From Actinomycetospora corticicola (GTDB taxonomy: Bacteria; Actinomycetota; Actinomycetes; Mycobacteriales; Pseudonocardiaceae), in the NCBI RefSeq assembly GCF_013409505.1, contig NZ_JACCBN010000001.1, positions 3,162,001-3,226,000 of the forward strand: a stretch of 64,000 nt of DNA. Reading direction: 5' to 3'. The notes below the pieces were generated by a model that saw nothing but the letters and a program-made list of their open reading frames with translations, made no database searches and was not told where the DNA came from. The position numbers and the translations under genes were made by a program. Below, in pieces: positions 1 to 64,000 of this stretch (position 1 is its first letter; the number at the start of each line of letters is the position of its first letter).

Positions 1-1248
<1,248 letters not shown>

Positions 1249-1424
1249 GATGGGTGACCTCGCTCGTCCTCGTCGTCGTCGGCCCGCGTCCGGCACTCGC
1301 GTGCGAGTGCGTGGGCGCACCCCCCATGGTAAGCGCGCGCCCCGACAGGGGCCCGGGGCCCGGTCGTCGCCCGACCGGACCCCGCGACCCCGCGGACCGT
1401 CCGACGGTGTCGTCGGCGGGGACG

Positions 1425-2096
1425 TCAGACGAGGTGGATGACGCCGTAGTCGTAGCCGCGGCGCCGGTAGACCACGCTCGGTCGGCCGGTGGACTTGTCG
1501 GAGAACAGGAAGAAGTCGTGCCCGACCAGTTCCATCCGCGACAGGGCGTCGTCGACCGTCATGGGGACCGCCTCGTGCTCCTTCACGCGGGCGATGTGGC
1601 CGGGGCCGTCGCCGTCGACCTCGCGGTCGAAGCGGTCGTCGAGGGCCTCGCGGGCGGCCGGGACGGTGTCGGTCGGCGCGGTGTCGTCGGCCTCCCGGAG
1701 TGGGTCGGGCAGGGCCTCGTCGAGCTCGGCGCCGGAGGTCGGCAGCTCCTCGCCCGGTCCGCCGGCGCCGACGACCACGCGGCGACGCGCGGTGCGGTGC
1801 ACGCGACGGTCGTGGGAACGGCGCATCCGCTCCTCGAGGCGGCCGATGGCCAGGTCGAGGGCGGAGTAGAAGTCGCCGGCGCTGGCGACGGCGCGGACGA
1901 CGGGTCCGCGTCCGCGGCCGGTGATCTCCACGCTCTGACAGGTCTTGGTCTGGCGCGGGTTGTTCTCGTGCGAGAGCTCGACGGACATCCGGATGACCTT
2001 GTGGTCATAGCGTCCGAGTCGGGCCAACTTCTCGGTCGTGTGGTCACGGAAATGCTCCGGGACCTCGACGTTGCGGCCACAGATGACGATCTCCAC
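1425..2096 (-). CDS. hpf: Ribosome hibernation promoting factor, long form
   Basis: This 223-residue protein binds the 30S decoding region and, through its C-terminal domain, pairs 70S ribosomes into inactive 100S dimers in stationary phase or under stress. The N-terminal domain (about residues 1-110) has the S30AE/RaiA fold with [23 protein letters not shown] and the [14 protein letters not shown]-like end. A disordered acidic linker follows. The C-terminal domain (about 170-223) has the family motif [28 protein letters not shown] and ends in [14 protein letters not shown]. The start is the GTG at 2096, preceded by GGGAG at a five-base gap. A much longer open frame continues upstream but has no homology. 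The neighbours are comF upstream and secA downstream, as in mycobacteria. Confidence 0.95.
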
Positions 2097-2209
2097 ATCA
2101 ACTCCCGGGGGAAGTACGGAGCGCCGCCACCCGGCCGGGCAGGCCCGTGGCGTCGCGGTAGGACTCCTCGTGCCTCCTCTCGGTCGCCGGACCGGTGAGA
2201 GGGGACACG

Positions 2210-3067
2210 CTAGCGATTCCGGCGGGTGGCCGGAAGGTGTCGGGCGGGCGTCTCCCTGGTCGGGGGAGACGCAGCGGAGCGGAGCTCGACCGCGGGGTGG
2301 GGACGGACGGCCGCGTCCTGCTCCCGGCGGCTGGACACCGGGCGCGGTGCAGCCGTCCGGGTGACCCCCCGTCGAGGGAGGCGACCCCCGGGCACCACCG
2401 GTCGCCGGGCCCCGACCGCGGTGACGACCAGGACCAGGTCGACGGGCAGCCCCGCGGCCGCCAGGGCGCGTGAGCACGCCAGGGCGGTGGCCCCGGTGGT
2501 GAGGACGTCGTCGAGCAGCACCACCGCGGGTCGCCCGGTCGGCGGGCGGAGGCCCGGCCGGACCCGCAGGTGGGCCGCCAGGTTCGCGGCGCGCGCCCGG
2601 GCGTCCAGACCGACGGAGTCCCGCGCCCGCCACGACAGCGCCAGGGCGGGCAGCGCGACGTGGTCGCCGCCGGCCGCGACCGCCCGGGCCAGCCGCAGCA
2701 TGTGGTCGCCGCCCCGCGCCCGGGCCGCCCCCGGCCGGGAGGGCGCGGGAACGAGCAGGCACTCCTCGCGCGGGAGGGCCTGGGCGAGCGCCGCCGCGAG
2801 GGCCCCGGCCAGGGGCACGGCGAGGTCCCGGCGGCCGCGCTCCTTGTAGGCGATCACGGCCCGCCGGGGTGCTCCGCGGTAGGGCGCGAGCGCCAGGGCG
2901 GGCGGGAGCCCGGCCAGCTCGGGGGTCGGTACCGGCCGCGCCAGGTCGGCCCGGCAGGCCGTGCAGAGCCCCTCCCCCGGCGCCACCACGGCGTCGCAGC
3001 CGCCGCACGGGGTCGGGAGCAGCAGGTCGAGCAGGGCGCGCACGGCACGCCGCAGGGCGGGGATCAC
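2210..3067 (-). CDS. ComF family phosphoribosyltransferase-like protein
   Basis: This 285-residue protein belongs to the ComF/GntX family, linked to DNA uptake or nucleotide salvage. Its reaction in actinobacteria is not established. The N-terminus has a zinc-knuckle-like CGGCD followed by CTAC (about residues 17-43). The middle has the AYKERGRRDLA motif typical of ComF. A type I PRPP-binding loop VVLLDDVLTTGAT lies near residues 190-203. The last 65 or so residues are Arg/Pro-rich and have no family counterpart, so the C-terminus may be an extension by read-through of non-conserved sequence. The start is a GTG at 3067 giving MIPALRRAVRALLDLLLP, and no convincing ribosome site is visible. It sits between lpqB and hpf, the same place as Rv3242c. 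Confidence 0.85.
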   Translation of the reverse strand: MIPALRRAVRALLDLLLPTPCGGCDAVVAPGEGLCTACRADLARPVPTPELAGLPPALALAPYRGAPRRAVIAYKERGRRDLAVPLAGALAAALAQALPREECLLVPAPSRPGAARARGGDHMLRLARAVAAGGDHVALPALALSWRARDSVGLDARARAANLAAHLRVRPGLRPPTGRPAVVLLDDVLTTGATALACSRALAAAGLPVDLVLVVTAVGARRPVVPGGRLPRRGVTRTAAPRPVSSRREQDAAVRPHPAVELRSAASPPTRETPARHLPATRRNR

Positions 3068-3204
3068 GGTCGGAGATGCTCGGCGCGCCCGTCCCGGACC
3101 GCCAGGAGCCCTCCCGGGCCTGGGGACGGCCCGACGTCGGGAACGGGCCTGGGGACGGACCACTGGGCCGGACGCCGCCTCCCACGGGCGGGTGGAGCAG
3201 GCGC

Positions 3205-5034
3205 CTAGCCCGGGTAGGCGGGCACCGACGAGTTCGACCCGCCGGGGACGGAGCTCCAGACGTCGCCGCCGCTCGCCGGCAGCGACCAGAGCCCGCCCTG
3301 GTCCACCACGAGGGTCGGCCGCTCCGGGGCCGCCGCGACGGCGGTGACGGGCGGGGTGAGGTTCGTGGTGGTCGGGCTGTCGAGCTCGAGGCCGTCGACC
3401 GAGGCGACCTGCACCGGCCGTCCGAGCGCCGTGCCGACCGCGACCAGCCGGTCGGTCTGCGACCAGGTCACGTCCAGCACGCCGGCGAGGGCCTCCCCGA
3501 CGGGGCCCGGCCGCAGCACCCGCACCGGCCCGAGCCGCGCGCCGCCGCCGGTGTCGCGGATGACGGTCGCGATGAGCACGCGTCCCCCGGAGACCAGCGC
3601 GACCTTCGTGCCGTCCGGGGAGAGTCGCAGCGTCGACGGCGGGCCGTAGCCGGCCAGCGGGGCGGTGTCGAGCGCGACCGGCGTCAGGGCGCCGCCGGCC
3701 CCGCGGACCGCGCGCACCGGGGTCCCGTCCACCACCGTCCACACCTCGGTGCCGTCCGGGGTCCACGACGGCCGGCTCACGACCCGACCGGCGACCGGGC
3801 TCGGGGTGGCCGCGGCCCCCGTGCGCCCCACCCACAGGCGCATCCCGTCGAGACCGTTGCCGACCACGGCGACGTCGCGGCCGTCGGGCGAGAGGCTGGC
3901 GCTGCGGGCGTCGTCGACGCCGGTGACGAGGTCGGGACCGTTCGTGGTCGCGGTCGACGGGTCCGGCACCGTGAGCACCCGGCCGCCGGTCACCACGAGG
4001 GCGGGCGGGGTGGCCGCGGTCGACGCCGTGTTCCCGCTCGGGAGGTCGGGCCGTTCCCGGACGACGGGCGGCAGGGCGGCGAGGACGTCGCCGACGCCGA
4101 GCTCGGTGCGCCCCTCGACGAGCGGCTCGCCGTCCACGCTGGGGGCGACGCGGTCGATGCCGACCCCGGCCAGCGTGAGCACGATCTGCTGGGCGATCTC
4201 CGTCCGGCGCGCCTCGTCGAGCGCGTCGACCGGACCGATCCGGGTGAGGTCGACGGTGGTCACGCCGTCCGCGCTCGTGCCCACCGCGGAGCGCAGCATC
4301 GCGCCCGCCGGGAGGGCGGACAGGGCGGCCCCGCGCAGGTCCTCCGACGGCCCGGACAGCAGTTCGTCGAGCACCCGCGACGCGACCGACCGGGCCGGGC
4401 TCGTGGCGAGGTAGCGGGTCTCCGCCACCGGTGCGCCGCCCACCGCCGCCTGGAACCAGATGCGGACCGGGCGCGTGTTCGCCCGCAGGTCGGTGCGGCG
4501 CACGATCGTCCCGGGCGGCAGGTCGGCGATCCGCCACACCCCGTTGTCCTGCGTGAGGCGCACGGTCACGTCGACCGTCCCCGGGTCGGCCACGAAGGCG
4601 CCGTCCGGGCGCAGGACGCCGAGCTTGTCCGCCCGCACCCGCACCGACGCGTCCGGGGACTGGCCGCTGCCGGCGACGAAGGTGGTGTCGACGCGGTCGG
4701 AGACGACGGTCGGCGAGGCCCCGTCGTCCCAGCTCCCGGCGGTCGCCGGACTGAGGAAGGCCCGCGCCGCGCTGTGCCGCTCCGCCGTCGAGCCCGAGGC
4801 GAGGATCCAGCCGCGGACGATCTCCAGCGGCCCCGCGCCCCGGGCGGGACCGGGCGGGGCGCTCGGCTCGGCCGGGTCGCCGACCCGCCGCAGCACCGTG
4901 ACGTCCGACGAGCCGGGCACCGTCGCGCAGCCCGCCGGCAGCAGCGCGACGAGCCCGAGGACGGCGGCCAGCACGGCCCGGGCGGGGCGAGCGGAGCGAC
5001 GGGAGGGAGAACGCCGTCGGGACCCTCCGGTCAT
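3205..5034 (-). CDS. lpqB: Lipoprotein LpqB (MtrAB accessory)
   Basis: LpqB is a membrane-anchored extracytoplasmic lipoprotein that modulates the MtrAB two-component system and affects cell division and antibiotic tolerance in mycobacteria. The 609-residue product starts with an Arg-rich n-region, a hydrophobic segment and a lipobox LPAGC with the lipidated Cys at residue 36. A GerMN domain (sporulation/germination fold) occupies about residues 180-330, and a beta-propeller-like C-terminal half carries repeated SLSPDGRDVA and LRLSPDGTKVA motifs. The ATG at 5034 overlaps the mtrB stop by four bases (ATGA), so translation is probably coupled. It is the last gene of the tmk-mtrA-mtrB-lpqB operon. 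Its length matches the family. Confidence 0.95.
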   Translation of the reverse strand: MTGGSRRRSPSRRSARPARAVLAAVLGLVALLPAGCATVPGSSDVTVLRRVGDPAEPSAPPGPARGAGPLEIVRGWILASGSTAERHSAARAFLSPATAGSWDDGASPTVVSDRVDTTFVAGSGQSPDASVRVRADKLGVLRPDGAFVADPGTVDVTVRLTQDNGVWRIADLPPGTIVRRTDLRANTRPVRIWFQAAVGGAPVAETRYLATSPARSVASRVLDELLSGPSEDLRGAALSALPAGAMLRSAVGTSADGVTTVDLTRIGPVDALDEARRTEIAQQIVLTLAGVGIDRVAPSVDGEPLVEGRTELGVGDVLAALPPVVRERPDLPSGNTASTAATPPALVVTGGRVLTVPDPSTATTNGPDLVTGVDDARSASLSPDGRDVAVVGNGLDGMRLWVGRTGAAATPSPVAGRVVSRPSWTPDGTEVWTVVDGTPVRAVRGAGGALTPVALDTAPLAGYGPPSTLRLSPDGTKVALVSGGRVLIATVIRDTGGGARLGPVRVLRPGPVGEALAGVLDVTWSQTDRLVAVGTALGRPVQVASVDGLELDSPTTTNLTPPVTAVAAAPERPTLVVDQGGLWSLPASGGDVWSSVPGGSNSSVPAYPG

Positions 5035-6830
5035 CGCACGTCCTCCGGCGTTCCCGACGGTCGAGCTCCGCTGCGCTCCGTCTCCGGTCCCGACGACGGG
5101 TCCGGCAGGTCCTCGGGCACGATCGCCGCGAACTCGCCGGTCTCCGGGGGCGGCAGCGCCGTCCCGGTGGTGCCCGCGGCCTCGTGGATGCCGGGCTCGG
5201 CCTCCGCGGGCGCCGCCGAGACGGGGATGAGTGGCAGCGGGCTGGTGCGCAGCAGGTCCCCCGCCTCGCGCGGGAGCGTCAGGCGGAACACGGAGCCGTG
5301 GTCGGTCTCCCCCCACGCCTGCAGCCAGCCGCCCTGCAGGCGCGCGTCCTCGAGGCTGATCGCGAGGCCCAGGCCGGTGCCGCCGCTGCGGCGCTGCCGG
5401 GAGGGGTCGGCGCGCCAGAACCGGTTGAACACCAGGCCGGCCTCGCCGGGCTTGAGCCCGATCCCGTGGTCGCGCACCACGACGGCCACGGCGTGCTCGT
5501 CGGCCGCGACCCGCACCTCCACCGGCCGGCTCTCGCCGTGGTCGATCGCGTTGGCCAGGAGGTTGCGCAGGATGCGCTCGACCCGGCGCGGATCGACCTC
5601 GGCCACGGCCGGGTCGGTGAGGTCCAGCAGCAGTGGGGTCGCGCTGTCGTCCACGAGGTGGCGAACGGTCTCGGCGGCGCGGCGCACCACGTCGCGGACG
5701 TCGACCTGCTCGACGGCGAGCTCGGCGACCCCGGCGTCGAGCCGGCTGATCTCGAGCAGGTCGCCGAGCAGGGACTCGAAGCGGTCCAGCTCGTCCACCA
5801 GCAGCTGCGCGCTGCGCTGCGCGATCCGGTCCATGTCCTCGGCCTGCGCGTGCAGGACCTCGGCCGCCATCCGGACCGTCGTCAGCGGCGTCCGCAGCTC
5901 GTGGCTGACGTCGGAGGTGAAGCGCCGCTGCAGCGCGCCGAACTCCTCGAGCTGGTGGATCTGCTGCTGGATGCTCGCGGCCATCTCGTTGTACGACTCC
6001 GCGAGGCGCGCCACCTCGTCGTCGCCGTAGACCGGCATCCGCTCGTCGAGGTGGCCGTCGGCGAACCGCTCGGCCACGTCCGCGGCCTGCCGCACCGGCC
6101 GGACGACCTGCCGCGTCACGATGCTCGAGATGCCCGCGAGCAGGCCCAGCAGCGCCAGCCCGGCGAGGGCCAGCGTCGACTGGATCAGCGCGAGCGTCCG
6201 CTGCTCCGCCGAGAGTGGGAAGATCAGGTACAGCTGCAGGTTGCGACCGGCGGTCCGCACCGGCTGCCCCACGACGTAGGCGGGCACGTCCGGGCGCCCG
6301 GCCTGGCTCACCGTCACGTACTTGGTCGCGAGGAAGCCCTTGAGCACCGGGGCGCGCAGCTGCGGGGGCACCACGCTCGCCGGTCCCGACGACGGGTCGG
6401 TCACCGACCCGGTCGCCCCCACCGCCCCCGGCGTCCCGATCGCCTCCGTGCCGGCCACCAGCACGGCCTCGAACGCCCCGGCGTCCCGGTCCGACCCGGA
6501 ACCCGACGACGTGAGCCCGTCGAGGGCCTCGTCGAGCGTGGCCTGCGTGCCGTCGCGGTCGGGGTCGACCCGGGCGAGATCGCGCTCGAGGTTGCCGCGG
6601 CTGATGTCGGCCTGCACCAGGGCGGCCTGCTCCTTGCCCTCGAGCAGCCGGTCCGCGATCTGGGTCTGCAGGACCAGCCCGAGCACCAGCACCACCACGG
6701 TCGACATCGCGACCGTGGAGAGCACCACGCGCAGCTGCATCGAGCGGCGCCACAGCACGCGGACGGCGCCGACCCGCTCGGCGAGGGCCAGTTCGGCGCG
6801 ACGACGGAGCCCGGCGAGACGGTCAGCCAC
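5031..6830 (-). CDS. mtrB: Sensor histidine kinase MtrB
   Basis: MtrB is the membrane sensor kinase that phosphorylates MtrA to control cell-wall metabolism, replication initiation and osmotic responses. The 599-residue protein has a first transmembrane helix near residues 35-57 (VVLSTVAMSTVVVLVLGLVL), an extracytoplasmic region, a second helix near 215-235, and a HAMP domain containing RQVVRPVRQAADVAERFADG. A HisKA domain follows with the phosphoacceptor in FTSDVSHELRTPL, then a HATPase with the N box NLLANAIDHGE, G1 box VRDHGIGL and GGTGLGLAIS. It starts at ATG 6830, 30 bases after mtrA ends, and its stop overlaps the lpqB start. The C-terminal tail is Pro/Glu-rich and probably disordered. 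Confidence 0.97.
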   Translation of the reverse strand: MADRLAGLRRRAELALAERVGAVRVLWRRSMQLRVVLSTVAMSTVVVLVLGLVLQTQIADRLLEGKEQAALVQADISRGNLERDLARVDPDRDGTQATLDEALDGLTSSGSGSDRDAGAFEAVLVAGTEAIGTPGAVGATGSVTDPSSGPASVVPPQLRAPVLKGFLATKYVTVSQAGRPDVPAYVVGQPVRTAGRNLQLYLIFPLSAEQRTLALIQSTLALAGLALLGLLAGISSIVTRQVVRPVRQAADVAERFADGHLDERMPVYGDDEVARLAESYNEMAASIQQQIHQLEEFGALQRRFTSDVSHELRTPLTTVRMAAEVLHAQAEDMDRIAQRSAQLLVDELDRFESLLGDLLEISRLDAGVAELAVEQVDVRDVVRRAAETVRHLVDDSATPLLLDLTDPAVAEVDPRRVERILRNLLANAIDHGESRPVEVRVAADEHAVAVVVRDHGIGLKPGEAGLVFNRFWRADPSRQRRSGGTGLGLAISLEDARLQGGWLQAWGETDHGSVFRLTLPREAGDLLRTSPLPLIPVSAAPAEAEPGIHEAAGTTGTALPPPETGEFAAIVPEDLPDPSSGPETERSGARPSGTPEDVR

Positions 6831-6860
6831 GGGGCGCGCCGCGACGGGAGGCCATGCCGA

Positions 6861-7538
6861 TCAGGGCGGTCCGGCCTTGTAGCCGACGCCGCGCACCGTG
6901 AGCACCACCTCGGGGTGCTCCGGGTCCTTCTCCACCTTCGAGCGCAGCCGCTGCACGTGGACGTTGACCAGCCGCGTGTCCGCCGCGTGCCGGTAGCCCC
7001 ACACCTGCTCCAGCAGCACCTCGCGGGTGAACACCTGCCGCGGCTTGCGGGCCAGTGCCACCAGCAGGTCGAACTCCAGCGGCGTCAGCGGGATCGGGGC
7101 GCCGCCCCGCCGCACCTGGTGCGCCGGCACGTCGATCGTCACGTCGCCGATCTGCATCTGCTCGCTCGGCTCGCTGGGGAACTGCCGCAGCCGCGCCCGG
7201 ATCCGCGCGACCAGTTCCTTCGGCTTGAACGGCTTGACGATGTAGTCGTCCGCCCCCGACTCCAGGCCGAGGACGATGTCCACCGTGTCGGTCTTCGCCG
7301 TCAGCATGACGACGGGCACCCCGGACTCCGCCCGGATCGCCCGGCACACGTCGATCCCGTTCATCCCCGGGAGCATCAGGTCGAGCAGCACCAGATCCGG
7401 CGCGGACTCCCGCACGGTCGGCAGTGCCTCGGCCCCGTCGGAGACGACGGTCGTCTCGAACCCCTCGCCCTGCAGGACGATCGTCAGCATCTCGGCGAGC
7501 GAGGAGTCGTCGTCCACGACCAGGATCCGGGAACTCAT
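6861..7538 (-). CDS. mtrA: Response regulator MtrA (OmpR family)
   Basis: MtrA is the essential DNA-binding partner of MtrB. The 225-residue protein has a receiver domain (residues 1-120) with the acidic pocket in ILVVDDDSS, the phospho-Asp in LVLLDLMLPGMNG, Thr in VMLTAKTD and Lys in IVKPFKPKEL. The OmpR winged helix (about 130-225) contains LTPLEFDLLVALARKPRQVF and ends RLRSKVEKDPEHPEVVLTVR-type sequence before GVGYKAGPP. Its ATG at 7538 overlaps the tmk stop by four bases (ATGA), so tmk and mtrA are translationally coupled. The same operon order is found in M. tuberculosis (Rv3247c-Rv3244c). Confidence 0.98.
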   Translation of the reverse strand: MSSRILVVDDDSSLAEMLTIVLQGEGFETTVVSDGAEALPTVRESAPDLVLLDLMLPGMNGIDVCRAIRAESGVPVVMLTAKTDTVDIVLGLESGADDYIVKPFKPKELVARIRARLRQFPSEPSEQMQIGDVTIDVPAHQVRRGGAPIPLTPLEFDLLVALARKPRQVFTREVLLEQVWGYRHAADTRLVNVHVQRLRSKVEKDPEHPEVVLTVRGVGYKAGPP

Positions 7539-8239
7539 GTCTCAATGGTGTCACTTCTCACCGACGATCCGGGAGCGAATGCGTCCGTGAGCACGGCATC
7601 CAGGATCGCGTCAGCCGTACGGGTGAGCGCATCATCCCCCGACTGCCGATTGTCCGACACCCACCAGGGGGAGAGCCACTGCTCCGCGACGAGGGCGTCG
7701 TAGACCGCGGCACACCGGCCCTGCAGGGCGGCGTCGGCCTCGAACCCGTCGGCCGCGCGGTCGGGCTGCTGTGCGGCCCGGTCCCGGACCCGCTGCGCCG
7801 CGAGGTCCGGCGGCACCCGCACCAGCACCTGCGCGTCCGGGAGCGGGAGCCCGAACCGCTCGATCTCGGTGGCCCGCACCCAGTCGGCGAAGGGCCCGAT
7901 CGTCTCGTGCCGCCGGGCCGAGCCGTACGCGGCGTTGGACGCGACGTAGCGGTCGACCAGCAGCAGGTCGGAGTCCCGACGAAGGGTCTCGAGCTCCTCG
8001 CGCGCCGCCCGGCGGTCGAGTGCGAACAGCAGGGCCATCGCGTGCACCGAGGCTCCCGTGTCACCGTGCGCGCCGCGCAACGCCTCGCCGGCCAGCGCCG
8101 CGTGCACGTCGTCGTCGTAGCGGGGGAACGCCAGGGTGCCGACCCGGGCGCCGCGGGCCCGGGCGCCACGGCTCAGGGCCGCGACGATCGTCGCCTTGCC
8201 CGCCCCGTCCAGGCCCTCGACGGCCACCAGAACACCCAC
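7535..8239 (-). CDS. tmk: Thymidylate kinase
   Basis: This enzyme phosphorylates dTMP to dTDP with ATP in DNA precursor synthesis. The 234-residue product has the P-loop VEGLDGAGKATI at residues 7-18, a DR-type motif in LLLVDRYVASNAAYG (DRY is typical of thymidylate kinases), and a lid region with RVRDRAAQQPDRA. The GTG at 8239 is preferred because it gives MGVLVAVEGLDGAGK, matching mycobacterial Tmk, and lies seven bases after a TAGCGT -10 element (leaderless). A GTG at 8248 is in frame but falls inside that promoter. It is the first gene of the operon with mtrA, mtrB and lpqB. The REP-like repeat split by an IS110 element begins 48 bases upstream. Confidence 0.93.
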   Translation of the reverse strand: MGVLVAVEGLDGAGKATIVAALSRGARARGARVGTLAFPRYDDDVHAALAGEALRGAHGDTGASVHAMALLFALDRRAAREELETLRRDSDLLLVDRYVASNAAYGSARRHETIGPFADWVRATEIERFGLPLPDAQVLVRVPPDLAAQRVRDRAAQQPDRAADGFEADAALQGRCAAVYDALVAEQWLSPWWVSDNRQSGDDALTRTADAILDAVLTDAFAPGSSVRSDTIET

Positions 8240-8246
8240 GGACGGC

Positions 8247-8252
8247 ACGCTA
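8247..8252 (-). promoter_or_regulatory. Leaderless -10 element of tmk operon
   Basis: TAGCGT (TANNNT) on the minus strand ends seven bases before the GTG at 8239. That spacing places the transcription start at or next to the start codon. No good -35 is visible. The palindromic repeat lies immediately upstream, so the IS110 insertion 89 bases from this box could alter operon expression. Confidence 0.5.
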
Positions 8253-8286
8253 GCCAGGAACGCAGTGTGACCGCGGTGCGGGACCC

Positions 8287-8341
8287 GCGAGGTGCACATC
8301 GGGCAGGGCTACCGGCCTCCGGACCTGCCCCACGTGAACCT
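8287..8341 (+). repeat. REP-like palindromic repeat, family A, copy 1 (interrupted by IS110)
   Basis: This is the left arm and most of the right arm of a roughly 60-base imperfect palindrome. It runs from GCGAGGTGCACATCGGGCAG to CCTGCCCCACGTGAACCT. The final bases of the right arm (CGTGG) reappear at 9657-9661 after the insertion sequence. Other copies are at 9715, 9799, 38477, 62276 and 62360. Confidence 0.85.
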
Positions 8342-8392
8342 CAGTGTCAGGGTCGGTGGTGCCGCTGTTGCGGTGGTCGGGATCCTGGTCGT

Positions 8393-8528
8393 CGGTGCTC
8401 TGGCTCTCCATGTGACTGCCCCTGATGGGCCAGCGCGAGCTGTGCCGGGCACCGGCGGCCAGGCCGGCCGGCGTGACTTGATAGGAGCGTGGCAGCGCCC
8501 CCACTGAGGTGTGTCCGCCGACCGGCCC
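8393..8528 (+). ncRNA. Predicted IS110 bridge RNA (target and donor loops)
   Basis: Two stem-loops fit the published bridge-RNA plan. In the target loop, the outer stem CGGTGC/GCACCG (8393-8398 with 8449-8454) encloses a left guide CCATGTGACT (8408-8417), a hairpin GCCC-CTGAT-GGGC (8418-8430) and a right guide CGCGAG (8434-8439). The left guide matches the repeat sequence just before the CT core (9/10 with the copy at 38521, 7/10 plus two wobbles at the occupied site), and the right guide is the complement of CTCGCG. In the donor loop, a GC-rich stem (about 8464-8473 with 8517-8528) encloses ATAGGAGC (8481-8488), identical to the right end at 9645-9652, and CACTGAG (8502-8508), the exact complement of CTCAGTG at 8340-8346. 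The RNA's true ends are unknown. Confidence 0.78.
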
Positions 8529-8569
8529 GGCCTGTTGTCCCCCGCAGGCTAGGAGCAGGAGACCCTTCG

Positions 8570-9643
8570 ATGGTCCTGATGGTCGGAGTCGATGTCCACA
8601 AAGACACCCACACCGCGGTGGTGGTCGATCAACTCGGGGTGCGCCGCGCGCAGCGTCGGGTGCAGGCCACCGACGCCGGGCACCTGGAGTTGTTGGCGTG
8701 GGTCCAGGGTGTGGGTGAGGAGTTCGCGGTCGCGGCTGGGCCCGAGATCGAGTGGGCGGTGGAGGACTGCCGGCATGTGTCGCTGCGCCTGGAGCGGGCG
8801 TTGCTCGCCGCGGGGCAGCGAGTGCGGCGGGTGCCGCCGAAGCTGATGGCCGGTGCCCGGAGCTCGGCGCGGGAGTTCGGGAAGTCCGACCCGATCGATG
8901 CGACCGCGATCGCCCGGGCCGCGTTGCGGGAGCCGGACCTGCCCCTGGCCGAGCACACCCCGGCCAGCCGGGAGCTGAAGCTGCTGGTCGATCACCGTGA
9001 GCACCTGGTGGCGGAGCGGACCGCGATGATCTGCCGGCTGCGTTGGCACCTGCACGAGCTCGATCCCGAACTCGAGCGCAGCATCCCGGCCCGCGGGCTG
9101 GACAAGCCCACCCGTCTGACCGCGCTGGCCGCGCTGCTGCCCGCCGAGCACCCCGGGCTGGTCGGCGAACTGGCCGCCGAGCTGGTCGGCGACATCGCCG
9201 CACGCACCACCCGCATCCGCGCCCTGGAGCGCGAGATCGCCCGCCGCGTCGCCCAGCTGGCCCCGCAGCTGCTCGAGTTGCCCGGCTGCGGGCCGCTCTC
9301 GGCGGCGAAGCTGCTCGCCGAGACCGCCCGCCCGGGCCGGTTCCGCTCCGAGGCCTGCTTCGCGATGCACGCCGGGGTCGCACCGATCCCGGCCTCCTCG
9401 GGGCGCACCGACCGCCACCGGCTGGCCCGCGGCGGCAACCGGCAACTCAACGCCGCCCTGCACCGCATCGCGCTGACCCAGACCCGGCTACCCGAGAGCC
9501 TCGGACGGGCCTACTACGACAAGCGTCGAGCCCGCGGCGACCGACACAACGACGCCCTCCGCGCCCTCAAACGACGCCTCGCCCGCGTCGTGTTCAACCT
9601 GCTCCGACAGACCGAACCCACCCCAACCCCCGCCGCCGCTTGA
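8570..9643 (+). CDS. IS110-family RNA-guided recombinase (transposase)
   Basis: This protein is the recombinase that moves the element together with its bridge RNA. The 357-residue product has the RuvC-like DEDD domain: Asp8 in VGVDVHKDTHT, Glu in the segment GPEIEWAVEDCRH (59-65), and Asp107 and Asp110 in KSDPIDATAIAR. A coiled region (about 140-230) follows, then the Tnp/IS116/IS110/IS902 domain beginning LLELPGCGPLSAAKLLAE, which holds the candidate catalytic Ser276 or Ser277 in APIPASSGRTDRH. No frameshift or internal stop is seen, so it looks active. The ATG at 8570 follows AGGAGCAGGAG at a normal distance. An upstream in-frame ATG exists but would translate the bridge-RNA region. The stop is 11 bases from the right end. 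Confidence 0.95.
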   Translation: MVLMVGVDVHKDTHTAVVVDQLGVRRAQRRVQATDAGHLELLAWVQGVGEEFAVAAGPEIEWAVEDCRHVSLRLERALLAAGQRVRRVPPKLMAGARSSAREFGKSDPIDATAIARAALREPDLPLAEHTPASRELKLLVDHREHLVAERTAMICRLRWHLHELDPELERSIPARGLDKPTRLTALAALLPAEHPGLVGELAAELVGDIAARTTRIRALEREIARRVAQLAPQLLELPGCGPLSAAKLLAETARPGRFRSEACFAMHAGVAPIPASSGRTDRHRLARGGNRQLNAALHRIALTQTRLPESLGRAYYDKRRARGDRHNDALRALKRRLARVVFNLLRQTEPTPTPAAA

Positions 9644-9693
9644 CATAGGAGCAGCTCGTGGACCGGCTGGCCGACCGCAAGCCGCCGGCCGGA

Positions 9694-9707
9694 CCCGCCG
9701 TCGGGAA
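9694..9707 (+). repeat. 14-bp dispersed motif CCCGNCGTCGGGAA (example copy)
   Basis: CCCGCCGTCGGGAA lies here between the IS right flank and repeat A2. Exact matches to CCCGNCGTCGGGAA or its complement also start at 3130, 15451, 29383, 42645, 42693, 43015, 43641, 48498, 52112, 55755, 57608 and 59908. Copies sit in intergenic DNA or in weakly constrained parts of genes. Confidence 0.7.
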
Positions 9708-9714
9708 GCCCCCC

Positions 9715-9775
9715 GCCGAGGTTCACACCAGGCAGGGCCAGCAGCCCCGGAACCTGCCCCACGTGAACCTGGTGG
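9715..9775 (+). repeat. REP-like palindromic repeat, family A, copy 2
   Basis: An imperfect inverted repeat with arms GCCGAGGTTCACACCAGGCA and CCTGCCCCACGTGAACCT. It is uninterrupted and supplies the empty-site comparison for the IS110 insertion in copy 1. Its GGCAGG core (9731) is 83 bases from that of copy 3 (9814). Confidence 0.85.
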
Positions 9776-9798
9776 ACCGGCCGCTCGACCCGCCCCCG

Positions 9799-9858
9799 GC
9801 GAGGTGCACATCAGGCAGGGCCAGCGGCCCCGGAACCTGCCCCATGTAGACCTCGCGG
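9799..9858 (+). repeat. REP-like palindromic repeat, family A, copy 3
   Basis: Arms GGCGAGGTGCACATCAGGCA and CCTGCCCCATGTAGACCTCG, closing with CGCGG. The right arm carries a CCATGTAGAC-CT-CGCGG site that would fit the IS110 right guide exactly. It lies between copy 2 and the ahcY terminator. Confidence 0.85.
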
Positions 9859-9880
9859 CGAGAGCGCGCCCGGACACGAC

Positions 9881-9915
9881 GAAGGGCCCCGCCGCACGTG
9901 GCGACGGAGCCCTTC
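9881..9915 (-). terminator. ahcY: Hairpin terminator of ahcY
   Basis: GAAGGGC (9881-9887) pairs with GCCCTTC (9909-9915), with an inner CGCC/GGCG stem. It lies 33 bases past the ahcY stop. No long U tract follows, as is usual in very GC-rich actinobacteria. Confidence 0.7.
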
Positions 9916-9947
9916 GAGGTCAGACCGTGGGGCGAGCCCGCGAGCGA

Positions 9948-11429
9948 CTAGTACCGGTAGTGCTCCGGCTTGTACGGGCCCTCGACGTCGACGCCGATGT
10001 ACTCGGCCTGCTCCTTGGTGAGCTTGGTCAGCTCCGCGCCGAGTGCCTCGACGTGGACCTTCGCGACCTTCTCGTCCAGGTGCTTGGGCAGGCGGTAGAC
10101 GCCGATCGGGTACTCGTCCTGCTTCGTGAAGATCTCGATCTGCGCGATCGTCTGGTTCGCGAACGAGTTCGACATGACGAAGCTGGGGTGCCCGGTGGCG
10201 TTGCCCAGGTTCAGCAGGCGCCCCTCGGACAGCAGGATGATCGAGTGGCCGTCCTCGAACTTCCACTCGTCGACCTGCGGCTTGATGTTGATCCGCGTGG
10301 CGCCGGACTTCTCGAGCTTCTCGACCTGGATCTCGTTGTCGAAGTGGCCGATGTTGCCCAGGATCGCCTGGTGCTTCATCCGCTTCATGTGCTCGAGCGT
10401 GATGATGTCCTTGTTGCCGGTCGTCGTGATGACGATGTCGGCCTCGTCGATGACGTTCTCGACGGTGTTGACGTCGTAGCCCTCCATCAGCGCCTGGAGC
10501 GCGCAGATGGGGTCGGCCTCGGTGACGGTCACGCGGGCGCCCTGGCCACGCAGCGACTCCGCGGAGCCCTTGCCGACGTCGCCGAAGCCGCAGATGACGG
10601 CCTTCTTGCCGGAGATCAGCACGTCGACGGCGCGGTTGATGCCGTCGATGAGCGAGTGGCGGCAGCCGTACTTGTTGTCGAACTTCGACTTGGTGACCGA
10701 GTCGTTGACGTTGATCGCCGGGAAGAGCAGCTTGCCCTCGTTGAAGAACTCGTACAGGCGGTGCACGCCCGTCGTGGTCTCCTCGGTGACGCCGCGGATG
10801 CCCGAGGCCACCTTGGTCCAGTGCTGTGAGTCCTCGGCGAGCGAGCGACGCAGGGTCTCGAGGACGACCTGGTACTCGGCGGGGTCGTCGAGCTCGGTGC
10901 TCGGCACGACGCCGGCCTTCTCGAACTCGACACCTTTGTGGACGAGCATGGTGGCGTCGCCGCCGTCGTCCAGGATCATGTTCGGGCCGCGGGTGTCACT
11001 GTCGCGCCACGCGAGCATCTGCTCGGCGCACCACCAGTACTCCTCCAGCGACTCGCCCTTCCAGGCGAAGCAGGCGACGCCCTTGGGCTCCTCGGGGGTG
11101 CCGTGCGGGCCCACGACGACGGCGGCGGCCGCGTGGTCCTGGGTGGAGAAGATGTTGCAGGAGGCCCAGCGAACCTCGGCGCCGAGCTCGACCAGCGTCT
11201 CGATGAGCACCGCGGTCTGGATCGTCATGTGCAGCGAGCCGGAGATGCGCGCGCCGTGCAGCGGCTTCGCCTCGGAGTACTCGCGCCGCAGGGCCATCAG
11301 CCCGGGCATCTCGTGCTCGGCGAGGCGGATCTCGCGGCGACCGAAGTCGGCCTGCGAGAGGTCGGCGACCGCGAAGTCGATCCCGTTCTTCTCGGCGTAC
11401 TTCTCGTGCGTGGTGCCTACTGCTGCCAT
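9948..11429 (-). CDS. ahcY: Adenosylhomocysteinase (S-adenosyl-L-homocysteine hydrolase)
   Basis: This cytosolic NAD-dependent enzyme splits S-adenosylhomocysteine into adenosine and homocysteine, relieving product inhibition of methyltransferases. The 493-residue protein has the substrate domain at the N-terminus ([21 protein letters not shown]), [10 protein letters not shown], the NAD-binding Rossmann segment [20 protein letters not shown] near residues 270-290, the [10 protein letters not shown] motif and the C-terminal YRY end. An actinobacterial insertion in the N-terminal half (the [20 protein letters not shown] region) accounts for its length relative to E. coli-type enzymes. The ATG at 11429 has GAGGAG just upstream. 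A SAH riboswitch in the leader links expression to the substrate level. Confidence 0.98.
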
Positions 11430-11478
11430 GACTCCTCATCCGCTGTCGTGGGTGAGTGGTACGACCGCGCACTTCTCA

Positions 11479-11499
11479 GACCCGGCTCGTCGCCGGACC
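11479..11499 (-). other. Leader hairpin between SAH riboswitch and ahcY
   Basis: On the minus strand GGTCCGGC pairs with GCCGGGTC around a GACGA loop, giving eight pairs including two G-U. A second hairpin CCTCCAC/GTGGAGG at 11511-11527 overlaps the 3' pseudoknot strand of the riboswitch. One or both could be the expression platform. No U tract is present, so the mode of control cannot be told from sequence. Confidence 0.45.
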
Positions 11500-11519
11500 T
11501 CGGGCGCGGTCCTCCACCG

Positions 11520-11600
11520 TGTGGAGGCGCCCTTGCGATGGTGCGGAATCCACCGAGCGTGGCGGGCGAGGCCCGTTGCAGCGCCACTCGGCGGCTCCGA
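11520..11600 (-). promoter_or_regulatory. SAH riboswitch upstream of ahcY
   Basis: On the minus strand, P1 is CCGCCGAG (11594-11587) with CTCGGTGG (11557-11550). It encloses the family core TGGCGCTGCAACGGGC, a short P2 hairpin ACGGGC-CTC-GCCCG and the CCACG-CTCGG junction. The pseudoknot forms between GGCGC in GGCGCTGC and GCGCC in AAGGGCGCC (11534-11526). These are the conserved elements of the SAH aptamer (GCGCUGC core, P1 with CUCGG, downstream GCGCY strand). Known SAH riboswitches raise ahcY expression when SAH accumulates. The leader from here to the start codon is about 90 bases. Confidence 0.85.
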
Positions 11601-11830
11601 CGCACGTCACGTGCGTTCGATTGCCGTGATTCGAGGTTCACACAGGTCCCGGGGAGGGTCAAGGCGAACGGCGGGCACGTCGCCCGACCGCGCGGAGTCC
11701 CCGCAGGTCGTCGCCCGGTAGTCCCCGATCGTCACCCGGGTCACAGTCGACCGCGTCACAGTCGGTGCGCGAGCGAACGGTATGACCGGCGCCACACTCG
11801 GCCGTAGAGTCGCGGTCCGGATCGTCGACG
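11601..11830. other. Divergent intergenic region between ahcY leader and acyl-CoA ligase
   Basis: No open frame with coding character is seen in these 230 bases. They contain a CGCACGT-CACGTGCG inverted repeat (11601-11615), a minus-strand TTGACC (11662-11657) that could serve as an ahcY -35, and the plus-strand promoter of the ligase at 11782-11810. Sequence composition is less extreme than in the flanking genes, as is usual for promoter DNA. Confidence 0.5.
11782..11810 (+). promoter_or_regulatory. Candidate promoter of acyl-CoA ligase
   Basis: A -35-like ATGACC (11782-11787), a 17-base spacer and a -10 TAGAGT (11805-11810) precede the ATG at 11831 by 20 bases, implying a very short leader. 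Confidence 0.45.
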
Positions 11831-13477
11831 ATGCAGCTCAGGAAGGCCGCGCCCGTGCTCGGACAGATGCAGAACCGTCCCCTCGCCCTGCCCCACGTGT
11901 TCCACCGGGCCGAGCAGATGTTCGGCCACAAGCCCCTCACCGGGATCGGGGTGGGGGGCGCTGTCACCAGCACCACCTACGCGGACTGGGCGCAGCGCGT
12001 CCGCCGCACCGCCGCCGCCCTCGACGCGCTCGGCGTCGCCGGGGACGCGCGCGTCGGCACGTTCTGCTGGAACACCCTCGCCCACCTCGAGCTCTACTTC
12101 GCAGTGCCCTGCACCGGCCGCGTGCTCCACACCCTCAACATCCGACTCTTCCCCGAGCAGCTCGTCTACATCGTCGACCACGCCGACGACGAGGTGATCT
12201 TCGTCGAGCGGGCGTTGCTCGGGCAGCTGTGGCCGCTGGTCGACCAGATGCCGCGGGTGAGGAAGTTCGTCGTCATCGACGACGGCGCCGACACCGAGAT
12301 TCCCGACGACGAGCGCATCGTCGACCACGAGGAGCTGCTCGCCTCGGTGGAGCCGTTCACCGGTGCCTTCGAGATCGAGGACGAGAACACGGCCGCCGCC
12401 ATGTGCTACACGTCCGGCACCACCGGTAACCCCAAGGGCGTCGTCTACTCCCACCGCTCGTCGGTGCTGCACTCCATCTCGCTCCTCATGGCCGACGTCG
12501 CGGGCATCAGCGAGCGCGACGTCATCCTGCCGATCGTCCCGATGTTCCACGCCAACGCCTGGGGCACGCCCTACGGCGCGGTGCTGTGCGGGGCGTCGAT
12601 CGTCATGCCCGGGCCGAACATGGTCCCCAAGGCCATCGCCGGGATGCTGCGCGACCACGACGTCACCGTCACCGCGGGCGTGCCGACCATCTGGATGGGC
12701 GTGCTCCCCGAGCTCGAGCGCGCCGAGGTCCCGCACCTGCGCCTGCTGCTCTGCGGCGGGTCCGCCGTGCCGCGCTCCCTGTCCGAGGGCTGGCGGGAGA
12801 AGATCGGGCTGCCGATCACCCAGGCCTGGGGCATGACGGAGACGAGCCCGATCGCGACGACGGGCATGCTCCGCTCGATCCACGACGGGCTCTCCGACGA
12901 CGAGCTCGCCGACGTCCGGGCGACCCAGGGCCAGGTGACGCCGCTGGTGGAGCTGCGCCTCGCCGACCCGGACTCCGGCGAGATCGTGCCCTGGGACGGC
13001 ACCTCGTCGGGCGAGCTGCAGGCCGCCGGCCCGTGGATCGCGGCGTCCTACTACCGCAACGAGGACGGCGGCAAGCAGTTCACCGCGGACGGCTGGCTGC
13101 GCACCGGCGACGTGGCGATCATCGACCCCACGGGCTACGTCCGGCTCGTCGACCGGACGAAGGACCTGGTCAAGTCCGGCGGGGAGTGGATCTCCTCGGT
13201 GGACATGGAGAACCAGATCATGGGGATGCCCGAGGTCGCCGAGGCCGCGGTGATCGCGGTGCCCGACGAGAAGTGGTCGGAGCGCCCGCTGGCGTGCGTG
13301 GTGATCCGCGACGGCGCCGAGCTGACCGCCGAGCAGGTCAAGGAGTACCTCGCGACGAAGGTCGCGAAGTGGCAGATCCCCGACGACGTCGTCTTCATCG
13401 ACGAGGTCCCCAAGACCTCGACGGGCAAGTTCTCGAAGAAGACGCTCCGGGAGAAGTTCGCGGCCGAGCGGGGCTGA
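11831..13477 (+). CDS. Acyl-CoA synthetase (long-chain fatty acid-CoA ligase, AMP-forming)
   Basis: An adenylate-forming ligase that activates a carboxylic acid, probably a fatty acid, with ATP and CoA. The 548-residue product has the AMP-binding P-loop YTSGTTGNPKGVVYSH near residues 195-210, QAWGMTETSPI at about 334, the A8/hinge region GWLRTGDVAIIDPTGYVRLVDR near 420, and the C-terminal catalytic Lys in KTSTGKFSKKTLRE. The ATG at 11831 follows a good promoter. An in-frame ATG at 11870 (MQNRPLALPHVFHRAEQ) is the other possible start. The best fit is the FadD family of medium/long-chain ligases. The substrate cannot be read from sequence. It is transcribed divergently from ahcY and converges on the permease. 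Confidence 0.9.
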   Translation: MQLRKAAPVLGQMQNRPLALPHVFHRAEQMFGHKPLTGIGVGGAVTSTTYADWAQRVRRTAAALDALGVAGDARVGTFCWNTLAHLELYFAVPCTGRVLHTLNIRLFPEQLVYIVDHADDEVIFVERALLGQLWPLVDQMPRVRKFVVIDDGADTEIPDDERIVDHEELLASVEPFTGAFEIEDENTAAAMCYTSGTTGNPKGVVYSHRSSVLHSISLLMADVAGISERDVILPIVPMFHANAWGTPYGAVLCGASIVMPGPNMVPKAIAGMLRDHDVTVTAGVPTIWMGVLPELERAEVPHLRLLLCGGSAVPRSLSEGWREKIGLPITQAWGMTETSPIATTGMLRSIHDGLSDDELADVRATQGQVTPLVELRLADPDSGEIVPWDGTSSGELQAAGPWIAASYYRNEDGGKQFTADGWLRTGDVAIIDPTGYVRLVDRTKDLVKSGGEWISSVDMENQIMGMPEVAEAAVIAVPDEKWSERPLACVVIRDGAELTAEQVKEYLATKVAKWQIPDDVVFIDEVPKTSTGKFSKKTLREKFAAERG

Positions 13478-13517
13478 CCGCAGCCGGGCGAGCGAAGCGA
13501 GGGGAATTCGGCAGAGC

Positions 13518-13552
13518 CCCGACGGCGGGTCGCACCGCAACCCGCCGTCGGG
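13518..13552. terminator. Bidirectional hairpin terminator (acyl-CoA ligase / permease)
   Basis: CCCGACGGCGGGT (13518-13530) and ACCCGCCGTCGGG (13540-13552) form a perfect 13-base stem with a nine-base loop. It sits between two convergent genes whose stops are at 13477 and 13560. Each arm is a near copy of the dispersed 14-bp motif. Confidence 0.8.
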
Positions 13553-13559
13553 ATGCTCA

Positions 13560-15098
13560 TCAGTCCCGGGGCGCGGACACCGTGCTCTCGGGGAGCTCGC
13601 CCCGCTCGCGCTTGCCGAGCACCGAGTTCCGGCGCGAGTACGCGAAGTAGATGATCACGCCGAGCACCATCCAGCCGATGAACCGGATCCAGGTCTCGAC
13701 GGTCAGGTTGATCATCAGCCACAGGCACGAGATCACCGCGAGGGTCGCCACGATCGGCAGGCCCTTCACGACGAAGCTGCGCGGCAGGTCGGGCTGCTGC
13801 TTGCGCAGCACCCACGTGCCGACCGCGACGAGCACGAACGCGAACAGCGTGCCGATGTTGACCATCGACTCCAGCTCGTCGGCCGGGAAGAAGCCCGCGA
13901 GGACGGCGCAGAGCGTGCCGATGATGATCGTGATGGTCACCGGGGTGCCGCGGGAACCGGTCTTCGCGAGATTGCGCGGGAGCAGTCCGTCGCGGGACAT
14001 CGCGTAGAACACCCGGCTCTGGCCGAGCATGAGGACCATGACCACGGTGGTCAGACCGGCGAGTGCCCCGACCTCGATGATCGTGGACGCCCAGTTCGCC
14101 CCGACCAGGGTGAAGGCCGTGGACAGGGTGGCCGAGTCGCCGTTCGGGCCGGTCTGCAGCTGGGTGTAGCTGACCATGCCGACCAGCACGAGCGAGGTCG
14201 CCACGTAGAGCACGGTGACGACGCCGAGCGAGCCGAGGATGCCGCGCGGCAGGTCCTTCTGCGGGTTCTTCGTCTCCTCGGCGGTGGTGGACACGGCGTC
14301 GAAGCCGATGAAGGCGAAGAAGACCAGGGACGCGCCGGCGAGCAGGCCGTACACGCCGTAGGTCGACCCGTCGCTGCCCGCGACCAGCGAGAGCAGCGAG
14401 GACTTGATGCCACCGCCGCTCTCCTGCTCGCCCCCGGGCGGCGGGATGAACGGCGAGTAGTTCGCGGACCGGATGTAGAAGGCGCCGACGACGATCACCA
14501 GGAGCACCACGCCGACCTTCACCGCGGTCATCACGGTCGACACGGTGCTCGAGAGCTTGATGCCGAGGACGAGGACGACGGTGAGGACCGCGATGATGAG
14601 CATCGCGCCCCAGTCGACGGTGAGGCCGCCCAGGTCGACCGTCGCGGCGGTGCCGTCGCCGGTGAACAGCTGACCGAGGTACTTGGCCCAGCTCGTGGAG
14701 ACCACGGCCGCACCCAGCGCGTACTCCAGGACGAGGTCCCACCCGATGATCCAGGCGATGAACTCCCCGAAGGTCGCGTAGGAGAACGTGTAGGCGCTGC
14801 CCGCGACCGGCACCGTCGAGGCGAACTCGGCGTAGCACAGGCCGGCGAACCCGCACGCGATCGCGGCGATCACGAACGAGACCGCGACGGCGGGCCCGGT
14901 GATGTCCCCGGCCACCCGCGCGGTGATGGTGAAGATGCCGGCCCCGATGAGGACGGCGACCCCGAAGACGGTCAGGTCGAGTGCACCGAGCTCCCGGCGG
15001 AGCTTGCTGTCCGGTTCGTCGGTGTCGCGGATCGACTGCTCGACCGACTTGGTGCGGAACAGGCTGTTCGTCCGCGGCGAAGGCGTCGTCGTCGCCAT
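13560..15098 (-). CDS. APC-superfamily amino acid permease (cationic amino acid transporter type)
   Basis: A membrane amino acid transporter of 512 residues with about 12 to 14 hydrophobic helices. Its first helix holds the APC signature LTVFGVAVLIGAGIFTITARV, and a later segment FFAFIGFDAVSTTAEETKNPQKDLPRG is diagnostic of the CAT/YfnA group. It sits next to manA exactly as Rv3253c does in M. tuberculosis, which supports orthology. The ATG at 15098 (MATTTPSPRTNSLFR) is preferred to the ATG at 15122 because a GGGAGAGGGG ribosome site lies between the two. The substrate is not certain; cationic or branched amino acids are plausible. Confidence 0.92.
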   Translation of the reverse strand: MATTTPSPRTNSLFRTKSVEQSIRDTDEPDSKLRRELGALDLTVFGVAVLIGAGIFTITARVAGDITGPAVAVSFVIAAIACGFAGLCYAEFASTVPVAGSAYTFSYATFGEFIAWIIGWDLVLEYALGAAVVSTSWAKYLGQLFTGDGTAATVDLGGLTVDWGAMLIIAVLTVVLVLGIKLSSTVSTVMTAVKVGVVLLVIVVGAFYIRSANYSPFIPPPGGEQESGGGIKSSLLSLVAGSDGSTYGVYGLLAGASLVFFAFIGFDAVSTTAEETKNPQKDLPRGILGSLGVVTVLYVATSLVLVGMVSYTQLQTGPNGDSATLSTAFTLVGANWASTIIEVGALAGLTTVVMVLMLGQSRVFYAMSRDGLLPRNLAKTGSRGTPVTITIIIGTLCAVLAGFFPADELESMVNIGTLFAFVLVAVGTWVLRKQQPDLPRSFVVKGLPIVATLAVISCLWLMINLTVETWIRFIGWMVLGVIIYFAYSRRNSVLGKRERGELPESTVSAPRD

Positions 15099-15249
15099 GA
15101 CCCGGCCCCCTCTCCCTGTCACATGCGCGTGTAGTGGCGCGGACCCTACTGGGGGACACCGACAACCGTCGTCCGGTACGTCCGACAGGTACCGACCTGT
15201 GGCGCATCCGGCCCAGCGGCCGACCTTCCGGCGGGGTCGACCGGCGGGC

Positions 15250-16458
15250 CTACCGGCCGTGCCGTCCGTCGCCCGCGACGAACACGAGCGCCGGGCCGCC
15301 CACGGCCGCGACGTCCACCGAGCGGTCCGCCGACGGCAGCCACACCGCGCGCCCCTGTCCGACGGTGAGCGTGCCGCCCGCCCCCTCCAGCTCGATCTCG
15401 CCGCGGACCACCACCGCGATCCGCGGGCCGTCGAGGCCCACGTCCGCCGACCCGCCGTCGGGAAGGTCGAGCCGGACCAGCCGGAAGTACTCGCTGGGGG
15501 CGTGGAACACCGCGCGGGGACCGTCGACCTCCGGGCGGATCAGCATAGGCGGCCCGCAGCGGAAGTCGAGGATGCGCAGCAGCTCCGGCACGTCGACGTG
15601 CTTCGGCGTCAGGCCCGCCCGGAGCACGTTGTCCGAGTTCGCCATGAGCTCGACCCCGCAGCCCGACAGGTAGGCGTGCGGCGAGCCGGCCGGCTGGAAG
15701 AGGCACTCGCCCTCGGCGAGGACCACGCGGTTGAGCAGCAGCGCCGCGAGCACCCCGGCGTCCCCGGGGTAGCGCTCCCCCAGGTCGAGCAGCGTGCGGA
15801 CCTCGCGGTCGAACTCCCCCGCGCCGCCGCGGAGCAGCGCGATGCAGGCGTCGAGCAGCTCCGGCACCAGCTGGTCCACCGCCCGCTGCGGCAGCGTGAT
15901 CCACGTGGTGAACACGGCACGGAGGCCGTCCGGGTCGGGCTGTGCGGCGAGCAGTTCGGTGTGGTGGCGCAGTCCGGGCACGTCGAGGGCCCGCATCAGG
16001 CGCAGCGTCACGCGGGCGTCGCGGAAACCGGCGAGGGCGTGGAACTCCTCCAGCGCGCAGAGGATCTCCGGCTTGGGCAGGGCGTCGCGGTAGTTGCGGT
16101 CGGACGCGGTGCGCGGGACACCGGCCGCCTCCTCGCGGGCGAACCCGGCCACGGCCTGCTCCGCCGACGGGTGGGTCTGCAGCGACAGCGGCTCCTCCGC
16201 CGCCAGCACCTTGAGCAGGAACGGCAGGCGGCCGCCCCAGTGCTCGGCCCCGTCGGCGCCGAACGCGCCCTCGGGGTCCTCGGTGATCGCGTGCAGGAGC
16301 GTGCGCCCGCCGGGCAGACGCGACGGATCGTCGACGTGCGCGCCGAACCACAGCTCGGCCTGCGGGTGCGGCGACGGGACCGGCTCGCCGAGCAGCGCCG
16401 GGATGTGGGTGCGCGACCCCCAGGCGTACGGCCGCACCGTCCCCTCGAGCAGTTCCAC
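15250..16458 (-). CDS. manA: Mannose-6-phosphate isomerase, class I
   Basis: This zinc enzyme interconverts fructose-6-phosphate and mannose-6-phosphate, the entry to GDP-mannose and mannosylated lipids. The 402-residue product starts MELLEGTVRPYAWGSRTHIP and has the metal-binding QTHPSAEQA segment, YRDALPKPEILCAL, and the C-terminal cupin with GSPHAYLSGCGVELMANSDN followed by RAGLTPKHVDVPELL. The start is a GTG at 16458. It belongs to the same leftward group as the TobH-like gene, trm112, manB and the DUF3499 gene. The 14-bp dispersed motif lies in frame at 15451, in the weakly conserved DLPDGGSA loop. Confidence 0.96.
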   Translation of the reverse strand: MELLEGTVRPYAWGSRTHIPALLGEPVPSPHPQAELWFGAHVDDPSRLPGGRTLLHAITEDPEGAFGADGAEHWGGRLPFLLKVLAAEEPLSLQTHPSAEQAVAGFAREEAAGVPRTASDRNYRDALPKPEILCALEEFHALAGFRDARVTLRLMRALDVPGLRHHTELLAAQPDPDGLRAVFTTWITLPQRAVDQLVPELLDACIALLRGGAGEFDREVRTLLDLGERYPGDAGVLAALLLNRVVLAEGECLFQPAGSPHAYLSGCGVELMANSDNVLRAGLTPKHVDVPELLRILDFRCGPPMLIRPEVDGPRAVFHAPSEYFRLVRLDLPDGGSADVGLDGPRIAVVVRGEIELEGAGGTLTVGQGRAVWLPSADRSVDVAAVGGPALVFVAGDGRHGR

Positions 16459-16615
16459 CGCTTCGTCCCCCTGAGTCGTTCCCTGTGCGCGTGTGGGTCG
16501 CGGGGGCCCGGGCCGGTCCGGCCCGCTCCCGCGTCGTGCCGCGGACGCCGCCGTCTCGGGCGTCCCCCGGTGTCGGTCCCGGTCGGGCCCACGGTCGGGC
16601 CGTCCGGTCCCGGGG

Positions 16616-17761
16616 TCAGGCGCCGATGCCCGGTACCGCGTCCGGATCCCGCTCGGCCTCGGGATCGGCCCCGAGCGAGCCGGTGGCGAGGCCGAGGTAG
16701 AGCGCCGCGAGGTCGAGTCGCAGCGCCAGCACCCCGGCCCGGACGGCGTCGCGTCCGACGCCGGGCCCGGCGAGCTCGAGGTCGTCGAGCTCCAGGCGGT
16801 CCGCGGCCGGCCAGCGCCGTTCGGCGTCCTGGGCCAGCCGCCGGGTCGGGACGTCCTCGGCGACGGTCACGACGACGAGCCGGGGCGGCGGACCGTCCGG
16901 GCCGGGGTCGTCGAACGGGTCGGCGAAGATCGAGTCGATGCCGGTGCCGCCGTCGAGGCGGGCGGCGAGGGCCGGCACCCCGACCGCGGCGCTCAGCCCG
17001 CCCGCGTGGGCGACGACGCCGGCGTGCGCGGCGAGGGCGACGGTCCCGTACCCCGCGACGGCGATCGCGGTCGGGTCGGTGCCCCAGAGCAGCGGGGTGT
17101 GCTCGGCCAGCCGGAGCGCGAGCGCCTTCGCGGGGGCGACGAACGCCTCGTGCCGCGGGCCGCTGCGCTCGGCCTCGTCGTCGAGCCGGTCGGCGAGGGC
17201 CTCCCCGTCGACGTCGAGGAGGTCCAGGGCGCGCGCGGTGGCGTAGGCGGCCGCGAGGTCGGTGGGCGCGGCCAGCCCGTCCATGACGGGGACCCGCGGG
17301 GCGACCTGGATGGCGCGACCGGCGGCGGCCGCGGGGGCCGGCCCGTCCGGCGGGCCGGTCAGCACCACGTGGGCGTTGCGGCGGACGGCGCGGTCCACGG
17401 CCTCCGCGATCGCCGCGTCCGCGGGATCGCGCTCCGAGCCGCGATGGGACACGACGACGACGTCGAGCGGCCCGAGCCACGGCGGCGCGGAGCCGGTCAC
17501 GACCACCGGACAGGGGCAGGTGGGCTCGAGCAGCGCGGCGGTGATCGCCGCGACCGCCCGCTCGGGACCCGGCCGGGCGAGCAGGACCAGGGCGCGCGGG
17601 CGCAGCCCGGACAGGCCGGCGATCCCCGCCTCCTGCGCGGCCGCCCACGTCGCCCGCACCTGGGCGCCCGCCGTGGCCGCCCCGCGCAGGACCCCGACCC
17701 GGTCGGCGTCGAGCAGCCGGCCGGTGTCGTCGAGCAGCGCCTCGTCGAGCACCGGTCTCAC
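16616..17761 (-). CDS. SIS-domain protein of the TobH / phosphosugar isomerase-like family
   Basis: This is a 381-residue protein corresponding in position to Rv3256c, between manA and manB. The N-terminal half has an SIS-like Rossmann fold (RALVLLARPGPERAVAAITA, VVVTGSAPPWLGPLDVVVVS) and the C-terminal half has a second one (PLLWGTDPTAIAVAGYGTVA, DGPPPRLVVVTVAEDVPTRR). This is the layout of bifunctional phosphoglucose/phosphomannose isomerases, but key catalytic residues are not obvious, so enzymatic activity is uncertain. The GTG at 17761 overlaps the trm112 stop by four bases (GTGA), so translation is coupled. Its context suggests a role in mannose phosphate metabolism. Confidence 0.8.
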   Translation of the reverse strand: MRPVLDEALLDDTGRLLDADRVGVLRGAATAGAQVRATWAAAQEAGIAGLSGLRPRALVLLARPGPERAVAAITAALLEPTCPCPVVVTGSAPPWLGPLDVVVVSHRGSERDPADAAIAEAVDRAVRRNAHVVLTGPPDGPAPAAAAGRAIQVAPRVPVMDGLAAPTDLAAAYATARALDLLDVDGEALADRLDDEAERSGPRHEAFVAPAKALALRLAEHTPLLWGTDPTAIAVAGYGTVALAAHAGVVAHAGGLSAAVGVPALAARLDGGTGIDSIFADPFDDPGPDGPPPRLVVVTVAEDVPTRRLAQDAERRWPAADRLELDDLELAGPGVGRDAVRAGVLALRLDLAALYLGLATGSLGADPEAERDPDAVPGIGA

Positions 17762-17991
17762 CCGCCCGCGGTGTCGCTCGACCCGCCGTCGGGGCCGCCC
17801 GCGGCCTCGGAGAGCAGCAGCACCGGGATGCCGTCGCTGACCGGGTACTCCCGGCCGCAGACCTGGCAGGTGAGGGCGGGGGCACCCGCGTCGGCGGGGG
17901 TACCGGGCCGGAGCTCGCCGTGGTCGGGCGCGGGGCAGGCGAGGATCTCGAGCAGGGCCGGGTCGAGGCCGAGCGGGCCGGCGGTGCTCAT
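17758..17991 (-). CDS. Trm112 family zinc-binding protein
   Basis: This 77-residue protein has LEILACPAPDHG at residues 14-25 and CQVCGREYPVSDGIPVLL at about 42-59, the paired cysteine motifs and the PVSDGIPVLL signature of Trm112/UPF0434 proteins. Eukaryotic Trm112 activates methyltransferases. The role of bacterial versions is not settled. Only three of the usual four Cys are evident. It starts at ATG 17991, overlaps the manB stop (17988) by four bases, and overlaps the next gene in turn. Confidence 0.88.
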   Translation of the reverse strand: MSTAGPLGLDPALLEILACPAPDHGELRPGTPADAGAPALTCQVCGREYPVSDGIPVLLLSEAAGGPDGGSSDTAGG

Positions 17992-19412
17992 CGGCGGACC
18001 ACCGCGAGGACCTCGTCGCGCAGGGCGGCCACGGCATCGGCGTCGGAGGCCTCGACGTTCAGGCGCAGCAGCGGCTCGGTGTTCGACGGCCGCAGGTTGA
18101 ACCAGTCGCCGTTCTCGAACATCACCGTCAGCCCGTCGAGGGTGTCGGTGGTGACATCGGGGCGGTCCCCGTAGAGCTGCTCCACCTCCGCCATCCTGGC
18201 CTGCGGGTCGGTCACCGTCGAGTTGACCTCGCCGGAGGCGGCGTAGCGCGAGTACGTGGCCATGAGCTCCGAGAGCGGCTTGTCCTGCTCCCCCAGCGCC
18301 GCCAGGACGTGGAGGGCCGCGAGCATCCCGGAGTCGGCGCGGAAGAAGTCACGGAAGTAGTAGTGGGCGGAGTGCTCGCCGCCGAAGATCGCGCCGGTCT
18401 GCGCCATCGTCGCCTTGATGAACGAGTGGCCCACCCGGGTGCGGACCGGCTTCCCGCCCGCCTCGGTGACGATCTCCGGCACCGCGCGCGAGGTGATCAG
18501 GTTGTGGATGATCGTCGACCCCGGCTCCTTGGCCAGCTCGCGGGAGGCGACGAGGGCGGTGATCGCGCTCGGGCTGACCGCCTCGCCGCGCTCGTCGACG
18601 AGGAAGACGCGGTCGGCGTCGCCGTCGAAGGCGAGCCCGGCGTCGGCGTGGCCGAGGTTCGAGACCTCCCGCTGCAGGTCGACCAGGTTGTCCGGGTCGA
18701 GCGGGTTGGCCTCGTGGTTGGGGAACGAGCCGTCGAGCTCGAAGTAGAGCGGGTGCACGTCGATCGGCAGCGGGTCGAGCACCGCCGGCACGGTGTAGCC
18801 GGCCATCCCGTTGCCGGCGTCGACCACCACGGACAGCGGGCGGATGCCCGACAGGTCGACCAGGCTGCGCAGGTACTCCGCGTAGCCCTCGCGCATGTCC
18901 TGCTGCGTGACGGTGCCCGTGGTGCCGGTGGAGCCGGGCACCTCGCCCGGCCCGCGGTCGAGCATCGCGGCGATCTCGTCGAGGCCGGTGTCCTGCCCGA
19001 CGGGGCTCGCACCGGCCCGGCAGAGCTTGATGCCGTTGTAGGTGGCCGGGTTGTGGCTCGCGGTGAACATCGCGCCGGGGGCGTCGAGCACCCCGGAGGC
19101 GTAGTAGAGCATGTCCGTGCTGGCGAGTCCGATCTCGACGACGTCGACGCCGCGGCTGGTGACGCCCTCGGCGAACGCGGCGGCGAGCTCCGGCGAGGAG
19201 TCGCGCATGTCGTGGCCGATGACGATGCCGTTCGCGGGCGCGGCGCCGGCCTCGGAGGTCAACAGCTCGGCGAAGGCCGCCCCCACGTCCCGCACGAACG
19301 CCGCGTCGAGCTGCTCCCCGACCAGACCTCGCACGTCGTAGGCCTTGATCACCTGGCTGATGACGCGGGAGCGGGCGGCCTGCGCGGACTCGGTGGCTGC
19401 TGAACTGCTCAC
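17988..19412 (-). CDS. manB: Phosphomannomutase / phosphoglucomutase
   Basis: This enzyme converts mannose-6-phosphate to mannose-1-phosphate (and usually glucose-6-phosphate likewise) for GDP-mannose. The 474-residue product has IKAYDVRGLVGEQLD near the N-terminus, the active-site phosphoserine loop in TASHNPATYNGIKLC, the metal loop AFDGDADRVFLVDERG, the sugar-binding segment GGEHSAHYYFRDF and the C-terminal phosphate site RPSNTEPLLRLNVE. The GTG at 19412 (MSSSAATESAQAARS) is chosen since upstream sequence in the same frame lacks family similarity. With manA and manC in this window the whole fructose-6-phosphate to GDP-mannose route is present. Confidence 0.96.
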   Translation of the reverse strand: MSSSAATESAQAARSRVISQVIKAYDVRGLVGEQLDAAFVRDVGAAFAELLTSEAGAAPANGIVIGHDMRDSSPELAAAFAEGVTSRGVDVVEIGLASTDMLYYASGVLDAPGAMFTASHNPATYNGIKLCRAGASPVGQDTGLDEIAAMLDRGPGEVPGSTGTTGTVTQQDMREGYAEYLRSLVDLSGIRPLSVVVDAGNGMAGYTVPAVLDPLPIDVHPLYFELDGSFPNHEANPLDPDNLVDLQREVSNLGHADAGLAFDGDADRVFLVDERGEAVSPSAITALVASRELAKEPGSTIIHNLITSRAVPEIVTEAGGKPVRTRVGHSFIKATMAQTGAIFGGEHSAHYYFRDFFRADSGMLAALHVLAALGEQDKPLSELMATYSRYAASGEVNSTVTDPQARMAEVEQLYGDRPDVTTDTLDGLTVMFENGDWFNLRPSNTEPLLRLNVEASDADAVAALRDEVLAVVRR

Positions 19413-19482
19413 ACCCGCAGCGTATCCGCCGGGTCCGACGGCATGCGGCTCGGCGGCCACCCGAAGGGGTGGCCGCGGGGAC

Positions 19483-19845
19483 CTACGAGCCCGACGGGTC
19501 GGGCAGCACGCGTAGGTGGGCACGCCGACCGGTGCCGGCGACCGTGCCCTGACCGACGGCCTCCCCCGGGGGCTCCGCCCGGCCGGCCTCGCGCACGGCC
19601 TCGGCGAGCGCGGTCAGGTCGTCGGCGCTGGGCTCCGAGGGGAACTCGCCCTCGTAGCGCACGACCTCCCAGCCCCGGGGGGCGGTGAGGCGCAGGGCGT
19701 GGAACTCGCAGAGGTCGTACGAGTGCGGCTCCGCACTCCTCGCCAACGGACCCACGACGGCCGTCGAATCGGAATAGACGTACGTCAACGTGGCCACGGC
19801 CGCACGGCCGCACCCGGTCCGTGAGCACTTCCGTACTCCTCGCAC
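19483..19845 (-). CDS. DUF3499 family protein (Rv3258c-like)
   Basis: A 120-residue actinobacterial protein of unknown function. It begins MRGVRKCSRTGCGRAAVATLTYVYSDSTAVVGPL and continues with HSYDLCEFHALRLTAPRGWEVVR. The Cys pair CSRTGC and the later DLCEFH are arranged as a zinc-ribbon-like site. The C-terminus is Ala/Glu-rich and variable. The position next to manB is the same as that of Rv3258c. The start is GTG 19845; no ribosome site is evident. Function is not known; the metal-site reading is an inference from residue spacing. Confidence 0.85.
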   Translation of the reverse strand: MRGVRKCSRTGCGRAAVATLTYVYSDSTAVVGPLARSAEPHSYDLCEFHALRLTAPRGWEVVRYEGEFPSEPSADDLTALAEAVREAGRAEPPGEAVGQGTVAGTGRRAHLRVLPDPSGS

Positions 19846-19975
19846 GGGACGAGACGATAGACGCCTGCTCCGGCCCGCGTCGCGCAGGCTCGCTCGGCGC
19901 GTCGGGTGACGGCGTCGCGGACCCGTCCGGCGGTCGCCCGTGACCGAGGTGACCTCGGGCGACGGCCCCGGGGCG

Positions 19976-19981
19976 TAGGCT
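19976..19981 (+). promoter_or_regulatory. Leaderless -10 element (zincin-like gene)
   Basis: TAGGCT ends eight bases before the ATG at 19990 (TAGGCTCGCCGCTCATG), the layout of a leaderless actinobacterial promoter. A near-identical box precedes the gene at 36505. Confidence 0.55.
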
Positions 19982-19989
19982 CGCCGCTC

Positions 19990-20508
19990 ATGGCGAGGGG
20001 TGGTACCCGCACCGGCGGGCGCTCGGGTGGTGCACGGACCGGAGGCGCACTCCCGGGCCGGGCCCCGCGACGGCGCGACCGCCGCGGCCGCGGGATGCGG
20101 ACGCCGCTCTACCCGGCCAGTGCGCCGGCGTCGCGGACGCGGGCGGAGCGCTTCGACGCGGTGGTGCTCGAGGCCCTCGAGCCGATCGAGGACCGGTGGG
20201 GCGCCGAGCTCGAGGATCTCGACGTCGCGGTGGACGACGTCCCCGACGTGTCGACCCCCGTGCCGGACGACGACGGCGTGGTGGGCGACGGCGACATCCC
20301 GCTCGCCCGGCTCGTGCCGGCGGGCGTGGACCGCCGGGGCGCCCCGACGCGGGCCCGCATCGTCCTCTACCGGCGCCCGCTCGAGGCGCGGGCACTCGAC
20401 GGCGAGGACCTGGCCGACCTGCTCCACGACGTGCTGGTGGAGCAGATCGCCGAGTACCTCGGGGTGGAGCCCGACACCATCGACGACGGGTCGGACGAGG
20501 GTTCCTAG
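19990..20508 (+). CDS. Metallopeptidase-family (zincin-like) protein lacking HExxH
   Basis: A 172-residue protein of the PF06262 family, orthologous by position to Rv3259. An Arg/Gly-rich N-terminus ends in RRRDRRGRGMRTPLYPASAP, conserved in Streptomyces homologues, which supports the ATG at 19990 over the one at 20095. The core includes RAERFDAVVLEALEPIEDRW and PTRARIVLYRRPLEARALDG. Where canonical members have the zinc motif HExxH, this protein reads LLHDVLVEQIAEYLGVEPD, so catalysis is doubtful. It is transcribed divergently from the DUF3499 gene by a leaderless promoter and converges on the VOC gene with a seven-base gap. Confidence 0.85.
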   Translation: MARGGTRTGGRSGGARTGGALPGRAPRRRDRRGRGMRTPLYPASAPASRTRAERFDAVVLEALEPIEDRWGAELEDLDVAVDDVPDVSTPVPDDDGVVGDGDIPLARLVPAGVDRRGAPTRARIVLYRRPLEARALDGEDLADLLHDVLVEQIAEYLGVEPDTIDDGSDEGS

Positions 20509-20515
20509 GAGCCGT

Positions 20516-20893
20516 CTAGAAGCCGTGGTGCACGGCCTCGACGTTGTGCCCGTCGGGGTCGCGGAGGAAGACGGCGTAGTAGCCGGGGTGGTACTCCGGC
20601 CACTCCCGCGGCGCGTGCAGCACCTCCACCCCGGCGGCCAGCGCGGCCTCGTGCACGGCGTCGACCGCCGCCCGGTCGGGCGCCGCGAACGCGACGTGCA
20701 GTTCCTGCGCGACCGGGCCGCCCGGGCTCAGCCAGAACTGCGGGATGCCGGCCGCCCCGGCGAGCCCGACGACGGCGCTCCCCTCGTGCGGGATGCGTAT
20801 CGCCTCGACGAAGCCGAGCGGCGCGAAGACCTGCAGGTAGCGGGCCACGGCGGCGTCGACGTCGGCGACCGGGACCCCGAAGTGATCGAGCAT
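20516..20893 (-). CDS. VOC family protein (glyoxalase/bleomycin-resistance/dioxygenase fold)
   Basis: This 125-residue protein has a single VOC unit pair. It opens MLDHFGVPVADVDAAVARYLQVFAPLGF, has LHVAFAAPDRAAVDAVHEAALAAG in the middle, and ends with the metal-site motif YYAVFLRDPDGHNVEAVHHGF. Candidate metal ligands are His4, His near residue 67 and Glu near 119. The family includes glyoxalases, dioxygenases and antibiotic-binding proteins. The substrate cannot be predicted. It is a stand-alone gene between convergent and codirectional neighbours. Confidence 0.88.
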   Translation of the reverse strand: MLDHFGVPVADVDAAVARYLQVFAPLGFVEAIRIPHEGSAVVGLAGAAGIPQFWLSPGGPVAQELHVAFAAPDRAAVDAVHEAALAAGVEVLHAPREWPEYHPGYYAVFLRDPDGHNVEAVHHGF

Positions 20894-20933
20894 GCCGCGA
20901 CGCTAGCGGCGACCCCCGACAGTCTCGCCCGCG

Positions 20934-23900
20934 TCAGTCCAGCCGGGTGCGCGAGGGCAGGGCCGAGAGGGCGGTGAACAGCACGAGTGCGAGCTGCAGC
21001 AGGAGGAGCAGGCCGCGCAGCGTGGTGTCGCGGGTGACGACCACCGGGCCGCCGCCCGCCGGCACCGGCACCCCGACGAGGTGGCCCCAGGCCGGGACGA
21101 TGTCGGCGGGCGCGCCGCCGACCGTCGCGGTCCACCCGGACTCCCGCTCGGCCGCGAGCACCATGAGCCGTCGGTCGGCGCCGGGCGAGATCAGCACCCC
21201 CACGTTCGGCGGACTCGCCGGCAGCACTCCGATGCCCTGCGGGCGGCGGGGGGCGGCCTTCGCGTCGGTGGCGTCGTCGGACACCGGCGGCTCGAGGAGG
21301 ACGGCCCCCGCGACGGGCAGGCCGATGGTGAGGACCGACCGGCCGTCGGAGGTGGGTGCCGCGGGGCTCAGCAGCGGCGTCCCGGCGCTCACGGCGCGAT
21401 CGGCGACCGCGGCGTCGGGCAGGACCACCGCCGCGGTGCCGGACGCCGCCAGCTCCGCCGCCCCGGCCTGCACGGTCGCGGGGTCGCCGGAGAGCAGGGC
21501 GGTGACGTCGCGGGTGAGCCGCGCGGGCGCGGCGCCGACCGGGACGAGGTCGTCGTCGCCGTAGCGGGGCAGCTCCGCACCGGCCCGGCGGGTGGTGTCG
21601 GTGTCGAGCGCGAAGCCCGGCCCGTCCGCCCGCGGGGCGAGCCCGATCGCGACCACGGTCGCCCCGGAGCCCGCCAGCCGGTCGGCCAGCTGGGCGTCGA
21701 GGACCGGGGCCGGACGCGTGGCGAGCGGGCCGCGGGGCCCGATGAGCACGGCGCAGACCGCGAGCGCGATCGCGGCGGCCGCGACGACCGGCACCGCGAC
21801 GCCCCGGGCGCGCCCCGTGGAGGCCGCGCTCGACCGCACCCGCAGCCGGGACGAGAACGCGGTGCCCACCCGCGACGCCGCGGAGCGCGCGCCGCCGCCG
21901 ACGCGGCTCAGCACGCCGTCGGGGCCGAGGTCGATCGCGGGATCGCCGAGCTGTCGCGGCGCGGGCCGGTGCCGCGGGCCCGAGCGGCCCGTGACGAGGG
22001 TGCCGAGCGGCGTCACCCGGGCCTCGGCCAGGAGCGCGAGCAGGCTCCACAGCGCCCCGCACGCGGCGAACGCGAGCGCCGGGCCGGTCCAGCCGGGCCG
22101 CGGCTCGCCGCCCGAGAGGGGGGCCAGCGCCACCGTGCCGACGATCCCCGCGGCGACGATCCCGAGCAGCATGATCCCGAGGCCGGGGACCATCGCGCGG
22201 CGCGGGGCGACCAGCGCCCCGCCGACGGCGACGACCAGCACGATCAGCCCGACGACGGGCAGCGACCCGGCGCCGCCGGGGTCCAGCGAGAGCACGTCGA
22301 GGGTGCCGGCGAACCGCTCGGTGACCGGCGACCCGGTGCCGTGCAGGAGCACCTGCGGCGCGCGCAGCAGCGTCGAGGGCCAGGGCAGGAGCAGCAGCAC
22401 GGGCAGGACGACGACGGCGGCCAGGGCGACCGCCCGCCGCCGTGCCGCACCGGCCGGGGCGGGGACGGCGACGAACCCGACGACGACCACCACCAGCACC
22501 ATGAGGTGCACCAGCGGCGCGAACGCCGACACGGCGGCGAGCAGCAGCGAGGTGCCGGCCGCGGCGCTCCACCACGAGGTCCGCCGGCCGCGGGTGCCCT
22601 CGTCGCCCGCCGCGGTGCGGCTGCCGCGCAGCACCGCGGCGACCCCGGCGAGCACGAGCGGCAGGAGCACGACGACCACGACCCCGTCGAGGCGGCCCTG
22701 CGCGACGGCGGCGCCGGTGATGCCGAGCAGCGCGTAGACCGACGCGGCGAGCGCCCGGAGCACCCGGCCCACCCGGACGGGGCGGGAGGCGACGTAGGCG
22801 GAGAGCCCCGCCAGCGGCAGGGCCCCGAGGAGCAGCAGGGACACCGCGACGGCGGGCCCGGACGACCCGGCGACCGGCCACAGCAGTCCGCCGAACAGCC
22901 CGATCACGGCGAGGGCGGCGGAGGCCGGCGCGGCCGTGCCCCCGGCGACGGGGTGCCACTCGGCGAGGTAGCTGCTCCAGAGCGGACCGAGCTCGGGCAG
23001 CGCGCGGAGGCGGCCGCCCGCGAGGTCGAGGCCGAGGCGGGAGCGCTGGGCGAGCAGCGACACCGCGGTGAGCGCCAGGACCATGAGCAGGGCCGGCGCG
23101 AGCAGCAGCTCCCGGAGCACGCGGCCGGGCGTGACGGGCACGACGACGAGCCGCGGGTCGGGCTCCGCCGGCGCCGCCTCGCGGGGATCGGGGATGCCGA
23201 CGAGGGCGGTGGCCGCCTCCGGGTCCGGCGCGGCGGTGCGGTGCCGGCCGCTGCGGGCGCCGATCAGCTCGGTCGGTCCCGCCTCGCCGGACGTGGTGGG
23301 GCCCGCCAGGGAGACCGCGACGGACTCGCCGCCGGGGCGGCGCAGACCCGCCTTGCGGCGCGCGGTGCGCTTCGGTGCGGTGGCGCCGGCCGGCAGGGCG
23401 CCCTGCCCGACGAGCAGCGATCCCTCCTCGGGGCCCTCCGTGGCCGCGGCCGCGGACTGCGGGGCCCGCGACGGCCGGGCCGCCCAGTCCGGCAGCCGAC
23501 CGAGGTCGAGGTCGTCGCGCACCCGGTTGCGGACGATGCTCGCGAGGCCACCGGAGACGGCGTTGCGCAGGCGGGTGGTGCGGCTGGTGAGCAGGCCGCG
23601 TACGTCCCCCGGCCCGGCGTCGGTGGTCCGACGGCGGCGCGCCTCCCGCAGGTCGCCGAGGTCGGCCAGGAGCCGCCCCATCGCGCCGAGCTCGGCGTTG
23701 GCGGCGCGGGGCCGGCGCAGCAGCAGGAAGCCGATCGCCCGCAGCACCGCGAGCAACGGCAGCCGCACCAGGCCGGTCGCGTAGGCGAACCCGGAGCCGT
23801 TGGCGAGGACCGTCGCCATGCCGTTGCGACGATCGGTGGTCCGCAGGCCGCCCTCGGTACCGCGTGCGTCGAGCCCGCGGGACCCGACGGTGACGGCCCG

Positions 23901-24587
23901 CGCGTGGTGCAGCCGGGCGGAGGGCACGCAGAGGACGAGCCCGCCGGCACGGTTGACCCGCCACCCGAGGTCGAGGTCCTCCCGCAGGAGCCCGTACCCC
24001 GAGTCGTACCCGCCGAGGGCGTCCCACTCCCGACGACGGATCAGCGCGCCGGCCGACCCGACGGCCAGCACCTCCGAGTTGGTGGCGAACTGCCCGAGGT
24101 CGAGCTCGTCGGAGCCGATACCGGTCTGGCGGTGGCCGGAGGCGTCGGTGGACAGGCCCGCCTCGACGACGAGGCGCGGATCGTCCCAGTCGAGCTGCAG
24201 CGGGCCGAGCATCGCCGCGGCGGGCGAGGTCTCGGCGACGGAGAGCAGGACGTCGAGACACGAGGGCTCGGGCGCCGCGTCGTCGTGCAGCACCCACAGC
24301 CAGTCGCCGGAGCTGCGCTCCCCGGACCGGCCCCACCGCCGGTCCGCGTCGGCCACGGCCGCCGCCACGGCGGTGCCGAACGGGGTGTCGCGCGGGAGGT
24401 CCAGCACGACGTCGACGCGGTTGGAGGACCGCAGCAGGTCGGGCGTGGAGTCCCGCGAGCCGGTGTCGACCGCGACGACCCGCCGCGGGCCGACCGAGAG
24501 CCGACCGAGTGCGCCGAGGGTCTCGGGCAGCCACGCCTCACCGTCGTGACAGACCAGGACCGCCAGCACGGGCGCCGTGGGGGCCAC
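20934..24587 (-). CDS. Large membrane glycosyltransferase, family 2 N-terminal domain
   Basis: A 1,217-residue protein. Residues 1-300 form a GT-A domain with LAVLVCHDGEAWLPETLGAL, VVAVDTGSRDST, the metal-binding segment DWLWVLHDDAAPEPSCL and [20 protein letters not shown] linker of about 180 residues follows, then a long region with roughly a dozen hydrophobic helices interrupted by soluble loops, ending in a beta-rich outer domain (about 950-1180) and a last helix. Comparable proteins lie upstream of whiB2 in many actinobacteria and are presumed to glycosylate an envelope polymer using a lipid-linked donor. The substrate is unknown. The GTG at 24587 gives MAPTAPVLAVLVCHDG. Confidence 0.88.
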   Translation of the reverse strand: MAPTAPVLAVLVCHDGEAWLPETLGALGRLSVGPRRVVAVDTGSRDSTPDLLRSSNRVDVVLDLPRDTPFGTAVAAAVADADRRWGRSGERSSGDWLWVLHDDAAPEPSCLDVLLSVAETSPAAAMLGPLQLDWDDPRLVVEAGLSTDASGHRQTGIGSDELDLGQFATNSEVLAVGSAGALIRRREWDALGGYDSGYGLLREDLDLGWRVNRAGGLVLCVPSARLHHARAVTVGSRGLDARGTEGGLRTTDRRNGMATVLANGSGFAYATGLVRLPLLAVLRAIGFLLLRRPRAANAELGAMGRLLADLGDLREARRRRTTDAGPGDVRGLLTSRTTRLRNAVSGGLASIVRNRVRDDLDLGRLPDWAARPSRAPQSAAAATEGPEEGSLLVGQGALPAGATAPKRTARRKAGLRRPGGESVAVSLAGPTTSGEAGPTELIGARSGRHRTAAPDPEAATALVGIPDPREAAPAEPDPRLVVVPVTPGRVLRELLLAPALLMVLALTAVSLLAQRSRLGLDLAGGRLRALPELGPLWSSYLAEWHPVAGGTAAPASAALAVIGLFGGLLWPVAGSSGPAVAVSLLLLGALPLAGLSAYVASRPVRVGRVLRALAASVYALLGITGAAVAQGRLDGVVVVVLLPLVLAGVAAVLRGSRTAAGDEGTRGRRTSWWSAAAGTSLLLAAVSAFAPLVHLMVLVVVVVGFVAVPAPAGAARRRAVALAAVVVLPVLLLLPWPSTLLRAPQVLLHGTGSPVTERFAGTLDVLSLDPGGAGSLPVVGLIVLVVAVGGALVAPRRAMVPGLGIMLLGIVAAGIVGTVALAPLSGGEPRPGWTGPALAFAACGALWSLLALLAEARVTPLGTLVTGRSGPRHRPAPRQLGDPAIDLGPDGVLSRVGGGARSAASRVGTAFSSRLRVRSSAASTGRARGVAVPVVAAAAIALAVCAVLIGPRGPLATRPAPVLDAQLADRLAGSGATVVAIGLAPRADGPGFALDTDTTRRAGAELPRYGDDDLVPVGAAPARLTRDVTALLSGDPATVQAGAAELAASGTAAVVLPDAAVADRAVSAGTPLLSPAAPTSDGRSVLTIGLPVAGAVLLEPPVSDDATDAKAAPRRPQGIGVLPASPPNVGVLISPGADRRLMVLAAERESGWTATVGGAPADIVPAWGHLVGVPVPAGGGPVVVTRDTTLRGLLLLLQLALVLFTALSALPSRTRLD

Positions 24588-24610
24588 CGCCGTCCCTCCC
24601 GCCGTCGGGT

Positions 24611-24630
24611 CGTCCGGCTGTCGCCGGACG
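24611..24630 (-). terminator. Short hairpin between whiB2 and glycosyltransferase gene
   Basis: CGTCCGGC-TGTC-GCCGGACG forms an eight-base stem with a four-base loop. Together with the larger hairpin at 24676 it separates whiB2 from the downstream gene. Confidence 0.5.
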
Positions 24631-24675
24631 CGCCCGAGACTAGAAGGGGGGCCCGACAGCGTCGTCGGACAGGGT

Positions 24676-24703
24676 CACCACGCCCCGCGCCGGGGCCGTG
24701 GTG
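24676..24703 (-). terminator. whiB2: Hairpin terminator of whiB2
   Basis: CACCACG-CCCCG-CGC-CGGGG-CCGTGGTG forms a long stem 13 bases past the whiB2 stop, consistent with an intrinsic terminator without U tract. Confidence 0.6.
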
Positions 24704-24715
24704 GGAGCGGACGGG

Positions 24716-25072
24716 TCAGACGACCCGGCGCTTGAGACGACGGCGCTCCCGCTCGGAGAGACCGCCCCAGATGCCGAAGCGCTCGTCGTGCCCGAGGGCG
24801 TACTCCAGGCACTCGGAACGCACCTCGCAGCTGTTGCAGATCTGCTTGGCCTCCCGGGTCGATCCGCCCTTCTCGGGGAAGAACGCCTCGGGATCGGTCT
24901 GCGCGCACAGGGCGCGTTCCTGCCATTCCTGCTCGTCCTCGTCCGTGACGGCGAACAGCTCCCCCAGGACGTCACGCGGCCTCCCGGCCCCGTGCGGTCC
25001 CCCTGCCGCCGTGGACGTCCCGTCGAACCTCACGCTGCCCAGCACCACCGACCCGCTCTCCGCACCGTTCAC
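24716..25072 (-). CDS. whiB2: WhiB-family transcriptional regulator WhiB2 (WhmD)
   Basis: An iron-sulfur protein that acts with the principal sigma factor in septation and cell division. The 118-residue product has a variable N-terminus, then four cluster cysteines in ERALCAQTDPEAFFPEKGGS, CNSCEVRSECLEYAL, the turn GIWGGLSERER and a basic tail RRRLKRRVV. Its place between the large glycosyltransferase and the fbiAB region matches whiB2 in mycobacteria. The GTG at 25072 has a strong GAGGGAGG site five bases upstream. The leader of about 70 bases contains a GC-rich hairpin and is read from a recognisable sigma-A type promoter. Confidence 0.96.
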   Translation of the reverse strand: MNGAESGSVVLGSVRFDGTSTAAGGPHGAGRPRDVLGELFAVTDEDEQEWQERALCAQTDPEAFFPEKGGSTREAKQICNSCEVRSECLEYALGHDERFGIWGGLSERERRRLKRRVV

Positions 25073-25111
25073 ACGGCCTCCCTCACCGCTAGCACTCCCC
25101 AGCTGGCGGAG

Positions 25112-25130
25112 CGCCGGCCCCGCGCCGGCG
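25112..25130 (-). promoter_or_regulatory. Hairpin in whiB2 5' leader
   Basis: CGCCGGC (25112-25118) and GCCGGCG (25124-25130) form a seven-base stem in the untranslated leader of whiB2, about 40 bases before the start codon. Its regulatory role, if any, is unknown. Confidence 0.4.
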
Positions 25131-25145
25131 TGTACGTCGGCAGGA

Positions 25146-25175
25146 ATTACATCGGTGTCGTTCCATGTGGGTCAA
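25146..25175 (-). promoter_or_regulatory. whiB2 promoter (-35 TTGACC, -10 TGTAAT)
   Basis: On the minus strand TTGACC (25175-25170), an 18-base spacer and TGTAAT (25151-25146) form one of the best sigma-A type promoters in the window. It lies about 75 bases before the whiB2 start. Confidence 0.65.
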
Positions 25176-25284
25176 GTCGGGTCCCACGGGTGGCCGCATG
25201 TCGCGACGGACGGTCGTCACGTGCGGTGAACGCGTTTTCGACGTTCATCGACGCTGCGTGGCCACCTCGCGGCCCCCGACCTGG

Positions 25285-25290
25285 GACACT
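25285..25290 (+). promoter_or_regulatory. Leaderless -10-like element of the site-2 protease gene
   Basis: GACACT ends six bases before the GTG at 25297, consistent with leaderless transcription and supporting that start. The first base departs from the TANNNT consensus. Confidence 0.4.
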
Positions 25291-25296
25291 GGGTCC

Positions 25297-26058
25297 GTGG
25301 CCAGCCTGCGCTCCGGTGGGAGCCTGACCCGGACCAGCCCCATCTTCCTGGGGCTCCTCGCCGCGACGGTGGCGGGGTGCGTCCTCACGCTCGTCTCCTC
25401 CGAGATCGCGATCACCGCCGGCGTGGTGATGATCATCCTGGCGGGCTGGTGCGTGTCGCTGTGCCTGCACGAGTTCGCCCACGCCCTGACCGCGCACCGC
25501 TGCGGCGACCCGTGGGTCAAGGCCCGCGGCTACCTCACGCTGGACATCACGAAGTACGCCAACCCCGGCCTGACCTTCGTGCTGCCGGTGCTGTTCCTGC
25601 TCATCGGCGGCATCCCGCTGCCCGGCGGCGCGGTCTACATCGCCCGCGGCACGCTGCGCGCCCGGTGGGCGATGAGCCTCGTCTCGCTCGCGGGCCCGCT
25701 GGTCAACCTCGTCCTCGCCGTGCTCCTGGCGCTCGTGGTCCCGCTGGTGCCGGTCTACCTCGGCGCCGGGCTGTCCTTCCTGGCCCTGATCCAGGTGCTC
25801 GCCTTCGTGCTGAACATCCTGCCGATCCCGGGACTGGACGGCTGGGGCGTCCTCGACCCCTACCTCTCCGAGCACACGCGGCAGCGGGTCGCCCCGTTCA
25901 CCCCGTACGCCCCGCTGCTGCTGTTCGTGGTGCTGCTGCTGTTCTCCCCCGCCGCGCAGGCGCTGTTCGGGTTCGCCTCGTTCGTCTACTCCGGCACGGG
26001 CGGCGACCTGGCGCTCGCCGAGGCCGGCCGCTCGATCTTCTTCTTCTGGCAGCGCTAG
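25297..26058 (+). CDS. Site-2 protease family (M50) membrane metallopeptidase
   Basis: A 253-residue intramembrane zinc protease. The zinc motif HEFAH is in LCLHEFAHALTAHRCGDPW (about residues 57-75), and the third ligand lies in LNILPIPGLDGWGVLD (about 180-195), as in group I/III M50 enzymes without PDZ domain. Around six hydrophobic helices are seen. A GTG at 25297 is taken as the start (MASLRSGGSLTRTSPIFLG); more upstream frame has no similarity. It lies between whiB2 and fbiA and may cleave a membrane-bound regulator, but no substrate can be named from context. Confidence 0.88.
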   Translation: MASLRSGGSLTRTSPIFLGLLAATVAGCVLTLVSSEIAITAGVVMIILAGWCVSLCLHEFAHALTAHRCGDPWVKARGYLTLDITKYANPGLTFVLPVLFLLIGGIPLPGGAVYIARGTLRARWAMSLVSLAGPLVNLVLAVLLALVVPLVPVYLGAGLSFLALIQVLAFVLNILPIPGLDGWGVLDPYLSEHTRQRVAPFTPYAPLLLFVVLLLFSPAAQALFGFASFVYSGTGGDLALAEAGRSIFFFWQR

Positions 26059-26132
26059 GCGGGTCCCTTCGGAGACGCCGGGTCGTACCCCGACCCGGCA
26101 CGCTGTCGGGGGCACGGGGCACGATCGTCGGC

Positions 26133-27092
26133 GTGAAGGTCACGGTTCTGGTCGGGGGCGTCGGCGGCGCACGGTTCCTGCAGGGGGTGCTGGCGGCCCT
26201 CGGGGACGGCGCGGACGTCTCGGCGGTGGTCAACGTCGGGGACGACATCTGGCTGCACGGGCTCCGGGTCTGTCCCGATCTCGACACCTGCATGTACACC
26301 CTCGGCGGCGGCATCGACACCGGGAAGGGCTGGGGCCGGGCCGCGGAGACGTGGTCGGTGAAGGCCGAGCTGGAGGCCTACGGCGCCGACCCGACGTGGT
26401 TCGGGCTGGGCGACCGGGACGTCGCCACCCACCTCGTGCGCACCCGCATGCTGCGCGCCGGCTACCCGCTCTCGCAGGTCACCGAGGCCCTGTGCAACCG
26501 GTGGCGGCCCGGGGTCGCGCTCATCCCCTCGAGCGACGACCGGATCGAGACCCACGTGGTGATCGACGACCCGGACTCCGGCGAGCGGCGCGCGGTCCAC
26601 TTCCAGGAGTGGTGGGTCCGCTACCGCGCCGTCCCGCCCGCCCACGGGTTCGCCTCGGTGGGCCGGGACGCGGCGACGGCCGCCCCGGCCGCCCTCGCGG
26701 CGATCGCCGACGCCGACCTGGTGCTGCTCGCCCCGTCCAACCCCGTCGTCAGCGTCGGGACGATCGTCGACGTCCCGGGTCTCCGCGCGGCCCTCGCCGC
26801 GGCACGCGCACCCGTCGTCGGGATCAGCCCGATCATCGGCGGGCGCGCCGTCCGCGGGATGGCCGAGGCGTGCCTGGACGCGGTGGGCGTCGAGGTCTCC
26901 GCGGAGGGCGTCGGGCGGCACTACGGGGCGCGCTCCGCCGGTGGCCTGCTCGACGGGTGGCTCGTGCACTCCGACGACACCGCTGACCTGCCCGGGGTGG
27001 CCGTCCGCTCCGTCCCGCTGCTGATGACCGACCCGGAGGCCACCGCCGCGATGGTCCGGGCGGCGATGGACCTGGTGGGGCTCGGTGTCTGA
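26133..27092 (+). CDS. fbiA: 2-phospho-L-lactate/phosphoenolpyruvate transferase FbiA (CofD)
   Basis: FbiA transfers a phosphoenolpyruvate- or phospholactate-derived group to the deazaflavin Fo, giving dehydro-F420-0 in actinobacteria. The 319-residue product opens [21 protein letters not shown] with the glycine loop, then [64 protein letters not shown] and [16 protein letters not shown], all family motifs. The GTG at 26133 gives the conserved N-terminus. Its end overlaps fbiB by eight bases, so the two form an operon. Confidence 0.97.
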
Positions 27093-28452
27093 GGTCCGGG
27101 CCGACCACGCCGCCACCGGGGGCATCACCGCCTGGGGCGTCCCGGGGCTGCCCGAGTTCCGCCCGGGGGACGACCTCGCCGCGGCGCTCACCGACGCCCT
27201 GCGGGGGCAGGTGGCCGACGGCGACGTCGTCGTCGTCACCTCCAAGGTGTTCTCGAAGGTCGAGGGACGGCTCGTCACCGTTCCGAGCGACCCGGAGGAG
27301 CGCGACGCGGCCCGCCGCCGGCTGATCGACGGCGAGTCGGTGCGGCTGCTCGCGACCAAGGGCCGCACGAAGATCGTCACCAACCGGCTGGGGATCGTGC
27401 AGGCCGCCGCCGGGGTCGACGGCTCCAACGTCGAGACCGACGAGGTCGCGCTGCTCCCGGTCGACCCCGACGGGTCCGCGGCGCGGCTGCGGCAGGACCT
27501 GTCGACCGCGCTGGGGGTCGACGTCGCGGTGGTCGTCACCGACACGATGGGCCGCTGCTGGCGGCTCGGGCAGACCGACGCCGCCATCGGCTCGGCCGGG
27601 CTCGTCGCGCTGCACGGCTACGGCGGCGCGGTCGACCGGCAGGGCAACGAACTGCTCGTCACCGAGGTCGCGGTCGCCGACGAGATCGCGGCGGCCGCCG
27701 ACCTGGTCAAGGGCAAGCTGGGCGGCGTCCCGGTCGCGGTGGTCCGGGGCCTCGGGGCCCTGCACGGCGACGGCCCGACGGCGGGCGCGCTGGTCCGCCC
27801 CGTCGAGGAGGACCTGTTCTGGCTCGGCGCGAACGAGGCGATCGCCCGGGGCCGTCGGGAGGCGGTCCCCGCCCGCCGCTCGGTGCGTGCGTTCAGCGGG
27901 GACCCCGTCGACCCGGACGCGGTGCGCCGCGCCGTCGCCGCCGGCCTCACCGCGCCCGCGCCGCACCACTCCCGGCCCGTGCGGTTCGTCTGGCTGCGCG
28001 ACCCGGCCCGGCGTCGGGAGCTCCTCGACGCGATGGCCACCGCCTGGCGCGCCGACCTCTCCGACGACGGGTTCACCGCCGCCCAGGTCGAGAAGCGCCT
28101 CGCCCGCGGTGACCTGCTGTACCGCGCGCCGGAGCTGGTCCTGCCCTTCCTGGTCCGGGGTCCCGACGGCGGGTCGCACGACTACCCCGACGCCCGGCGG
28201 TCCGCGTGCGAGGACACGATGTTCACCGTCGCCGGCGGGGCGGCGGTGCAGGGCCTGCTCGTCGCGCTCGCCGCGGAGGACCTGGGCTCGTGCTGGGTGG
28301 GCTCGACGATCTTCGCCGCCGACCTCGTGCGGTCGGTGCTGGACCTGCCGGAGACGTGGGAGCCGCTCGGCGCGGTCGCCGTCGGCCACCCCGCGGAGCC
28401 GCCCGCACCGCGTGGCGAGCCGACCGTCGACGACCGGTTGGTGGAGCGGTGA
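27085..28452 (+). CDS. fbiB: Bifunctional F420-0:gamma-glutamyl ligase / dehydro-F420 reductase FbiB
   Basis: FbiB adds the glutamate tail to F420-0 and reduces dehydro-F420-0. The N-terminal domain (about 15-245) has the GTP-dependent ligase motifs [31 protein letters not shown] and [17 protein letters not shown]. The C-terminal FMN-binding nitroreductase-like domain (about 250-455) starts [20 protein letters not shown] and includes [11 protein letters not shown] and [20 protein letters not shown]. Both domains are complete, as in mycobacterial FbiB of about 448 residues. The GTG at 27085 overlaps fbiA, and the stop overlaps the Nudix gene start by the GTGA pattern. Confidence 0.97.
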
Positions 28453-28994
28453 GCCCGGTGCACGACGACGCCGTGGCGGTGCTCGGGGCGTGGGACGCAC
28501 CGAGCGCCGACCAGTCGGCGATCCGGTACGCCCTGCTCGCGTTCCTGGCCGCGCGCGAGGACGCGTGCGCCCGGGCGTGCGTCCCGGGGCACCTCACGGC
28601 GTCGGCGCTCGTGGTCGACGCCGCCGGGGAGCACACCCTGCTCACGCTGCACCCGCGGGTGGGTCGCTGGCTGCAGCTCGGCGGGCACATCGAGGCCGAC
28701 GACCCGACGCTGCGTGCCGCGGCGCTCCGGGAGGCGACCGAGGAGTCCGGCATCGACGGCCTGGAGATCTCGGCCGCGCCGGTGCACCTCGACGTGCACC
28801 CGGTGACCTGCTCGCTCGGCGTGCCCACCCGCCACCTCGACGTCCGCTACCTGGTCCGCGCTCCGGAGGGGGCGACCGCGGTGCGCAGCGAGGAGTCGGT
28901 CGACCTGCGGTGGTGGCCCCTCGCGGAGCTGCCCGACGACGTGGCGTTCGCATGGTCGGTGCTCACGCCGCCGGGGCCGTCAGCACGCCCGTGA
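28449..28994 (+). CDS. NUDIX hydrolase
   Basis: This 181-residue protein has a Nudix domain. The box reads [25 protein letters not shown] (beginning near residue 80), with REATEESG intact but one residue more than usual between the Gly and the RE, a variant seen in related actinobacterial proteins. Upstream is [20 protein letters not shown]. The substrate is unknown. Its GTG overlaps the fbiB stop, so it is the third gene of the fbiA-fbiB unit, though a link to F420 is only positional. Confidence 0.9.
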
Positions 28995-29028
28995 GGCTGC
29001 GCGTCACCCTGTCCGCCGCCACCGCTGT

Positions 29029-29526
29029 TCAGCCGGCGACGGCGAGCGCGTCCCGGGCGTAGGCGGCCACGCCGGCCGCGTGCCGGTCGAGGACGGCGGC
29101 GAGGGTCTCGCTGACGTCCGGGCCGGCGAGCGCGCGGTGCCGGTCGGCCACCGACCGGGCCGCCGGGGAGTCGACCGGCTCGCCCGCGGTCCAGGTCCGG
29201 GCCCACGCGAGCCCGAGCTCGTCGAGGTCGCGGTCCACCCGCAGCCGCTCACCGAAGCCCTCGAGGATCTCCTCGGGGGTGTCCCGCCGTCCCTCGGCCG
29301 TGCCGCGGACGCCCGCGATCTGCCGGTCGACCCGGTCGCGGACCGCCTCGAGCAGCGGCAGGAGCTCCACGGCGGAGCCGCACCCGTCGTCGGGAAGACC
29401 GAGCTCGCGGCACAGGAGCGTGCGTTGCAGGTCGACGACGTCCTCGCGGGACCAGAGGCCGGGGCGCAGCGCGGCGAGCGGCAGGCCGCTCGCCCGGGCG
29501 ACCTCGCCGGCGCTGAAGCCGGTCAT
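29029..29526 (-). CDS. MerR/TipAS-like protein with shortened DNA-binding region
   Basis: A 165-residue protein. The N-terminus FSAGEVARASGLPLAALR resembles the MerR recognition helix region, and LWSREDVVDLQRTLLCRELGL resembles the following dimer helix entry, but the wing between them seems deleted. The C-terminal half (EPVDSPAARSVADRHRALAG and LDRHAAGVAAYARDALAVAG) resembles the TipAS drug-sensing domain. It may be a sensor that no longer binds DNA as MerR proteins do. The assignment is tentative. The ATG at 29526 shares one base with the stop of the upstream glycosylase gene (TGATG). The dispersed 14-bp motif lies in frame at 29383. Confidence 0.6.
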   Translation of the reverse strand: MTGFSAGEVARASGLPLAALRPGLWSREDVVDLQRTLLCRELGLPDDGCGSAVELLPLLEAVRDRVDRQIAGVRGTAEGRRDTPEEILEGFGERLRVDRDLDELGLAWARTWTAGEPVDSPAARSVADRHRALAGPDVSETLAAVLDRHAAGVAAYARDALAVAG

Positions 29527-30473
29527 CACCACTCCCGGAAGTCGCGCGGGGAGTACCGCGGCCCGAAGCGGGGGCGGCGGAAGCCGGACGCCTCGATGTA
29601 GCGGACCGCGCGCTGGCGCTGCGGCGCGTAGCAGGCCAGCACCTCCATCATCCCGGCGTCGTCGAGCTTCCGGCCGACGAGCGCGTAGCCGACCGTGCTC
29701 GGGATGTGGAAGTCGCCGATGGAGACGGCGTCGGGGTCGCCCCACGCCCGCTGGGCGACCTCGGCCGCGGTCCAGACGCCGATGCCGGGGACCTTGCGCA
29801 GCAGCGAGCGTCCCTCGACCCCGCGGAGCTCCACCGCCTTCTCGAGCCGGTGGGCGACCGTGGCGCAGGCCAGGATCGCGCGGCGCCGGGACTGGTCGAC
29901 CCCCGCCTTGTGCCACTCCCAGTCGGGGATCGCCTTCGTGTCCCGCGGCGTCGGCGGCACGCGCATGCCGCGCGGCGCCGGGCCGGGCGCGGGCCCGCCG
30001 AAGCGCCAGCACAGCTCGCGCCAGGAGCGGTGGGCCTCGGTGCCGGTGACCTTCTGCTCCAGGATCGCGGCGAACAGCTGGTCCCACACCGCGCCGCAGG
30101 CCCCGAGCCGCAACCCGGGTAGGCGGTGCCGGGCGTCGGCGACGAGCGGGTGGTGGCCGACGAACCCGGCGTCGTCGTCGTCCGCGCCGAGCAGCGCGGG
30201 CAGCCCGTCGAGCACCCAGTCGGCGCCCTCACCCCAGGCGTCGGCCACGACCTCGGCGCCGACGCGGCGGATCCGGGTGGTCGCCGGGCCCGCCGGGGTC
30301 GAGCCGACGCGCCAGACGACGCCGGTCTCGTCGATGCGGCACGTCGGGTCGCCCCGGCCGTGCCGCAGCGGCCCGACCAGGGCCGGGATGTCGAGGACGT
30401 AGTCCGGCTCCCACCGGCGGGTGCGATCGGGCTGCGCGTCCGCCCGCCCCGCCTCCAGTACCGCCTCAGCCAC
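29526..30473 (-). CDS. DNA-3-methyladenine glycosylase (AlkA/HhH-GPD family)
   Basis: A base-excision repair glycosylase of 315 residues. The helix-hairpin-helix is LLRKVPGIGVWTAAEVAQRAWG, followed by GDPDAVSIGDFHIPSTVGYA, in which the Asp of GDFH is the expected catalytic residue. The preceding VWDQLFAAILEQKVTGTEAHRSW matches the first GPD helix (LEQQV-type). It starts with GTG at 30473, overlapping the manC stop by eight bases. Probable substrates are alkylated purines. Confidence 0.92.
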   Translation of the reverse strand: MAEAVLEAGRADAQPDRTRRWEPDYVLDIPALVGPLRHGRGDPTCRIDETGVVWRVGSTPAGPATTRIRRVGAEVVADAWGEGADWVLDGLPALLGADDDDAGFVGHHPLVADARHRLPGLRLGACGAVWDQLFAAILEQKVTGTEAHRSWRELCWRFGGPAPGPAPRGMRVPPTPRDTKAIPDWEWHKAGVDQSRRRAILACATVAHRLEKAVELRGVEGRSLLRKVPGIGVWTAAEVAQRAWGDPDAVSIGDFHIPSTVGYALVGRKLDDAGMMEVLACYAPQRQRAVRYIEASGFRRPRFGPRYSPRDFREW

Positions 30474-31563
30474 TCCCCGAGAATCGCAGACCGCCGTCGG
30501 GAATGCTCAGACCGGGCCAGAGCCGCACGCCCTCGCGCAGCTCGCAGTTCGCACCGATGGTGACGTCGTCCCCGACCACCGCGTCGCTGACCACGGTCTC
30601 GTCGCCGATCACGGCGCGCGGCCCGATGACGGAGCGGGTGACGACGACGTTGTCGCCGATGCGGGCGCCGTCCATCACGACCGACCCGATGACGCGGGAG
30701 CCGTCCCCGACGACGACGTCGCGGCCGAGGGTGGTGCCGTCGGACACCGACGCCGTCGCGGCCGTCTTGGCGCCGTCGAGCAGCAGGGAGGTGCCGATCG
30801 GGCCGGGCAGCGCCGACGTCGGGGCGATGCCCTGCACGAGGTCGGCGCAGCCGCGCACGAACGCGGCGGGCGTGCCGAGGTCGAGCCAGTAGGAGGACTC
30901 GACGTGGCCCTGCAGCCGGCGCCCCTCGCGCAGGAGGCCGGGGAAGGTCTCGCGCTCGACGCTGACCGGCCGCCCCTCGGGGATCGCGTCGATCACCGCC
31001 CGCCGGAACACGTAGCACCCGGCGTTGACCTGGTCGGTCGGCGGGTTGAGCGTCTTCTCCAGGAAGGCCTCGACCCGGCCGCTCGCGTCCGTCGGCACGC
31101 ACCCGAAGGCGGTGGGGTCGGGCACGCGCACGAGGTGCAGCGTGGCGTCCGCGTCCGCCGCCCGGTGCTCGGCGAGCACGGCGCCCAGGTCCACCCCGGA
31201 CAGGATGTCGCCGTTGAAGACCATGACCTCCTCGAACGCCGGGTCGAGCGCGGCCGCGGCGTGGCGGATGCCGCCGCCGGTGCCGAGCGGCTCGGGCTCC
31301 GGCACGCACTCGAGATCGAGCCCGAAGGCCGAGCCGTCGCCCAGGTAGTCGGCGAACACCTCGGCCCGGTAGCTGGTGCCCAGCACCACCCGGCGGATGC
31401 CGGCGGCGGCGATCCGCGAGAGGAGGTGGCCGATGAACGGCACCCCCGCGGTCGGCAGCATCGGCTTCGGCGTCGAGGACGTCAGCGGGCGCAACCGGCT
31501 GCCCTGCCCGCCGACGAGCACCACCGCCGCGGTGCCCTCGGCCGTTCCCCCCGTACTCGTCAC
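30466..31563 (-). CDS. manC: Mannose-1-phosphate guanylyltransferase (GDP-mannose pyrophosphorylase)
   Basis: This enzyme makes GDP-mannose from mannose-1-phosphate and GTP. The 365-residue product has the nucleotidyltransferase signature AVVLVGGQGSRLRPLTSSTPKPMLPTAG split over residues 11-38, VMVFNGDILSGVD with the metal Asp, FLEKTLNPPTDQVNAGCYVF, and a C-terminal left-handed beta-helix of hexapeptide repeats (GRDVVVGDGSRVIGSVVMDG, RAVIGDETVVSDAVVGDDVT). It corresponds to Rv3264c. The GTG at 31563 has AGGAGGG upstream. It completes the GDP-mannose route with manA and manB. Confidence 0.95.
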   Translation of the reverse strand: MTSTGGTAEGTAAVVLVGGQGSRLRPLTSSTPKPMLPTAGVPFIGHLLSRIAAAGIRRVVLGTSYRAEVFADYLGDGSAFGLDLECVPEPEPLGTGGGIRHAAAALDPAFEEVMVFNGDILSGVDLGAVLAEHRAADADATLHLVRVPDPTAFGCVPTDASGRVEAFLEKTLNPPTDQVNAGCYVFRRAVIDAIPEGRPVSVERETFPGLLREGRRLQGHVESSYWLDLGTPAAFVRGCADLVQGIAPTSALPGPIGTSLLLDGAKTAATASVSDGTTLGRDVVVGDGSRVIGSVVMDGARIGDNVVVTRSVIGPRAVIGDETVVSDAVVGDDVTIGANCELREGVRLWPGLSIPDGGLRFSGSG

Positions 31564-31714
31564 GTTCGTGCCCTCCTGGGTACGTCCCGCGCCCCGGCGT
31601 GACGACGGCGTCGCGTCCGGGCGCTAGTCTGAGCTCCACTCGGATGTCACCGGTCCGGGTCCGTCGGGGCCCACCGGACGCCCTATCCGTCGCCGGGAGC
31701 AGGGCAGGAGAAGC

Positions 31715-32182
31715 GTGGTGGAGCCGTCGAACGCGTGGGACCGCGCCCAGGAGGCTATCGCCCGGGCGCAGCAGCGCAACGCCACCGTGGTGACTCCTGA
31801 CAGCGCGCAGTCACCCTTCGACGCGTCGGCCACGCAGATGATCCCCCAGTCGGCCCTCCGTTCGAGCGACGATGCGGTGACGCAGCGCCACACCAGGCCG
31901 TCTCCCGGGGCACTGCACCACCAGGACGGGCGGCACCGCCAACCCCCCGGCTGGACTCCGCGGGAACCGGAGACCACCCCGGTGGAGATGTCCGATCCCG
32001 TCTCCCTGCGCCCGGTCCCGGCCGAGGCACCGACCGTCCGCACCTCCGCGACCCGGCCGCCCACGGCGCCGTTCCCCGCGCAGGACCGACCCCGCGGCGA
32101 CCAGCCACGGCCGGACGACTCCCCCACCACCCCGCCGGTGGGCGTCAAGCTCCCGTTCTGGAAGCGCCTCTTCCGCCGCTGA
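31715..32182 (+). CDS. Hypothetical disordered protein with basic aromatic C-terminus
   Basis: A 155-residue product with no recognised domain. It is rich in Pro, Thr, Arg and Gln over residues 25-140 and probably disordered. The first 25 residues (MVEPSNAWDRAQEAIARAQQRN) could form a helix. The end, GVKLPFWKRLFRR, is a short basic amphipathic segment of the sort that binds membranes or a partner. The GTG at 31715 is preceded by GCAGGAGAAGC, a good ribosome site, and coding bias supports the frame. It is divergent from manC. No function is proposed. Confidence 0.7.
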   Translation: MVEPSNAWDRAQEAIARAQQRNATVVTPDSAQSPFDASATQMIPQSALRSSDDAVTQRHTRPSPGALHHQDGRHRQPPGWTPREPETTPVEMSDPVSLRPVPAEAPTVRTSATRPPTAPFPAQDRPRGDQPRPDDSPTTPPVGVKLPFWKRLFRR

Positions 32183-32198
32183 CCGGCCCTCCCCTCGT

Positions 32199-32252
32199 GA
32201 CAGGAAAGCGTCGTTGCCGTCACTGGGTGACAGCAACGACGCTTTCCTGCCC
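32199..32252. repeat. Palindromic repeat family B, copy 1 (intact)
   Basis: Two 22-base arms (32201-32222 and 32228-32249) beginning CAGGAAAGCGTCGTTGCCGT differ at one wobble-compatible position and are separated by five bases. It lies between convergent genes, 16 bases after one stop and 15 before the other, and could double as a terminator. Related sequences are at 48750, 59640 and 38551. Confidence 0.85.
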
Positions 32253-32266
32253 CAGCGGGGCGGCGA

Positions 32267-33148
32267 TCAGGCCGCGTGGCGGGTGCTCCAGCGCGCCCGG
32301 ACCCCGAGGGCCGCGCGCAGCACGCCCCGCAGCGGCGCCCACCGGCGGCCCCGGTAGCGGTCGGCGAGGAACCGGTAGGCGCTGCGGTGGTGCTCGCGGA
32401 GCATGCGGGCCGAGGTCGGCACGTCGGCCTCCGTCGCGTGCCCGCCGGTGTGCACCACCTCGGCGTCCGGGACGTACACGTTCAGCCAGCCGGCGCGGCC
32501 GAGCCGGTCCCCGAGGTCGACGTCCTCGAAGTACATGAAGAAGCGCGGGTCGAACCCGTCCACCGACTCCCAGGCCTCGCGCCGCAGGAGCACGCACGAG
32601 CCCGAGAGCCATCCGGCGGTCCGTTCGGCGACCGACCCCTCCTGACGGTAGGAGCGGGTCCAGGGGTTGGCGGGCCACACGGTGCCGAACACGGCGTGCC
32701 CCACGCCCCGCCCCAGCGACGGGACCAGGCGCGCCGACGGGTAGACCTCGTCGTCGGTGCGGATGAGCGGGCCGAACGCTCCCCCACGGGGCCACCGGTC
32801 GGCCGCGGCGAGGAGCCGGTCGAGCGCCTCGGGGCCGAGGACGATGTCGGGGTTGGACACCAGGACCCACCCGACGTCCGGCGGCAGGCCGGCGACCGCA
32901 CGGTTCGCGGCGGCGCCGTACCCGAGGTTCTCCCCCATCGGCAGCAGCTGCGCCCGGCCCGCCGCGGCCGCCGCCTCGGGCGCGCCGTCCACCGAGCCGT
33001 TGTCGGCCAGCACCACGGTGGGGCGACGCGTGGTCGCCCCGGCCAGGGAGTCGAGGAACGCGGGGAGCGAGTCACCCGGCGAGTAGGTCACGACGACGAC
33101 GGCGAGGCCGTCCCCGGAGGTCGAGGTCGGGCTCGGCATGCGGCCCAT
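32267..33148 (-). CDS. wbbL: Rhamnosyltransferase WbbL (arabinogalactan linker)
   Basis: By homology and position (Rv3265c) this GT2 enzyme adds rhamnose from dTDP-rhamnose to decaprenyl-diphospho-GlcNAc, forming the linker between peptidoglycan and arabinogalactan. The 293-residue product has AVVVVTYSPGDSLPAFLDSL, VLADNGSVDGAPE, ENLGYGAAANRAV, the metal motif VLVSNPDIVLGPEA, GSCVLLRREAWESVDGFD and MYFEDVDLGDRLGRAGW. No membrane helix is seen. The start is ATG 33148. ATG 33139 is the alternative. It is close to manC and rmlD, which supply related sugar nucleotides. Confidence 0.92.
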   Translation of the reverse strand: MGRMPSPTSTSGDGLAVVVVTYSPGDSLPAFLDSLAGATTRRPTVVLADNGSVDGAPEAAAAAGRAQLLPMGENLGYGAAANRAVAGLPPDVGWVLVSNPDIVLGPEALDRLLAAADRWPRGGAFGPLIRTDDEVYPSARLVPSLGRGVGHAVFGTVWPANPWTRSYRQEGSVAERTAGWLSGSCVLLRREAWESVDGFDPRFFMYFEDVDLGDRLGRAGWLNVYVPDAEVVHTGGHATEADVPTSARMLREHHRSAYRFLADRYRGRRWAPLRGVLRAALGVRARWSTRHAA

Positions 33149-33184
33149 CCTGGCCGCCGGCTACCGACGGGCCCGCGGGAGGGT

Positions 33185-33430
33185 CTAGCGACGCGTCTCG
33201 TCGGTCGCCGGCAGGGCGACCGGCCAGTACTGCCACGAGCCCGGGCCGAGGCCGCCGGTGTTGGGCGCCGGGCGCGCGGGCGGGGCGACGCGCGGAGGCG
33301 GCGGGGCGACGACCCGGCGCGTGGCGCGGTCCATCCGGGCGCGCAGCCGGTGCCGCTCCCGGCCCGCGTCGATCACGAGCCCGACCGCGACCACGCCCAG
33401 GAGGGCGAGCAGCACCGTCTCCAACGCCAT
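33185..33430 (-). CDS. Small single-pass membrane protein, hypothetical
   Basis: An 81-residue product with one hydrophobic helix at residues 3-20 (LETVLLALLGVVAVGLVI), a basic stretch (GRERHRLRARMDRATRRVV), a Pro-rich segment and a soluble tail. The ATG at 33430 is the only good start. There is no known family. It lies between wbbL and rmlD, so an envelope role is possible but not shown. Confidence 0.6.
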   Translation of the reverse strand: MALETVLLALLGVVAVGLVIDAGRERHRLRARMDRATRRVVAPPPPRVAPPARPAPNTGGLGPGSWQYWPVALPATDETRR

Positions 33431-33556
33431 ACGAGCTCAACGCGTGTCGCGCCGAGAGGTGACGCCCCGTCGCCGACAGGCCCGGAAAAATCTTCGGTCC
33501 GCGCCCGAACGATCACCGTCACTCCGTGACTGCGCCGGGCGGGCTTCCCTGCTCCG

Positions 33557-34459
33557 TCAGCGGCTGAGCAGCTCCGGATGGCGCTCGACGGCGGTGTGCA
33601 GCGCGTCGCGCCAGTCGGGCAACGGCGCGAGTCCGGCGGCCGTCCAGGCGGCCGGGGAGAGCACGGACCAGGCCGGACGCGGCGCGGGCCGGGGGAACTG
33701 GTCGGTGCTGCACCCGTGCACGCGCTCCGGGTCGGCCCCGAGCTCGGCGAACACGGCCCGCGCGAAGCCGCACCAGGTGGTGGCGCCGCCGCCGGTCGCG
33801 TGGAGGGTGCCGAACGGTGCGTCGGAGCGCCCCAGCGCCACGAGGCCGGCCGCCAGGTCCGCCGACCACGTCGGCGACCCGTGCTGGTCGTCGACGACGT
33901 CGAGGGTGTCGCGCTGCCCGGCCAGGCGGACCATCGCCGCGACGAAGTTGCTGCCGGTGTCGCCGTAGACCCAGGCCGTCCGGACCACGTGGTGGGCGTC
34001 GAGGGCGTCGCGCACCCGCTGCTCGCCGAGCTCCTTCGTGCGTCCGTAGACGCTGCGGGCGCCGGTCCGGTCGTCGGGCTCGTAGCCCGCGCCGGGTCGG
34101 CCCTCCGGCCCGCTCCCGTCGAACACGTAGTCGGTGGAGACGTGCACCAGCCGTGCGCCGTGCCGGGCGCAGGCCGCGGCGAGCAGGCCGGGGGCGTCGG
34201 CGTTCACCGCGTGCGCGGCCCGGGCCGCGTCCGCGTCGGTCTCGGCGAGGTCGACCGCGGTGAAGGCGGCCGCGTTGAGCAGGACGGCGGGTTCGTCGAC
34301 GCCGCCGGCCCAGTCGCCGACCGCGGCCTCGACCGCCCCGGCGTCGGTGATGTCGAGGTCGGCCCGCACGAACGCCCGGAACCGCTCACCGCTCGCGGTC
34401 AGCTCCCGGACGAGGTCCGTGCCGAGCGCCCCGCCCGCTCCCGTCACCATCCACCGCAT
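33557..34459 (-). CDS. rmlD: dTDP-4-dehydrorhamnose reductase
   Basis: This enzyme performs the last step of dTDP-L-rhamnose synthesis, supplying WbbL. The 300-residue short-chain dehydrogenase has the cofactor loop WMVTGAGGALGTDLVREL, NAAAFTAVDLAETD, LVHVSTDYVFDG and the catalytic YGRTKELGE. The C-terminus is typical. The ATG at 34459 follows GGAGG by six bases and is preferred to the ATG at 34513. Its partner genes rmlA, rmlB and rmlC are not in the window. The synteny matches Rv3266c. Confidence 0.95.
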   Translation of the reverse strand: MRWMVTGAGGALGTDLVRELTASGERFRAFVRADLDITDAGAVEAAVGDWAGGVDEPAVLLNAAAFTAVDLAETDADAARAAHAVNADAPGLLAAACARHGARLVHVSTDYVFDGSGPEGRPGAGYEPDDRTGARSVYGRTKELGEQRVRDALDAHHVVRTAWVYGDTGSNFVAAMVRLAGQRDTLDVVDDQHGSPTWSADLAAGLVALGRSDAPFGTLHATGGGATTWCGFARAVFAELGADPERVHGCSTDQFPRPAPRPAWSVLSPAAWTAAGLAPLPDWRDALHTAVERHPELLSR

Positions 34460-34693
34460 CCGCAGCCTCCGAAGATCGATCCCGACCGCTCCGGCCGGGT
34501 GATGGTGTGTCATCCTCCGACGCGCCGTGGCGGGTCCGAACGGGTGGTGCCCGCGAAAGCCGGGTGAGCCCGTCTAGCCTGCCCTTGAGCCGGGCACCGG
34601 AGACGTCGATGTCTCCGACGAGGCCCCATCGACCGCCGCCGTGACCGACACTCGACACCGCCGCTGACTTCAGACCGTGAGGGGAGGCGCCAC

Positions 34694-36481
34694 GTGGATG
34701 ACCGTGACCGCCCCCGTCGCGATCCCGCGCGCCGGTTCGGGCCCTCCGCGGGACGTCCCGACGGCGAGCGGCGCCGCGAGTCCCCGCCGTCCCGCCCGGC
34801 CCCGCCCCCTCCGGCAGGCCCGGGGGCGCGTCTGCGCCGCGGCGACCTCCGCGAGATGCGCCCGTCCGGCGGAGCGCCGGCCGGCGGCGCAGCCGCCGCT
34901 GCTCCCGGCATCGGACGGCCCCCGTCGTCGGTGGCCCTGCGCGAGGGCCCGGCCCGGGCCCCGGGCGGGCGACCGCCCGGACCGCCCCCGGCCCGCCCGC
35001 GCCCGGCTCCGGCCCGCCCCGGCCCGCCGTCGCGCCCCGGTCCCCCGCCCACCGGGGCCGACCGCCGCCGTCCCTGGCGCATGCTGCGCATCGCGGTCAC
35101 CGTCGCGTCGGTGCTGATCCTCGCCGTGAGCGGGACCGCCTGGGCGGCGCTGTCGGGCAGCTTCGCGACCTCGGGCGCCCTCGCGATGAAGGGCACCGCC
35201 GCCGACGGCGCCACCGACGTGCTGCTCGTCGGCACCGACAGCCGCAACGACGCCCAGGGCAACCCGCTCCCGCGCGACGTGCTCGCGGAGCTCGACGCCG
35301 GGTCGGCCGACGGCGAGCTGAACACCGACTCGATGATCCTGGTGCGGGTGCCCAACGACGGCAGCCGCGCGGTCGCCTTCTCCCTGCCCCGCGACAGCTA
35401 CGTGTCGATCCCCGGGCAGTTCGCCAAGGGCAAGCTGAACTCGGTCTACCCGGGTGCGAAGGCCGCGATGGCCCAGCAGCTGGTCAACGGCGGCGACTCC
35501 GACCCGCGCGACGTCGACGTCCGCTCCTCCGAGGCCGGCCGCGCGGCGCTCATCGAGACCGTGCAGGAGCTCACGGGCATCGGGGTCGACCACTACGCCG
35601 AGATCAACCTGCTCGGCTTCTTCAACCTGACCAACGCGATCGGCGGCGTCGACGTCTGTCTCAAGAACGCGGTGGACGACGACTTCTCCGGCGCCCACTT
35701 CGCGGCCGGCCCGCGCTCGGTGAGCGGGCGTGACGCGCTCGCCTTCGTGCGCCAACGGCACGGCCTGCCGATGGGCGACCTCGACCGCGTGCGCCGCCAG
35801 CAGGCCTTCCTCGCCGGGCTCTCGCACAAGGTGCTCTCCGCGGGCACCCTCGCCGACCCGATCACCCTCGGTCGGCTGCTCGAGTCGGTGAAGCAGTCGG
35901 TGGTCCTCGACGGCGGCTGGGACCTGCTGGGCTTCGCGCAGCAGATGCAGGGCGTCAGCGGCGGCTCCGTCACCTTCATGACGATCCCCACCGAGGGCGG
36001 GGTGAGCACCGCCGTCGGGGACGCGCTGAAGGTGAACCAGAGCGAGGTCCGCCGGTTCGTCGCCGACGCGATCGGCCCGGAGGACGCCCCGGTCGTCCCG
36101 ACCGGTCCCGCCCCGGCCCAGATCCCGGTCGACGTCCGCAACGCCTCGGGCACCGGCGGAGCGGCCGCCCGGGTGGTGCAGATCCTCGGCGCCCAGGGCT
36201 ACACGCAGCTGCGCTCCGGCAACGCGGACCAGACGGCGACCACCTCGACCGTGCTCTTCGGGCCGGGCGGGGACGCCGGGGCCGGGGTCGTCGCCCGCGC
36301 GCTGGGCGGCCTGCCCACGCGGGCGGACCCCTCGGTCGCGCCGAACTCCACGCAGGTGGTCCTCGCCTCCGACTACCGCGGACCGGGTGCGGTCGTCGCG
36401 CCGTCCGACAGCGCGAACAGCGCGCCGCCGCCGCCCCCGCAGCCGCCCATCAGCGCGGACGGGATCCCCTGCGTCAACTGA
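34694..36481 (+). CDS. LytR-CpsA-Psr family protein with LytR_C domain
   Basis: LCP enzymes ligate arabinogalactan or other glycopolymers from lipid carriers to peptidoglycan outside the membrane; the Rv3267 orthologue (CpsA1/Lcp1) does this in M. tuberculosis. The 595-residue product has a long Pro/Arg/Gly-rich cytoplasmic tail (1-130), one transmembrane helix (about 132-153), the LCP domain (about 165-330) with DVLLVGTDSR, DSMILVRVPND, LPRDSYVSIP and GRDALAFVRQRHGL, and a LytR_C domain (about 470-565) starting VDVRNASGTGGAAARV. The GTG at 34694 follows GGGGAGG. It is adjacent to and divergent from rmlD. Confidence 0.95.
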   Translation: MDDRDRPRRDPARRFGPSAGRPDGERRRESPPSRPAPPPPAGPGARLRRGDLREMRPSGGAPAGGAAAAAPGIGRPPSSVALREGPARAPGGRPPGPPPARPRPAPARPGPPSRPGPPPTGADRRRPWRMLRIAVTVASVLILAVSGTAWAALSGSFATSGALAMKGTAADGATDVLLVGTDSRNDAQGNPLPRDVLAELDAGSADGELNTDSMILVRVPNDGSRAVAFSLPRDSYVSIPGQFAKGKLNSVYPGAKAAMAQQLVNGGDSDPRDVDVRSSEAGRAALIETVQELTGIGVDHYAEINLLGFFNLTNAIGGVDVCLKNAVDDDFSGAHFAAGPRSVSGRDALAFVRQRHGLPMGDLDRVRRQQAFLAGLSHKVLSAGTLADPITLGRLLESVKQSVVLDGGWDLLGFAQQMQGVSGGSVTFMTIPTEGGVSTAVGDALKVNQSEVRRFVADAIGPEDAPVVPTGPAPAQIPVDVRNASGTGGAAARVVQILGAQGYTQLRSGNADQTATTSTVLFGPGGDAGAGVVARALGGLPTRADPSVAPNSTQVVLASDYRGPGAVVAPSDSANSAPPPPPQPPISADGIPCVN

Positions 36482-36489
36482 GCGCCGAC

Positions 36490-36495
36490 TAGGCT
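36490..36495 (+). promoter_or_regulatory. Leaderless -10 element (TIGR03089 gene)
   Basis: TAGGCT ends nine bases before the ATG at 36505. The sequence TAGGCTCGCCG is the same as before the gene at 19990. Confidence 0.5.
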
Positions 36496-36504
36496 CGCCG
36501 CCCG

Positions 36505-37203
36505 ATGACCGTCACCGACGCCCTACTGGCCCCCGTCCTCGCCGCCGACGCCCGCCGTCCGCTGATCACGTTCTACGACGACGCGACCGGCGAGCGTCTC
36601 GAGTTCTCCGGCGAGACCCTCGCGAACTGGGTGGCGAAGACCGCGAACCTGCTGCGCGACGAGTGCGACGTCGAGCCGGGGACGCGGGTGTCGGTGGCGC
36701 TGCCCGCGCACTGGCAGAAGGCTGTCGCGCTGCTGGGCGCGTGGTGGTGCGGGGCGCGGCTCGTCGACGCCGACGCGGCGGTCGCCCTCGTCGACGCCGA
36801 GCACCTCGACGTCCCCGCCGACCTGGTCGTCGGGTTCTCCCTCGACGCCTTCGGACGCCCGCTCGCGGACCTGCCGGCCGATGCGGTCGACTACGCGAGC
36901 GAGGTCCGGATGCACGGCGACCACTTCACGCCGGAGCCGGTGCCCGGGACCGATCCGGCGCTCGGCGACGTGACCGTCGACGAGCTCGTGGAGCTGTCCC
37001 GACGGCGGGCGGCGGAGCTCGGCTACGGCTCCGACACGCGGCTGCTGTCCACGGCCGACTGGCCGGTGACGGCCGACGGCGGCCTGGTGGACGGTCTGCT
37101 CGCCGTCCTCGCGGCCGGCGGGTCCCTCGTGCAGGTGCGCCACGCCGACCTCTCGGCCCTCGACCGGCGGGCCGGGGCCGAGAAGGTCAGCGGGCGGCTC
37201 TGA
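36505..37203 (+). CDS. TIGR03089 family protein (AMP-binding-like N-terminal fragment)
   Basis: A 232-residue actinobacterial protein orthologous by place to Rv3268. It resembles the first third of acyl-adenylate-forming enzymes (PLITFYDDATGERLEFSGET, NWVAKTANLLRDE, VSVALPAHWQKAVALLGAWW) but lacks the P-loop, the A5 motif and the C-terminal domain, so it should not form adenylates. The family always has this length, so it is not a truncation in this strain. Function is unknown. The ATG at 36505 is supported by a leaderless promoter. Confidence 0.88.
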   Translation: MTVTDALLAPVLAADARRPLITFYDDATGERLEFSGETLANWVAKTANLLRDECDVEPGTRVSVALPAHWQKAVALLGAWWCGARLVDADAAVALVDAEHLDVPADLVVGFSLDAFGRPLADLPADAVDYASEVRMHGDHFTPEPVPGTDPALGDVTVDELVELSRRRAAELGYGSDTRLLSTADWPVTADGGLVDGLLAVLAAGGSLVQVRHADLSALDRRAGAEKVSGRL

Positions 37204-37204
37204 C

Positions 37205-38362
37205 TCAGCCGCGCAGGACCTGGCGGCCCATGACCATGCGCTGGATCTGGTTCGTGCCCTCGTAGATCTGCGTGATCTTGGCGTCGCGCATCATGCGCTC
37301 GACCGGGAAGTCGGTGGTGTAGCCGGCGCCGCCGAACAGCTGCACGGCGTCCGTCGTCACCTCCATCGCGACGTCCGAGGCGAAGCACTTCGAGGCGGAC
37401 GCGACGAGCCCGATGTTCTTCTCGCCGCGCTCGGCCTTGGCCGCGGCGACGTAGACGAGGTGACGGGCCGCCTCGATCTTCATCGCCATGTCGGCGAGCA
37501 TGAACTGGACGCCCTGGAACTCGGCGACGGCCTTGCCGAACTGCTTGCGGTCCTTGACGTACTCGACGGCCGCGTCGAGCGCGCCCTGCGCGATGCCGAC
37601 GGCCTGCGCGCCGATGGTCGGGCGGGTGTGGTCCAGGGTCGCGAACGCGGTCTTCAGACCGGTGCCGGGCTCGCCGATGATGCGACTACCGGGGATGCGG
37701 CAGTTCTCGAAGTAGATCTCGGTGGTGGGCGAGCCCTTGATGCCGAGCTTGTGCTCCTTCGGGCCGACCGAGAAGCCGGGGTCGTCCTTGTGGACCACGA
37801 AGGCCGAGATGCCGTTGGCGCCCTTGTCGGGGTCGGTCTTCGCCATCACCGTGTACCAGTCGGAGATGCCGCCGTTGGTGATCCAGCACTTGGTGCCGTT
37901 GAGGACCCAGTCGTCCCCGTCCTGCTGGGCCCGGGTGCGCATGGAGACCGTGTCGGAGCCGGCCTCGCGCTCGGAGAGCGCGTAGCTGATCATCGCCTGG
38001 CCGCCCGCGATGGTCGGCAGGACCTCCTGCTTCAGCTCCTCGGAGCCGGACAGGATGATCGGCATCGAGCCGAGCTTGTTCACCGCGGGGATCAGCGAGG
38101 CCGACGCGTCGACGCGCGCGACCTCCTCGATCACCATGCAGGCGACGATCGAGTCGGCGCCCTCGCCGGAGTAGCGCTCGGGGATGTGGATGGCGTGGAA
38201 GCCGGACGCGGTCAGCGCGTCACGGGCCTCCTGCGGGAACCGGGCCTGCTGGTCGACCTCCGCCGCGAACGGCGCGATCTCCTTCTCGCTCAGCGCGCGG
38301 ATCGCCTCCCGCAGCGCAGCGCGCTCCTCGCCCAGGTCGTAGACGTCGAACTCCGGGTTCAC
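37205..38362 (-). CDS. fadE25: Acyl-CoA dehydrogenase (FadE25-like)
   Basis: An FAD-dependent acyl-CoA dehydrogenase for beta-oxidation, 385 residues. Motifs are YALSEREAGSDTVSMRT (about 130-146), WVLNGTKCWITNGG, the GIAQGALDAAVEYVKDRKQFG segment, and the catalytic Glu in QIYEGTNQIQRMVMG near the C-terminus. Rv3274c (fadE25) is the syntenic orthologue, next to purEK. The GTG at 38362 (MNPEFDVYDLGEER) has GGGAGGAG eight bases upstream. A longer open frame reaches into the repeat region and is not used. The end is two bases from the TIGR03089 stop, so the two genes converge. Confidence 0.95.
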   Translation of the reverse strand: MNPEFDVYDLGEERAALREAIRALSEKEIAPFAAEVDQQARFPQEARDALTASGFHAIHIPERYSGEGADSIVACMVIEEVARVDASASLIPAVNKLGSMPIILSGSEELKQEVLPTIAGGQAMISYALSEREAGSDTVSMRTRAQQDGDDWVLNGTKCWITNGGISDWYTVMAKTDPDKGANGISAFVVHKDDPGFSVGPKEHKLGIKGSPTTEIYFENCRIPGSRIIGEPGTGLKTAFATLDHTRPTIGAQAVGIAQGALDAAVEYVKDRKQFGKAVAEFQGVQFMLADMAMKIEAARHLVYVAAAKAERGEKNIGLVASASKCFASDVAMEVTTDAVQLFGGAGYTTDFPVERMMRDAKITQIYEGTNQIQRMVMGRQVLRG

Positions 38363-38476
38363 CGCGTACTCCTCCCAACCGAAACTCACTCGTGACCCAC
38401 GGTACAACTCGATGGTTGGACGTCCTACCGTTCGTGGGATGGCTCTCGCGCCCGAGGTCGGGCGCCGGGCGCTGAC

Positions 38477-38538
38477 CGCGAGGTGCACGCCAGGCAGGTC
38501 CGCCGGCCCGCGCGCCTGCCCCATGTCACTCTCGCGAC
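38477..38538 (+). repeat. REP-like palindromic repeat, family A, copy 4
   Basis: Arms CCGCGAGGTGCACGCCAGGC and CCTGCCCCATGTCACTCTCG. Its right arm, CCATGTCACT-CT-CGCG, is the best match in the window to both guides of the IS110 bridge RNA (nine of ten left, six of six right), yet it is unoccupied. Confidence 0.85.
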
Positions 38539-38550
38539 GACGGACCGGGT

Positions 38551-38610
38551 CGACGACGTGGCGGACCTGCCACGGGATGACAGCGACGACGCTCCGCTGC
38601 CACGGGGTGA
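38551..38610. repeat. Palindromic repeat family B, copy 2 (degenerate)
   Basis: One recognisable arm, 38578-38601, matches the family arm at 20 of 24 positions in inverse orientation. A partial direct copy (CGACGACG then CTGCCACGGGATGA) lies just before it at 38551-38580. The opposing arm is not evident, so this copy looks decayed. Confidence 0.6.
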
Positions 38611-38626
38611 GGGGACCGACCCGCCG

Positions 38627-39208
38627 TCAGGACGAGGAAGAACCCGGCCCGAGCTTGCGGACCGCCTCGTCCTTCCCCGCGACCGAGGTGCGCAGGTCGG
38701 CCTGGAAGTCGGCCATGCGCGCGGCGAGCCCGGCGTCGGCCGCGGCGAGGATGCGGACGGCGAGCAGGCCGCCGTTGCGGGCGCCGCCGATCGAGACCGT
38801 CGCGACCGGGACGCCCGCCGGCATCTGCACGATGGAGAGCAGCGAGTCCATGCCGTCGAGGTGCTTGAGCGGCACGGGCACGCCGATCACCGGGAGCACC
38901 GTCGCCGCCGCGACCATGCCCGGCAGGTGCGCCGCCCCGCCCGCGCCCGCGACGACCACGCGCAGCCCGCGCGACGCCGCCGACTCCGACCACTCGAGCA
39001 TCGCCCGCGGGGTGCGGTGGGCCGAGAGCACGCGCGCCTCCCACGGCACCCCGAACTCGTCGAGGGCCGTCGCGGCGGCCTGCATCGTCGGCCAGTCGGA
39101 GTCCGACCCCATGACGATGCCCACGAGCGGGGGCAGCCGCGCGTCCGAGACCTGCGCGGAATCCGTCGTCGCGACGGCCTGACCGGGAACGAGCTCGGCA
39201 GAAGACAT
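38627..39208 (-). CDS. purE: N5-carboxyaminoimidazole ribonucleotide mutase
   Basis: PurE moves the carboxyl group from N5-CAIR to C4, giving CAIR in purine synthesis. The 193-residue protein has a 25-residue N-terminal extension, [20 protein letters not shown], the catalytic [27 protein letters not shown] and [29 protein letters not shown] split around residues 125-150, all characteristic. The ATG at 39208 directly abuts the purK stop codon, so the two form an operon, with purK first. Confidence 0.96.
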
Positions 39209-40396
39209 CTAGTGCGCACTCCATCCGTCGGTCCAGATCCCGGTGGCGAGGTGGTCGGCGGCCAGCCGGGCGCGCCGGCGGACCTCGGCCATGTCGTCAC
39301 CGGTGATCGTCACGTGCCCGAGCTTGCGGCCCGGCCGTTCGGACTTGCCGTAGAGGTGCACCCGCGCCTCGGGGAACCGGGCGAAGGTGTGGTGCAGGCG
39401 CTCGTCGGGACCGGTGGACGGCACCGGGTCACCGCCCAGCACGTTCGCCATCACGCACGCCGGGCGCAGGGTCGCCGTGGAGCCCAGCGGGTAGTCGAGC
39501 ACGGCCCGCAGGTGCTGCTCGAACTGCCCGGTGACGGCCCCGTCCATCGACCAGTGCGCCGAGTTGTGCGGTCGCATGGCGAGCTCGTTGACCAGCACCT
39601 CGCCGGCGGGGGTCTCGAAGAGCTCGACGGCGAGCAGGCCCACGACCCCCGTGGCGGCGGCGATCCGGAGTGCGAGCTCCTCGATCTCCTCCGCGAGGTC
39701 CTCGGACAGCCCGGGCGCGGGCGCGAGGACCTCGGTGTTGATGCCGTCCTGCTGCACGGTCTCGACGGCGGGGTAGACCGCGGCCTGCCCGAACGGCGAC
39801 CGGGCCAGCACGACGGCGAGCTCGCGCGCCAGCTCGACCTTCACCTCGGCGAGCAGCGGCGTGCCCGCCCCGAGCAGCTCGGCCACCAACGGCCCGGCCT
39901 CCGCGGCGGAGTCGACGACCCACACCCCGCGGCCGTCGTACCCCCCGCGGGCGGCCTTGAGCACCACGGGCCAGCCGTGCTCGGCGGCGAACGCCTCGAG
40001 GTCGGCGGCCGAGGTCACCTCCGCGAACGGCGGGATCGGCTCGCCGAGCTCGGCGAGGCGGCGGCGCATCACGAGCTTGTCCTGGGCGTGGAGCAGCGCC
40101 TCCGGCCCGGGGTGCACCGTGACGCCGTCGGCGGCGAGCGCGGCGAGCAGCTCGCCGGGGACGTGCTCGTGGTCGAACGTCAGCGCCTCGGCGCCCTCGG
40201 CCACACGGCGCAGCGCCCCGAGGTCGCGGTGGTCGCCGATCTGCACCTCGGGGGTGACCATCGCCGCGGCCTCGTCGGGCGAGGTGGCCAGCACCCGCAG
40301 GGTCTGGCCGAGCGCGATCGCGGCCTGGTGGGTCATGCGGGCGAGCTGGCCGCCGCCGACCATGGCGACGACGGGCAGGCCGGTGCGCTCCTCCAC
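39209..40396 (-). CDS. purK: N5-carboxyaminoimidazole ribonucleotide synthase
   Basis: PurK makes N5-CAIR from AIR, ATP and bicarbonate. The 395-residue ATP-grasp enzyme has VAMVGGGQLARMTHQAAIAL, ALTFDHEHVPGELLAAL, AQDKLVMRRRLAELGEPIPP, VVLKAARGGYDGRGVWVV and LVNELAMRPHNSAHWSMDGA. The GTG at 40396 gives MEERTGLPVVAMVGGGQLA. It is followed immediately by purE and preceded by the degenerate GGDEF gene with an 11-base gap. Confidence 0.96.
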   Translation of the reverse strand: MEERTGLPVVAMVGGGQLARMTHQAAIALGQTLRVLATSPDEAAAMVTPEVQIGDHRDLGALRRVAEGAEALTFDHEHVPGELLAALAADGVTVHPGPEALLHAQDKLVMRRRLAELGEPIPPFAEVTSAADLEAFAAEHGWPVVLKAARGGYDGRGVWVVDSAAEAGPLVAELLGAGTPLLAEVKVELARELAVVLARSPFGQAAVYPAVETVQQDGINTEVLAPAPGLSEDLAEEIEELALRIAAATGVVGLLAVELFETPAGEVLVNELAMRPHNSAHWSMDGAVTGQFEQHLRAVLDYPLGSTATLRPACVMANVLGGDPVPSTGPDERLHHTFARFPEARVHLYGKSERPGRKLGHVTITGDDMAEVRRRARLAADHLATGIWTDGWSAH

Positions 40397-40407
40397 GGCC
40401 GGGAAAT

Positions 40408-41373
40408 CTAGTCGTCGACCCCGTCGGGGTCGCCCTCCGGGGCGATCACCGGGACGTCGAACCCGAGGATCCGGTCCCGCCGCGGCACGGCGGGTTCCGC
40501 GTCGCGCAGCTTGGCGAGGGTGTCGCCCACCCCGTCGAGGGAGGCGGGCAGGGCGACGATGCGGGCGCTCGGTGCGCCCATGACCCCGGAGGCGCCCGCG
40601 AGCCGGCGCGCCAGCATCCCGCGCAGCACCCGGACGCGGGCGGCGAGGCCCTCGCGCGGCGCGAGCACCACGACGGTGGACCGGCCGACCACCGCGATCG
40701 TCTCCCCGGCGTCGAACACGACCGCGGCCGCGTCCCCGGCTACGGTCAGCGGCGCGACCCGCGACCAGCCGGCGACCTGCAGCGTGACGACGACGAGGGC
40801 GTACCGGTCCCCCACCGACGTCCCGTGCGCGCGGGCCGCCCGGTAGACCTCGGCGAGCCGGGTCCGCAGGTAGCGGGCACTGGCCAGGCCCGAGAGCGGG
40901 TCGAGGGCGGCCGCCTCGGAGAGATCCCCGCAGGCCACGTCGGTCCAGCCCAGCGACACCACGCGGACCAGCCGCGAGCCCTCGGCCCCCGGCAGGCCCA
41001 GGCGGCGACGCTCCCCGAGAGCCCCCAGGGCACCGCTCACCGCGGTGTGCAGGGCCGCGAGATCGGACAGCGTCTCGTCGAGCCCGATCCCGGCGGCGGC
41101 GCGGGCCCCCGCCCAGCGGGTCAGGGCACGCTCCAGCGGCGGGCCGACCCGGCCGGAGAGGACGACGTCGCAGACCTCGTCGACCGCCGGGTCGGGCCAC
41201 TCGCTCGCCACCGACCACCCGAGGGCGTTGCTGCACGCGAACCAGCGCTCCCGGAGCGCCGCGTGCCCGGGTCCCGGGCGACCGACGCCGGCGCCGCGGG
41301 CGAGGGGCTCGGGATCGGCGCCGACGGGTACGTCGTCGACCGCCTCGTCCCTGCGCTCGTCCGCGAGCGTCAT
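40408..41373 (-). CDS. Protein with degenerate GGDEF-like domain
   Basis: A 321-residue cytoplasmic protein. The C-terminal half starts DPLSGLASARYLRTRLAEVYR, the usual opening of a GGDEF domain (DxLTGLxNRRxL), and continues with a betas-and-helices pattern, but the GGDEF active-site loop is replaced by TVAGDAAAVVFDAGE-type sequence, so cyclic-di-GMP synthesis is unlikely. The N-terminal half (RERWFACSNALGWSVASEWP onward) is helical and unrecognised. The ATG at 41373 (MTLADERRDEAVDD) is chosen. It is upstream of purK in the same direction and divergent from the ECF sigma factor gene, with which it shares a 193-base promoter region. Confidence 0.7.
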   Translation of the reverse strand: MTLADERRDEAVDDVPVGADPEPLARGAGVGRPGPGHAALRERWFACSNALGWSVASEWPDPAVDEVCDVVLSGRVGPPLERALTRWAGARAAAGIGLDETLSDLAALHTAVSGALGALGERRRLGLPGAEGSRLVRVVSLGWTDVACGDLSEAAALDPLSGLASARYLRTRLAEVYRAARAHGTSVGDRYALVVVTLQVAGWSRVAPLTVAGDAAAVVFDAGETIAVVGRSTVVVLAPREGLAARVRVLRGMLARRLAGASGVMGAPSARIVALPASLDGVGDTLAKLRDAEPAVPRRDRILGFDVPVIAPEGDPDGVDD

Positions 41374-41566
41374 CCCACGCACCTCCACCGTCGTTCGTGC
41401 CGCCGATCCACCGTCGGGTCGTCCGGTGACCGACGGTGTCGATCCGCCCGGTCGTCGTCGGCTCTCCCCCTGGCGACGCGCGAGACGGTCATCCGTGACG
41501 GTGACACTGCCGGGATCCTCCCCGAATCGGCCGCAGACTCGTCGCGGAGGGGGGAGGTGCGCCCAG

Positions 41567-43180
41567 ATGGCCGATGTCGGCGATGTCGCGGCGGGCTCCG
41601 GCCTGCCCGGGCCCAGTGACGCCGACCTCCTCGCCGTCATCCGCGGCCGCCCCGCCGACACCGAGTCGACCGTCGCCTTCGGCACCCTCTACGACCGCCA
41701 CCGCGACGCCGCACGCGCCCTCGCCCGGCAGCTGGCGCGCTCCCCCGCCGACGCCGACGACCTGGTCTCCGCCGCGTTCGCCCGCCTCCTCGAGATCCTG
41801 CGCGCGGGCGGTGGCCCCACCGAGGCGTTCCGTGCCTACCTGCTGACCTCGCTGCGCCACCTCGCCTACGACCGCACCCGCGCCGAGCGCCGCCTCGACC
41901 TCACCGAGGACATGGGCGAGGTCGTCGGCGTGGACCCCGCACGCACGGTCGTGCCGTTCGCCGACCCCGCCGTCGCCGGCCTCGAACGCTCGCTCGCCGC
42001 CCGCGCCTTCGCGACCCTCCCCGAACGCTGGCAGGCCGTCCTCTGGCACCTCGAGGTCGAGGGCGACTCGCCCGCCGACATCGCCCCGCTGTTCGGCCTC
42101 ACCCCGAACGCCGTCTCCGCCCTCGGGTACCGCGCCCGCGAGGGGCTGCGCCAGGCCTACCTGCAGGAACACCTCTCCGGCGGTGGGCCCGGGGCGCCGC
42201 CGAAGGACCGCAGGCACCGGGAGACCGAGGAGAAGCTCGGCGCCTGGACCCGCGGCGGGCTCTCCAAGCGGGACGCCGTGAAGGTCGAGGAGCACCTGCG
42301 CGAGTGCGCCGAGTGCCGGGCCCTCGCGGCGGAACTGCGCGAGGTGAACTCCGGGATCGTGCGCACGGCGATCGCGCCCATGGTCCTCGGGGCGGCCCTC
42401 GTCGGGTACCTCGCCGCACGGCAGGGCGTGTGGGTCCCGGGCACCGCCGAGCTGGTCGTCGCCGGGAGCGGCGTCGTCGGGGTGCTCGGCGCGCTCGGCG
42501 GCCTCACCCGCACCGCGGAGGTCCCGCGCTCCCGGCGCCTCGGGGCGGCCGTCGTCGGCCTCGCGGGACTCGGCATCGCCACCGCGACCGCGCTCACCGC
42601 GGTCGGCCCGGACACCCCCGTCGCCGCTCCCCCCGCGGTCCTCCTTCCCGACGTCGGGTCGGTGCCGGTCCCGCCGCCCGCTCCCGCGCCCGTTCCCGAC
42701 GGCGGGTCGGCGCCGGGCCCGGGGTCCGGCGCTGCGGGGACGGGCTCCGCGAGGTCGCCCGGCATGGGGTCGGGCGTCCGCGCGGGGTCGGCCGACGCGG
42801 GGTCGGGCGCCCGTGCGGGGTCGGCCGACGCGGCCGGTCGGGACCCCGGTGCGAGATGGTCCGAGGGGTCCCCTCGCCCTGACGGGTCGCCCGGCTCCGA
42901 CGGTCCCCCGCGCTCCGACGGTCCCCCGCGCTCACACGGTTCCCCGGGCTCCGGCGGGTCGCCCGGCTCCGGCGGAACCCCGGGCCGGGGGTCGTCGCGC
43001 CCGACCACCACCGTCCCGTCGTCGGGAACGGTGACCTCGGGCCACTGGGGCACCGACGGGAGCAGCCTCACCGCCGGCGGCCGGCTCGTGGACCTGGACG
43101 CCCTCGAGCGGGACCTCGTCAGCGACCGCCTCCCCCGCAAGGGCCTGCTGGAACCGGTCCTGGACGTGCTCCTCCACTGA
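41567..43180 (+). CDS. ECF sigma factor fused to zinc-finger anti-sigma and transmembrane domain
   Basis: A 537-residue fusion. Region 2 is around residues 25-105 (FGTLYDRHRDAARALARQL, DADDLVSAAFARLLEIL, LRHLAYDRTRAERRL) and region 4 around 140-195 (LPERWQAVLWHLEVEGDSPA, LTPNAVSALGYRAREGLRQA). Next comes an anti-sigma zinc finger with His243-x3-Cys247-x2-Cys250 (EEHLRECAECRALAAEL), three hydrophobic helices (about 268-345) and a Pro/Gly/Ser-rich outer region with short imperfect repeats of DGPPRSDG/SPGSGG type. The ATG at 41567 follows GGGGAGG. Such sigma factors are thought to be held at the membrane until a signal releases them. Three copies of the 14-bp motif fall in the linker. Confidence 0.88.
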   Translation: MADVGDVAAGSGLPGPSDADLLAVIRGRPADTESTVAFGTLYDRHRDAARALARQLARSPADADDLVSAAFARLLEILRAGGGPTEAFRAYLLTSLRHLAYDRTRAERRLDLTEDMGEVVGVDPARTVVPFADPAVAGLERSLAARAFATLPERWQAVLWHLEVEGDSPADIAPLFGLTPNAVSALGYRAREGLRQAYLQEHLSGGGPGAPPKDRRHRETEEKLGAWTRGGLSKRDAVKVEEHLRECAECRALAAELREVNSGIVRTAIAPMVLGAALVGYLAARQGVWVPGTAELVVAGSGVVGVLGALGGLTRTAEVPRSRRLGAAVVGLAGLGIATATALTAVGPDTPVAAPPAVLLPDVGSVPVPPPAPAPVPDGGSAPGPGSGAAGTGSARSPGMGSGVRAGSADAGSGARAGSADAAGRDPGARWSEGSPRPDGSPGSDGPPRSDGPPRSHGSPGSGGSPGSGGTPGRGSSRPTTTVPSSGTVTSGHWGTDGSSLTAGGRLVDLDALERDLVSDRLPRKGLLEPVLDVLLH

Positions 43181-43181
43181 T

Positions 43182-43197
43182 CACCGGATGTCCGGTG
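43182..43197 (+). terminator. Short palindrome after ECF sigma gene
   Basis: CACCGGA-TG-TCCGGTG begins one base after the stop codon at 43180. It may act in termination or as a protein site, as the loop is only two bases. Confidence 0.35.
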
Positions 43198-43300
43198 CCG
43201 TCGGGCCCCCGACGCAACCGCACTGGGCACCCGCTCGACCGGCCCGCCCCGCCCGGGACCTGGATCCGCGACGTTCCGGTGATCGCGGTCGACCAGCCGT

Positions 43301-43322
43301 GCGTCGATGGCGCCATCGACGC
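43301..43322. promoter_or_regulatory. Perfect 22-bp palindrome upstream of DUF1707 gene
   Basis: GCGTCGATGGC is followed directly by its complement GCCATCGACGC, giving a gapless perfect palindrome 118 bases before the ATG at 43440. A dimeric regulator site is plausible. The regulator is unknown. Confidence 0.5.
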
Positions 43323-43439
43323 GTCCGGTGACACGGATCGGCCACCGACGCCGGAGCGAGCGTGGCGGGCTGCTGACACTCGACGTCAGCGGTGGCACGC
43401 GGCTGACAAAGCGGTCGGCGGCGCGGGAGAGTGCACGCC

Positions 43440-44096
43440 ATGAGCGACCCGACCCCTGCCGTCCGCGCGTCGGACGTCGAACGCGAGCAGGTGGCCGACC
43501 TCGTCCGGCGGGCCGTCGGGGACGGACGGCTCACGATGGTCGAGGGTGACGAGCGGCAGCGGGCCGCCTACGCCGCGACCTTCCGGCACGAGTTGGCGCC
43601 GATCACGGCGGACCTGGAGCCGACCAGGGAAGCCGCCCGACCCGCCGTCGGGAAGGAGCTCGTGCAGCGGCCGGACTCGACCGGGTCGATCGCCGTGATG
43701 AGCGGGGCCGACCGGGCCGGGACGTGGACGCCGGGGCTCACGCACCGCGCGGTGAGCGTGATGGGCGGGACGAACCTCGACCTGCGGCACGCGCAGCTGG
43801 ACGGCCGCGGCGTGACGCTGCAGATCGTGTCGATCATGGGCGGGGCGAACGTCGACCTGCGCGGGGTCGGTCAGGACGTCACGGTGCAGGCGTTCGCGCT
43901 GATGGGCGGGTGCGAGGTCGTCGTCGACCCGGACACCGTCGTGGAGGTCACGGGCGTGGGGTTCATGGGCGGCTTCGCCGACCAGGCCGGCGCGCCCGCG
44001 CGGCCGGGAGGGCCCCGTGTCCGGGTCACCGGCTTCGCGATGATGGGCGGCGTCTCGGTCTCCCGCCGCCCGCTCGCCGTCGAGGGCGCTCAGTAG
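43440..44096 (+). CDS. DUF1707 and LiaF-like C-terminal domain protein
   Basis: A 218-residue protein without membrane helices. DUF1707 (about 6-58) has VRASDVEREQVADLVRRAVG and EGDERQRAAYAATFRHEL. The C-terminal part (about 95-205) is a beta-helix-like repeat of MGG motifs (VSVMGGTNLDLRHAQLDGRG, VSIMGGANVDLRGVGQDV, FALMGGCEVVVDPDT, FAMMGGVSVSRRPL), as in LiaF-type cell-wall-stress proteins. A role in envelope stress sensing is inferred from the family. The ATG at 43440 has GGGAGAG nine bases upstream. It overlaps the next gene tail-to-tail by seven bases. The 14-bp motif lies at 43641 between the domains. Confidence 0.85.
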   Translation: MSDPTPAVRASDVEREQVADLVRRAVGDGRLTMVEGDERQRAAYAATFRHELAPITADLEPTREAARPAVGKELVQRPDSTGSIAVMSGADRAGTWTPGLTHRAVSVMGGTNLDLRHAQLDGRGVTLQIVSIMGGANVDLRGVGQDVTVQAFALMGGCEVVVDPDTVVEVTGVGFMGGFADQAGAPARPGGPRVRVTGFAMMGGVSVSRRPLAVEGAQ

Positions 44097-45346
44097 CGGC
44101 GCCCCACCTCCAGCTCCGAGGCGCGGGAGGCCCCGGCCAGCCCGACGGTGAGGTCGAGCTCGGCGAGCACGTCCGCGACCACCTGCTCGACGCCGTCCGC
44201 GCCGGCGAGGGCGAGCCCCCAGACGAAGGGCCGCCCGAGGCACACCGCGCGGGCCCCGAGGGCCAGGGCGACCGCGACGTCCGCGCCGGTGCGCACCCCC
44301 GAGTCGAGCAGCACCGGCAGCCGGTCGGCCACCGCCCCGACCACACCGGGCAGCGCGTCGAGCGCGGCGACCGCGTGGTCGACCTGCCGCCCTCCGTGGT
44401 TGGACACCAGCACCGCGTCGACCCCGGCGTCGACCGCCCGTCGGGCGTCGTCGGGGTGCAGGACGCCCTTGAGCACCACCGGGAGCGAGGTCCGCGACCG
44501 GAGTGTCGCGACGTCGGCCCAGCTCAGGTGCGGGCGGGAGTAGACGTCGAGGAACGTCTCGACGGCGGCCCGGGGCAGCGGGGAGCGCAGGTTCTCCAGC
44601 GGCGACCCCGGGAAGTTCCGCGTGATCTCCAGCAGCGTCCGGACGGCCTGAGGGGTGACGCGCGGGGCCGGACCCGACCGCGGGGCCGCCGCCCGCTCCC
44701 GCGCGAGCCGCGAGAACACCGGGTCGGACGTGTACTGCGCGATGCCGAGCCCGCGACTGAACGGCAGGTGCCCGAGGTCGAGGTCCCGCGGGCGCCAGCC
44801 GAGCATCGTCGTGTCGAGGGTGACGACGACGGCCTCGCACCCGGTCGCCTCGGCCCGCGCGAGGAAGCTGTCGACGAGGTCGTCGGAGGTCGACCAGTAG
44901 AGCTGGAACCACCGCCGTCCGATCCCGGCGAGCGACTCCATCGAGGCGCCCGCCTGATTGCTGACGATCATCGGCACCCCCGCGGCGGCCGCACCCCGGG
45001 CCACCGCGAGGTCCGCGCCCCGGCGCACGAGGTCGAGGGCGCCGATCGGCGCGAGCAGCAGCGGGTGCTCGAGACGGCGACCGAACAGCTCGACGGAGAG
45101 GTCCCGGGACCCGACGTCGCGCAGGACCCGCGGGACGGTCTGCCACCGCTCGAAGGCCGCCCGGTTGGCCCGGACCGTGGCCTCGGCGCCCGCCCCACCG
45201 GTCACGTACGCGTCGGCGCGCCGCGACATCGCCCGCCGTGCGCGCTGCTCGAGCTCGCCCGTCGTCGTCGGGACCCGGGGCCGGGCGCCCGAGACGCCGT
45301 CGCGGTAGACCTGCTCCTGGCGGGCGCGGCCCGCGCCGATCGTCAT
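44090..45346 (-). CDS. FMN-dependent alpha-hydroxy acid oxidase/dehydrogenase (lactate 2-monooxygenase-like)
   Basis: A 418-residue TIM-barrel flavoenzyme. It has AYVTGGAGAEATVRANRAAF, LLAPIGALDLVRRGADLAVA, MIVSNQAGASMESL, FQLYWSTSDDLVDSFLARAE, VVTLDTTMLGWRPRDLDLG, LVLKG-type PVVLKGVLHPDDARRAVDAG, the catalytic His/Arg pair in LVSNHGGRQVDHAVAALDAL and LDSGVRTGADVAVALALGA. The SNHGGRQ motif with the preceding Lys identifies the (S)-2-hydroxy-acid oxidase family, and the length and N-terminus favour the lactate 2-monooxygenase group. The start is ATG 45346 or GTG 45364; neither has a clear ribosome site. Confidence 0.9.
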   Translation of the reverse strand: MTIGAGRARQEQVYRDGVSGARPRVPTTTGELEQRARRAMSRRADAYVTGGAGAEATVRANRAAFERWQTVPRVLRDVGSRDLSVELFGRRLEHPLLLAPIGALDLVRRGADLAVARGAAAAGVPMIVSNQAGASMESLAGIGRRWFQLYWSTSDDLVDSFLARAEATGCEAVVVTLDTTMLGWRPRDLDLGHLPFSRGLGIAQYTSDPVFSRLARERAAAPRSGPAPRVTPQAVRTLLEITRNFPGSPLENLRSPLPRAAVETFLDVYSRPHLSWADVATLRSRTSLPVVLKGVLHPDDARRAVDAGVDAVLVSNHGGRQVDHAVAALDALPGVVGAVADRLPVLLDSGVRTGADVAVALALGARAVCLGRPFVWGLALAGADGVEQVVADVLAELDLTVGLAGASRASELEVGRRY

Positions 45347-45424
45347 GGCACGGTCGTCTAGCACGAACCGCGGCCCGATGCCGTGCGAGCACGGACGGTG
45401 TCGGACCTCTCACGCTCCGCTTGT

Positions 45425-45443
45425 GCGGGACCCGGGGTCCCGC
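45425..45443. promoter_or_regulatory. Inverted repeat in divergent promoter region
   Basis: GCGGGACC-CGG-GGTCCCGC is a perfect eight-base inverted repeat between divergent genes starting at 45346 and 45489. It could be an operator or hairpin. Confidence 0.4.
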
Positions 45444-45449
45444 GATGCT

Positions 45450-45469
45450 GATTGTTGACGCTAACAATC
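45450..45469. promoter_or_regulatory. Candidate operator GATTGTT-N6-AACAATC before methyltransferase
   Basis: A perfect seven-base inverted repeat with a six-base GACGCT centre. The CG at the dyad resembles LacI-type operators (AGCGCT centre), and the AT-rich arms stand out in this GC-rich context. It lies 19 bases before the GTG at 45489 and would overlap its promoter. Confidence 0.5.
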
Positions 45470-45488
45470 GGTTCTCGAGGAGGCGGAC

Positions 45489-46376
45489 GTGACGGACAGC
45501 CGTTTCGAGCAGTGGGACGTGGTGTCGAGCGTGGGTCTGACGGCGCTGGTCGTCGCGGCGGGACGGGCGGTCGACACGCACCGGCCCGACGGCCTCATCT
45601 CCGACCCGTACGCCGAGGCGTTCGTGCACGCCGCGAACCCGCCGCAGCCGCTCGCGACCCGGCCGACCGAGCCGACCGACGACTCCGAGGACCAGCTCTG
45701 GCAGATGATGTCGGGCTACATGGGGACGCGGACCCGGTTCTTCGACGAGTTCTTCGCCGGCGCCGGGCAGCGGGGTCTCCGCCAGGTCGTCGTGCTCGCG
45801 TCGGGCCTGGACACCCGCGCCCAGCGGCTCGACTGGCCCGCCGGGACCGTGCTCTACGAGGTCGACCAGGCCAAGATGATCGAGTTCAAGGACGCCGTGC
45901 TCGACCAGGAGGGCGCCACCCCGCGCTGCGACCGCCGCACGGTGCTCGCCGACCTGCGCGACGACTGGCCCGCCGCCCTGGCCGCGGCCGGGTTCGACCG
46001 GGACACCCCGACCGCCTGGCTCACCGAGGGCCTGCTCCCCTACCTGCCCGCCGAGGCCCAGACCGCTCTCGTGGACGCGATCGACGAGCTCTCGGTCCCG
46101 GGCTCGGAGTGGGCGATCGAGGACTTCACGAACATCACCCAGCAGTTCGACGACCCCGCCTTCCGCCGGGTCGCGGCCACGATGGGTGTCGACATGCGGC
46201 AGTTGCTCTACAGCGACGAGCGCCCCGACCCTGCGGCGACGCTGCGGTCCCGGGGGTGGACCACCGAGTCGTTCGTGGCCACCGAGGTCGCGAAGTCCTA
46301 CGGCCGCACCCTCGATCCGCTCACCCAGCGCCTCAACGGGCAGAGCTCGCTGGTCACGGCGACGAAGGGACGGTGA
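45489..46376 (+). CDS. SAM-dependent methyltransferase, TIGR00027/LCMT family
   Basis: A 295-residue protein of the mycobacterial putative S-adenosylmethionine-dependent methyltransferase family. The N-terminus DVVSSVGLTALVVAAGRAVD and PDGLISDPYAEAFV, the SAM loop VVVLASGLDTRAQRLDWPAG, YEVDQAKMIEFKD, and TAWLTEGLLPYLPAEAQTAL are diagnostic. The methyl acceptor is unknown; O-methylation of a carboxyl or polyketide is typical. The GTG at 45489 has GAGGAGG just upstream. A palindromic operator-like site precedes it. The 3' end overlaps the convergent oxidoreductase gene by 23 bases. Confidence 0.9.
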   Translation: MTDSRFEQWDVVSSVGLTALVVAAGRAVDTHRPDGLISDPYAEAFVHAANPPQPLATRPTEPTDDSEDQLWQMMSGYMGTRTRFFDEFFAGAGQRGLRQVVVLASGLDTRAQRLDWPAGTVLYEVDQAKMIEFKDAVLDQEGATPRCDRRTVLADLRDDWPAALAAAGFDRDTPTAWLTEGLLPYLPAEAQTALVDAIDELSVPGSEWAIEDFTNITQQFDDPAFRRVAATMGVDMRQLLYSDERPDPAATLRSRGWTTESFVATEVAKSYGRTLDPLTQRLNGQSSLVTATKGR

Positions 46377-47217
46377 TCGCGGTCAGCACGTCCTCGTCGC
46401 CGGCGAACACGCCCTCGCGGCGTGGCCACGCGACGGCGACGTCGGTGAAGCCGAGCTCGCCCGCCCGACCCACCACGTCGTCGAACAGGCCTGCCGAGGA
46501 CAGCGGGTAGACCGGTGCGCCGTCGGTGTTGAGGACGCGCCGTCCGGACGCCGGGTCGTGCCCGGCCCGCGCGCGGGCCTCGCCGTACGCCGTGCCGAGG
46601 TCCGCGACACCGGCCCACCACCCGTCGAGGTCGTCCCCGCCGCGCCCCGTGGTCACCCAGCCCTCGCCGAGCCGGGCGGCGAGGTCGACGGTCCGCGGCC
46701 CGTCGGCGGCGAGGACGAAGGGCACCCGCGGCCGCTGCACACAGCCCGGAGCGGTGCGGGCCTCGACCGCCTCGTAGTACGTCCCGTGGTGGGTGACCCG
46801 CTCCTCGGTGAGCAGGCGGTCGAGCAGCACCGTGAACTCCTCGAACCGGGCGAGCCGGCTGCCCGGCCGCGGCAGGCCGAGCACCTCGGTGTCGTAGCCG
46901 CGCGGGGTCCCCGCGCCCAGCGCTGCGGTGAAGCGCCCCCGGGAGAGGTCGTCCAGGGTGATCACGTCGCGGGCGAACGGGACCGGCGAGCGCACGTTCG
47001 GGCTCACGACGAACGGCCCGATCTCGATCCGCTCGGTGACCAGCGCGGCCAGCGCCAGGGTCGGGACCGCCCCGTACCAGGGCCCGTCGACGAGGGTGCG
47101 CCAGCCGAGGTGGTCGTAGGTCCAGCCGGTGGCGAAGCCGAGCTCCTCGACCGCGCGCCAGCGCCGGGTCGCCTCGTCGCGCGGGTGCTCGGGCAGGACG
47201 GTCAGGCCGATGCGCAC
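46354..47217 (-). CDS. LLM-class flavin-dependent oxidoreductase, probably F420-dependent
   Basis: A 287-residue luciferase-like monooxygenase-fold protein. Motifs are MRIGLTVLPEHPRDEATRRW, ELGFATGWTYDHLGWRTL, TERIEIGPFVVSPNVRSPVP, RDVITLDDLSRGRFTAALGA and the late GRRVLNTDGAPVYPLSS. The bulge and ALGAGTPRGYD sequence match the F420-using subgroup common in actinobacteria, and fbiA/fbiB are in the same window, but cofactor choice is inferred. The GTG at 47217 is chosen over more upstream starts because family similarity begins there. It converges on the methyltransferase gene. Confidence 0.88.
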   Translation of the reverse strand: MRIGLTVLPEHPRDEATRRWRAVEELGFATGWTYDHLGWRTLVDGPWYGAVPTLALAALVTERIEIGPFVVSPNVRSPVPFARDVITLDDLSRGRFTAALGAGTPRGYDTEVLGLPRPGSRLARFEEFTVLLDRLLTEERVTHHGTYYEAVEARTAPGCVQRPRVPFVLAADGPRTVDLAARLGEGWVTTGRGGDDLDGWWAGVADLGTAYGEARARAGHDPASGRRVLNTDGAPVYPLSSAGLFDDVVGRAGELGFTDVAVAWPRREGVFAGDEDVLTAITVPSSP

Positions 47218-47484
47218 GACGCGGGAGTCTGCCCGGACGTGAACAGCAGGTGAGGACGGGGGCAAGGGCCGATCGGGCGAAGGTCAGGCACGCCTTGGTC
47301 ACGGCGGTCGGGGCGATGACCCGATCCGGTGACACATGTCGCGATCGAGTCCGCCGCCCACGGTCGCGGCGGGTCCTCCGGCGCTATCACCGCAGGTCAG
47401 GGCCGCGTCTTCCCGACGGCAGGTGGAGGTGAGTGGAGCCTTCGCTTGCTGTTGGGACCCGGGAGAACCGGACATCCTGACCAC

Positions 47485-47769
47485 ATGACTTCGATGCGCG
47501 AGTTGCCGACCGTCCAGTCCTGCGCCGCGACCAGCTGTTCGTACAACGAGGGCTCCTCCTGCCACGCCGGCGCCATCACCGTGGGCGGCTCGGCCTGCGG
47601 CACCTTCGTCGAGATCTCGTTCCGTGGCGGCGTCGAGGCCGGTGGCCTCGTCGGTGCCTGCCACCGGTCCGAGTGCAAGTTCAACGACAAGCTCGAGTGC
47701 ACCGCCTCGTCGGTCGAGATCGGCCAGGGCGCCGACGTCGCCGACTGCCTGACCTACGAGGCCAGGTAG
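47485..47769 (+). CDS. DUF1540 Cys-rich protein
   Basis: A 94-residue protein made of two similar halves of Cys spacing: VQSCAATSCSYNEGSSCHAGAITV-type (residues 10-33) with CGTF, and ACHRSECKFNDKLECTASSV with DCLTY. DUF1540 domains are small metal-binding-like modules of unknown role, found in clostridia and actinobacteria. The start ATG 47485 has only a weak upstream site; ATG 47494 is an alternative. Its 3' end overlaps the degenerate ATPase gene tail-to-tail by 16 bases, which suggests antisense influence between the two transcripts. Confidence 0.85.
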   Translation: MTSMRELPTVQSCAATSCSYNEGSSCHAGAITVGGSACGTFVEISFRGGVEAGGLVGACHRSECKFNDKLECTASSVEIGQGADVADCLTYEAR

Positions 47770-48149
47770 GACTCGCCCAGGCGTTCCAGGGCGAGGGCGC
47801 CGGTCCGGTCGGCCCGCAGCGCCCCGTCCGCCACCGCGACCGCCGCGACCGGGTCGACGTCGTCCACGAGGACGGCGGCCCCGGTCGCGGCCAGGTCGCG
47901 CAGACCGGCGAGCACCGTGCGTCGGTCCGCCGCGTCGAGGCCGTCGGTGAGCCGGTCCGCGAGCACGATCGCGGCGCCGGCCGCCGAGGCCACGGTCGCC
48001 CGTCGCGCCTCCGGCGACTCGTCCTTCGCGGCCGTCAGCCGCACCACGCCGGGGACGCACCCGTCGTCGAGCGCCGCCATCACCCGGCGCCGGACCAGAC
48101 CCGGACCGAGCAGGGTGGTCACCTCGCCCACCGGCAGCCGCAGCGACAT
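47754..48149 (-). CDS. Degenerate ABC-ATPase-like small protein
   Basis: A 131-residue product that looks like a collapsed ABC ATPase. GEVTTLLGPGLVRRRVMAAL sits where the Walker A (GPNGAGKST) would be but lacks its Lys and Gly, and AIVLADRLTDGLDAADRRTV matches the Walker B and D-loop (LADEPTxGLDxxDR) with the catalytic Glu replaced by Arg. The Q-loop and LSGGQ signature are missing. It should not hydrolyse ATP. Coding bias and a strong GAGGGAGGA ribosome site before ATG 48149 argue that it is expressed. A DtxR/IdeR-like box lies 23 bases upstream of its start, so it may respond to iron. Confidence 0.65.
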   Translation of the reverse strand: MSLRLPVGEVTTLLGPGLVRRRVMAALDDGCVPGVVRLTAAKDESPEARRATVASAAGAAIVLADRLTDGLDAADRRTVLAGLRDLAATGAAVLVDDVDPVAAVAVADGALRADRTGALALERLGESYLAS

Positions 48150-48171
48150 CGCGTCCTCCCTCGATCGTGAC

Positions 48172-48190
48172 TGAGGTGAGCCTAAGCTTG
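48172..48190. promoter_or_regulatory. Candidate IdeR/DtxR iron box
   Basis: TGAGGTGAGCCTAAGCTTG matches 13 of 19 positions of the consensus TTAGGTTAGGCTAACCTAA, including the AGGT and AGNCTAA core. It lies between the divergent starts at 48149 and 48251, nearer to the former. Confidence 0.5.
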
Positions 48191-48236
48191 CCTTCTCGAC
48201 CTGTCGATCCCCCGGTCTCCGTCGTCGGCGAGGTCC

Positions 48237-48242
48237 TAGACT
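48237..48242 (+). promoter_or_regulatory. Leaderless -10 element of gtrA-like gene
   Basis: TAGACT ends eight bases before the ATG at 48251, the usual leaderless spacing. Confidence 0.55.
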
Positions 48243-48250
48243 CGGCCCCG

Positions 48251-48733
48251 ATGAGCCCTGCCGCCGGGTCCCGCCTGTCGCGCCTGTCCCTGGCGTGGCA
48301 CCGGCACGGCGAGCTGGTGCGCTTCGCCCTCGTCGGGGCGAGCACCTTCGTGGTGGACACCGCAGTGTTCGTGCTGCTCAAGAGCACGGTGCTGGAGCCG
48401 AAGCCGGTCACCGCGAAGATCCTGGCCGTGCTCGTGGCCACGGTCGTCGGCTACGTCGCGAACCGCGAGTGGTCGTTCCGCGCCCGGGGCGGGTTGGCCC
48501 GTCGTCGGGAAGCGGTCCTGTACTTCCTCGTGAGCGGCGCCGCCCTCGCGGTCAACGCCGCCCCGCTCGGGGTGTCGCGCTACGTCCTCGACCTCGCCAC
48601 CCCGGCCGTCACGCCGTTCACCGAGCAGGTCGCCGACCTCGTGAGCGCGCAGGTCGTGGGCACCCTGCTCGCGATGGGCTTCCGCTGGTGGGCCTTCCGC
48701 CGCTGGGTCTTCCCGACGGCGCTGTCGGGCTGA
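48251..48733 (+). CDS. GtrA family membrane protein
   Basis: A 160-residue protein with four transmembrane helices, of the GtrA/DPMS family that helps lipid-linked sugars cross or act at the membrane. It has LVRFALVGASTFVVDTAVFVLL, VVGYVANREWSFRARGG with the conserved NRxWSF, YFLVSGAALAVNAAPLG and a final GFRWWAFRRWVF. It corresponds in place to Rv3277. The ATG at 48251 fits the leaderless promoter; an in-frame GTG further up would read through the iron box. One 14-bp motif is at 48498, in the cytoplasmic loop. Confidence 0.9.
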   Translation: MSPAAGSRLSRLSLAWHRHGELVRFALVGASTFVVDTAVFVLLKSTVLEPKPVTAKILAVLVATVVGYVANREWSFRARGGLARRREAVLYFLVSGAALAVNAAPLGVSRYVLDLATPAVTPFTEQVADLVSAQVVGTLLAMGFRWWAFRRWVFPTALSG

Positions 48734-48749
48734 CGGCCCCTCCCCTCGT

Positions 48750-48802
48750 GGCAGGAAAGCATCGATGCTGTCTCCGGGCGACAGCAACGACGCTCTCCTG
48801 CC
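48750..48802. repeat. Palindromic repeat family B, copy 3
   Basis: Left arm 48750-48772 and right arm 48780-48802 pair at 20 of 23 positions around a seven-base loop (arms begin GGCAGGAAAGC). It lies between the convergent gtrA-like and histidine kinase genes. Confidence 0.85.
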
Positions 48803-48834
48803 ATGGGGAGGGCCGTCGGCGCGGGGTAGGTCGA

Positions 48835-50115
48835 TCAGCGCGGCCCGGTCGCGGGCAACGGGCGCGGTGCGGCCACCGCCTGGTCGGTGCGGGGCACCGG
48901 CAGGAACAGGGCGAACACGGCGGGCTTCGTGCGGGCCAGCTCGAGGCGCCCGCCGTCGGCCTCGACGAGGGCCCGGGCGAGAGCCAGCCCGACCCCGGTG
49001 GACGCGGCTCCGGACACCCCGCGGTCGAACACGTGCGGGGCGAGCTCGGACGGTACGCCGTCGCCGTGGTCGGAGACCTCCACGACGATCGTGTCGTGGT
49101 CGGAGTGCCGGGCCGCGATCGTGATGGTGCCGCCGCCGTGGCGCAGGGCGTTGTCCACCAGGACGCCGAGGGCCTCCCGGAGCCGCGCGGAGGTCGCCCG
49201 CGCCACGAGGCCGTCCGCGACCCGCACCCGCAGGGCGCGCCCCTGACCGGCGGCCGCGTCCTGCCACTCGTCGGCCACGGCCGCGAGCTCGCCGTCGAGT
49301 TCCAGGGGCGACGCGCTCGCCGCGCGGGCGGCCCGGGCCGAGCTCAACAGCTCGTCGAGGACCTCGGCGAGCCGTTCGGCCTGCTCCAGGGCGGCGCCGC
49401 CCTCCGCCGAGACCTCGGGGTCGGGGTGCGAGGACAGCTCGTCGAGCCGCAGCTGCAGGGCCGTGAGCCGGCTCCGCAGCTGGTGGGAGACGTCGCCGAC
49501 GAGGTCCCGTTCGCGTTGCACGAGCTCGGCCAGCGCCACCGCGGACGAGTCGAGGACGTCGGCGACCCGGTCCAGCTCCGGGATGCCGTGCCGCAGCGGC
49601 GCCTGCCGGAAGTCGCCGGCGCCGAGCCGCGCGGCCCGGCCCGCCACCTGCTGCAGCGGGTCGGCGAGCCGCCGGGCGGTGAGCGTCGCGACCACCGCCC
49701 CGACCGCCACCGACAGCACGATCGCCGTGAGCACGAGGGCCGTCGCCTGCAGCTGCCGCGAGCGCATCTCGGCCGCGGGTTCGGCGATCACCGCGGAGCC
49801 GTTGATGCCGAACGAGGCGCTCTCGGCGATCTGGCCGGGGTCGGCGGTGTCGCCGATCGCGCTCGTCCCGCGGGGCGTGCGCACCACCAGTGAGCCGCCC
49901 GGCGGCACGGCGATCGCGACCGCCGACAGGTCCACCGGCCGGTCGGTCTGCAGCTGCGAGTCGAGCGTGGCCACCACCTGGCGGAGCCGTCCGGCGAGCT
50001 CGGCGTGGGTGAAGTCCTCCACGAGCCGCCAGGTGGTCAGGGCCAGCGGGCCGCCGAGGACGGTGACGGTGATCGCGACGACGAGCAGCGTCGAGATCAG
50101 GATGCGGCGCCTCAC
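48835..50115 (-). CDS. Two-component sensor histidine kinase
   Basis: A 426-residue membrane kinase. A first helix is at 5-28, an extracytoplasmic domain follows, and a second helix is at about 120-145 with HAMP (RRLADPLQQVAGRAARLGAG). The phosphoacceptor His is in LVGDVSHQLRSRLTALQLRL. The ATPase domain has VDNALRHGGGTITIAAR, VEVSDHGDGVPSEL and ASTGVGLALARALVEADGG. The start is GTG 50115, 12 bases after the response regulator stop, so the pair is one operon. The signal is unknown. Confidence 0.93.
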   Translation of the reverse strand: MRRRILISTLLVVAITVTVLGGPLALTTWRLVEDFTHAELAGRLRQVVATLDSQLQTDRPVDLSAVAIAVPPGGSLVVRTPRGTSAIGDTADPGQIAESASFGINGSAVIAEPAAEMRSRQLQATALVLTAIVLSVAVGAVVATLTARRLADPLQQVAGRAARLGAGDFRQAPLRHGIPELDRVADVLDSSAVALAELVQRERDLVGDVSHQLRSRLTALQLRLDELSSHPDPEVSAEGGAALEQAERLAEVLDELLSSARAARAASASPLELDGELAAVADEWQDAAAGQGRALRVRVADGLVARATSARLREALGVLVDNALRHGGGTITIAARHSDHDTIVVEVSDHGDGVPSELAPHVFDRGVSGAASTGVGLALARALVEADGGRLELARTKPAVFALFLPVPRTDQAVAAPRPLPATGPR

Positions 50116-50127
50116 GGGGGTCCAGGC

Positions 50128-50802
50128 CTACGTGTTGAAGCGGAACCCGACCCCGCGCACCGTCGAGATGCGCTTGCCACCCGACGGTCCGCCGTCGGTG
50201 TCGCCGAGCTTGCGGCGCAGCCACGACATGTGCATGTCGAGGGTCTTGGAGGTCTTCATCTCCGGGTCGTTCCAGACCTCGCGCAGGATCTCCTCCCGCG
50301 ACACCACCTGGCCGGCGTGGGCGAGCAGCACCCGGAGGAGCTCGAACTCCTTGTTGGCCAGGCCGACCTCGGTGCCGTCCACCAGCACGCGGCGGGCCGA
50401 GGGCTCCATCCGCACGCCCCCGGCGTCGAGGATCTCCGGGGCCCGACGGCGGAGGAGCGCCCGCACCCGCGCCAGCAGCTCGGCCAGGCGGAAGGGCTTG
50501 CCGACGTAGTCGTCGGCGCCCGCGTCGAGACCGACGACGAAGTCGACCTCGTCGGTGCGGGCGGTGAGCATCAGCACCGGCAGGTCCGGCTTCCCGGCAC
50601 GCACCCGGCGGCAGACCTCGAGACCGTCCATCCCGGGGAGCCCGAGGTCGAGGACCATGAGGTCGACCTCGCCCTCGCCGGCGCGGGTCACCGCGGTCGG
50701 GCCGTCGTCCACCACGGCCACCTCGTACCCCTCGCGGGTGAGGGCCCGGGACAGCGGCCCGGCGATCGCCGCATCGTCCTCGACGAGGAGCACCGTGGTC
50801 AT
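50128..50802 (-). CDS. OmpR-family response regulator
   Basis: A 224-residue partner of the downstream kinase. The receiver has LLVEDDAAIAGPL, phospho-Asp in LMVLDLGLPGMDGLEV, LMLTARTDEVDFV and YVGKPFRLAELLARV. The winged helix contains LANKEFELLRVLLAHAGQVV, REEILREVWNDPEMKTSKTL, and ends VRGVGFRFNT. It starts at ATG 50802. The cognate promoters cannot be predicted. Confidence 0.95.
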   Translation of the reverse strand: MTTVLLVEDDAAIAGPLSRALTREGYEVAVVDDGPTAVTRAGEGEVDLMVLDLGLPGMDGLEVCRRVRAGKPDLPVLMLTARTDEVDFVVGLDAGADDYVGKPFRLAELLARVRALLRRRAPEILDAGGVRMEPSARRVLVDGTEVGLANKEFELLRVLLAHAGQVVSREEILREVWNDPEMKTSKTLDMHMSWLRRKLGDTDGGPSGGKRISTVRGVGFRFNT

Positions 50803-50867
50803 GAACGACCAGCGTAGACCGCCCCGTGCACGATCCGTGTAGGACGTTCACCCGGCAGGATGGGCGG

Positions 50868-51665
50868 GTGACCGATGACCTCGAAGCGGACCTCGACCTC
50901 GCCCGGCGGATCGCCGACGCCGCCGACCGTGTGACCCTGTCCCGGTTCCGCGCGAGCGACCTGCAGGTGGACCGCAAGCCGGACCGGACCCCCGTCACCG
51001 ACGCCGACGTCGCGTGCGAGGACGAGGTCCGCCGCCTCATCGCCGCGGAGCGTCCCGACGACGCGGTGCTCGGCGAGGAGCGCGGGTCGTCGGTGGAGGA
51101 CCCCGCCGCCCGGCACTGGATCGTCGACCCCATCGACGGCACGAAGAACTACTCCCGCGGCGTGCCCGTGTTCGCGACCCTGCTCGCGCTGATGAGCGGC
51201 AGGGAGCCCGTCGTCGGGGTGGTGAGCGCCCCCGCCCTCGGGCGTCGGTGGTGGGCCGCGCGCGGGCAGGGCGCGTTCACTTCCGACGTGGCGCGCGGGA
51301 TCACCGCGGCTCCGCTGTCGGTCTCGGGCGTGGCCGACCTGGCGGACGCCTACGTCTCCACCACCGACCTCGACTACTGGCGCGAGATCGGCACCCGCGA
51401 CCGCTGGCTCGCCCTCACCGAGGCCACCTGGGAGAGCCGCGCGTTCGGCGACTTCCACCACCACATGCTCGTCGCCGAGGGCCTGATGGACGCGGCCGTC
51501 GAGCCCGGGGCGAGCGCCTGGGACCTGGCCGCCCCCGCGATCGTCGTCCGCGAGGCCGGCGGGCGGCTCACCGACTTCTCCGGTGGCGAGCGCATCGACG
51601 GCGGCGAGGCGCTGTCGACCAACGGCGTGCTGCACGACGCGGTACTGGGGATCATCCGACCCTGA
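50868..51665 (+). CDS. hisN: Histidinol-phosphatase / inositol monophosphatase family (HisN-like)
   Basis: A 265-residue Mg-dependent phosphatase, probably the histidinol-phosphatase of actinobacterial histidine synthesis. Metal-site motifs are KPDRTPVTDADVACEDEVR, LGEERGSS, WIVDPIDGTKNYSRGVPVFA and the C-terminal PGASAWDLAAPAIVVREAGG. The overall length and DGTKNYSRG favour HisN over SuhB, but inositol or other phosphates remain possible. The GTG at 50868 gives MTDDLEADLDLARRIADAAD. The 3' end overlaps the convergent small gene by 14 bases. Confidence 0.88.
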   Translation: MTDDLEADLDLARRIADAADRVTLSRFRASDLQVDRKPDRTPVTDADVACEDEVRRLIAAERPDDAVLGEERGSSVEDPAARHWIVDPIDGTKNYSRGVPVFATLLALMSGREPVVGVVSAPALGRRWWAARGQGAFTSDVARGITAAPLSVSGVADLADAYVSTTDLDYWREIGTRDRWLALTEATWESRAFGDFHHHMLVAEGLMDAAVEPGASAWDLAAPAIVVREAGGRLTDFSGGERIDGGEALSTNGVLHDAVLGIIRP

Positions 51666-51909
51666 GCGACCCCCGCATCATCTGCGTCCACGCCAGCCGG
51701 CCGAAGACGTGGAAGCAGGCCGCGGACTCCTCCTCGAACCGCGTCCACGAGTACCGCTCGCCGCCCTCGAACCAGTAGACCTCCCACGTGCGCTCCGGGC
51801 CGGGGTGGACCACCCACACCCGGTCGACCCGGCCCGGCGTCCCGACCACGACCGTGCCCGGGGCCAGCCCGAGCGCCTCGATCCACCCCGGCAACGCGTC
51901 CACTCCCAC
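51652..51909 (-). CDS. Conserved-looking small hypothetical protein
   Basis: An 85-residue product with a plausible folded sequence: MGVDALPGWIEALGLAPGTV, then VWVVHPGPERTWEVYWFEGG, ERYSWTRFEEESAACFHVFG and RLAWTQMMRGSLRVG. Aromatic- and Glu-rich character and the even mix of charged and hydrophobic residues suggest a real protein, but no family is recognised. The GTG at 51909 is the likely start, since the frame above it runs into repeat DNA. It converges on hisN with a 14-base overlap. Confidence 0.6.
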   Translation of the reverse strand: MGVDALPGWIEALGLAPGTVVVGTPGRVDRVWVVHPGPERTWEVYWFEGGERYSWTRFEEESAACFHVFGRLAWTQMMRGSLRVG

Positions 51910-51965
51910 ACGGGTGCTGACGGTGCCGGGCGGTGATCGGTTCCGTCGCCGTCCCCGCGTTCCGA

Positions 51966-52087
51966 GCGAGAGTGCCGTTCGCAGCATCTATGTGCGCGAG
52001 AGTGCCGTTCGCTCAGAACGGGGCGAGTGCGCGAGAGTGCCGTTCGCAGCATCTATGTGCGCGAGAGTGCCGTTCGCTCAGAACGGG
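51966..52087. repeat. 57-bp tandem repeat (family C), two units, four 17-mers
   Basis: A 57-base sequence at 51966-52022 recurs without change at 52031-52087. Each unit holds two copies of GCGAGAGTGCCGTTCGC (starts 51966, 51996, 52031, 52061), the first followed by AGCATCTATGTGC and the second by a hairpin CCGTTC-GCTCA-GAACGG. It lies directly after the PH-domain gene stop (52094) and may terminate that transcript. Confidence 0.85.
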
Positions 52088-52093
52088 AGCGCC

Positions 52094-52813
52094 TCAGCGG
52101 CCGGCGGGGAGTTCCCGACGACGGGAGGAGAGGCGCCGCAGGCGCGGGAAGCGTTCCGGTTCCGGCTCGTCGTCCCACTCGGCGTCCTCGACGTCGTCGG
52201 AGTCGTGGTCGGCCCCGTCCCGGTCGTCCCACTCGTCGTCGAGGTCGGTCGCGGTCCAGTCGTCGGCCTCGTCGTCGGGGTCGGCATCGTCGTCGTCCCA
52301 GCCGCCCCAGCGGTCGGGGTCGAGGCCGCCGCGCCGCTCGGCCATGCGTTCGACCTCGGCCGCCACCCGCTCGACCCGGCCGAGCCCGTCGAAGCGCCAC
52401 GGCTCCCGGGTGTCGTCGACGCCGACCACGAGCGTGCCCGCGCCGAGCAGCCGGTCGATGCCGGTCCGGACGGTGCGCACGGTCGTGATGCTGCGCCCGA
52501 CGACCACGATCCCGGAGCGCGAGAAGACGCCCTCGCGCACCAGCACCCGTCGGTCGGTGACGACGAAGTGCGTGGCCCGCCAGCGGGCGACCGGGGCCAC
52601 CGAGAACCACCCGAGCAGCCCCACCGCGACGACCCCGACCGCGATGAGCACGGCCGTCGACCACGACGTCGGGCGCGCGACCGCGACCAGCCACGCGCCG
52701 ACGAACGCCACCACGGGCGGCAGGAGCGCGGGGACCACGAGCATCCGCCAGTGCGGCCGGACGTGGCGCACGACGCGCTCACCGGCGACGAGCAGCCGTT
52801 CCGGGTACGCCAC
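52094..52813 (-). CDS. PH domain-containing membrane protein (Rv3278c-like)
   Basis: A 239-residue protein. Two transmembrane helices (about 24-64) are followed by a bacterial PH domain (about 65-145) with ARWRATHFVVTDRRVLVREG, VVVGRSITTVRTVRTGIDRL and WRFDGLGRVERVAAEVERMA. The rest is an Asp/Glu-rich disordered stretch (DDDDADPDDEADDW and similar) ending in a basic tail. The GTG at 52813 is used. It lies downstream of birA in the same direction, as Rv3278c does. Function is unknown. A 14-bp motif is at 52112 within the tail. Confidence 0.9.
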   Translation of the reverse strand: MAYPERLLVAGERVVRHVRPHWRMLVVPALLPPVVAFVGAWLVAVARPTSWSTAVLIAVGVVAVGLLGWFSVAPVARWRATHFVVTDRRVLVREGVFSRSGIVVVGRSITTVRTVRTGIDRLLGAGTLVVGVDDTREPWRFDGLGRVERVAAEVERMAERRGGLDPDRWGGWDDDDADPDDEADDWTATDLDDEWDDRDGADHDSDDVEDAEWDDEPEPERFPRLRRLSSRRRELPAGR

Positions 52814-52912
52814 GGCGCTCCCCCTCCCGCCGTCGGTGCGCCGATCGAGGGTATCCGCGCGACGGCCGGTGTTCGAGGTCCCGCGCCGCGACCGGGCCCC
52901 GGACGGGTGAGC

Positions 52913-53764
52913 TCAGGCGGCGCGGACGTGCACCACGTCGCCGGCGGCGACGGTGGTCGTGCCGCCGCCGGGCTCGCGGACCACGAGGCGGCCGTCGTCG
53001 TCGACGTCCTCGGCCACCCCGAGCAGCTCGCGGTCGCCGGGCAGCAGCACCCGCACCTCGCGGCCCAGCGTCGCGCACCGGCTCCGGTAGCCCGAGAGCA
53101 GGCCGGAGCGGGCGGCGTCGCCGCGGGCGGCCCGCCAGTCGTCCTCCAGCGAGGCGAACACCGCGAGCACGTCCCCGAGGACGTCCGGCCGGGTCCGCCG
53201 CACGCTCTGCGCGAGCAGCGAGGTGCCGCCCTCGGGCAGCTCGGCCTCCGGGGTGGACACGTTCAGACCGATCCCGACGACGAGCGCGTTGCCGGCCTCG
53301 CCGCCGGGCACGACCTCGGAGAGGATGCCCGCACCCTTGCGCTGGTCGGGGCCGAGGAGCAGGTCGTTCGGCCACTTCAGGGCGGCCTCGAGGGTCGCGA
53401 CGGACGCCGGGGCGCGGTAGTCCTCCAGGGCCACCACGAGCGCGAGGCCCGCGAGCAGCGGCGCCCAGCCCCAGTGCTCGGCGGGGACCTGCGTGGGCCG
53501 CAGCAGCAGCGAGAAGGTCAGCCCCTCCGCCGGGCCCGACTCCCACGTGCGCGACCGGCGACCCCGACCCGCCGTCTGGTGGTGGGCGACGAGGACCGAC
53601 CGGTCGGGGGCCCCCGCCGCGGCGGCCGCGGCGAGGTCGGCGTTGGTCGAGCCCGTGGCGTCCACCACGTCGAGGCGCGCCCACGCGCCGACGGGGGCGA
53701 CGGCGGTGGTCTGCAGCGCCTTCCAGGCGGCGGCGTCCTTCACTCCCGGGATCACCCCGAGCAC
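52913..53764 (-). CDS. birA: Biotin--[acetyl-CoA carboxylase] ligase
   Basis: BirA attaches biotin to the carrier lysine of acyl-CoA carboxylase, encoded nearby (accA3). The 283-residue product has [20 protein letters not shown], the biotin loop [55 protein letters not shown] and a C-terminal SH3-like domain (about 235-283). There is no N-terminal DNA-binding domain, so it is a group I enzyme and not a repressor. The start is GTG 53764, or GTG 53755. It is divergent from accD5. Confidence 0.95.
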
Positions 53765-53824
53765 GGTAGAGGAGTGCCCCGAATCACCCCCGCGCACCAG
53801 TGGGTGCGGCACCGTGGACCTCGC

Positions 53825-53830
53825 TATGGT
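53825..53830 (+). promoter_or_regulatory. Leaderless -10 element of accD5
   Basis: TATGGT ends seven bases before the ATG at 53838. An in-frame ATG within the box at 53826 would be untranslated if transcription starts at 53838. Confidence 0.5.
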
Positions 53831-53837
53831 CCGGCCC

Positions 53838-55481
53838 ATGACCGCCGCGACGAAGCCGCCCCCCGAGCCCGACGAGGCCGCGGACGAGCCCGACGTCCAC
53901 ACCTCCGCCGGCAAGCTCGCGGACTGGCACCGGCGCCAGGACGACGTCGTCCACGCCGGCTCGGAGCGGGCCGTCGAGCGGCAGCACGCCAAGGGCCGCA
54001 AGACCGCCCGCGAGCGCCTGGAGCTGCTGCTCGACGAGGGCAGCTTCCTCGAGTTCGACGCGATGGCCCGCCACCGCTCCACCAACTTCGGCCTCGAGGC
54101 CAACCGGCCCTACGGCGACGGCGTGGTCACCGGCCAGGGCACCGTCGACGGCCGCCCGGTGTGCGTGTTCTCCCAGGACGCGACCGTCTTCGGCGGGGCG
54201 CTCGGCGAGGTCTACGGCGAGAAGATCGTCAAGGTCATGGACGTGGCCATGAAGATCGGCTGCCCCGTCGTCGGGATCAACGACGGCGGCGGCGCGCGCA
54301 TCCAGGAGGGTGTCGTCGCGCTCGGGCTCTACGGCGAGATCTTCCGCCGCAACTCGCACGCCTCCGGCGTCGTCCCGCAGATCTCCCTGGTGATGGGTCC
54401 GGCGGCCGGCGGTGCGGTGTACTCCCCCGCGCTCACCGACTTCACGGTGATGGTCGACGAGACCTCGTTCATGTTCATCACCGGGCCCGACGTCATCAAG
54501 ACCGTCACCGGCGAGGACGTCGAGTTCGAGACCCTCGGCGGCGCCCGGACCCACAACACCACCTCCGGCAACGCGCACTACCTCGCCTCCGACGAGGACG
54601 ACGCGATCGCCTACGTGCAGGAGCTCCTGGGCTACCTGCCGTCGAACAACCTCTCCGAGCCGCCGCGGCTGCCCGCCGACGAGGAGTCGGGCGCGATCGA
54701 GGAGAGCCTCTCCGAGGCCGACCTCGAGCTGGACGCGCTGGTGCCGGACTCCCCGAACCAGCCCTACGACATCCGCGAGGTCATCCGCCGGGTCGTCGAC
54801 GACGAGGAGTTCCTGGAGGTCCAGGAGCTCTACGCGGCGAACATCGTGGTCGGCTACGGCCGCATCGAGGGCCGCCCGGTCGGCTTCGTCGCGAACCAGC
54901 CCTCCCAGCTCGCCGGCTGCCTGGACATCGGCGCCAGCGAGAAGGCCGCACGCTTCGTGCGCACCTGCGACGCGTTCAACGTGCCCGTGGTGACCTTCGT
55001 CGACGTGCCGGGCTTCCTGCCCGGGACCGACCAGGAGTACAACGGCATCATCCGGCGCGGCGCGAAGCTGATCTACGCGTACGCCGAGGCGACCGTCCCG
55101 CTGATCACCGTCATCTGCCGCAAGGCCTACGGCGGGGCCTACGACGTCATGGGGTCCAAGCACCTCGGCGCCGACCTCAACCTCGCCTGGCCGACCGCCC
55201 AGATCGCCGTCACCGGCGCGTCCGGCGCCGTGAGCATCCTGTACCGCAAGGAGCTCAAGAAGGTCGAGGACTCCGGCGGGGACGTCGCGGCCCGCCGGGC
55301 GGAGCTGCAGCAGGAGTACGAGGACACCCTCGCCAACCCCTACGTCGCCGCCGAGCGCGGGTACGTCGACGCGGTCGTCCCGCCGTCGTGGACCCGCGGC
55401 TACATCGCCCGCGCGCTGCGCTCGTTCTCGACCAAGCGCGAGACGCTGCCGGCCAAGAAGCACGGGAACATCCCGCTGTGA
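53838..55481 (+). CDS. accD5: Acyl-CoA (propionyl/acetyl-CoA) carboxylase beta subunit, carboxyltransferase
   Basis: The carboxyltransferase of a short/long-chain acyl-CoA carboxylase that makes methylmalonyl- or malonyl-CoA for lipid synthesis. The 547-residue product has the N-terminal acyl-CoA domain ([40 protein letters not shown], the oxyanion segment [14 protein letters not shown] and [13 protein letters not shown]) and a C-terminal carboxybiotin domain ([77 protein letters not shown]). It is syntenic with Rv3280 and is coupled by GTGA overlap to the epsilon subunit gene. Confidence 0.97.
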
Positions 55482-55723
55482 CGGGCCCTGAGGACGAGGT
55501 TCCGGACGACGGGCCGCAGCGGCCCGTGCTGCGCATCGTCCGGGGCGACCCGTCGCCCGAGGAGGTGGCCGCGCTCGCCGTCGTGCTGGCGGCCGCCTCC
55601 GGGGGCGGCGGCGCGGAGGAGGACACCGGCCCCCGCTCGGTGTGGACCGAGCGGTCGGCCCTGGTGCGCCGCCCGCTGCACCCGGGTCCGGGCGCCTGGC
55701 AGGCGTCGGCGCTGCCGCGCTGA
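55478..55723 (+). CDS. accE5: Acyl-CoA carboxylase epsilon subunit
   Basis: An 81-residue protein translated from GTG 55478, overlapping the accD5 stop. [20 protein letters not shown] and [14 protein letters not shown] followed by [20 protein letters not shown] are the family pattern. The epsilon subunit bridges the biotin carboxylase and carboxyltransferase subunits and raises activity in actinobacteria. It corresponds to Rv3281, though shorter. Confidence 0.92.
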
Positions 55724-55779
55724 GGCCTGAGTAGCACCACGGATCCTGCTTCTACCCGTCGTCGGGAAGCCTCGGCGGC

Positions 55780-56166
55780 ATGACGGGACACGTGGCGCGG
55801 ACGGTCGGTCGACAGCTGTACGGGATCACGCTGCTGGTGCTGAGCCCGGTGCTCGTCCTCCTGCTGGTCCTCCGGGCCCTGGTGCGGCCGCCGAAGCGCA
55901 GGGTGGCGATGAACGCGCAGGCCGCCGCCGACCGGGTCCTCCCGGGCGTCGTGCGCGTGCTGGGAGTGCAGGGCATGGGCGAGGCGGGCGGTTTCGGGGT
56001 GCGCGCCGTCCTGGTCGAGGACCCCGACGTCGCCGTCTCCTGGGGCTGCGACCACTGGTCCAGGCCGGGTTCGCCGTACGAACGGGCCATCGTCCCCGCC
56101 GTCGCGGCGGCGCGGGCGGCGACGGCCGGGCCTGCCGGGCCTGCCGGGACGCAGCCCGGCCCCTAG
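55780..56166 (+). CDS. Small membrane protein, hypothetical
   Basis: A 128-residue product with one long hydrophobic helix near residues 13-35 ([20 protein letters not shown]), a basic turn, then a soluble part ([40 protein letters not shown]) and an Ala/Gly/Pro-rich end. No family is recognised. The ATG at 55780 has only a weak ribosome site. It lies between accE5 and maf. The 14-bp motif is just before it at 55755. Confidence 0.6.
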
Positions 56167-56169
56167 GGT
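56164..56169 (+). promoter_or_regulatory. Leaderless -10 element of maf
   Basis: TAGGGT ends eight bases before the GTG at 56178. Its TAG is also the stop codon of the upstream gene at 56164-56166. Confidence 0.5.
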
Positions 56170-56177
56170 CGCGCCCC

Positions 56178-56810
56178 GTGCGTCTCGTCCTCGGTTCCGC
56201 GTCCCCCGCCCGCCTCGGTGTGCTGCGCTCGGCGGGCGTGGAGCCCGACGTCATCGTCTCGGAGGTCGACGAGGACGCCCTGCTCGCCCAGCTCGACGAC
56301 GCGACCTCGGCGGAGAAGGTCACCGCCCTCGCGCTGGCGAAGGCGCGGGCGGTGGCCGGTCAGGTGCCGGTCGAGGAGGGCGACGTCGTCGTCATCGGGT
56401 GCGACTCGATGCTCGACATCGACGGCGAGCTGGTCGGCAAGCCGCACACCGTGGAGAACGCCCGCGCCCGCTGGGAGCGGATGGCGGGCCGGCACGGCGA
56501 GCTCGTCACCGGGCACGCCCTCGTGCGGCTGCGCGCCGGCGTGGTCGAGGCCGAGATCTCGGGGCACGCGACGACGTTCGTGACCTTCGCCGAGCCCACC
56601 CCGGCCCAGCTGGAGGCCTACCTGGCGTCGGGTGAACCGCTGGCGGTCGCAGGGGCGTTCACCCTCGACGGCCTCGGGGGGTGGCTCGTGGAGGGCATCC
56701 AGGGCGACCCGTCGAACGTGATCGGCATCAGCCTGCCGCTCGTCCGCAAGCTCCTGGCGGAGCTCGGCGTCGAGGTCAGCGACCTGTGGCGGGTGCCGAC
56801 GTCGGGCTGA
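56178..56810 (+). CDS. maf: Maf family nucleoside triphosphate pyrophosphatase
   Basis: A housecleaning enzyme that hydrolyses non-canonical or pyrimidine nucleoside triphosphates to monophosphates, 210 residues. It has [20 protein letters not shown] at the N-terminus, the ALAKARAV segment, [20 protein letters not shown] with the catalytic Asp, and [20 protein letters not shown] and [14 protein letters not shown]. It starts with GTG 56178, as expected from its leaderless promoter, and is syntenic with Rv3282. Its end overlaps the next gene, on the other strand, by 35 bases. Confidence 0.95.
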
Positions 56811-57564
56811 CCCGGGCACCCGGCGTGGGCGAGGCCGGCGGGGTGCTCGTCCGTCCGCTCGTCGCGCCCGTCGAGGAGAGCGACCGGACGATGCGGTCGG
56901 CGGCGGTCGCGTCCGCGCCCTGGGTGCGGCCCGGAGTCGCCACCGCCAGGAGCGCCAGCCCGGGCCCCCCGCGGGCGCCGGCGACCGTCGTGACGCGCAC
57001 GAGCGTGCCGTCCGGGGTGCGCCGGACGGAGGTGAAGGCGTCGCGGCCGTCGAGGGACGACGCGGTGTCCGAGACCGTGGCGATGCGGCCGGTCCCGTCG
57101 CCGCGGATGCCGTCGGCGAACGCCCCGACCAGCCGCCGGGCCTCGTCGGCCAGCGCGTCCTCGCCGAACCCACGCGCCGGGTCGAGCCGGCCCACGAGCA
57201 CGGCAGCCCGGGTCCGGTCCCCGCCCAGGGTCAGCACGGTCGGGAACCGGCCCGGCGTCACGGGGACGAGGTCCTGGTCGCGGGCGGACGCCCAGCCCGG
57301 CTCCGTCGCGACCGTGGCGCCCAGCGTCGGGTCGCCGACCCGTCCGGGCCGGGTGGTCACCGCGGGAGCGGTGGGGGTCGCGGCGGCCGGCGCGGCCACC
57401 GGGGAGACCGGCCCTCCGGACGCGCTCGTGGCCCGCTCGTCCCGCTGGGCGGCATCGGCGTCCGCACCGGCGGCGGTCGCGACCGCCGCCACCGTCCCGG
57501 CCAGGGCCGCGACGGACGCGCACACCGCGGCCGCGGGGCCCCACCATCGTCCGCGTCGGCTCAT
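56776..57564 (-). CDS. Secreted or membrane-anchored hypothetical protein
   Basis: A 262-residue product starting [20 protein letters not shown], a signal peptide or signal anchor with hydrophobic core to residue 33. A Thr/Ala/Pro-rich linker follows, then a folded domain (about 75-235) with [60 protein letters not shown] and [20 protein letters not shown], reminiscent of APA/PsbP-like lipoprotein substrates of actinobacteria. The tail is Ser/Thr/Pro-rich. The family is not identified. It converges on maf with a 35-base overlap. ATG 57564 is used; no ribosome site is clear. Confidence 0.7.
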
Positions 57565-57750
57565 CGGGAGACGACGGTAGCGACCGGCCCACGCGGGCCG
57601 GTCACCGCCCGTCGTCGGGAAGGTCCGCGCTGTGGCCATGACCACGCGCGACGCGGTGTCGCGGGGCCGTGAGGTGCGGGAGAGTCGCCGAGAACGGTCA
57701 CGCCCGACCGTTCCCGCACCACTCGATCGATCTTCCGTGCGCGGCAGCCC

Positions 57751-57756
57751 TACACT
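57751..57756 (+). promoter_or_regulatory. Candidate -10 of accA3
   Basis: TACACT lies 66 bases before the ATG at 57823 and is the best TANNNT in the region. No -35 is evident. Confidence 0.35.
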
Positions 57757-57822
57757 GCGCCCGATTCCCCTGCCCGACTCCACCGCCGCGACGACGCGAC
57801 CGCCCCCCGGGAGGCTCCTCCG

Positions 57823-59625
57823 ATGGCTCCGCAGGCTCAGCAGGACGCCCTGCACACCGTGCTCATCGCCAACCGGGGTGAGATCGCGGTCCGTGTGGCG
57901 CGGGCGTGCAAGGACGCAGGCCTGACGAGTGTCGCGGTGTACGCCGACCCGGACCGGGACGCCCCGCACGTGCGGATCGCCGACCAGGCCTTCGGCCTCG
58001 GCGGGGAGTCCGCCGCGGACTCCTACCTGAACATCGAGAAGCTCCTCGACGCCGCGAAGCAGTCCGGCGCGAACGGCATCCACCCCGGCTACGGGTTCCT
58101 CTCGGAGAACTCCGACTTCGCCCAGGCCGTCATCGACGCCGGGCTGATCTGGATCGGCCCGTCCCCGCAGGCCATCCGCGACCTCGGTGACAAGGTCACC
58201 GCCCGCAAGATCGCCGAACGCGCCGGCGCGCCGCTGGTCCCGGGCACCAAGGACCCCGTCGCCGACGCCGACGAGGTCATCGCCTTCGCCGACGAGCACG
58301 GCCTGCCGGTCGCGATCAAGGCCGCGTTCGGCGGCGGCGGGCGCGGCATGCGCGTCGCCCGGGAGCGCTCCGAGATCGCCGAGATGTTCGACGCCGCCGT
58401 CCGCGAGGCGGTCTCGGCATTCGGGCGCGGCGAGTCGTTCGTGGAGCGCTATCTCGACCGGCCCCGCCACGTCGAGGCCCAGGTCCTGGCCGACCAGCAC
58501 GGCAACTGCATCGTCGTCGGCACCCGGGACTGCTCGCTGCAGCGGCGCCACCAGAAGCTGGTCGAGGAGGCCCCCGCGCCGTTCCTGTCCGACGAGCAGC
58601 GCAAGCGCATCCACACCTCCGCCCGCGACATCTGCCTCGAGGCCGGTTACTCCGGCGCCGGGACCGTGGAGTTCCTCGTCGGCGAGGACGGCACGATCTC
58701 CTTCCTGGAGGTCAACACCCGCCTGCAGGTCGAACACCCCGTCTCCGAGGAGACCTCCGGCCTCGACCTCGTGCGCGAGCAGTTCCGGATCGCCAACGGT
58801 GAACACCTGCGGATCACCGAGGACCCCGAGCCGCGCGGGCACTCCATCGAGTTCCGGCTCAACGGCGAGGACGCCGGCCGCGGGTTCCTGCCCGCGCCGG
58901 GCACCGTGACCCGCTTCGTCGCCCCCTCCGGGCCCGGCGTGCGCGTCGACGCCGGCGTCGAGAACGGCTCGGTCATCGGCGGGAACTTCGACTCCATGGT
59001 CGGCAAGCTGATCGTCACCGGCGAGGACCGCCAGCAGGCCCTCGAGCGCTCCCGCCGCGCCCTCGACGAGATCGTCGTCGACGGCCTCCCCACCGTCATC
59101 CCCTTCCACCGCCTCGTCGTCACCGACCCCGCCTTCACCGCCCCCGACGGCGCCTCCTCGTTCACCGTCCACACCCGCTGGATCGAGACCGAGTGGGACA
59201 ACACCGTCGAGCCCTACGTCTTCGAGGGTGCCGACGACGACGAGGACGAGGCCGCCCCGCGGCAGACCGTCGTCGTCGAGGTCGGCGGCAAGCGCCTCGA
59301 GGTCTCGCTGCCGGGTGACCTGGCCATCGGCGGCGGGGGCGGCGGCGCCGCGGCCCCGGCCGCGAAGAAGAAGTCGCGCAAGCGGGCCGGCGGCGGCGCG
59401 AAGGTCTCCGGCGACGCCGTGACCTCGCCGATGCAGGGCACCGTCGTCAAGGTCGCGGTCTCCGAGGGCGACACCGTCTCCGCGGGCGACCAGATCGTCG
59501 TCGTCGAGGCCATGAAGATGGAGAACCCGGTGACCGCGCACAAGGACGGCACCGTGACCGGCCTGTCGGTCGAGGCGGGCGCCTCGGTGAACCAGGGCGC
59601 CGTGATCTGCGAGATCGCCGACTGA
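57823..59625 (+). CDS. accA3: Acyl-CoA carboxylase alpha subunit (biotin carboxylase and carrier)
   Basis: A 600-residue fusion that carboxylates biotin and carries it to the AccD subunits. The biotin carboxylase domain (about 8-455) has [97 protein letters not shown] linker with Lys/Arg-rich [10 protein letters not shown] leads to the carrier domain (about 530-600) with the biotinyl Lys565 in [15 protein letters not shown]. The ATG at 57823 follows a GGAGG-type site. It corresponds to Rv3285. sseA and Rv3284 of M. tuberculosis are absent here. Confidence 0.97.
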
Positions 59626-59639
59626 GTCCTCGCCCTGGT

Positions 59640-59680
59640 GGCAGGAAAGCGTCGTTGCTGTCATCCGGCGCCAGGAAAGC
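59640..59680. repeat. Palindromic repeat family B, copy 4 (half site)
   Basis: One complete arm (59640-59663, starting GGCAGGAAAGCGTCGTTGCT) follows the accA3 stop, but the inverted arm is missing; only a short direct echo CCAGGAAAGCC (59671-59681) remains. It looks like a deletion derivative. Confidence 0.7.
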
Positions 59681-59699
59681 CACATCGTCGGGCGCGGCC

Positions 59700-59705
59700 T
59701 ATCGT
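59700..59705 (+). promoter_or_regulatory. Leaderless -10 element of DUF1707 gene
   Basis: TATCGT ends six bases before the GTG at 59712. Confidence 0.5.
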
Positions 59706-59711
59706 GGATCC

Positions 59712-60164
59712 GTGGGCGAACTGCGGATCGGCAACCGCGAGCGCGAGCTCGCGATGGCCGCGCTCGACGAGCACCTCCGCGAGGGCCGGCTCGAGCCCGG
59801 CGAGTACGCCGAGCGTTCGGCCGTCGCCTCGACCGCCCGGTTCCGTTCGGAGCTCGACGGGCTGTTCACCGACCTCCCCGAGCCGCGCCCGGCCTTCCCC
59901 CGCTCTCTTCCCGACGCCGGGTCGGTGCCGGTGGGCGGCCCTGCCCCACCTCCGGCCGCCGCTCCCGCGCGGGACGACCTGCCCGAGCTCGTCGCCCCGA
60001 TCGGGGCCAGGCTCGGGCGGCACGCGGGGTTGTTGTCCGCCCTCGCCCCGGCGATCGCCCTCGTCCTGTTCCTCGTGACCGGGCTGCGGTTCCCGCAGGT
60101 CTTCCTGCTGGTCCCCGTGGCGATCGGGGTCCTCGCCTACCTCGGACACCGCCACGGCGGGTGA
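59712..60164 (+). CDS. DUF1707 protein with C-terminal membrane helices
   Basis: A 150-residue protein. The DUF1707 unit (about 1-53) reads MGELRIGNRERELAMAALDE, LREGRLEPGEYAERSAVA and TARFRSELDGLFTDLPEP. A Pro/Ala-rich linker follows, then two hydrophobic helices near the C-terminus (LLSALAPAIALVLFLVTGLR and FLLVPVAIGVLAYLG). DUF1707 is thought to be a small DNA- or protein-binding module in envelope-stress proteins. The GTG at 59712 fits its leaderless promoter. It is the second DUF1707 gene in the window (see 43440). Confidence 0.85.
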   Translation: MGELRIGNRERELAMAALDEHLREGRLEPGEYAERSAVASTARFRSELDGLFTDLPEPRPAFPRSLPDAGSVPVGGPAPPPAAAPARDDLPELVAPIGARLGRHAGLLSALAPAIALVLFLVTGLRFPQVFLLVPVAIGVLAYLGHRHGG

Positions 60165-60172
60165 TTCCTCTC

Positions 60173-60195
60173 CCGACCGCCGGTAAAGCGGTCGG
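60173..60195. promoter_or_regulatory. Inverted repeat CCGACCGC-N7-GCGGTCGG before MFS gene
   Basis: A perfect eight-base inverted repeat with a seven-base AT-richer centre, nine bases after the stop at 60164 and 86 before the next start. It could be a terminator or an operator for the transporter. There is no adjacent regulator gene. Confidence 0.45.
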
Positions 60196-60280
60196 ACGTC
60201 GTCAGGGGTCCGTGGTTACCTGGTGACACGGCATCGACGCCGGCCGCCCCGAAGCCCGCCCTTGGAAAGGTGCGTCACCC

Positions 60281-62206
60281 ATGGCCACGGCCCCGACCAC
60301 ACCGGACGCCCCCGCGGCGGCCGACGACGCCGCCGCGCCCGATCCCGGGAGCACGCGCGCGGGCGTGGTGATCGCGGTACTCGTCGTGTCCGCGTTCGTC
60401 ATGATCCTCAACGAGACGATCCTGTCGGTCGCGCTGAACGACCTGACGCGGGACCTCGGCGTCTCCACCACCACGGTGCAGTGGCTGACCAGCGGGTTCC
60501 TCCTCACGATGGCCGTCGTCATCCCGACGACGGGCTTCCTGCTCGAGCGGTTCACCCCGCGGCAGGTGTTCCTCGCGTCGCTGACGCTGTTCAGCATCGG
60601 CACGCTGGTCAGTGCGCTCGCGCCCGGCTTCGGCGTGCTCCTCGTCGGGCGCGTGGTGCAGGCGTGCGGGACGGCGCTGATCATCCCGCTGCTGATGACC
60701 TCGGTGATGCGGCTCGTGCCGGAGCACAAGCGCGGCTCGATGATGGGGACGATCTCGATCGTCATCGCCGTGGCGCCGGCCATCGGCCCCACGATCGGCG
60801 GCGCCGTCCTGGCCTCGCTCGGCTGGCGCTGGATGTTCTGGATCGTCCTGCCGCTCGCGATCCTGGCGCTCCTGCTCGGCGCGGCCCTCATGCGGCTGCC
60901 CTCGCAGACCCGCTCGGTCCCGCTCGACGTGCTCTCGGTCCTGCTGTCGGCGCTCGGCTTCGGCGGCATCCTCTACGGGTTCTCCGCGATCGGGGAGTCC
61001 GGCGGCTCCGGCCCGCACGTGGCGCCGTGGATCCCGCTGGTCGTCGGCGCGGTGAGCCTCGTGCTGTTCGTGCTGCGCCAGCTCTCCCTGCAGAAGCGGC
61101 ACGCCGCCCTGCTCGACCTGCGGCCGTTCACCCACCGCACCTTCGTGGTGTCGCTGATCCTCGCCGCGCTGCTGTTCATGGCGCTGCTCGGCGCGGCCGC
61201 GATCCTGCTGCCCCTCTACCTGCAGACGGTGCTGCAGCAGGGCACCTTCGTCACCGGACTCGCGGTGTTGCCCGGTGGTCTCGTGCTCGGTCTGCTGGGC
61301 CGGCCGGTCGGGGCGCTCTTCGACCGCTACGGCGCGCGGCCGCTGGTCATCCCGGGTGCCCTGGCGATGGCCGCCTCGCTCTGGGGCTTCGCCTCGCTGA
61401 GCGCTGCGTCGCCGCTGTGGCTCGTGATCGTCATCCACATGGTGCTCATGGCGGGCCTCGGGCTGATGATGACGCCGCTGATGACGTCGTCGCTGGCGGT
61501 CCTCCCGGGGCCGCTCTACTCCCACGGCAGCGCGATCCTGGCCACGCTGCAGCAGGTGGCGGGCGCGTTCGGCACGGCCGCGTTCGTCACGATCTCGGCG
61601 ATCGCGTCGGCCACGGCGGGTGGCTCGCCCGACGCGCAGGGCCTGCGGACCGGGTTCATGGCGGCCGGTGTCGTCGGTGTCCTCGCGCTGATCGTGTCGT
61701 TCTTCCTGCCCCGCCGGATCGTCGCGGCGTCCGATGCCGACGCGCCCGACGCCGGGACGGCCGAGGTCGAGACGGCCGCCGACGCCCCGGAGGTCGACCC
61801 GCGCGCCGGGTCCGCCTCCGCGGTCGAACCCGGCGACGCCGCCGACCGAGCCACCGACACGGGCCCGGTGCCCGTCGCGGCGGGTGCCTCGAACGGCTCC
61901 GCGCACGGGGCGAAGGTCGTCGGGCAGGTCACGTTGGCCCGCCGCGGCGAGGCGGTCGTGACGCTCGTCGACGAGCACGGCGTCCAGCACGGGCGGGCCG
62001 AGACGTCGGACGGGTCCTACGACCTCGCGCTCCCCGGCTCGGGCGCGTGGCTCGTCGTCATCAGCGCGCCGGGGCACGCCCCGCGCGCCGACCGGGTCGT
62101 GGTCGGCGGGCACACGCCGGAGCTGCGACACGACGTGACGCTCCTCGGCTCGGAGCCGCTCGCCGACGACGCCCTCTCCCCGGAGCCGCTGACCTCGCAG
62201 AGCTGA
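60281..62206 (+). CDS. DHA2-family MFS drug/proton antiporter with C-terminal beta-sandwich domain
   Basis: A 641-residue transporter. Residues about 25-480 contain 14 hydrophobic helices with MFS motifs (LNETILSVALNDLTRDLGVS, LTSGFLLTMAVVIPTTGFLL, motif A-like LERFTPRQVF, GRVVQACGTALIIPLLMTSV, AVAPAIGPTIGGAVLASLGW). A hydrophilic Asp/Ala-rich linker (about 485-545) leads to a domain (about 546-615) VVGQVTLARRGEAVVTLVDE, DGSYDLALPGSGAWLVVIS, of the carboxypeptidase-regulatory/CnaB-like type. The ATG at 60281 follows GGAAAGG. The substrate is unknown. The fused domain is cytoplasmic if the helix count is even. Confidence 0.92.
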   Translation: MATAPTTPDAPAAADDAAAPDPGSTRAGVVIAVLVVSAFVMILNETILSVALNDLTRDLGVSTTTVQWLTSGFLLTMAVVIPTTGFLLERFTPRQVFLASLTLFSIGTLVSALAPGFGVLLVGRVVQACGTALIIPLLMTSVMRLVPEHKRGSMMGTISIVIAVAPAIGPTIGGAVLASLGWRWMFWIVLPLAILALLLGAALMRLPSQTRSVPLDVLSVLLSALGFGGILYGFSAIGESGGSGPHVAPWIPLVVGAVSLVLFVLRQLSLQKRHAALLDLRPFTHRTFVVSLILAALLFMALLGAAAILLPLYLQTVLQQGTFVTGLAVLPGGLVLGLLGRPVGALFDRYGARPLVIPGALAMAASLWGFASLSAASPLWLVIVIHMVLMAGLGLMMTPLMTSSLAVLPGPLYSHGSAILATLQQVAGAFGTAAFVTISAIASATAGGSPDAQGLRTGFMAAGVVGVLALIVSFFLPRRIVAASDADAPDAGTAEVETAADAPEVDPRAGSASAVEPGDAADRATDTGPVPVAAGASNGSAHGAKVVGQVTLARRGEAVVTLVDEHGVQHGRAETSDGSYDLALPGSGAWLVVISAPGHAPRADRVVVGGHTPELRHDVTLLGSEPLADDALSPEPLTSQS

Positions 62207-62220
62207 CGGTGTCCAGGACG

Positions 62221-62259
62221 ACAGAACGGCCCCACCCGACTCGGGTGGGGCCGTTCTGT
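62221..62259 (+). terminator. Strong intrinsic terminator after MFS gene
   Basis: ACAGAACGGCCCCACCCGA pairs with the complementary strand to 62259 in a near-perfect 19-base stem with a one-base loop at the GACTC centre, then CGTTC. It starts 15 bases after the stop codon and may also serve glpD from the other side. Confidence 0.85.
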
Positions 62260-62275
62260 CGTTCGGTCCGTCCGC

Positions 62276-62337
62276 CGCGAGGGTGACACCAGGCAGGCCC
62301 ACGGGGCTCCCGGGCTGCCTCACGTACATCTCGCGGT
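62276..62337 (+). repeat. REP-like palindromic repeat, family A, copy 5
   Basis: Arms CGCGAGGGTGACACCAGGCA and GCTGCCTCACGTACATCTCG. It pairs with copy 6 as a doublet with 83 bases between their GGCAGG cores (62292 and 62375), the same as copies 2 and 3. Confidence 0.85.
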
Positions 62338-62359
62338 CGGACGCCTCGAGCCCGTCGTC

Positions 62360-62419
62360 GCAAGGGTGACACCAGGCAGGCCAGCGGGCCTCGCGGGCTG
62401 CCTGATGTACCCCTCGCGG
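62360..62419 (+). repeat. REP-like palindromic repeat, family A, copy 6
   Basis: Arms CGCAAGGGTGACACCAGGCA and GCTGCCTGATGTACCCCTCG. It ends only six bases before the glpD stop codon. Confidence 0.85.
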
Positions 62420-62424
62420 GGGGC

Positions 62425-64000
62425 TCAGCCCGTTCCGAGCGGCTCGAGCTGCTCGCGCCGAGGGTCGGGCGCGGCGAGCCGGAGCTTGTCGGCCTCCTCG
62501 TCGCTCTCCACCGTCTGCGACCGCCGCTCCGCCTCGACCCGCTCGACGTAGGAGCGAACCTCCTCGTCGCGGGTCTCGGTGCTCCAGCCGAGCAGCGGCG
62601 CCATCTGGTCGGCCACCGACTCCGCCGAGTCGACGCCGCGGTGGGCGTACTCGATGGAGATGCGGGTGCGGCGGGTCAGCACGTCGTCGAGGTGCAGCGC
62701 GCCCTCGTAGGCCACCGCGTAGGCGATCTCCACGCGCAGGTAGTCGGGCGAGCCCGGGACCGGCTCGCGCAACGTCGGGTCGTCCTCGGTCATCGCGAGC
62801 AGTCCGTGCAGCAGCGAGCCGTACCGGTCGAGCAGGTGCCGCACGCGGTGCGGGTGGAGGTCGTACTGCCGCCCGATGTGCTCGGCCTGGTTGACCAGCG
62901 CGAAGTAGCCGTCCGCGCCGATCAGCGGGACCCGGTCGGTGATCGACGGCGCGACCCGGGCCGGGATGTCCTGGACGGCGAGGTCGAGGGCGTCCTTGGC
63001 CATGACGCGGTAGGTCGTGTACTTGCCGCCGGCGATCGACACCATGCCCGGCATCACCCGCGACACGGCGTGCTCGCGGGAGAGCTTCGAGGTCTCCTCG
63101 CTCTCGCCGGCGAGCAGGGGCCGCAGCCCGGCGTAGACGCCCTCGATGTCGTCGTGGGACAGCGGGGTGACCAGCACGGCGTTGATGTGCTCGAGCAGGT
63201 AGTCGATGTCGTGGCGGGTCGCCGCCGGGTGGGCGAGGTCGAGCCGCCAGGTGGTGTCGGTGGTCCCGACGATCCAGTGGTTGCGCCACGGGATGACGAA
63301 CAGCACCGACTTCTCGGTCCGCAGGATCATGCCCACGTCCGACGGGATCTTGTCGCGGGCGACCAGGAAGTGCACGCCCTTCGAGGCGTTCACCTTGAAC
63401 CGGCCGCGGGTGCCCGCGGCGTGCTGCATCTGGTCGGTCCACACCCCGGTGCAGTTCACGACGACGTGCGCGCGCACGTCGGTCTGCCGCCCGGTCTCGA
63501 CGTCGCGGACCCGCACCCCGGCGATCCGGTCGACCTCGTGGATGAAGTCGACGACCTGGGTGGACGTGCGGACGACCGCGCCGTACTGGGCGGCGGTGCG
63601 GCCCACCATCATCGTGTGGCGGGCGTCGTCGGCCTGGGCGTCGTAGTAGCGCACCGCGCCGACGAGCGCGTCGCGCTTGAGCGCCGGCGCCATCCGCAGG
63701 GCGCCCGAGCGGGTCAGCTGCTTCTGCTTGGGCAGCGAGCTCTTGCCGCCCATCGTGTCGTAGAGCGTGATGCCGGCGGTGACGTACGGGCGCTCCCACA
63801 CGTGATGGGTCAGCGGGTACAGGAACGGCACCGGCTTGATCAGGTGCGGGGCGAGCCGGGTCATGTTCAGCTCACGCTCGAACAGCGCCTCACGGACCAG
63901 CCCGAAGTCGAGCTGCTCGAGGTAGCGCAGACCGCCGTGGAAGAGCTTCGACGACCGGCTCGACGTCCCGGCCGCCAGGTCGCGCGCCTCGACGAGGGCG
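62425..64000 (-). CDS. glpD: Glycerol-3-phosphate dehydrogenase (partial, N-terminus beyond right edge)
   Basis: A membrane-associated FAD enzyme that oxidises glycerol-3-phosphate to dihydroxyacetone phosphate. The visible 525 residues start inside the domain at ALVEARDLAAGTSSRSSKLF and HGGLRYLEQLDFGLVREAL, which are typical of the start of mature GlpD after the FAD loop; the Rossmann loop lies beyond base 64000. Later motifs are PFLYPLTHHVWERPYVTAG, NCTGVWTDQMQHAAG, HFLVARDKIPSDVGMILRTE, GTTDTTW, and the C-terminal domain with SIAGGKYTTYRVMAKDALDL. It ends QLEPLGTG. The short tail is like that of actinobacterial homologues. Confidence 0.95.
   Translation of the reverse strand, partial: ALVEARDLAAGTSSRSSKLFHGGLRYLEQLDFGLVREALFERELNMTRLAPHLIKPVPFLYPLTHHVWERPYVTAGITLYDTMGGKSSLPKQKQLTRSGALRMAPALKRDALVGAVRYYDAQADDARHTMMVGRTAAQYGAVVRTSTQVVDFIHEVDRIAGVRVRDVETGRQTDVRAHVVVNCTGVWTDQMQHAAGTRGRFKVNASKGVHFLVARDKIPSDVGMILRTEKSVLFVIPWRNHWIVGTTDTTWRLDLAHPAATRHDIDYLLEHINAVLVTPLSHDDIEGVYAGLRPLLAGESEETSKLSREHAVSRVMPGMVSIAGGKYTTYRVMAKDALDLAVQDIPARVAPSITDRVPLIGADGYFALVNQAEHIGRQYDLHPHRVRHLLDRYGSLLHGLLAMTEDDPTLREPVPGSPDYLRVEIAYAVAYEGALHLDDVLTRRTRISIEYAHRGVDSAESVADQMAPLLGWSTETRDEEVRSYVERVEAERRSQTVESDEEADKLRLAAPDPRREQLEPLGTG

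Follow-up and report, generated by a model that had tools for sequence, protein, structure and literature searches.

The window, a 64,000-nucleotide stretch of the Actinomycetospora corticicola genome, carries an IS110 element of 1313 bp (Table 1). The genome (6.17 Mb, single contig) holds six full-length matches to it, all with identical ends; four of these copies are 98–100% and two are 89% identical. The recombinase frame runs from an ATG at 8570 to a TGA at 9641–9643, and its product scored 90.7 bits for DEDD_Tnp_IS110 (PF01548, cut-off 29), 73.1 bits for Transposase_20 (PF02371, cut-off 21.3) and 216.5 bits for the NCBI model of IS110 RNA-guided transposases (NF033542, cut-off 140). ISCro4 and IS621 provide the closest solved structures, each a distant likeness (IS621, E = 3.8e-11). 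The architecture is that of the IS110 group, with 228 bp of non-coding DNA ahead of the ATG and 11 bp past the stop. None of 12 inverted pairs with arms of at least 12 bases links the two element ends, and a promoter and terminator scan of the linear window, to which a circle junction is out of reach, gave no hit in 8250–9900, sigma-70-like promoters included.

Table 1 Coordinates of the element, its predicted RNA and the REP-like units (window positions)
Feature	Position	Strand	Remarks
IS110 element	8342..9654	+	1313 bp; six own-genome copies with identical ends
CT core	8340-8341		Repeated at 9655-9656
IS110 recombinase, 357 aa	8570..9643	+	DEDD_Tnp_IS110 and Transposase_20
Predicted 5' stem-loop	8348..8388	+	Approximate limits, from the fold; putative role by analogy with IS621 (PMC11208160)
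Predicted bridge-RNA body	8390..8535	+	Target loop, then donor loop
Left target guide CCATGTGACT	8408..8417	+	Tracks left flanks among relatives
Right target guide GCGCGAG	8433..8439	+	Complement CTCGCGC; refines CGCGAG at 8434-8439
Left donor guide ATAGGAGC	8481..8488	+	Letters identical to right end 9645-9652
Right donor guide CACTGAG	8502..8508	+	Complement of CTCAGTG 8340-8346, across the left junction
Right end TTGACATAGGAGCAG	9640..9654	+	Left donor site; possible -35 of a putative circle-junction promoter
Occupied REP-like palindrome, 54 bp	8289..8342	+	Its right arm serves as left target and is followed by CT; last base shared with the element
Right target flank CTCGTG	9655..9660	+	CTCGCG in the five other own copies
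Empty REP-like unit	9718..9771	+	
Empty REP-like unit	9801..9854	+	
Empty REP-like unit	38480..38533	+	Copy at 38521 of the original prediction
Empty REP-like unit	62279..62332	+	
Empty REP-like unit	62362..62415	+	

The left non-coding end is predicted to be a bridge RNA with a two-loop fold. The original prediction had already read it as such and had proposed folding it with covariance; this check, run on 19 aligned non-coding ends, returned a consensus fold in which internal loops interrupt two stem-loops. In that structure 98.3% of cells are paired, compared with at most 46.9% in slid versions, a percentage favoured by the derivation of the structure from the same 19-sequence alignment. 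Changes on both sides of a pair, that is, compensatory changes, occur in 14 of 40 pairs, all of them in helices 1 and 2, which make up the target loop, and none of 500 shuffles reached all five of the measures observed for the consensus. The helices of the donor loop hardly vary and contain zero double changes, so that covariation lends no support to this loop. The window RNA itself (8390–8535) folds at -84.1 kcal/mol (z = -3.53), with 1 of 200 shuffles equally good. By analogy with IS621, the RNA would be transcribed, the element would form a circle and the recombinase would be catalytically active. An Rfam scan of the window at gathering scores had no match at the predicted bridge RNA; its sole match was an SAH riboswitch at 11518–11595 on the minus strand, downstream of which lies an open reading frame that we take to be adenosylhomocysteinase-like.

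Both donor-side matches of the original prediction, between CACTGAG and the left junction and between ATAGGAGC and the right end, can be read directly from the letters. Within the close clade, donor guides and element ends are near-constant. Comparing the left donor guide with the element's own right end at 34 loci, we found 20 exact matches, 8 with one mismatch and 6 with two or more. At 8 loci the right end is AGAGGAGC instead of ATAGGAGC; four of these (L098, L100, L104 and L143) carry the guide AGAGGAGC at the usual position, while in L138 the match is found only at another position, and L092, L107 and L141 match poorly. The donor loop would pair with the joined ends of the element, TTGACATAGGAGCAG-CT-CAGTGTCAGGGT, which also present a possible -35 and a possible -10 with a 17-base spacer. 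A junction promoter of this kind exists in IS621 (PMC11208160), and by analogy the circle junction of the window element may possibly act as one.

All six copies in the genome (6/6) lie inside units of a single repeat family, a REP-like palindrome of 54 bp, with GTGNNN-CT to the left of the element and CTCGYG to its right. In common orientation their left flanks read CCACGTGAACCT (twice), TGATGTGAACCT, CCACGTGCACCT, TGACGTGACACT and TGACGTGACCCT, each of them an arm of the palindrome. Their right flanks all start with CTCG, continuing as CTCGCG in 5/6 and as CTCGTG in the window copy, whose occupied site has CCACGTGAAC-CT on its left. In the sister species G013 (genus members are numbered G, loci L), where copies are mostly broken by contig ends and one is interrupted, counts were taken by end: 4/4 left ends lie in the REP-like repeat and 5/5 right flanks start with CTCGCG. 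A left-end remnant of the element in G002 likewise lies within the repeat. The six own copies, the nine ends in G013 and the G002 remnant, all on the predicted arm, support the proposal that the element's programming directs its insertion to a REP-like family.

The repeat is an imperfect palindrome with the consensus GAGGTtCACatcagGCAGGtccnggGGcCnncggaccTGCCtgatGTgaacCTC, derived from 32 distinct units (the window and 40 fetched loci), and its units have a mean folding energy of -23.8 kcal/mol versus -17.3 for shuffled letters. As in RAYT-linked REP families, it is a short palindrome in many dispersed copies; the RAYT transposase that marks such families is missing, with no Y1 (RAYT-type) transposase (PF01797) found in the own genome and 5 of 14 control genomes positive, and we therefore name it REP-like rather than RAYT-linked REP. 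A literature search, with subscription papers outside its coverage, retrieved no report of repetitive extragenic palindromic repeats in Pseudonocardia.

The arm pattern and its reversed-pattern control were counted in a subset of seven genus members (of 18), giving 180/10 in the own genome, 157/10 in G013, 47/17 in G008, 21/9 in G002, 17/15 in G001, 12/16 in G003 and 10/12 in G006. Half-sites, counted in all 18 members, numbered 142 in the own genome (G000), 78 in G013, 43 in G008, 20 in G002 and 6–13 in the other 14. The original prediction had gone on to treat RNA and repeats as parts of a single system. Read as co-evolution, with the repeats spread by the element or serving it, this has in its favour that half-sites are most numerous in the members with REP-aimed copies or ends (G000 and G013) and that the own genome has no Y1 transposase to account for the repeats. 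We nevertheless consider it unlikely: an element query found no match in G008 despite the arms and half-sites of that genome, and the own genome has 180 arms to only six copies. G003 and G006, conversely, contain relatives of the element at control-level repeat counts. Because G008 has repeats without a detectable element, the claim of one system is unsupported and went too far; as far as shown, the repeat is a landing site and not a partner.

On the preferred reading, in which an RNA finds that landing site, the target loop would pair with one REP-like arm on both sides of the CT core, where the recombinase would exchange strands. The 9/10 match of CCATGTGACT to the repeat copy at 38521 was confirmed (the arm, at 38516, reads CCATGTCACT), as was the complementarity of CGCGAG to CTCGCG, a guide better taken as GCGCGAG. 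At the window copy the left match contains 1 mismatch and 2 wobbles across 8 bases (ATGTGACT/ACGTGAAC).

Once duplicate rows of one insertion had been removed, 41 distinct insertions remained, 10 of them REP-aimed, and these carry 23 left guides in all. Across these relatives the target guides covary with the target flanks, and sibling target loops do follow their own flanks, as the original prediction required of them. In permutations that ignore kinship among elements, the 23 left guides, with one site each, summed to 192.0, compared with 166.5 for the best of 20000 shuffles (0/20000), and 2/20000 shuffles were as good as the observed pairing of the right guides (14 distinct guides, 32 insertions). 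During scoring a left guide could slide anywhere up to 22 bases from the junction, whether its pair was real or shuffled; the mean score was 8.35/10, falling to 5.83 when guides were reversed and to 5.78 when they were reverse-complemented. A first test of 8 right guides had given 410/20000, the lower figure following better anchoring and the increase to 14 guides; right guides scored 5.73/7 in the predicted register and no more than 3.06 when slid. The agreement has exceptions. Another element's guide gave a better fit at 8/31 sites (L002, L081, L083, L086, L088, L164, L166 and L167), L167 has almost no match, and the right guide of L095 fails (1.0/7).

Before bridge RNAs were known, recognition by the protein alone was proposed for other REP-targeting transposases, and REP targeting has been described for transposases of other IS families (PMC1525189). 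Were it to hold here, the letter matches would be accidental or captured target DNA. This is a very improbable account, since the pairing of 23 left guides beats 20000/20000 shuffles while the donor loop is near-constant, and since each guide keeps its place in an RNA that covaries. In addition, the guides of L182 and L183 (GCAGTCCTG and TACAAGTGCC) match their own non-promoter left flanks and are unrelated to those of the other elements.

Within the repeat family, measured against a background of own-genome loci that are not random, in small samples of near-identical and partly dependent elements, insertions whose guide has CC before ATGTG (n = 7: four own, three from G013) were at CC arms in 6/7 cases, compared with 26 of 100 own-genome arms among the matches listed of 180 (p = 0.0027), and those with a TG-type guide were at TG arms in 3/3 (p = 0.15 versus background). 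Right flanks read CTCGCG in 10/11 insertions (six own, five G013) versus 26/59 unoccupied unit ends (p = 0.0043), the 59 being the set that remained after five occupied ends were dropped. Within those sample limits guide-compatible arms are favoured, so that the element occupies an RNA-predicted subset of the repeat. The least probable account, that guides and sites seem paired only through common descent and that few independent events lie behind them, draws on the many near-copies among the guides and on the blindness of the permutations to kinship, but the 18 promoter-like left guides alone still scored 148.5 versus 138.5 for the best shuffle (0/20000), and CC- and TG-guide insertions occupy different arms (p = 0.033, 10 insertions).

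We thus regard as highly likely an IS110 element with a bridge RNA in its left end, whose donor loop would pair with its own joined ends and whose target loop would pair with a REP-like arm, strands being exchanged by the recombinase at the CT core, in a lineage that has probably been retargeted.

The relatives suggest what that lineage was retargeted from. A donor-loop pattern search found the RNA in 15/390 family genomes, and a protein scan gave 79 loci. Among the 41 insertions, the start-aimed set comprises the 26 non-REP insertions with a readable right end (L079–L091, L095, L108, L112, L129, L166, L176, L178, L179, L189, L192, L195, L198 and L200). The count leaves out five non-REP rows whose right end could not be read; L170 fits the start-aimed pattern, L167 and L168 fit it poorly, and L182 and L183 are aimed elsewhere. 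TANNNT is present in the left flank at the position of the guide match in 26/26, the hexamer being identical to that of the guide in 25/26 and one base off in L178. A start codon lies exactly 6 nt past the element's AGGAG (GGGAG in L166) in 25/26, with 0–2 at other offsets; the exception is L095, with its start codon at 8 nt. Inspected singly, 20/21 loci, including L120, L134 and L135 from outside the table, had the start at 6 nt, and the frames opened by those starts span 80–660 codons, that of L166 reaching the end of its locus.

With the two junction bases counted once, TANNNT precedes the start by 6 nt in 19 insertions, 7 nt in 4 and 8 nt in 3. This spacing is the layout of leaderless genes, from which we infer that the target genes are leaderless. 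At one of them, cinA in Pseudonocardia, TANNNT-6/7-ATG or GTG followed by an open frame is found in 20/24 relatives that lack the element at this position, the exceptions being L203, L214, L218 and L224 (in L218 the frame closes after 17 codons). AGGAG lies within the conserved right end and is kept in lineages that insert elsewhere, so any role as a ribosome site would be a by-product. Taken together, we think it likely that the window element belongs to a mainly actinobacterial clade of IS110 elements whose bridge RNAs recognise leaderless genes by two signals, the promoter -10 box through the left guide (TANNNT) and the start codon through the right guide (NCATG/NCGTG). After insertion between the two, the host promoter would fire into the element's RNA and transposase gene, the AGGAG 6 nt before the start would keep the gene translatable, and the window lineage would represent a natural reprogramming of this RNA to the REP-like repeat in which the donor half stayed as it was.

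From 99 extracted recombinases we chose 54 different rows, each 290 residues or longer, and built a tree rooted at the midpoint; it lacks L129, L182 and L183, which were either missing or of insufficient length, and L103, with its ATG 5 nt past AGGAG, was labelled as other. The four REP-aimed rows form a single clade (support 100/100), sister to a start-aimed element of Actinomycetospora lemnae (95/94), and both fall inside a 17-row clade that is otherwise start-aimed (100/99). In the relatives the donor loop is kept, with target guides that fit the TANNNT box and the start codon. The nesting of the REP clade among start-aimed elements points to a probable natural retargeting: the REP-aimed lineage probably arose in Actinomycetospora from a -10-like/start-codon-aimed ancestor by a change of the target guides alone, in a direction that the midpoint root makes likely rather than proven.

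In the start-aimed set, all 26 left flanks close with N+T, and 25/26 right flanks open with C+N. An exchange between the two core bases fits these flanks better than a copied CT does, and the junction letters suggest that strands are exchanged at this point in the siblings; the REP clade cannot settle the crossover point because its sites offer CT. In IS621, the top strand is cleaved after the T, which is near-invariant (PMC11208158). Sibling junctions such as those of L083, L085, L087 and L089 keep T/C although the adjoining target bases differ.

Another IS110 lineage is present in several genera (L099, L101, L111, L116, L118, L119, L127 and L128). Its right flanks resemble CATC-GCGGAGCTCGACC, and the left flank is CTTTCTTCG in 7/8. 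The right flanks of L099 and L128 encode an HTH_21 domain, presumably from an IS3-type transposase, so that the target of this lineage may be another insertion sequence.

IS900 of Mycobacterium avium paratuberculosis is an IS110-family element. Also actinobacterial, it has the motif CATGNNNNNNTCTCCTT, on the other strand AAGGAGA-N6-CATG (PMC8141618), which is the nearest precedent that we found for the start-codon aim. The IS900 motif consists of an existing ribosome-site-like stretch and an ATG, whereas the relatives described here read TANNNT and a start codon and supply AGGAG from the element end. A literature search of titles and abstract starts, with subscription papers outside its coverage, did not find a -10/start-codon or leaderless-start aim of IS110 relatives. 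The terms 'start codon' and 'leaderless' are absent from the available text of PMC11208160, the relevant passages of PMC11187229 concern cargo and curation, and the accessible part of PMC12500396 names a Kocuria IS110 element and gives no target rule.

Insertion of IS110-family elements in REPs (PMC1525189), bridge RNAs (PMC11208160, PMC11208158) and natural redirection (PMC11187229) are already established. IS621 of Escherichia coli resembles the window element in its IS110 recombinase, its left-end bridge RNA with target and donor loops, its CT core and its insertion in REP elements (PMC11208160, PMC11208158); the two differ in host phylum, in guide letters and in the repeat family that they occupy, and their proteins are only distantly similar. 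ISPa11, ISPpu9, ISPpu10 and ISRm19 are likewise IS110-family elements with all counted copies in REPs (7/7 for ISPpu9), but their hosts and repeats are those of Pseudomonas and Sinorhizobium, and a guide RNA is absent from the available text of that report (PMC1525189). The seekRNA pair of ISEc11 and ISXne4 offers a natural redirection of close relatives through changed target letters (PMC11187229); those elements belong to the IS1111 group, whereas the window element belongs to the IS110 group and its probable switch is from a start codon to a repeat.

The window element and its relatives make up a closely related natural series of bridge RNAs in which the donor half is near-constant, the target half is changed and the occupied sites are available. 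Such a series is what learning target rules (mismatch, wobble and core) and natural target change needs. If the start-site reading is true, an RNA-guided element targets the grammar of gene starts and not any one gene, and it may take over a promoter and leave the gene itself unharmed.
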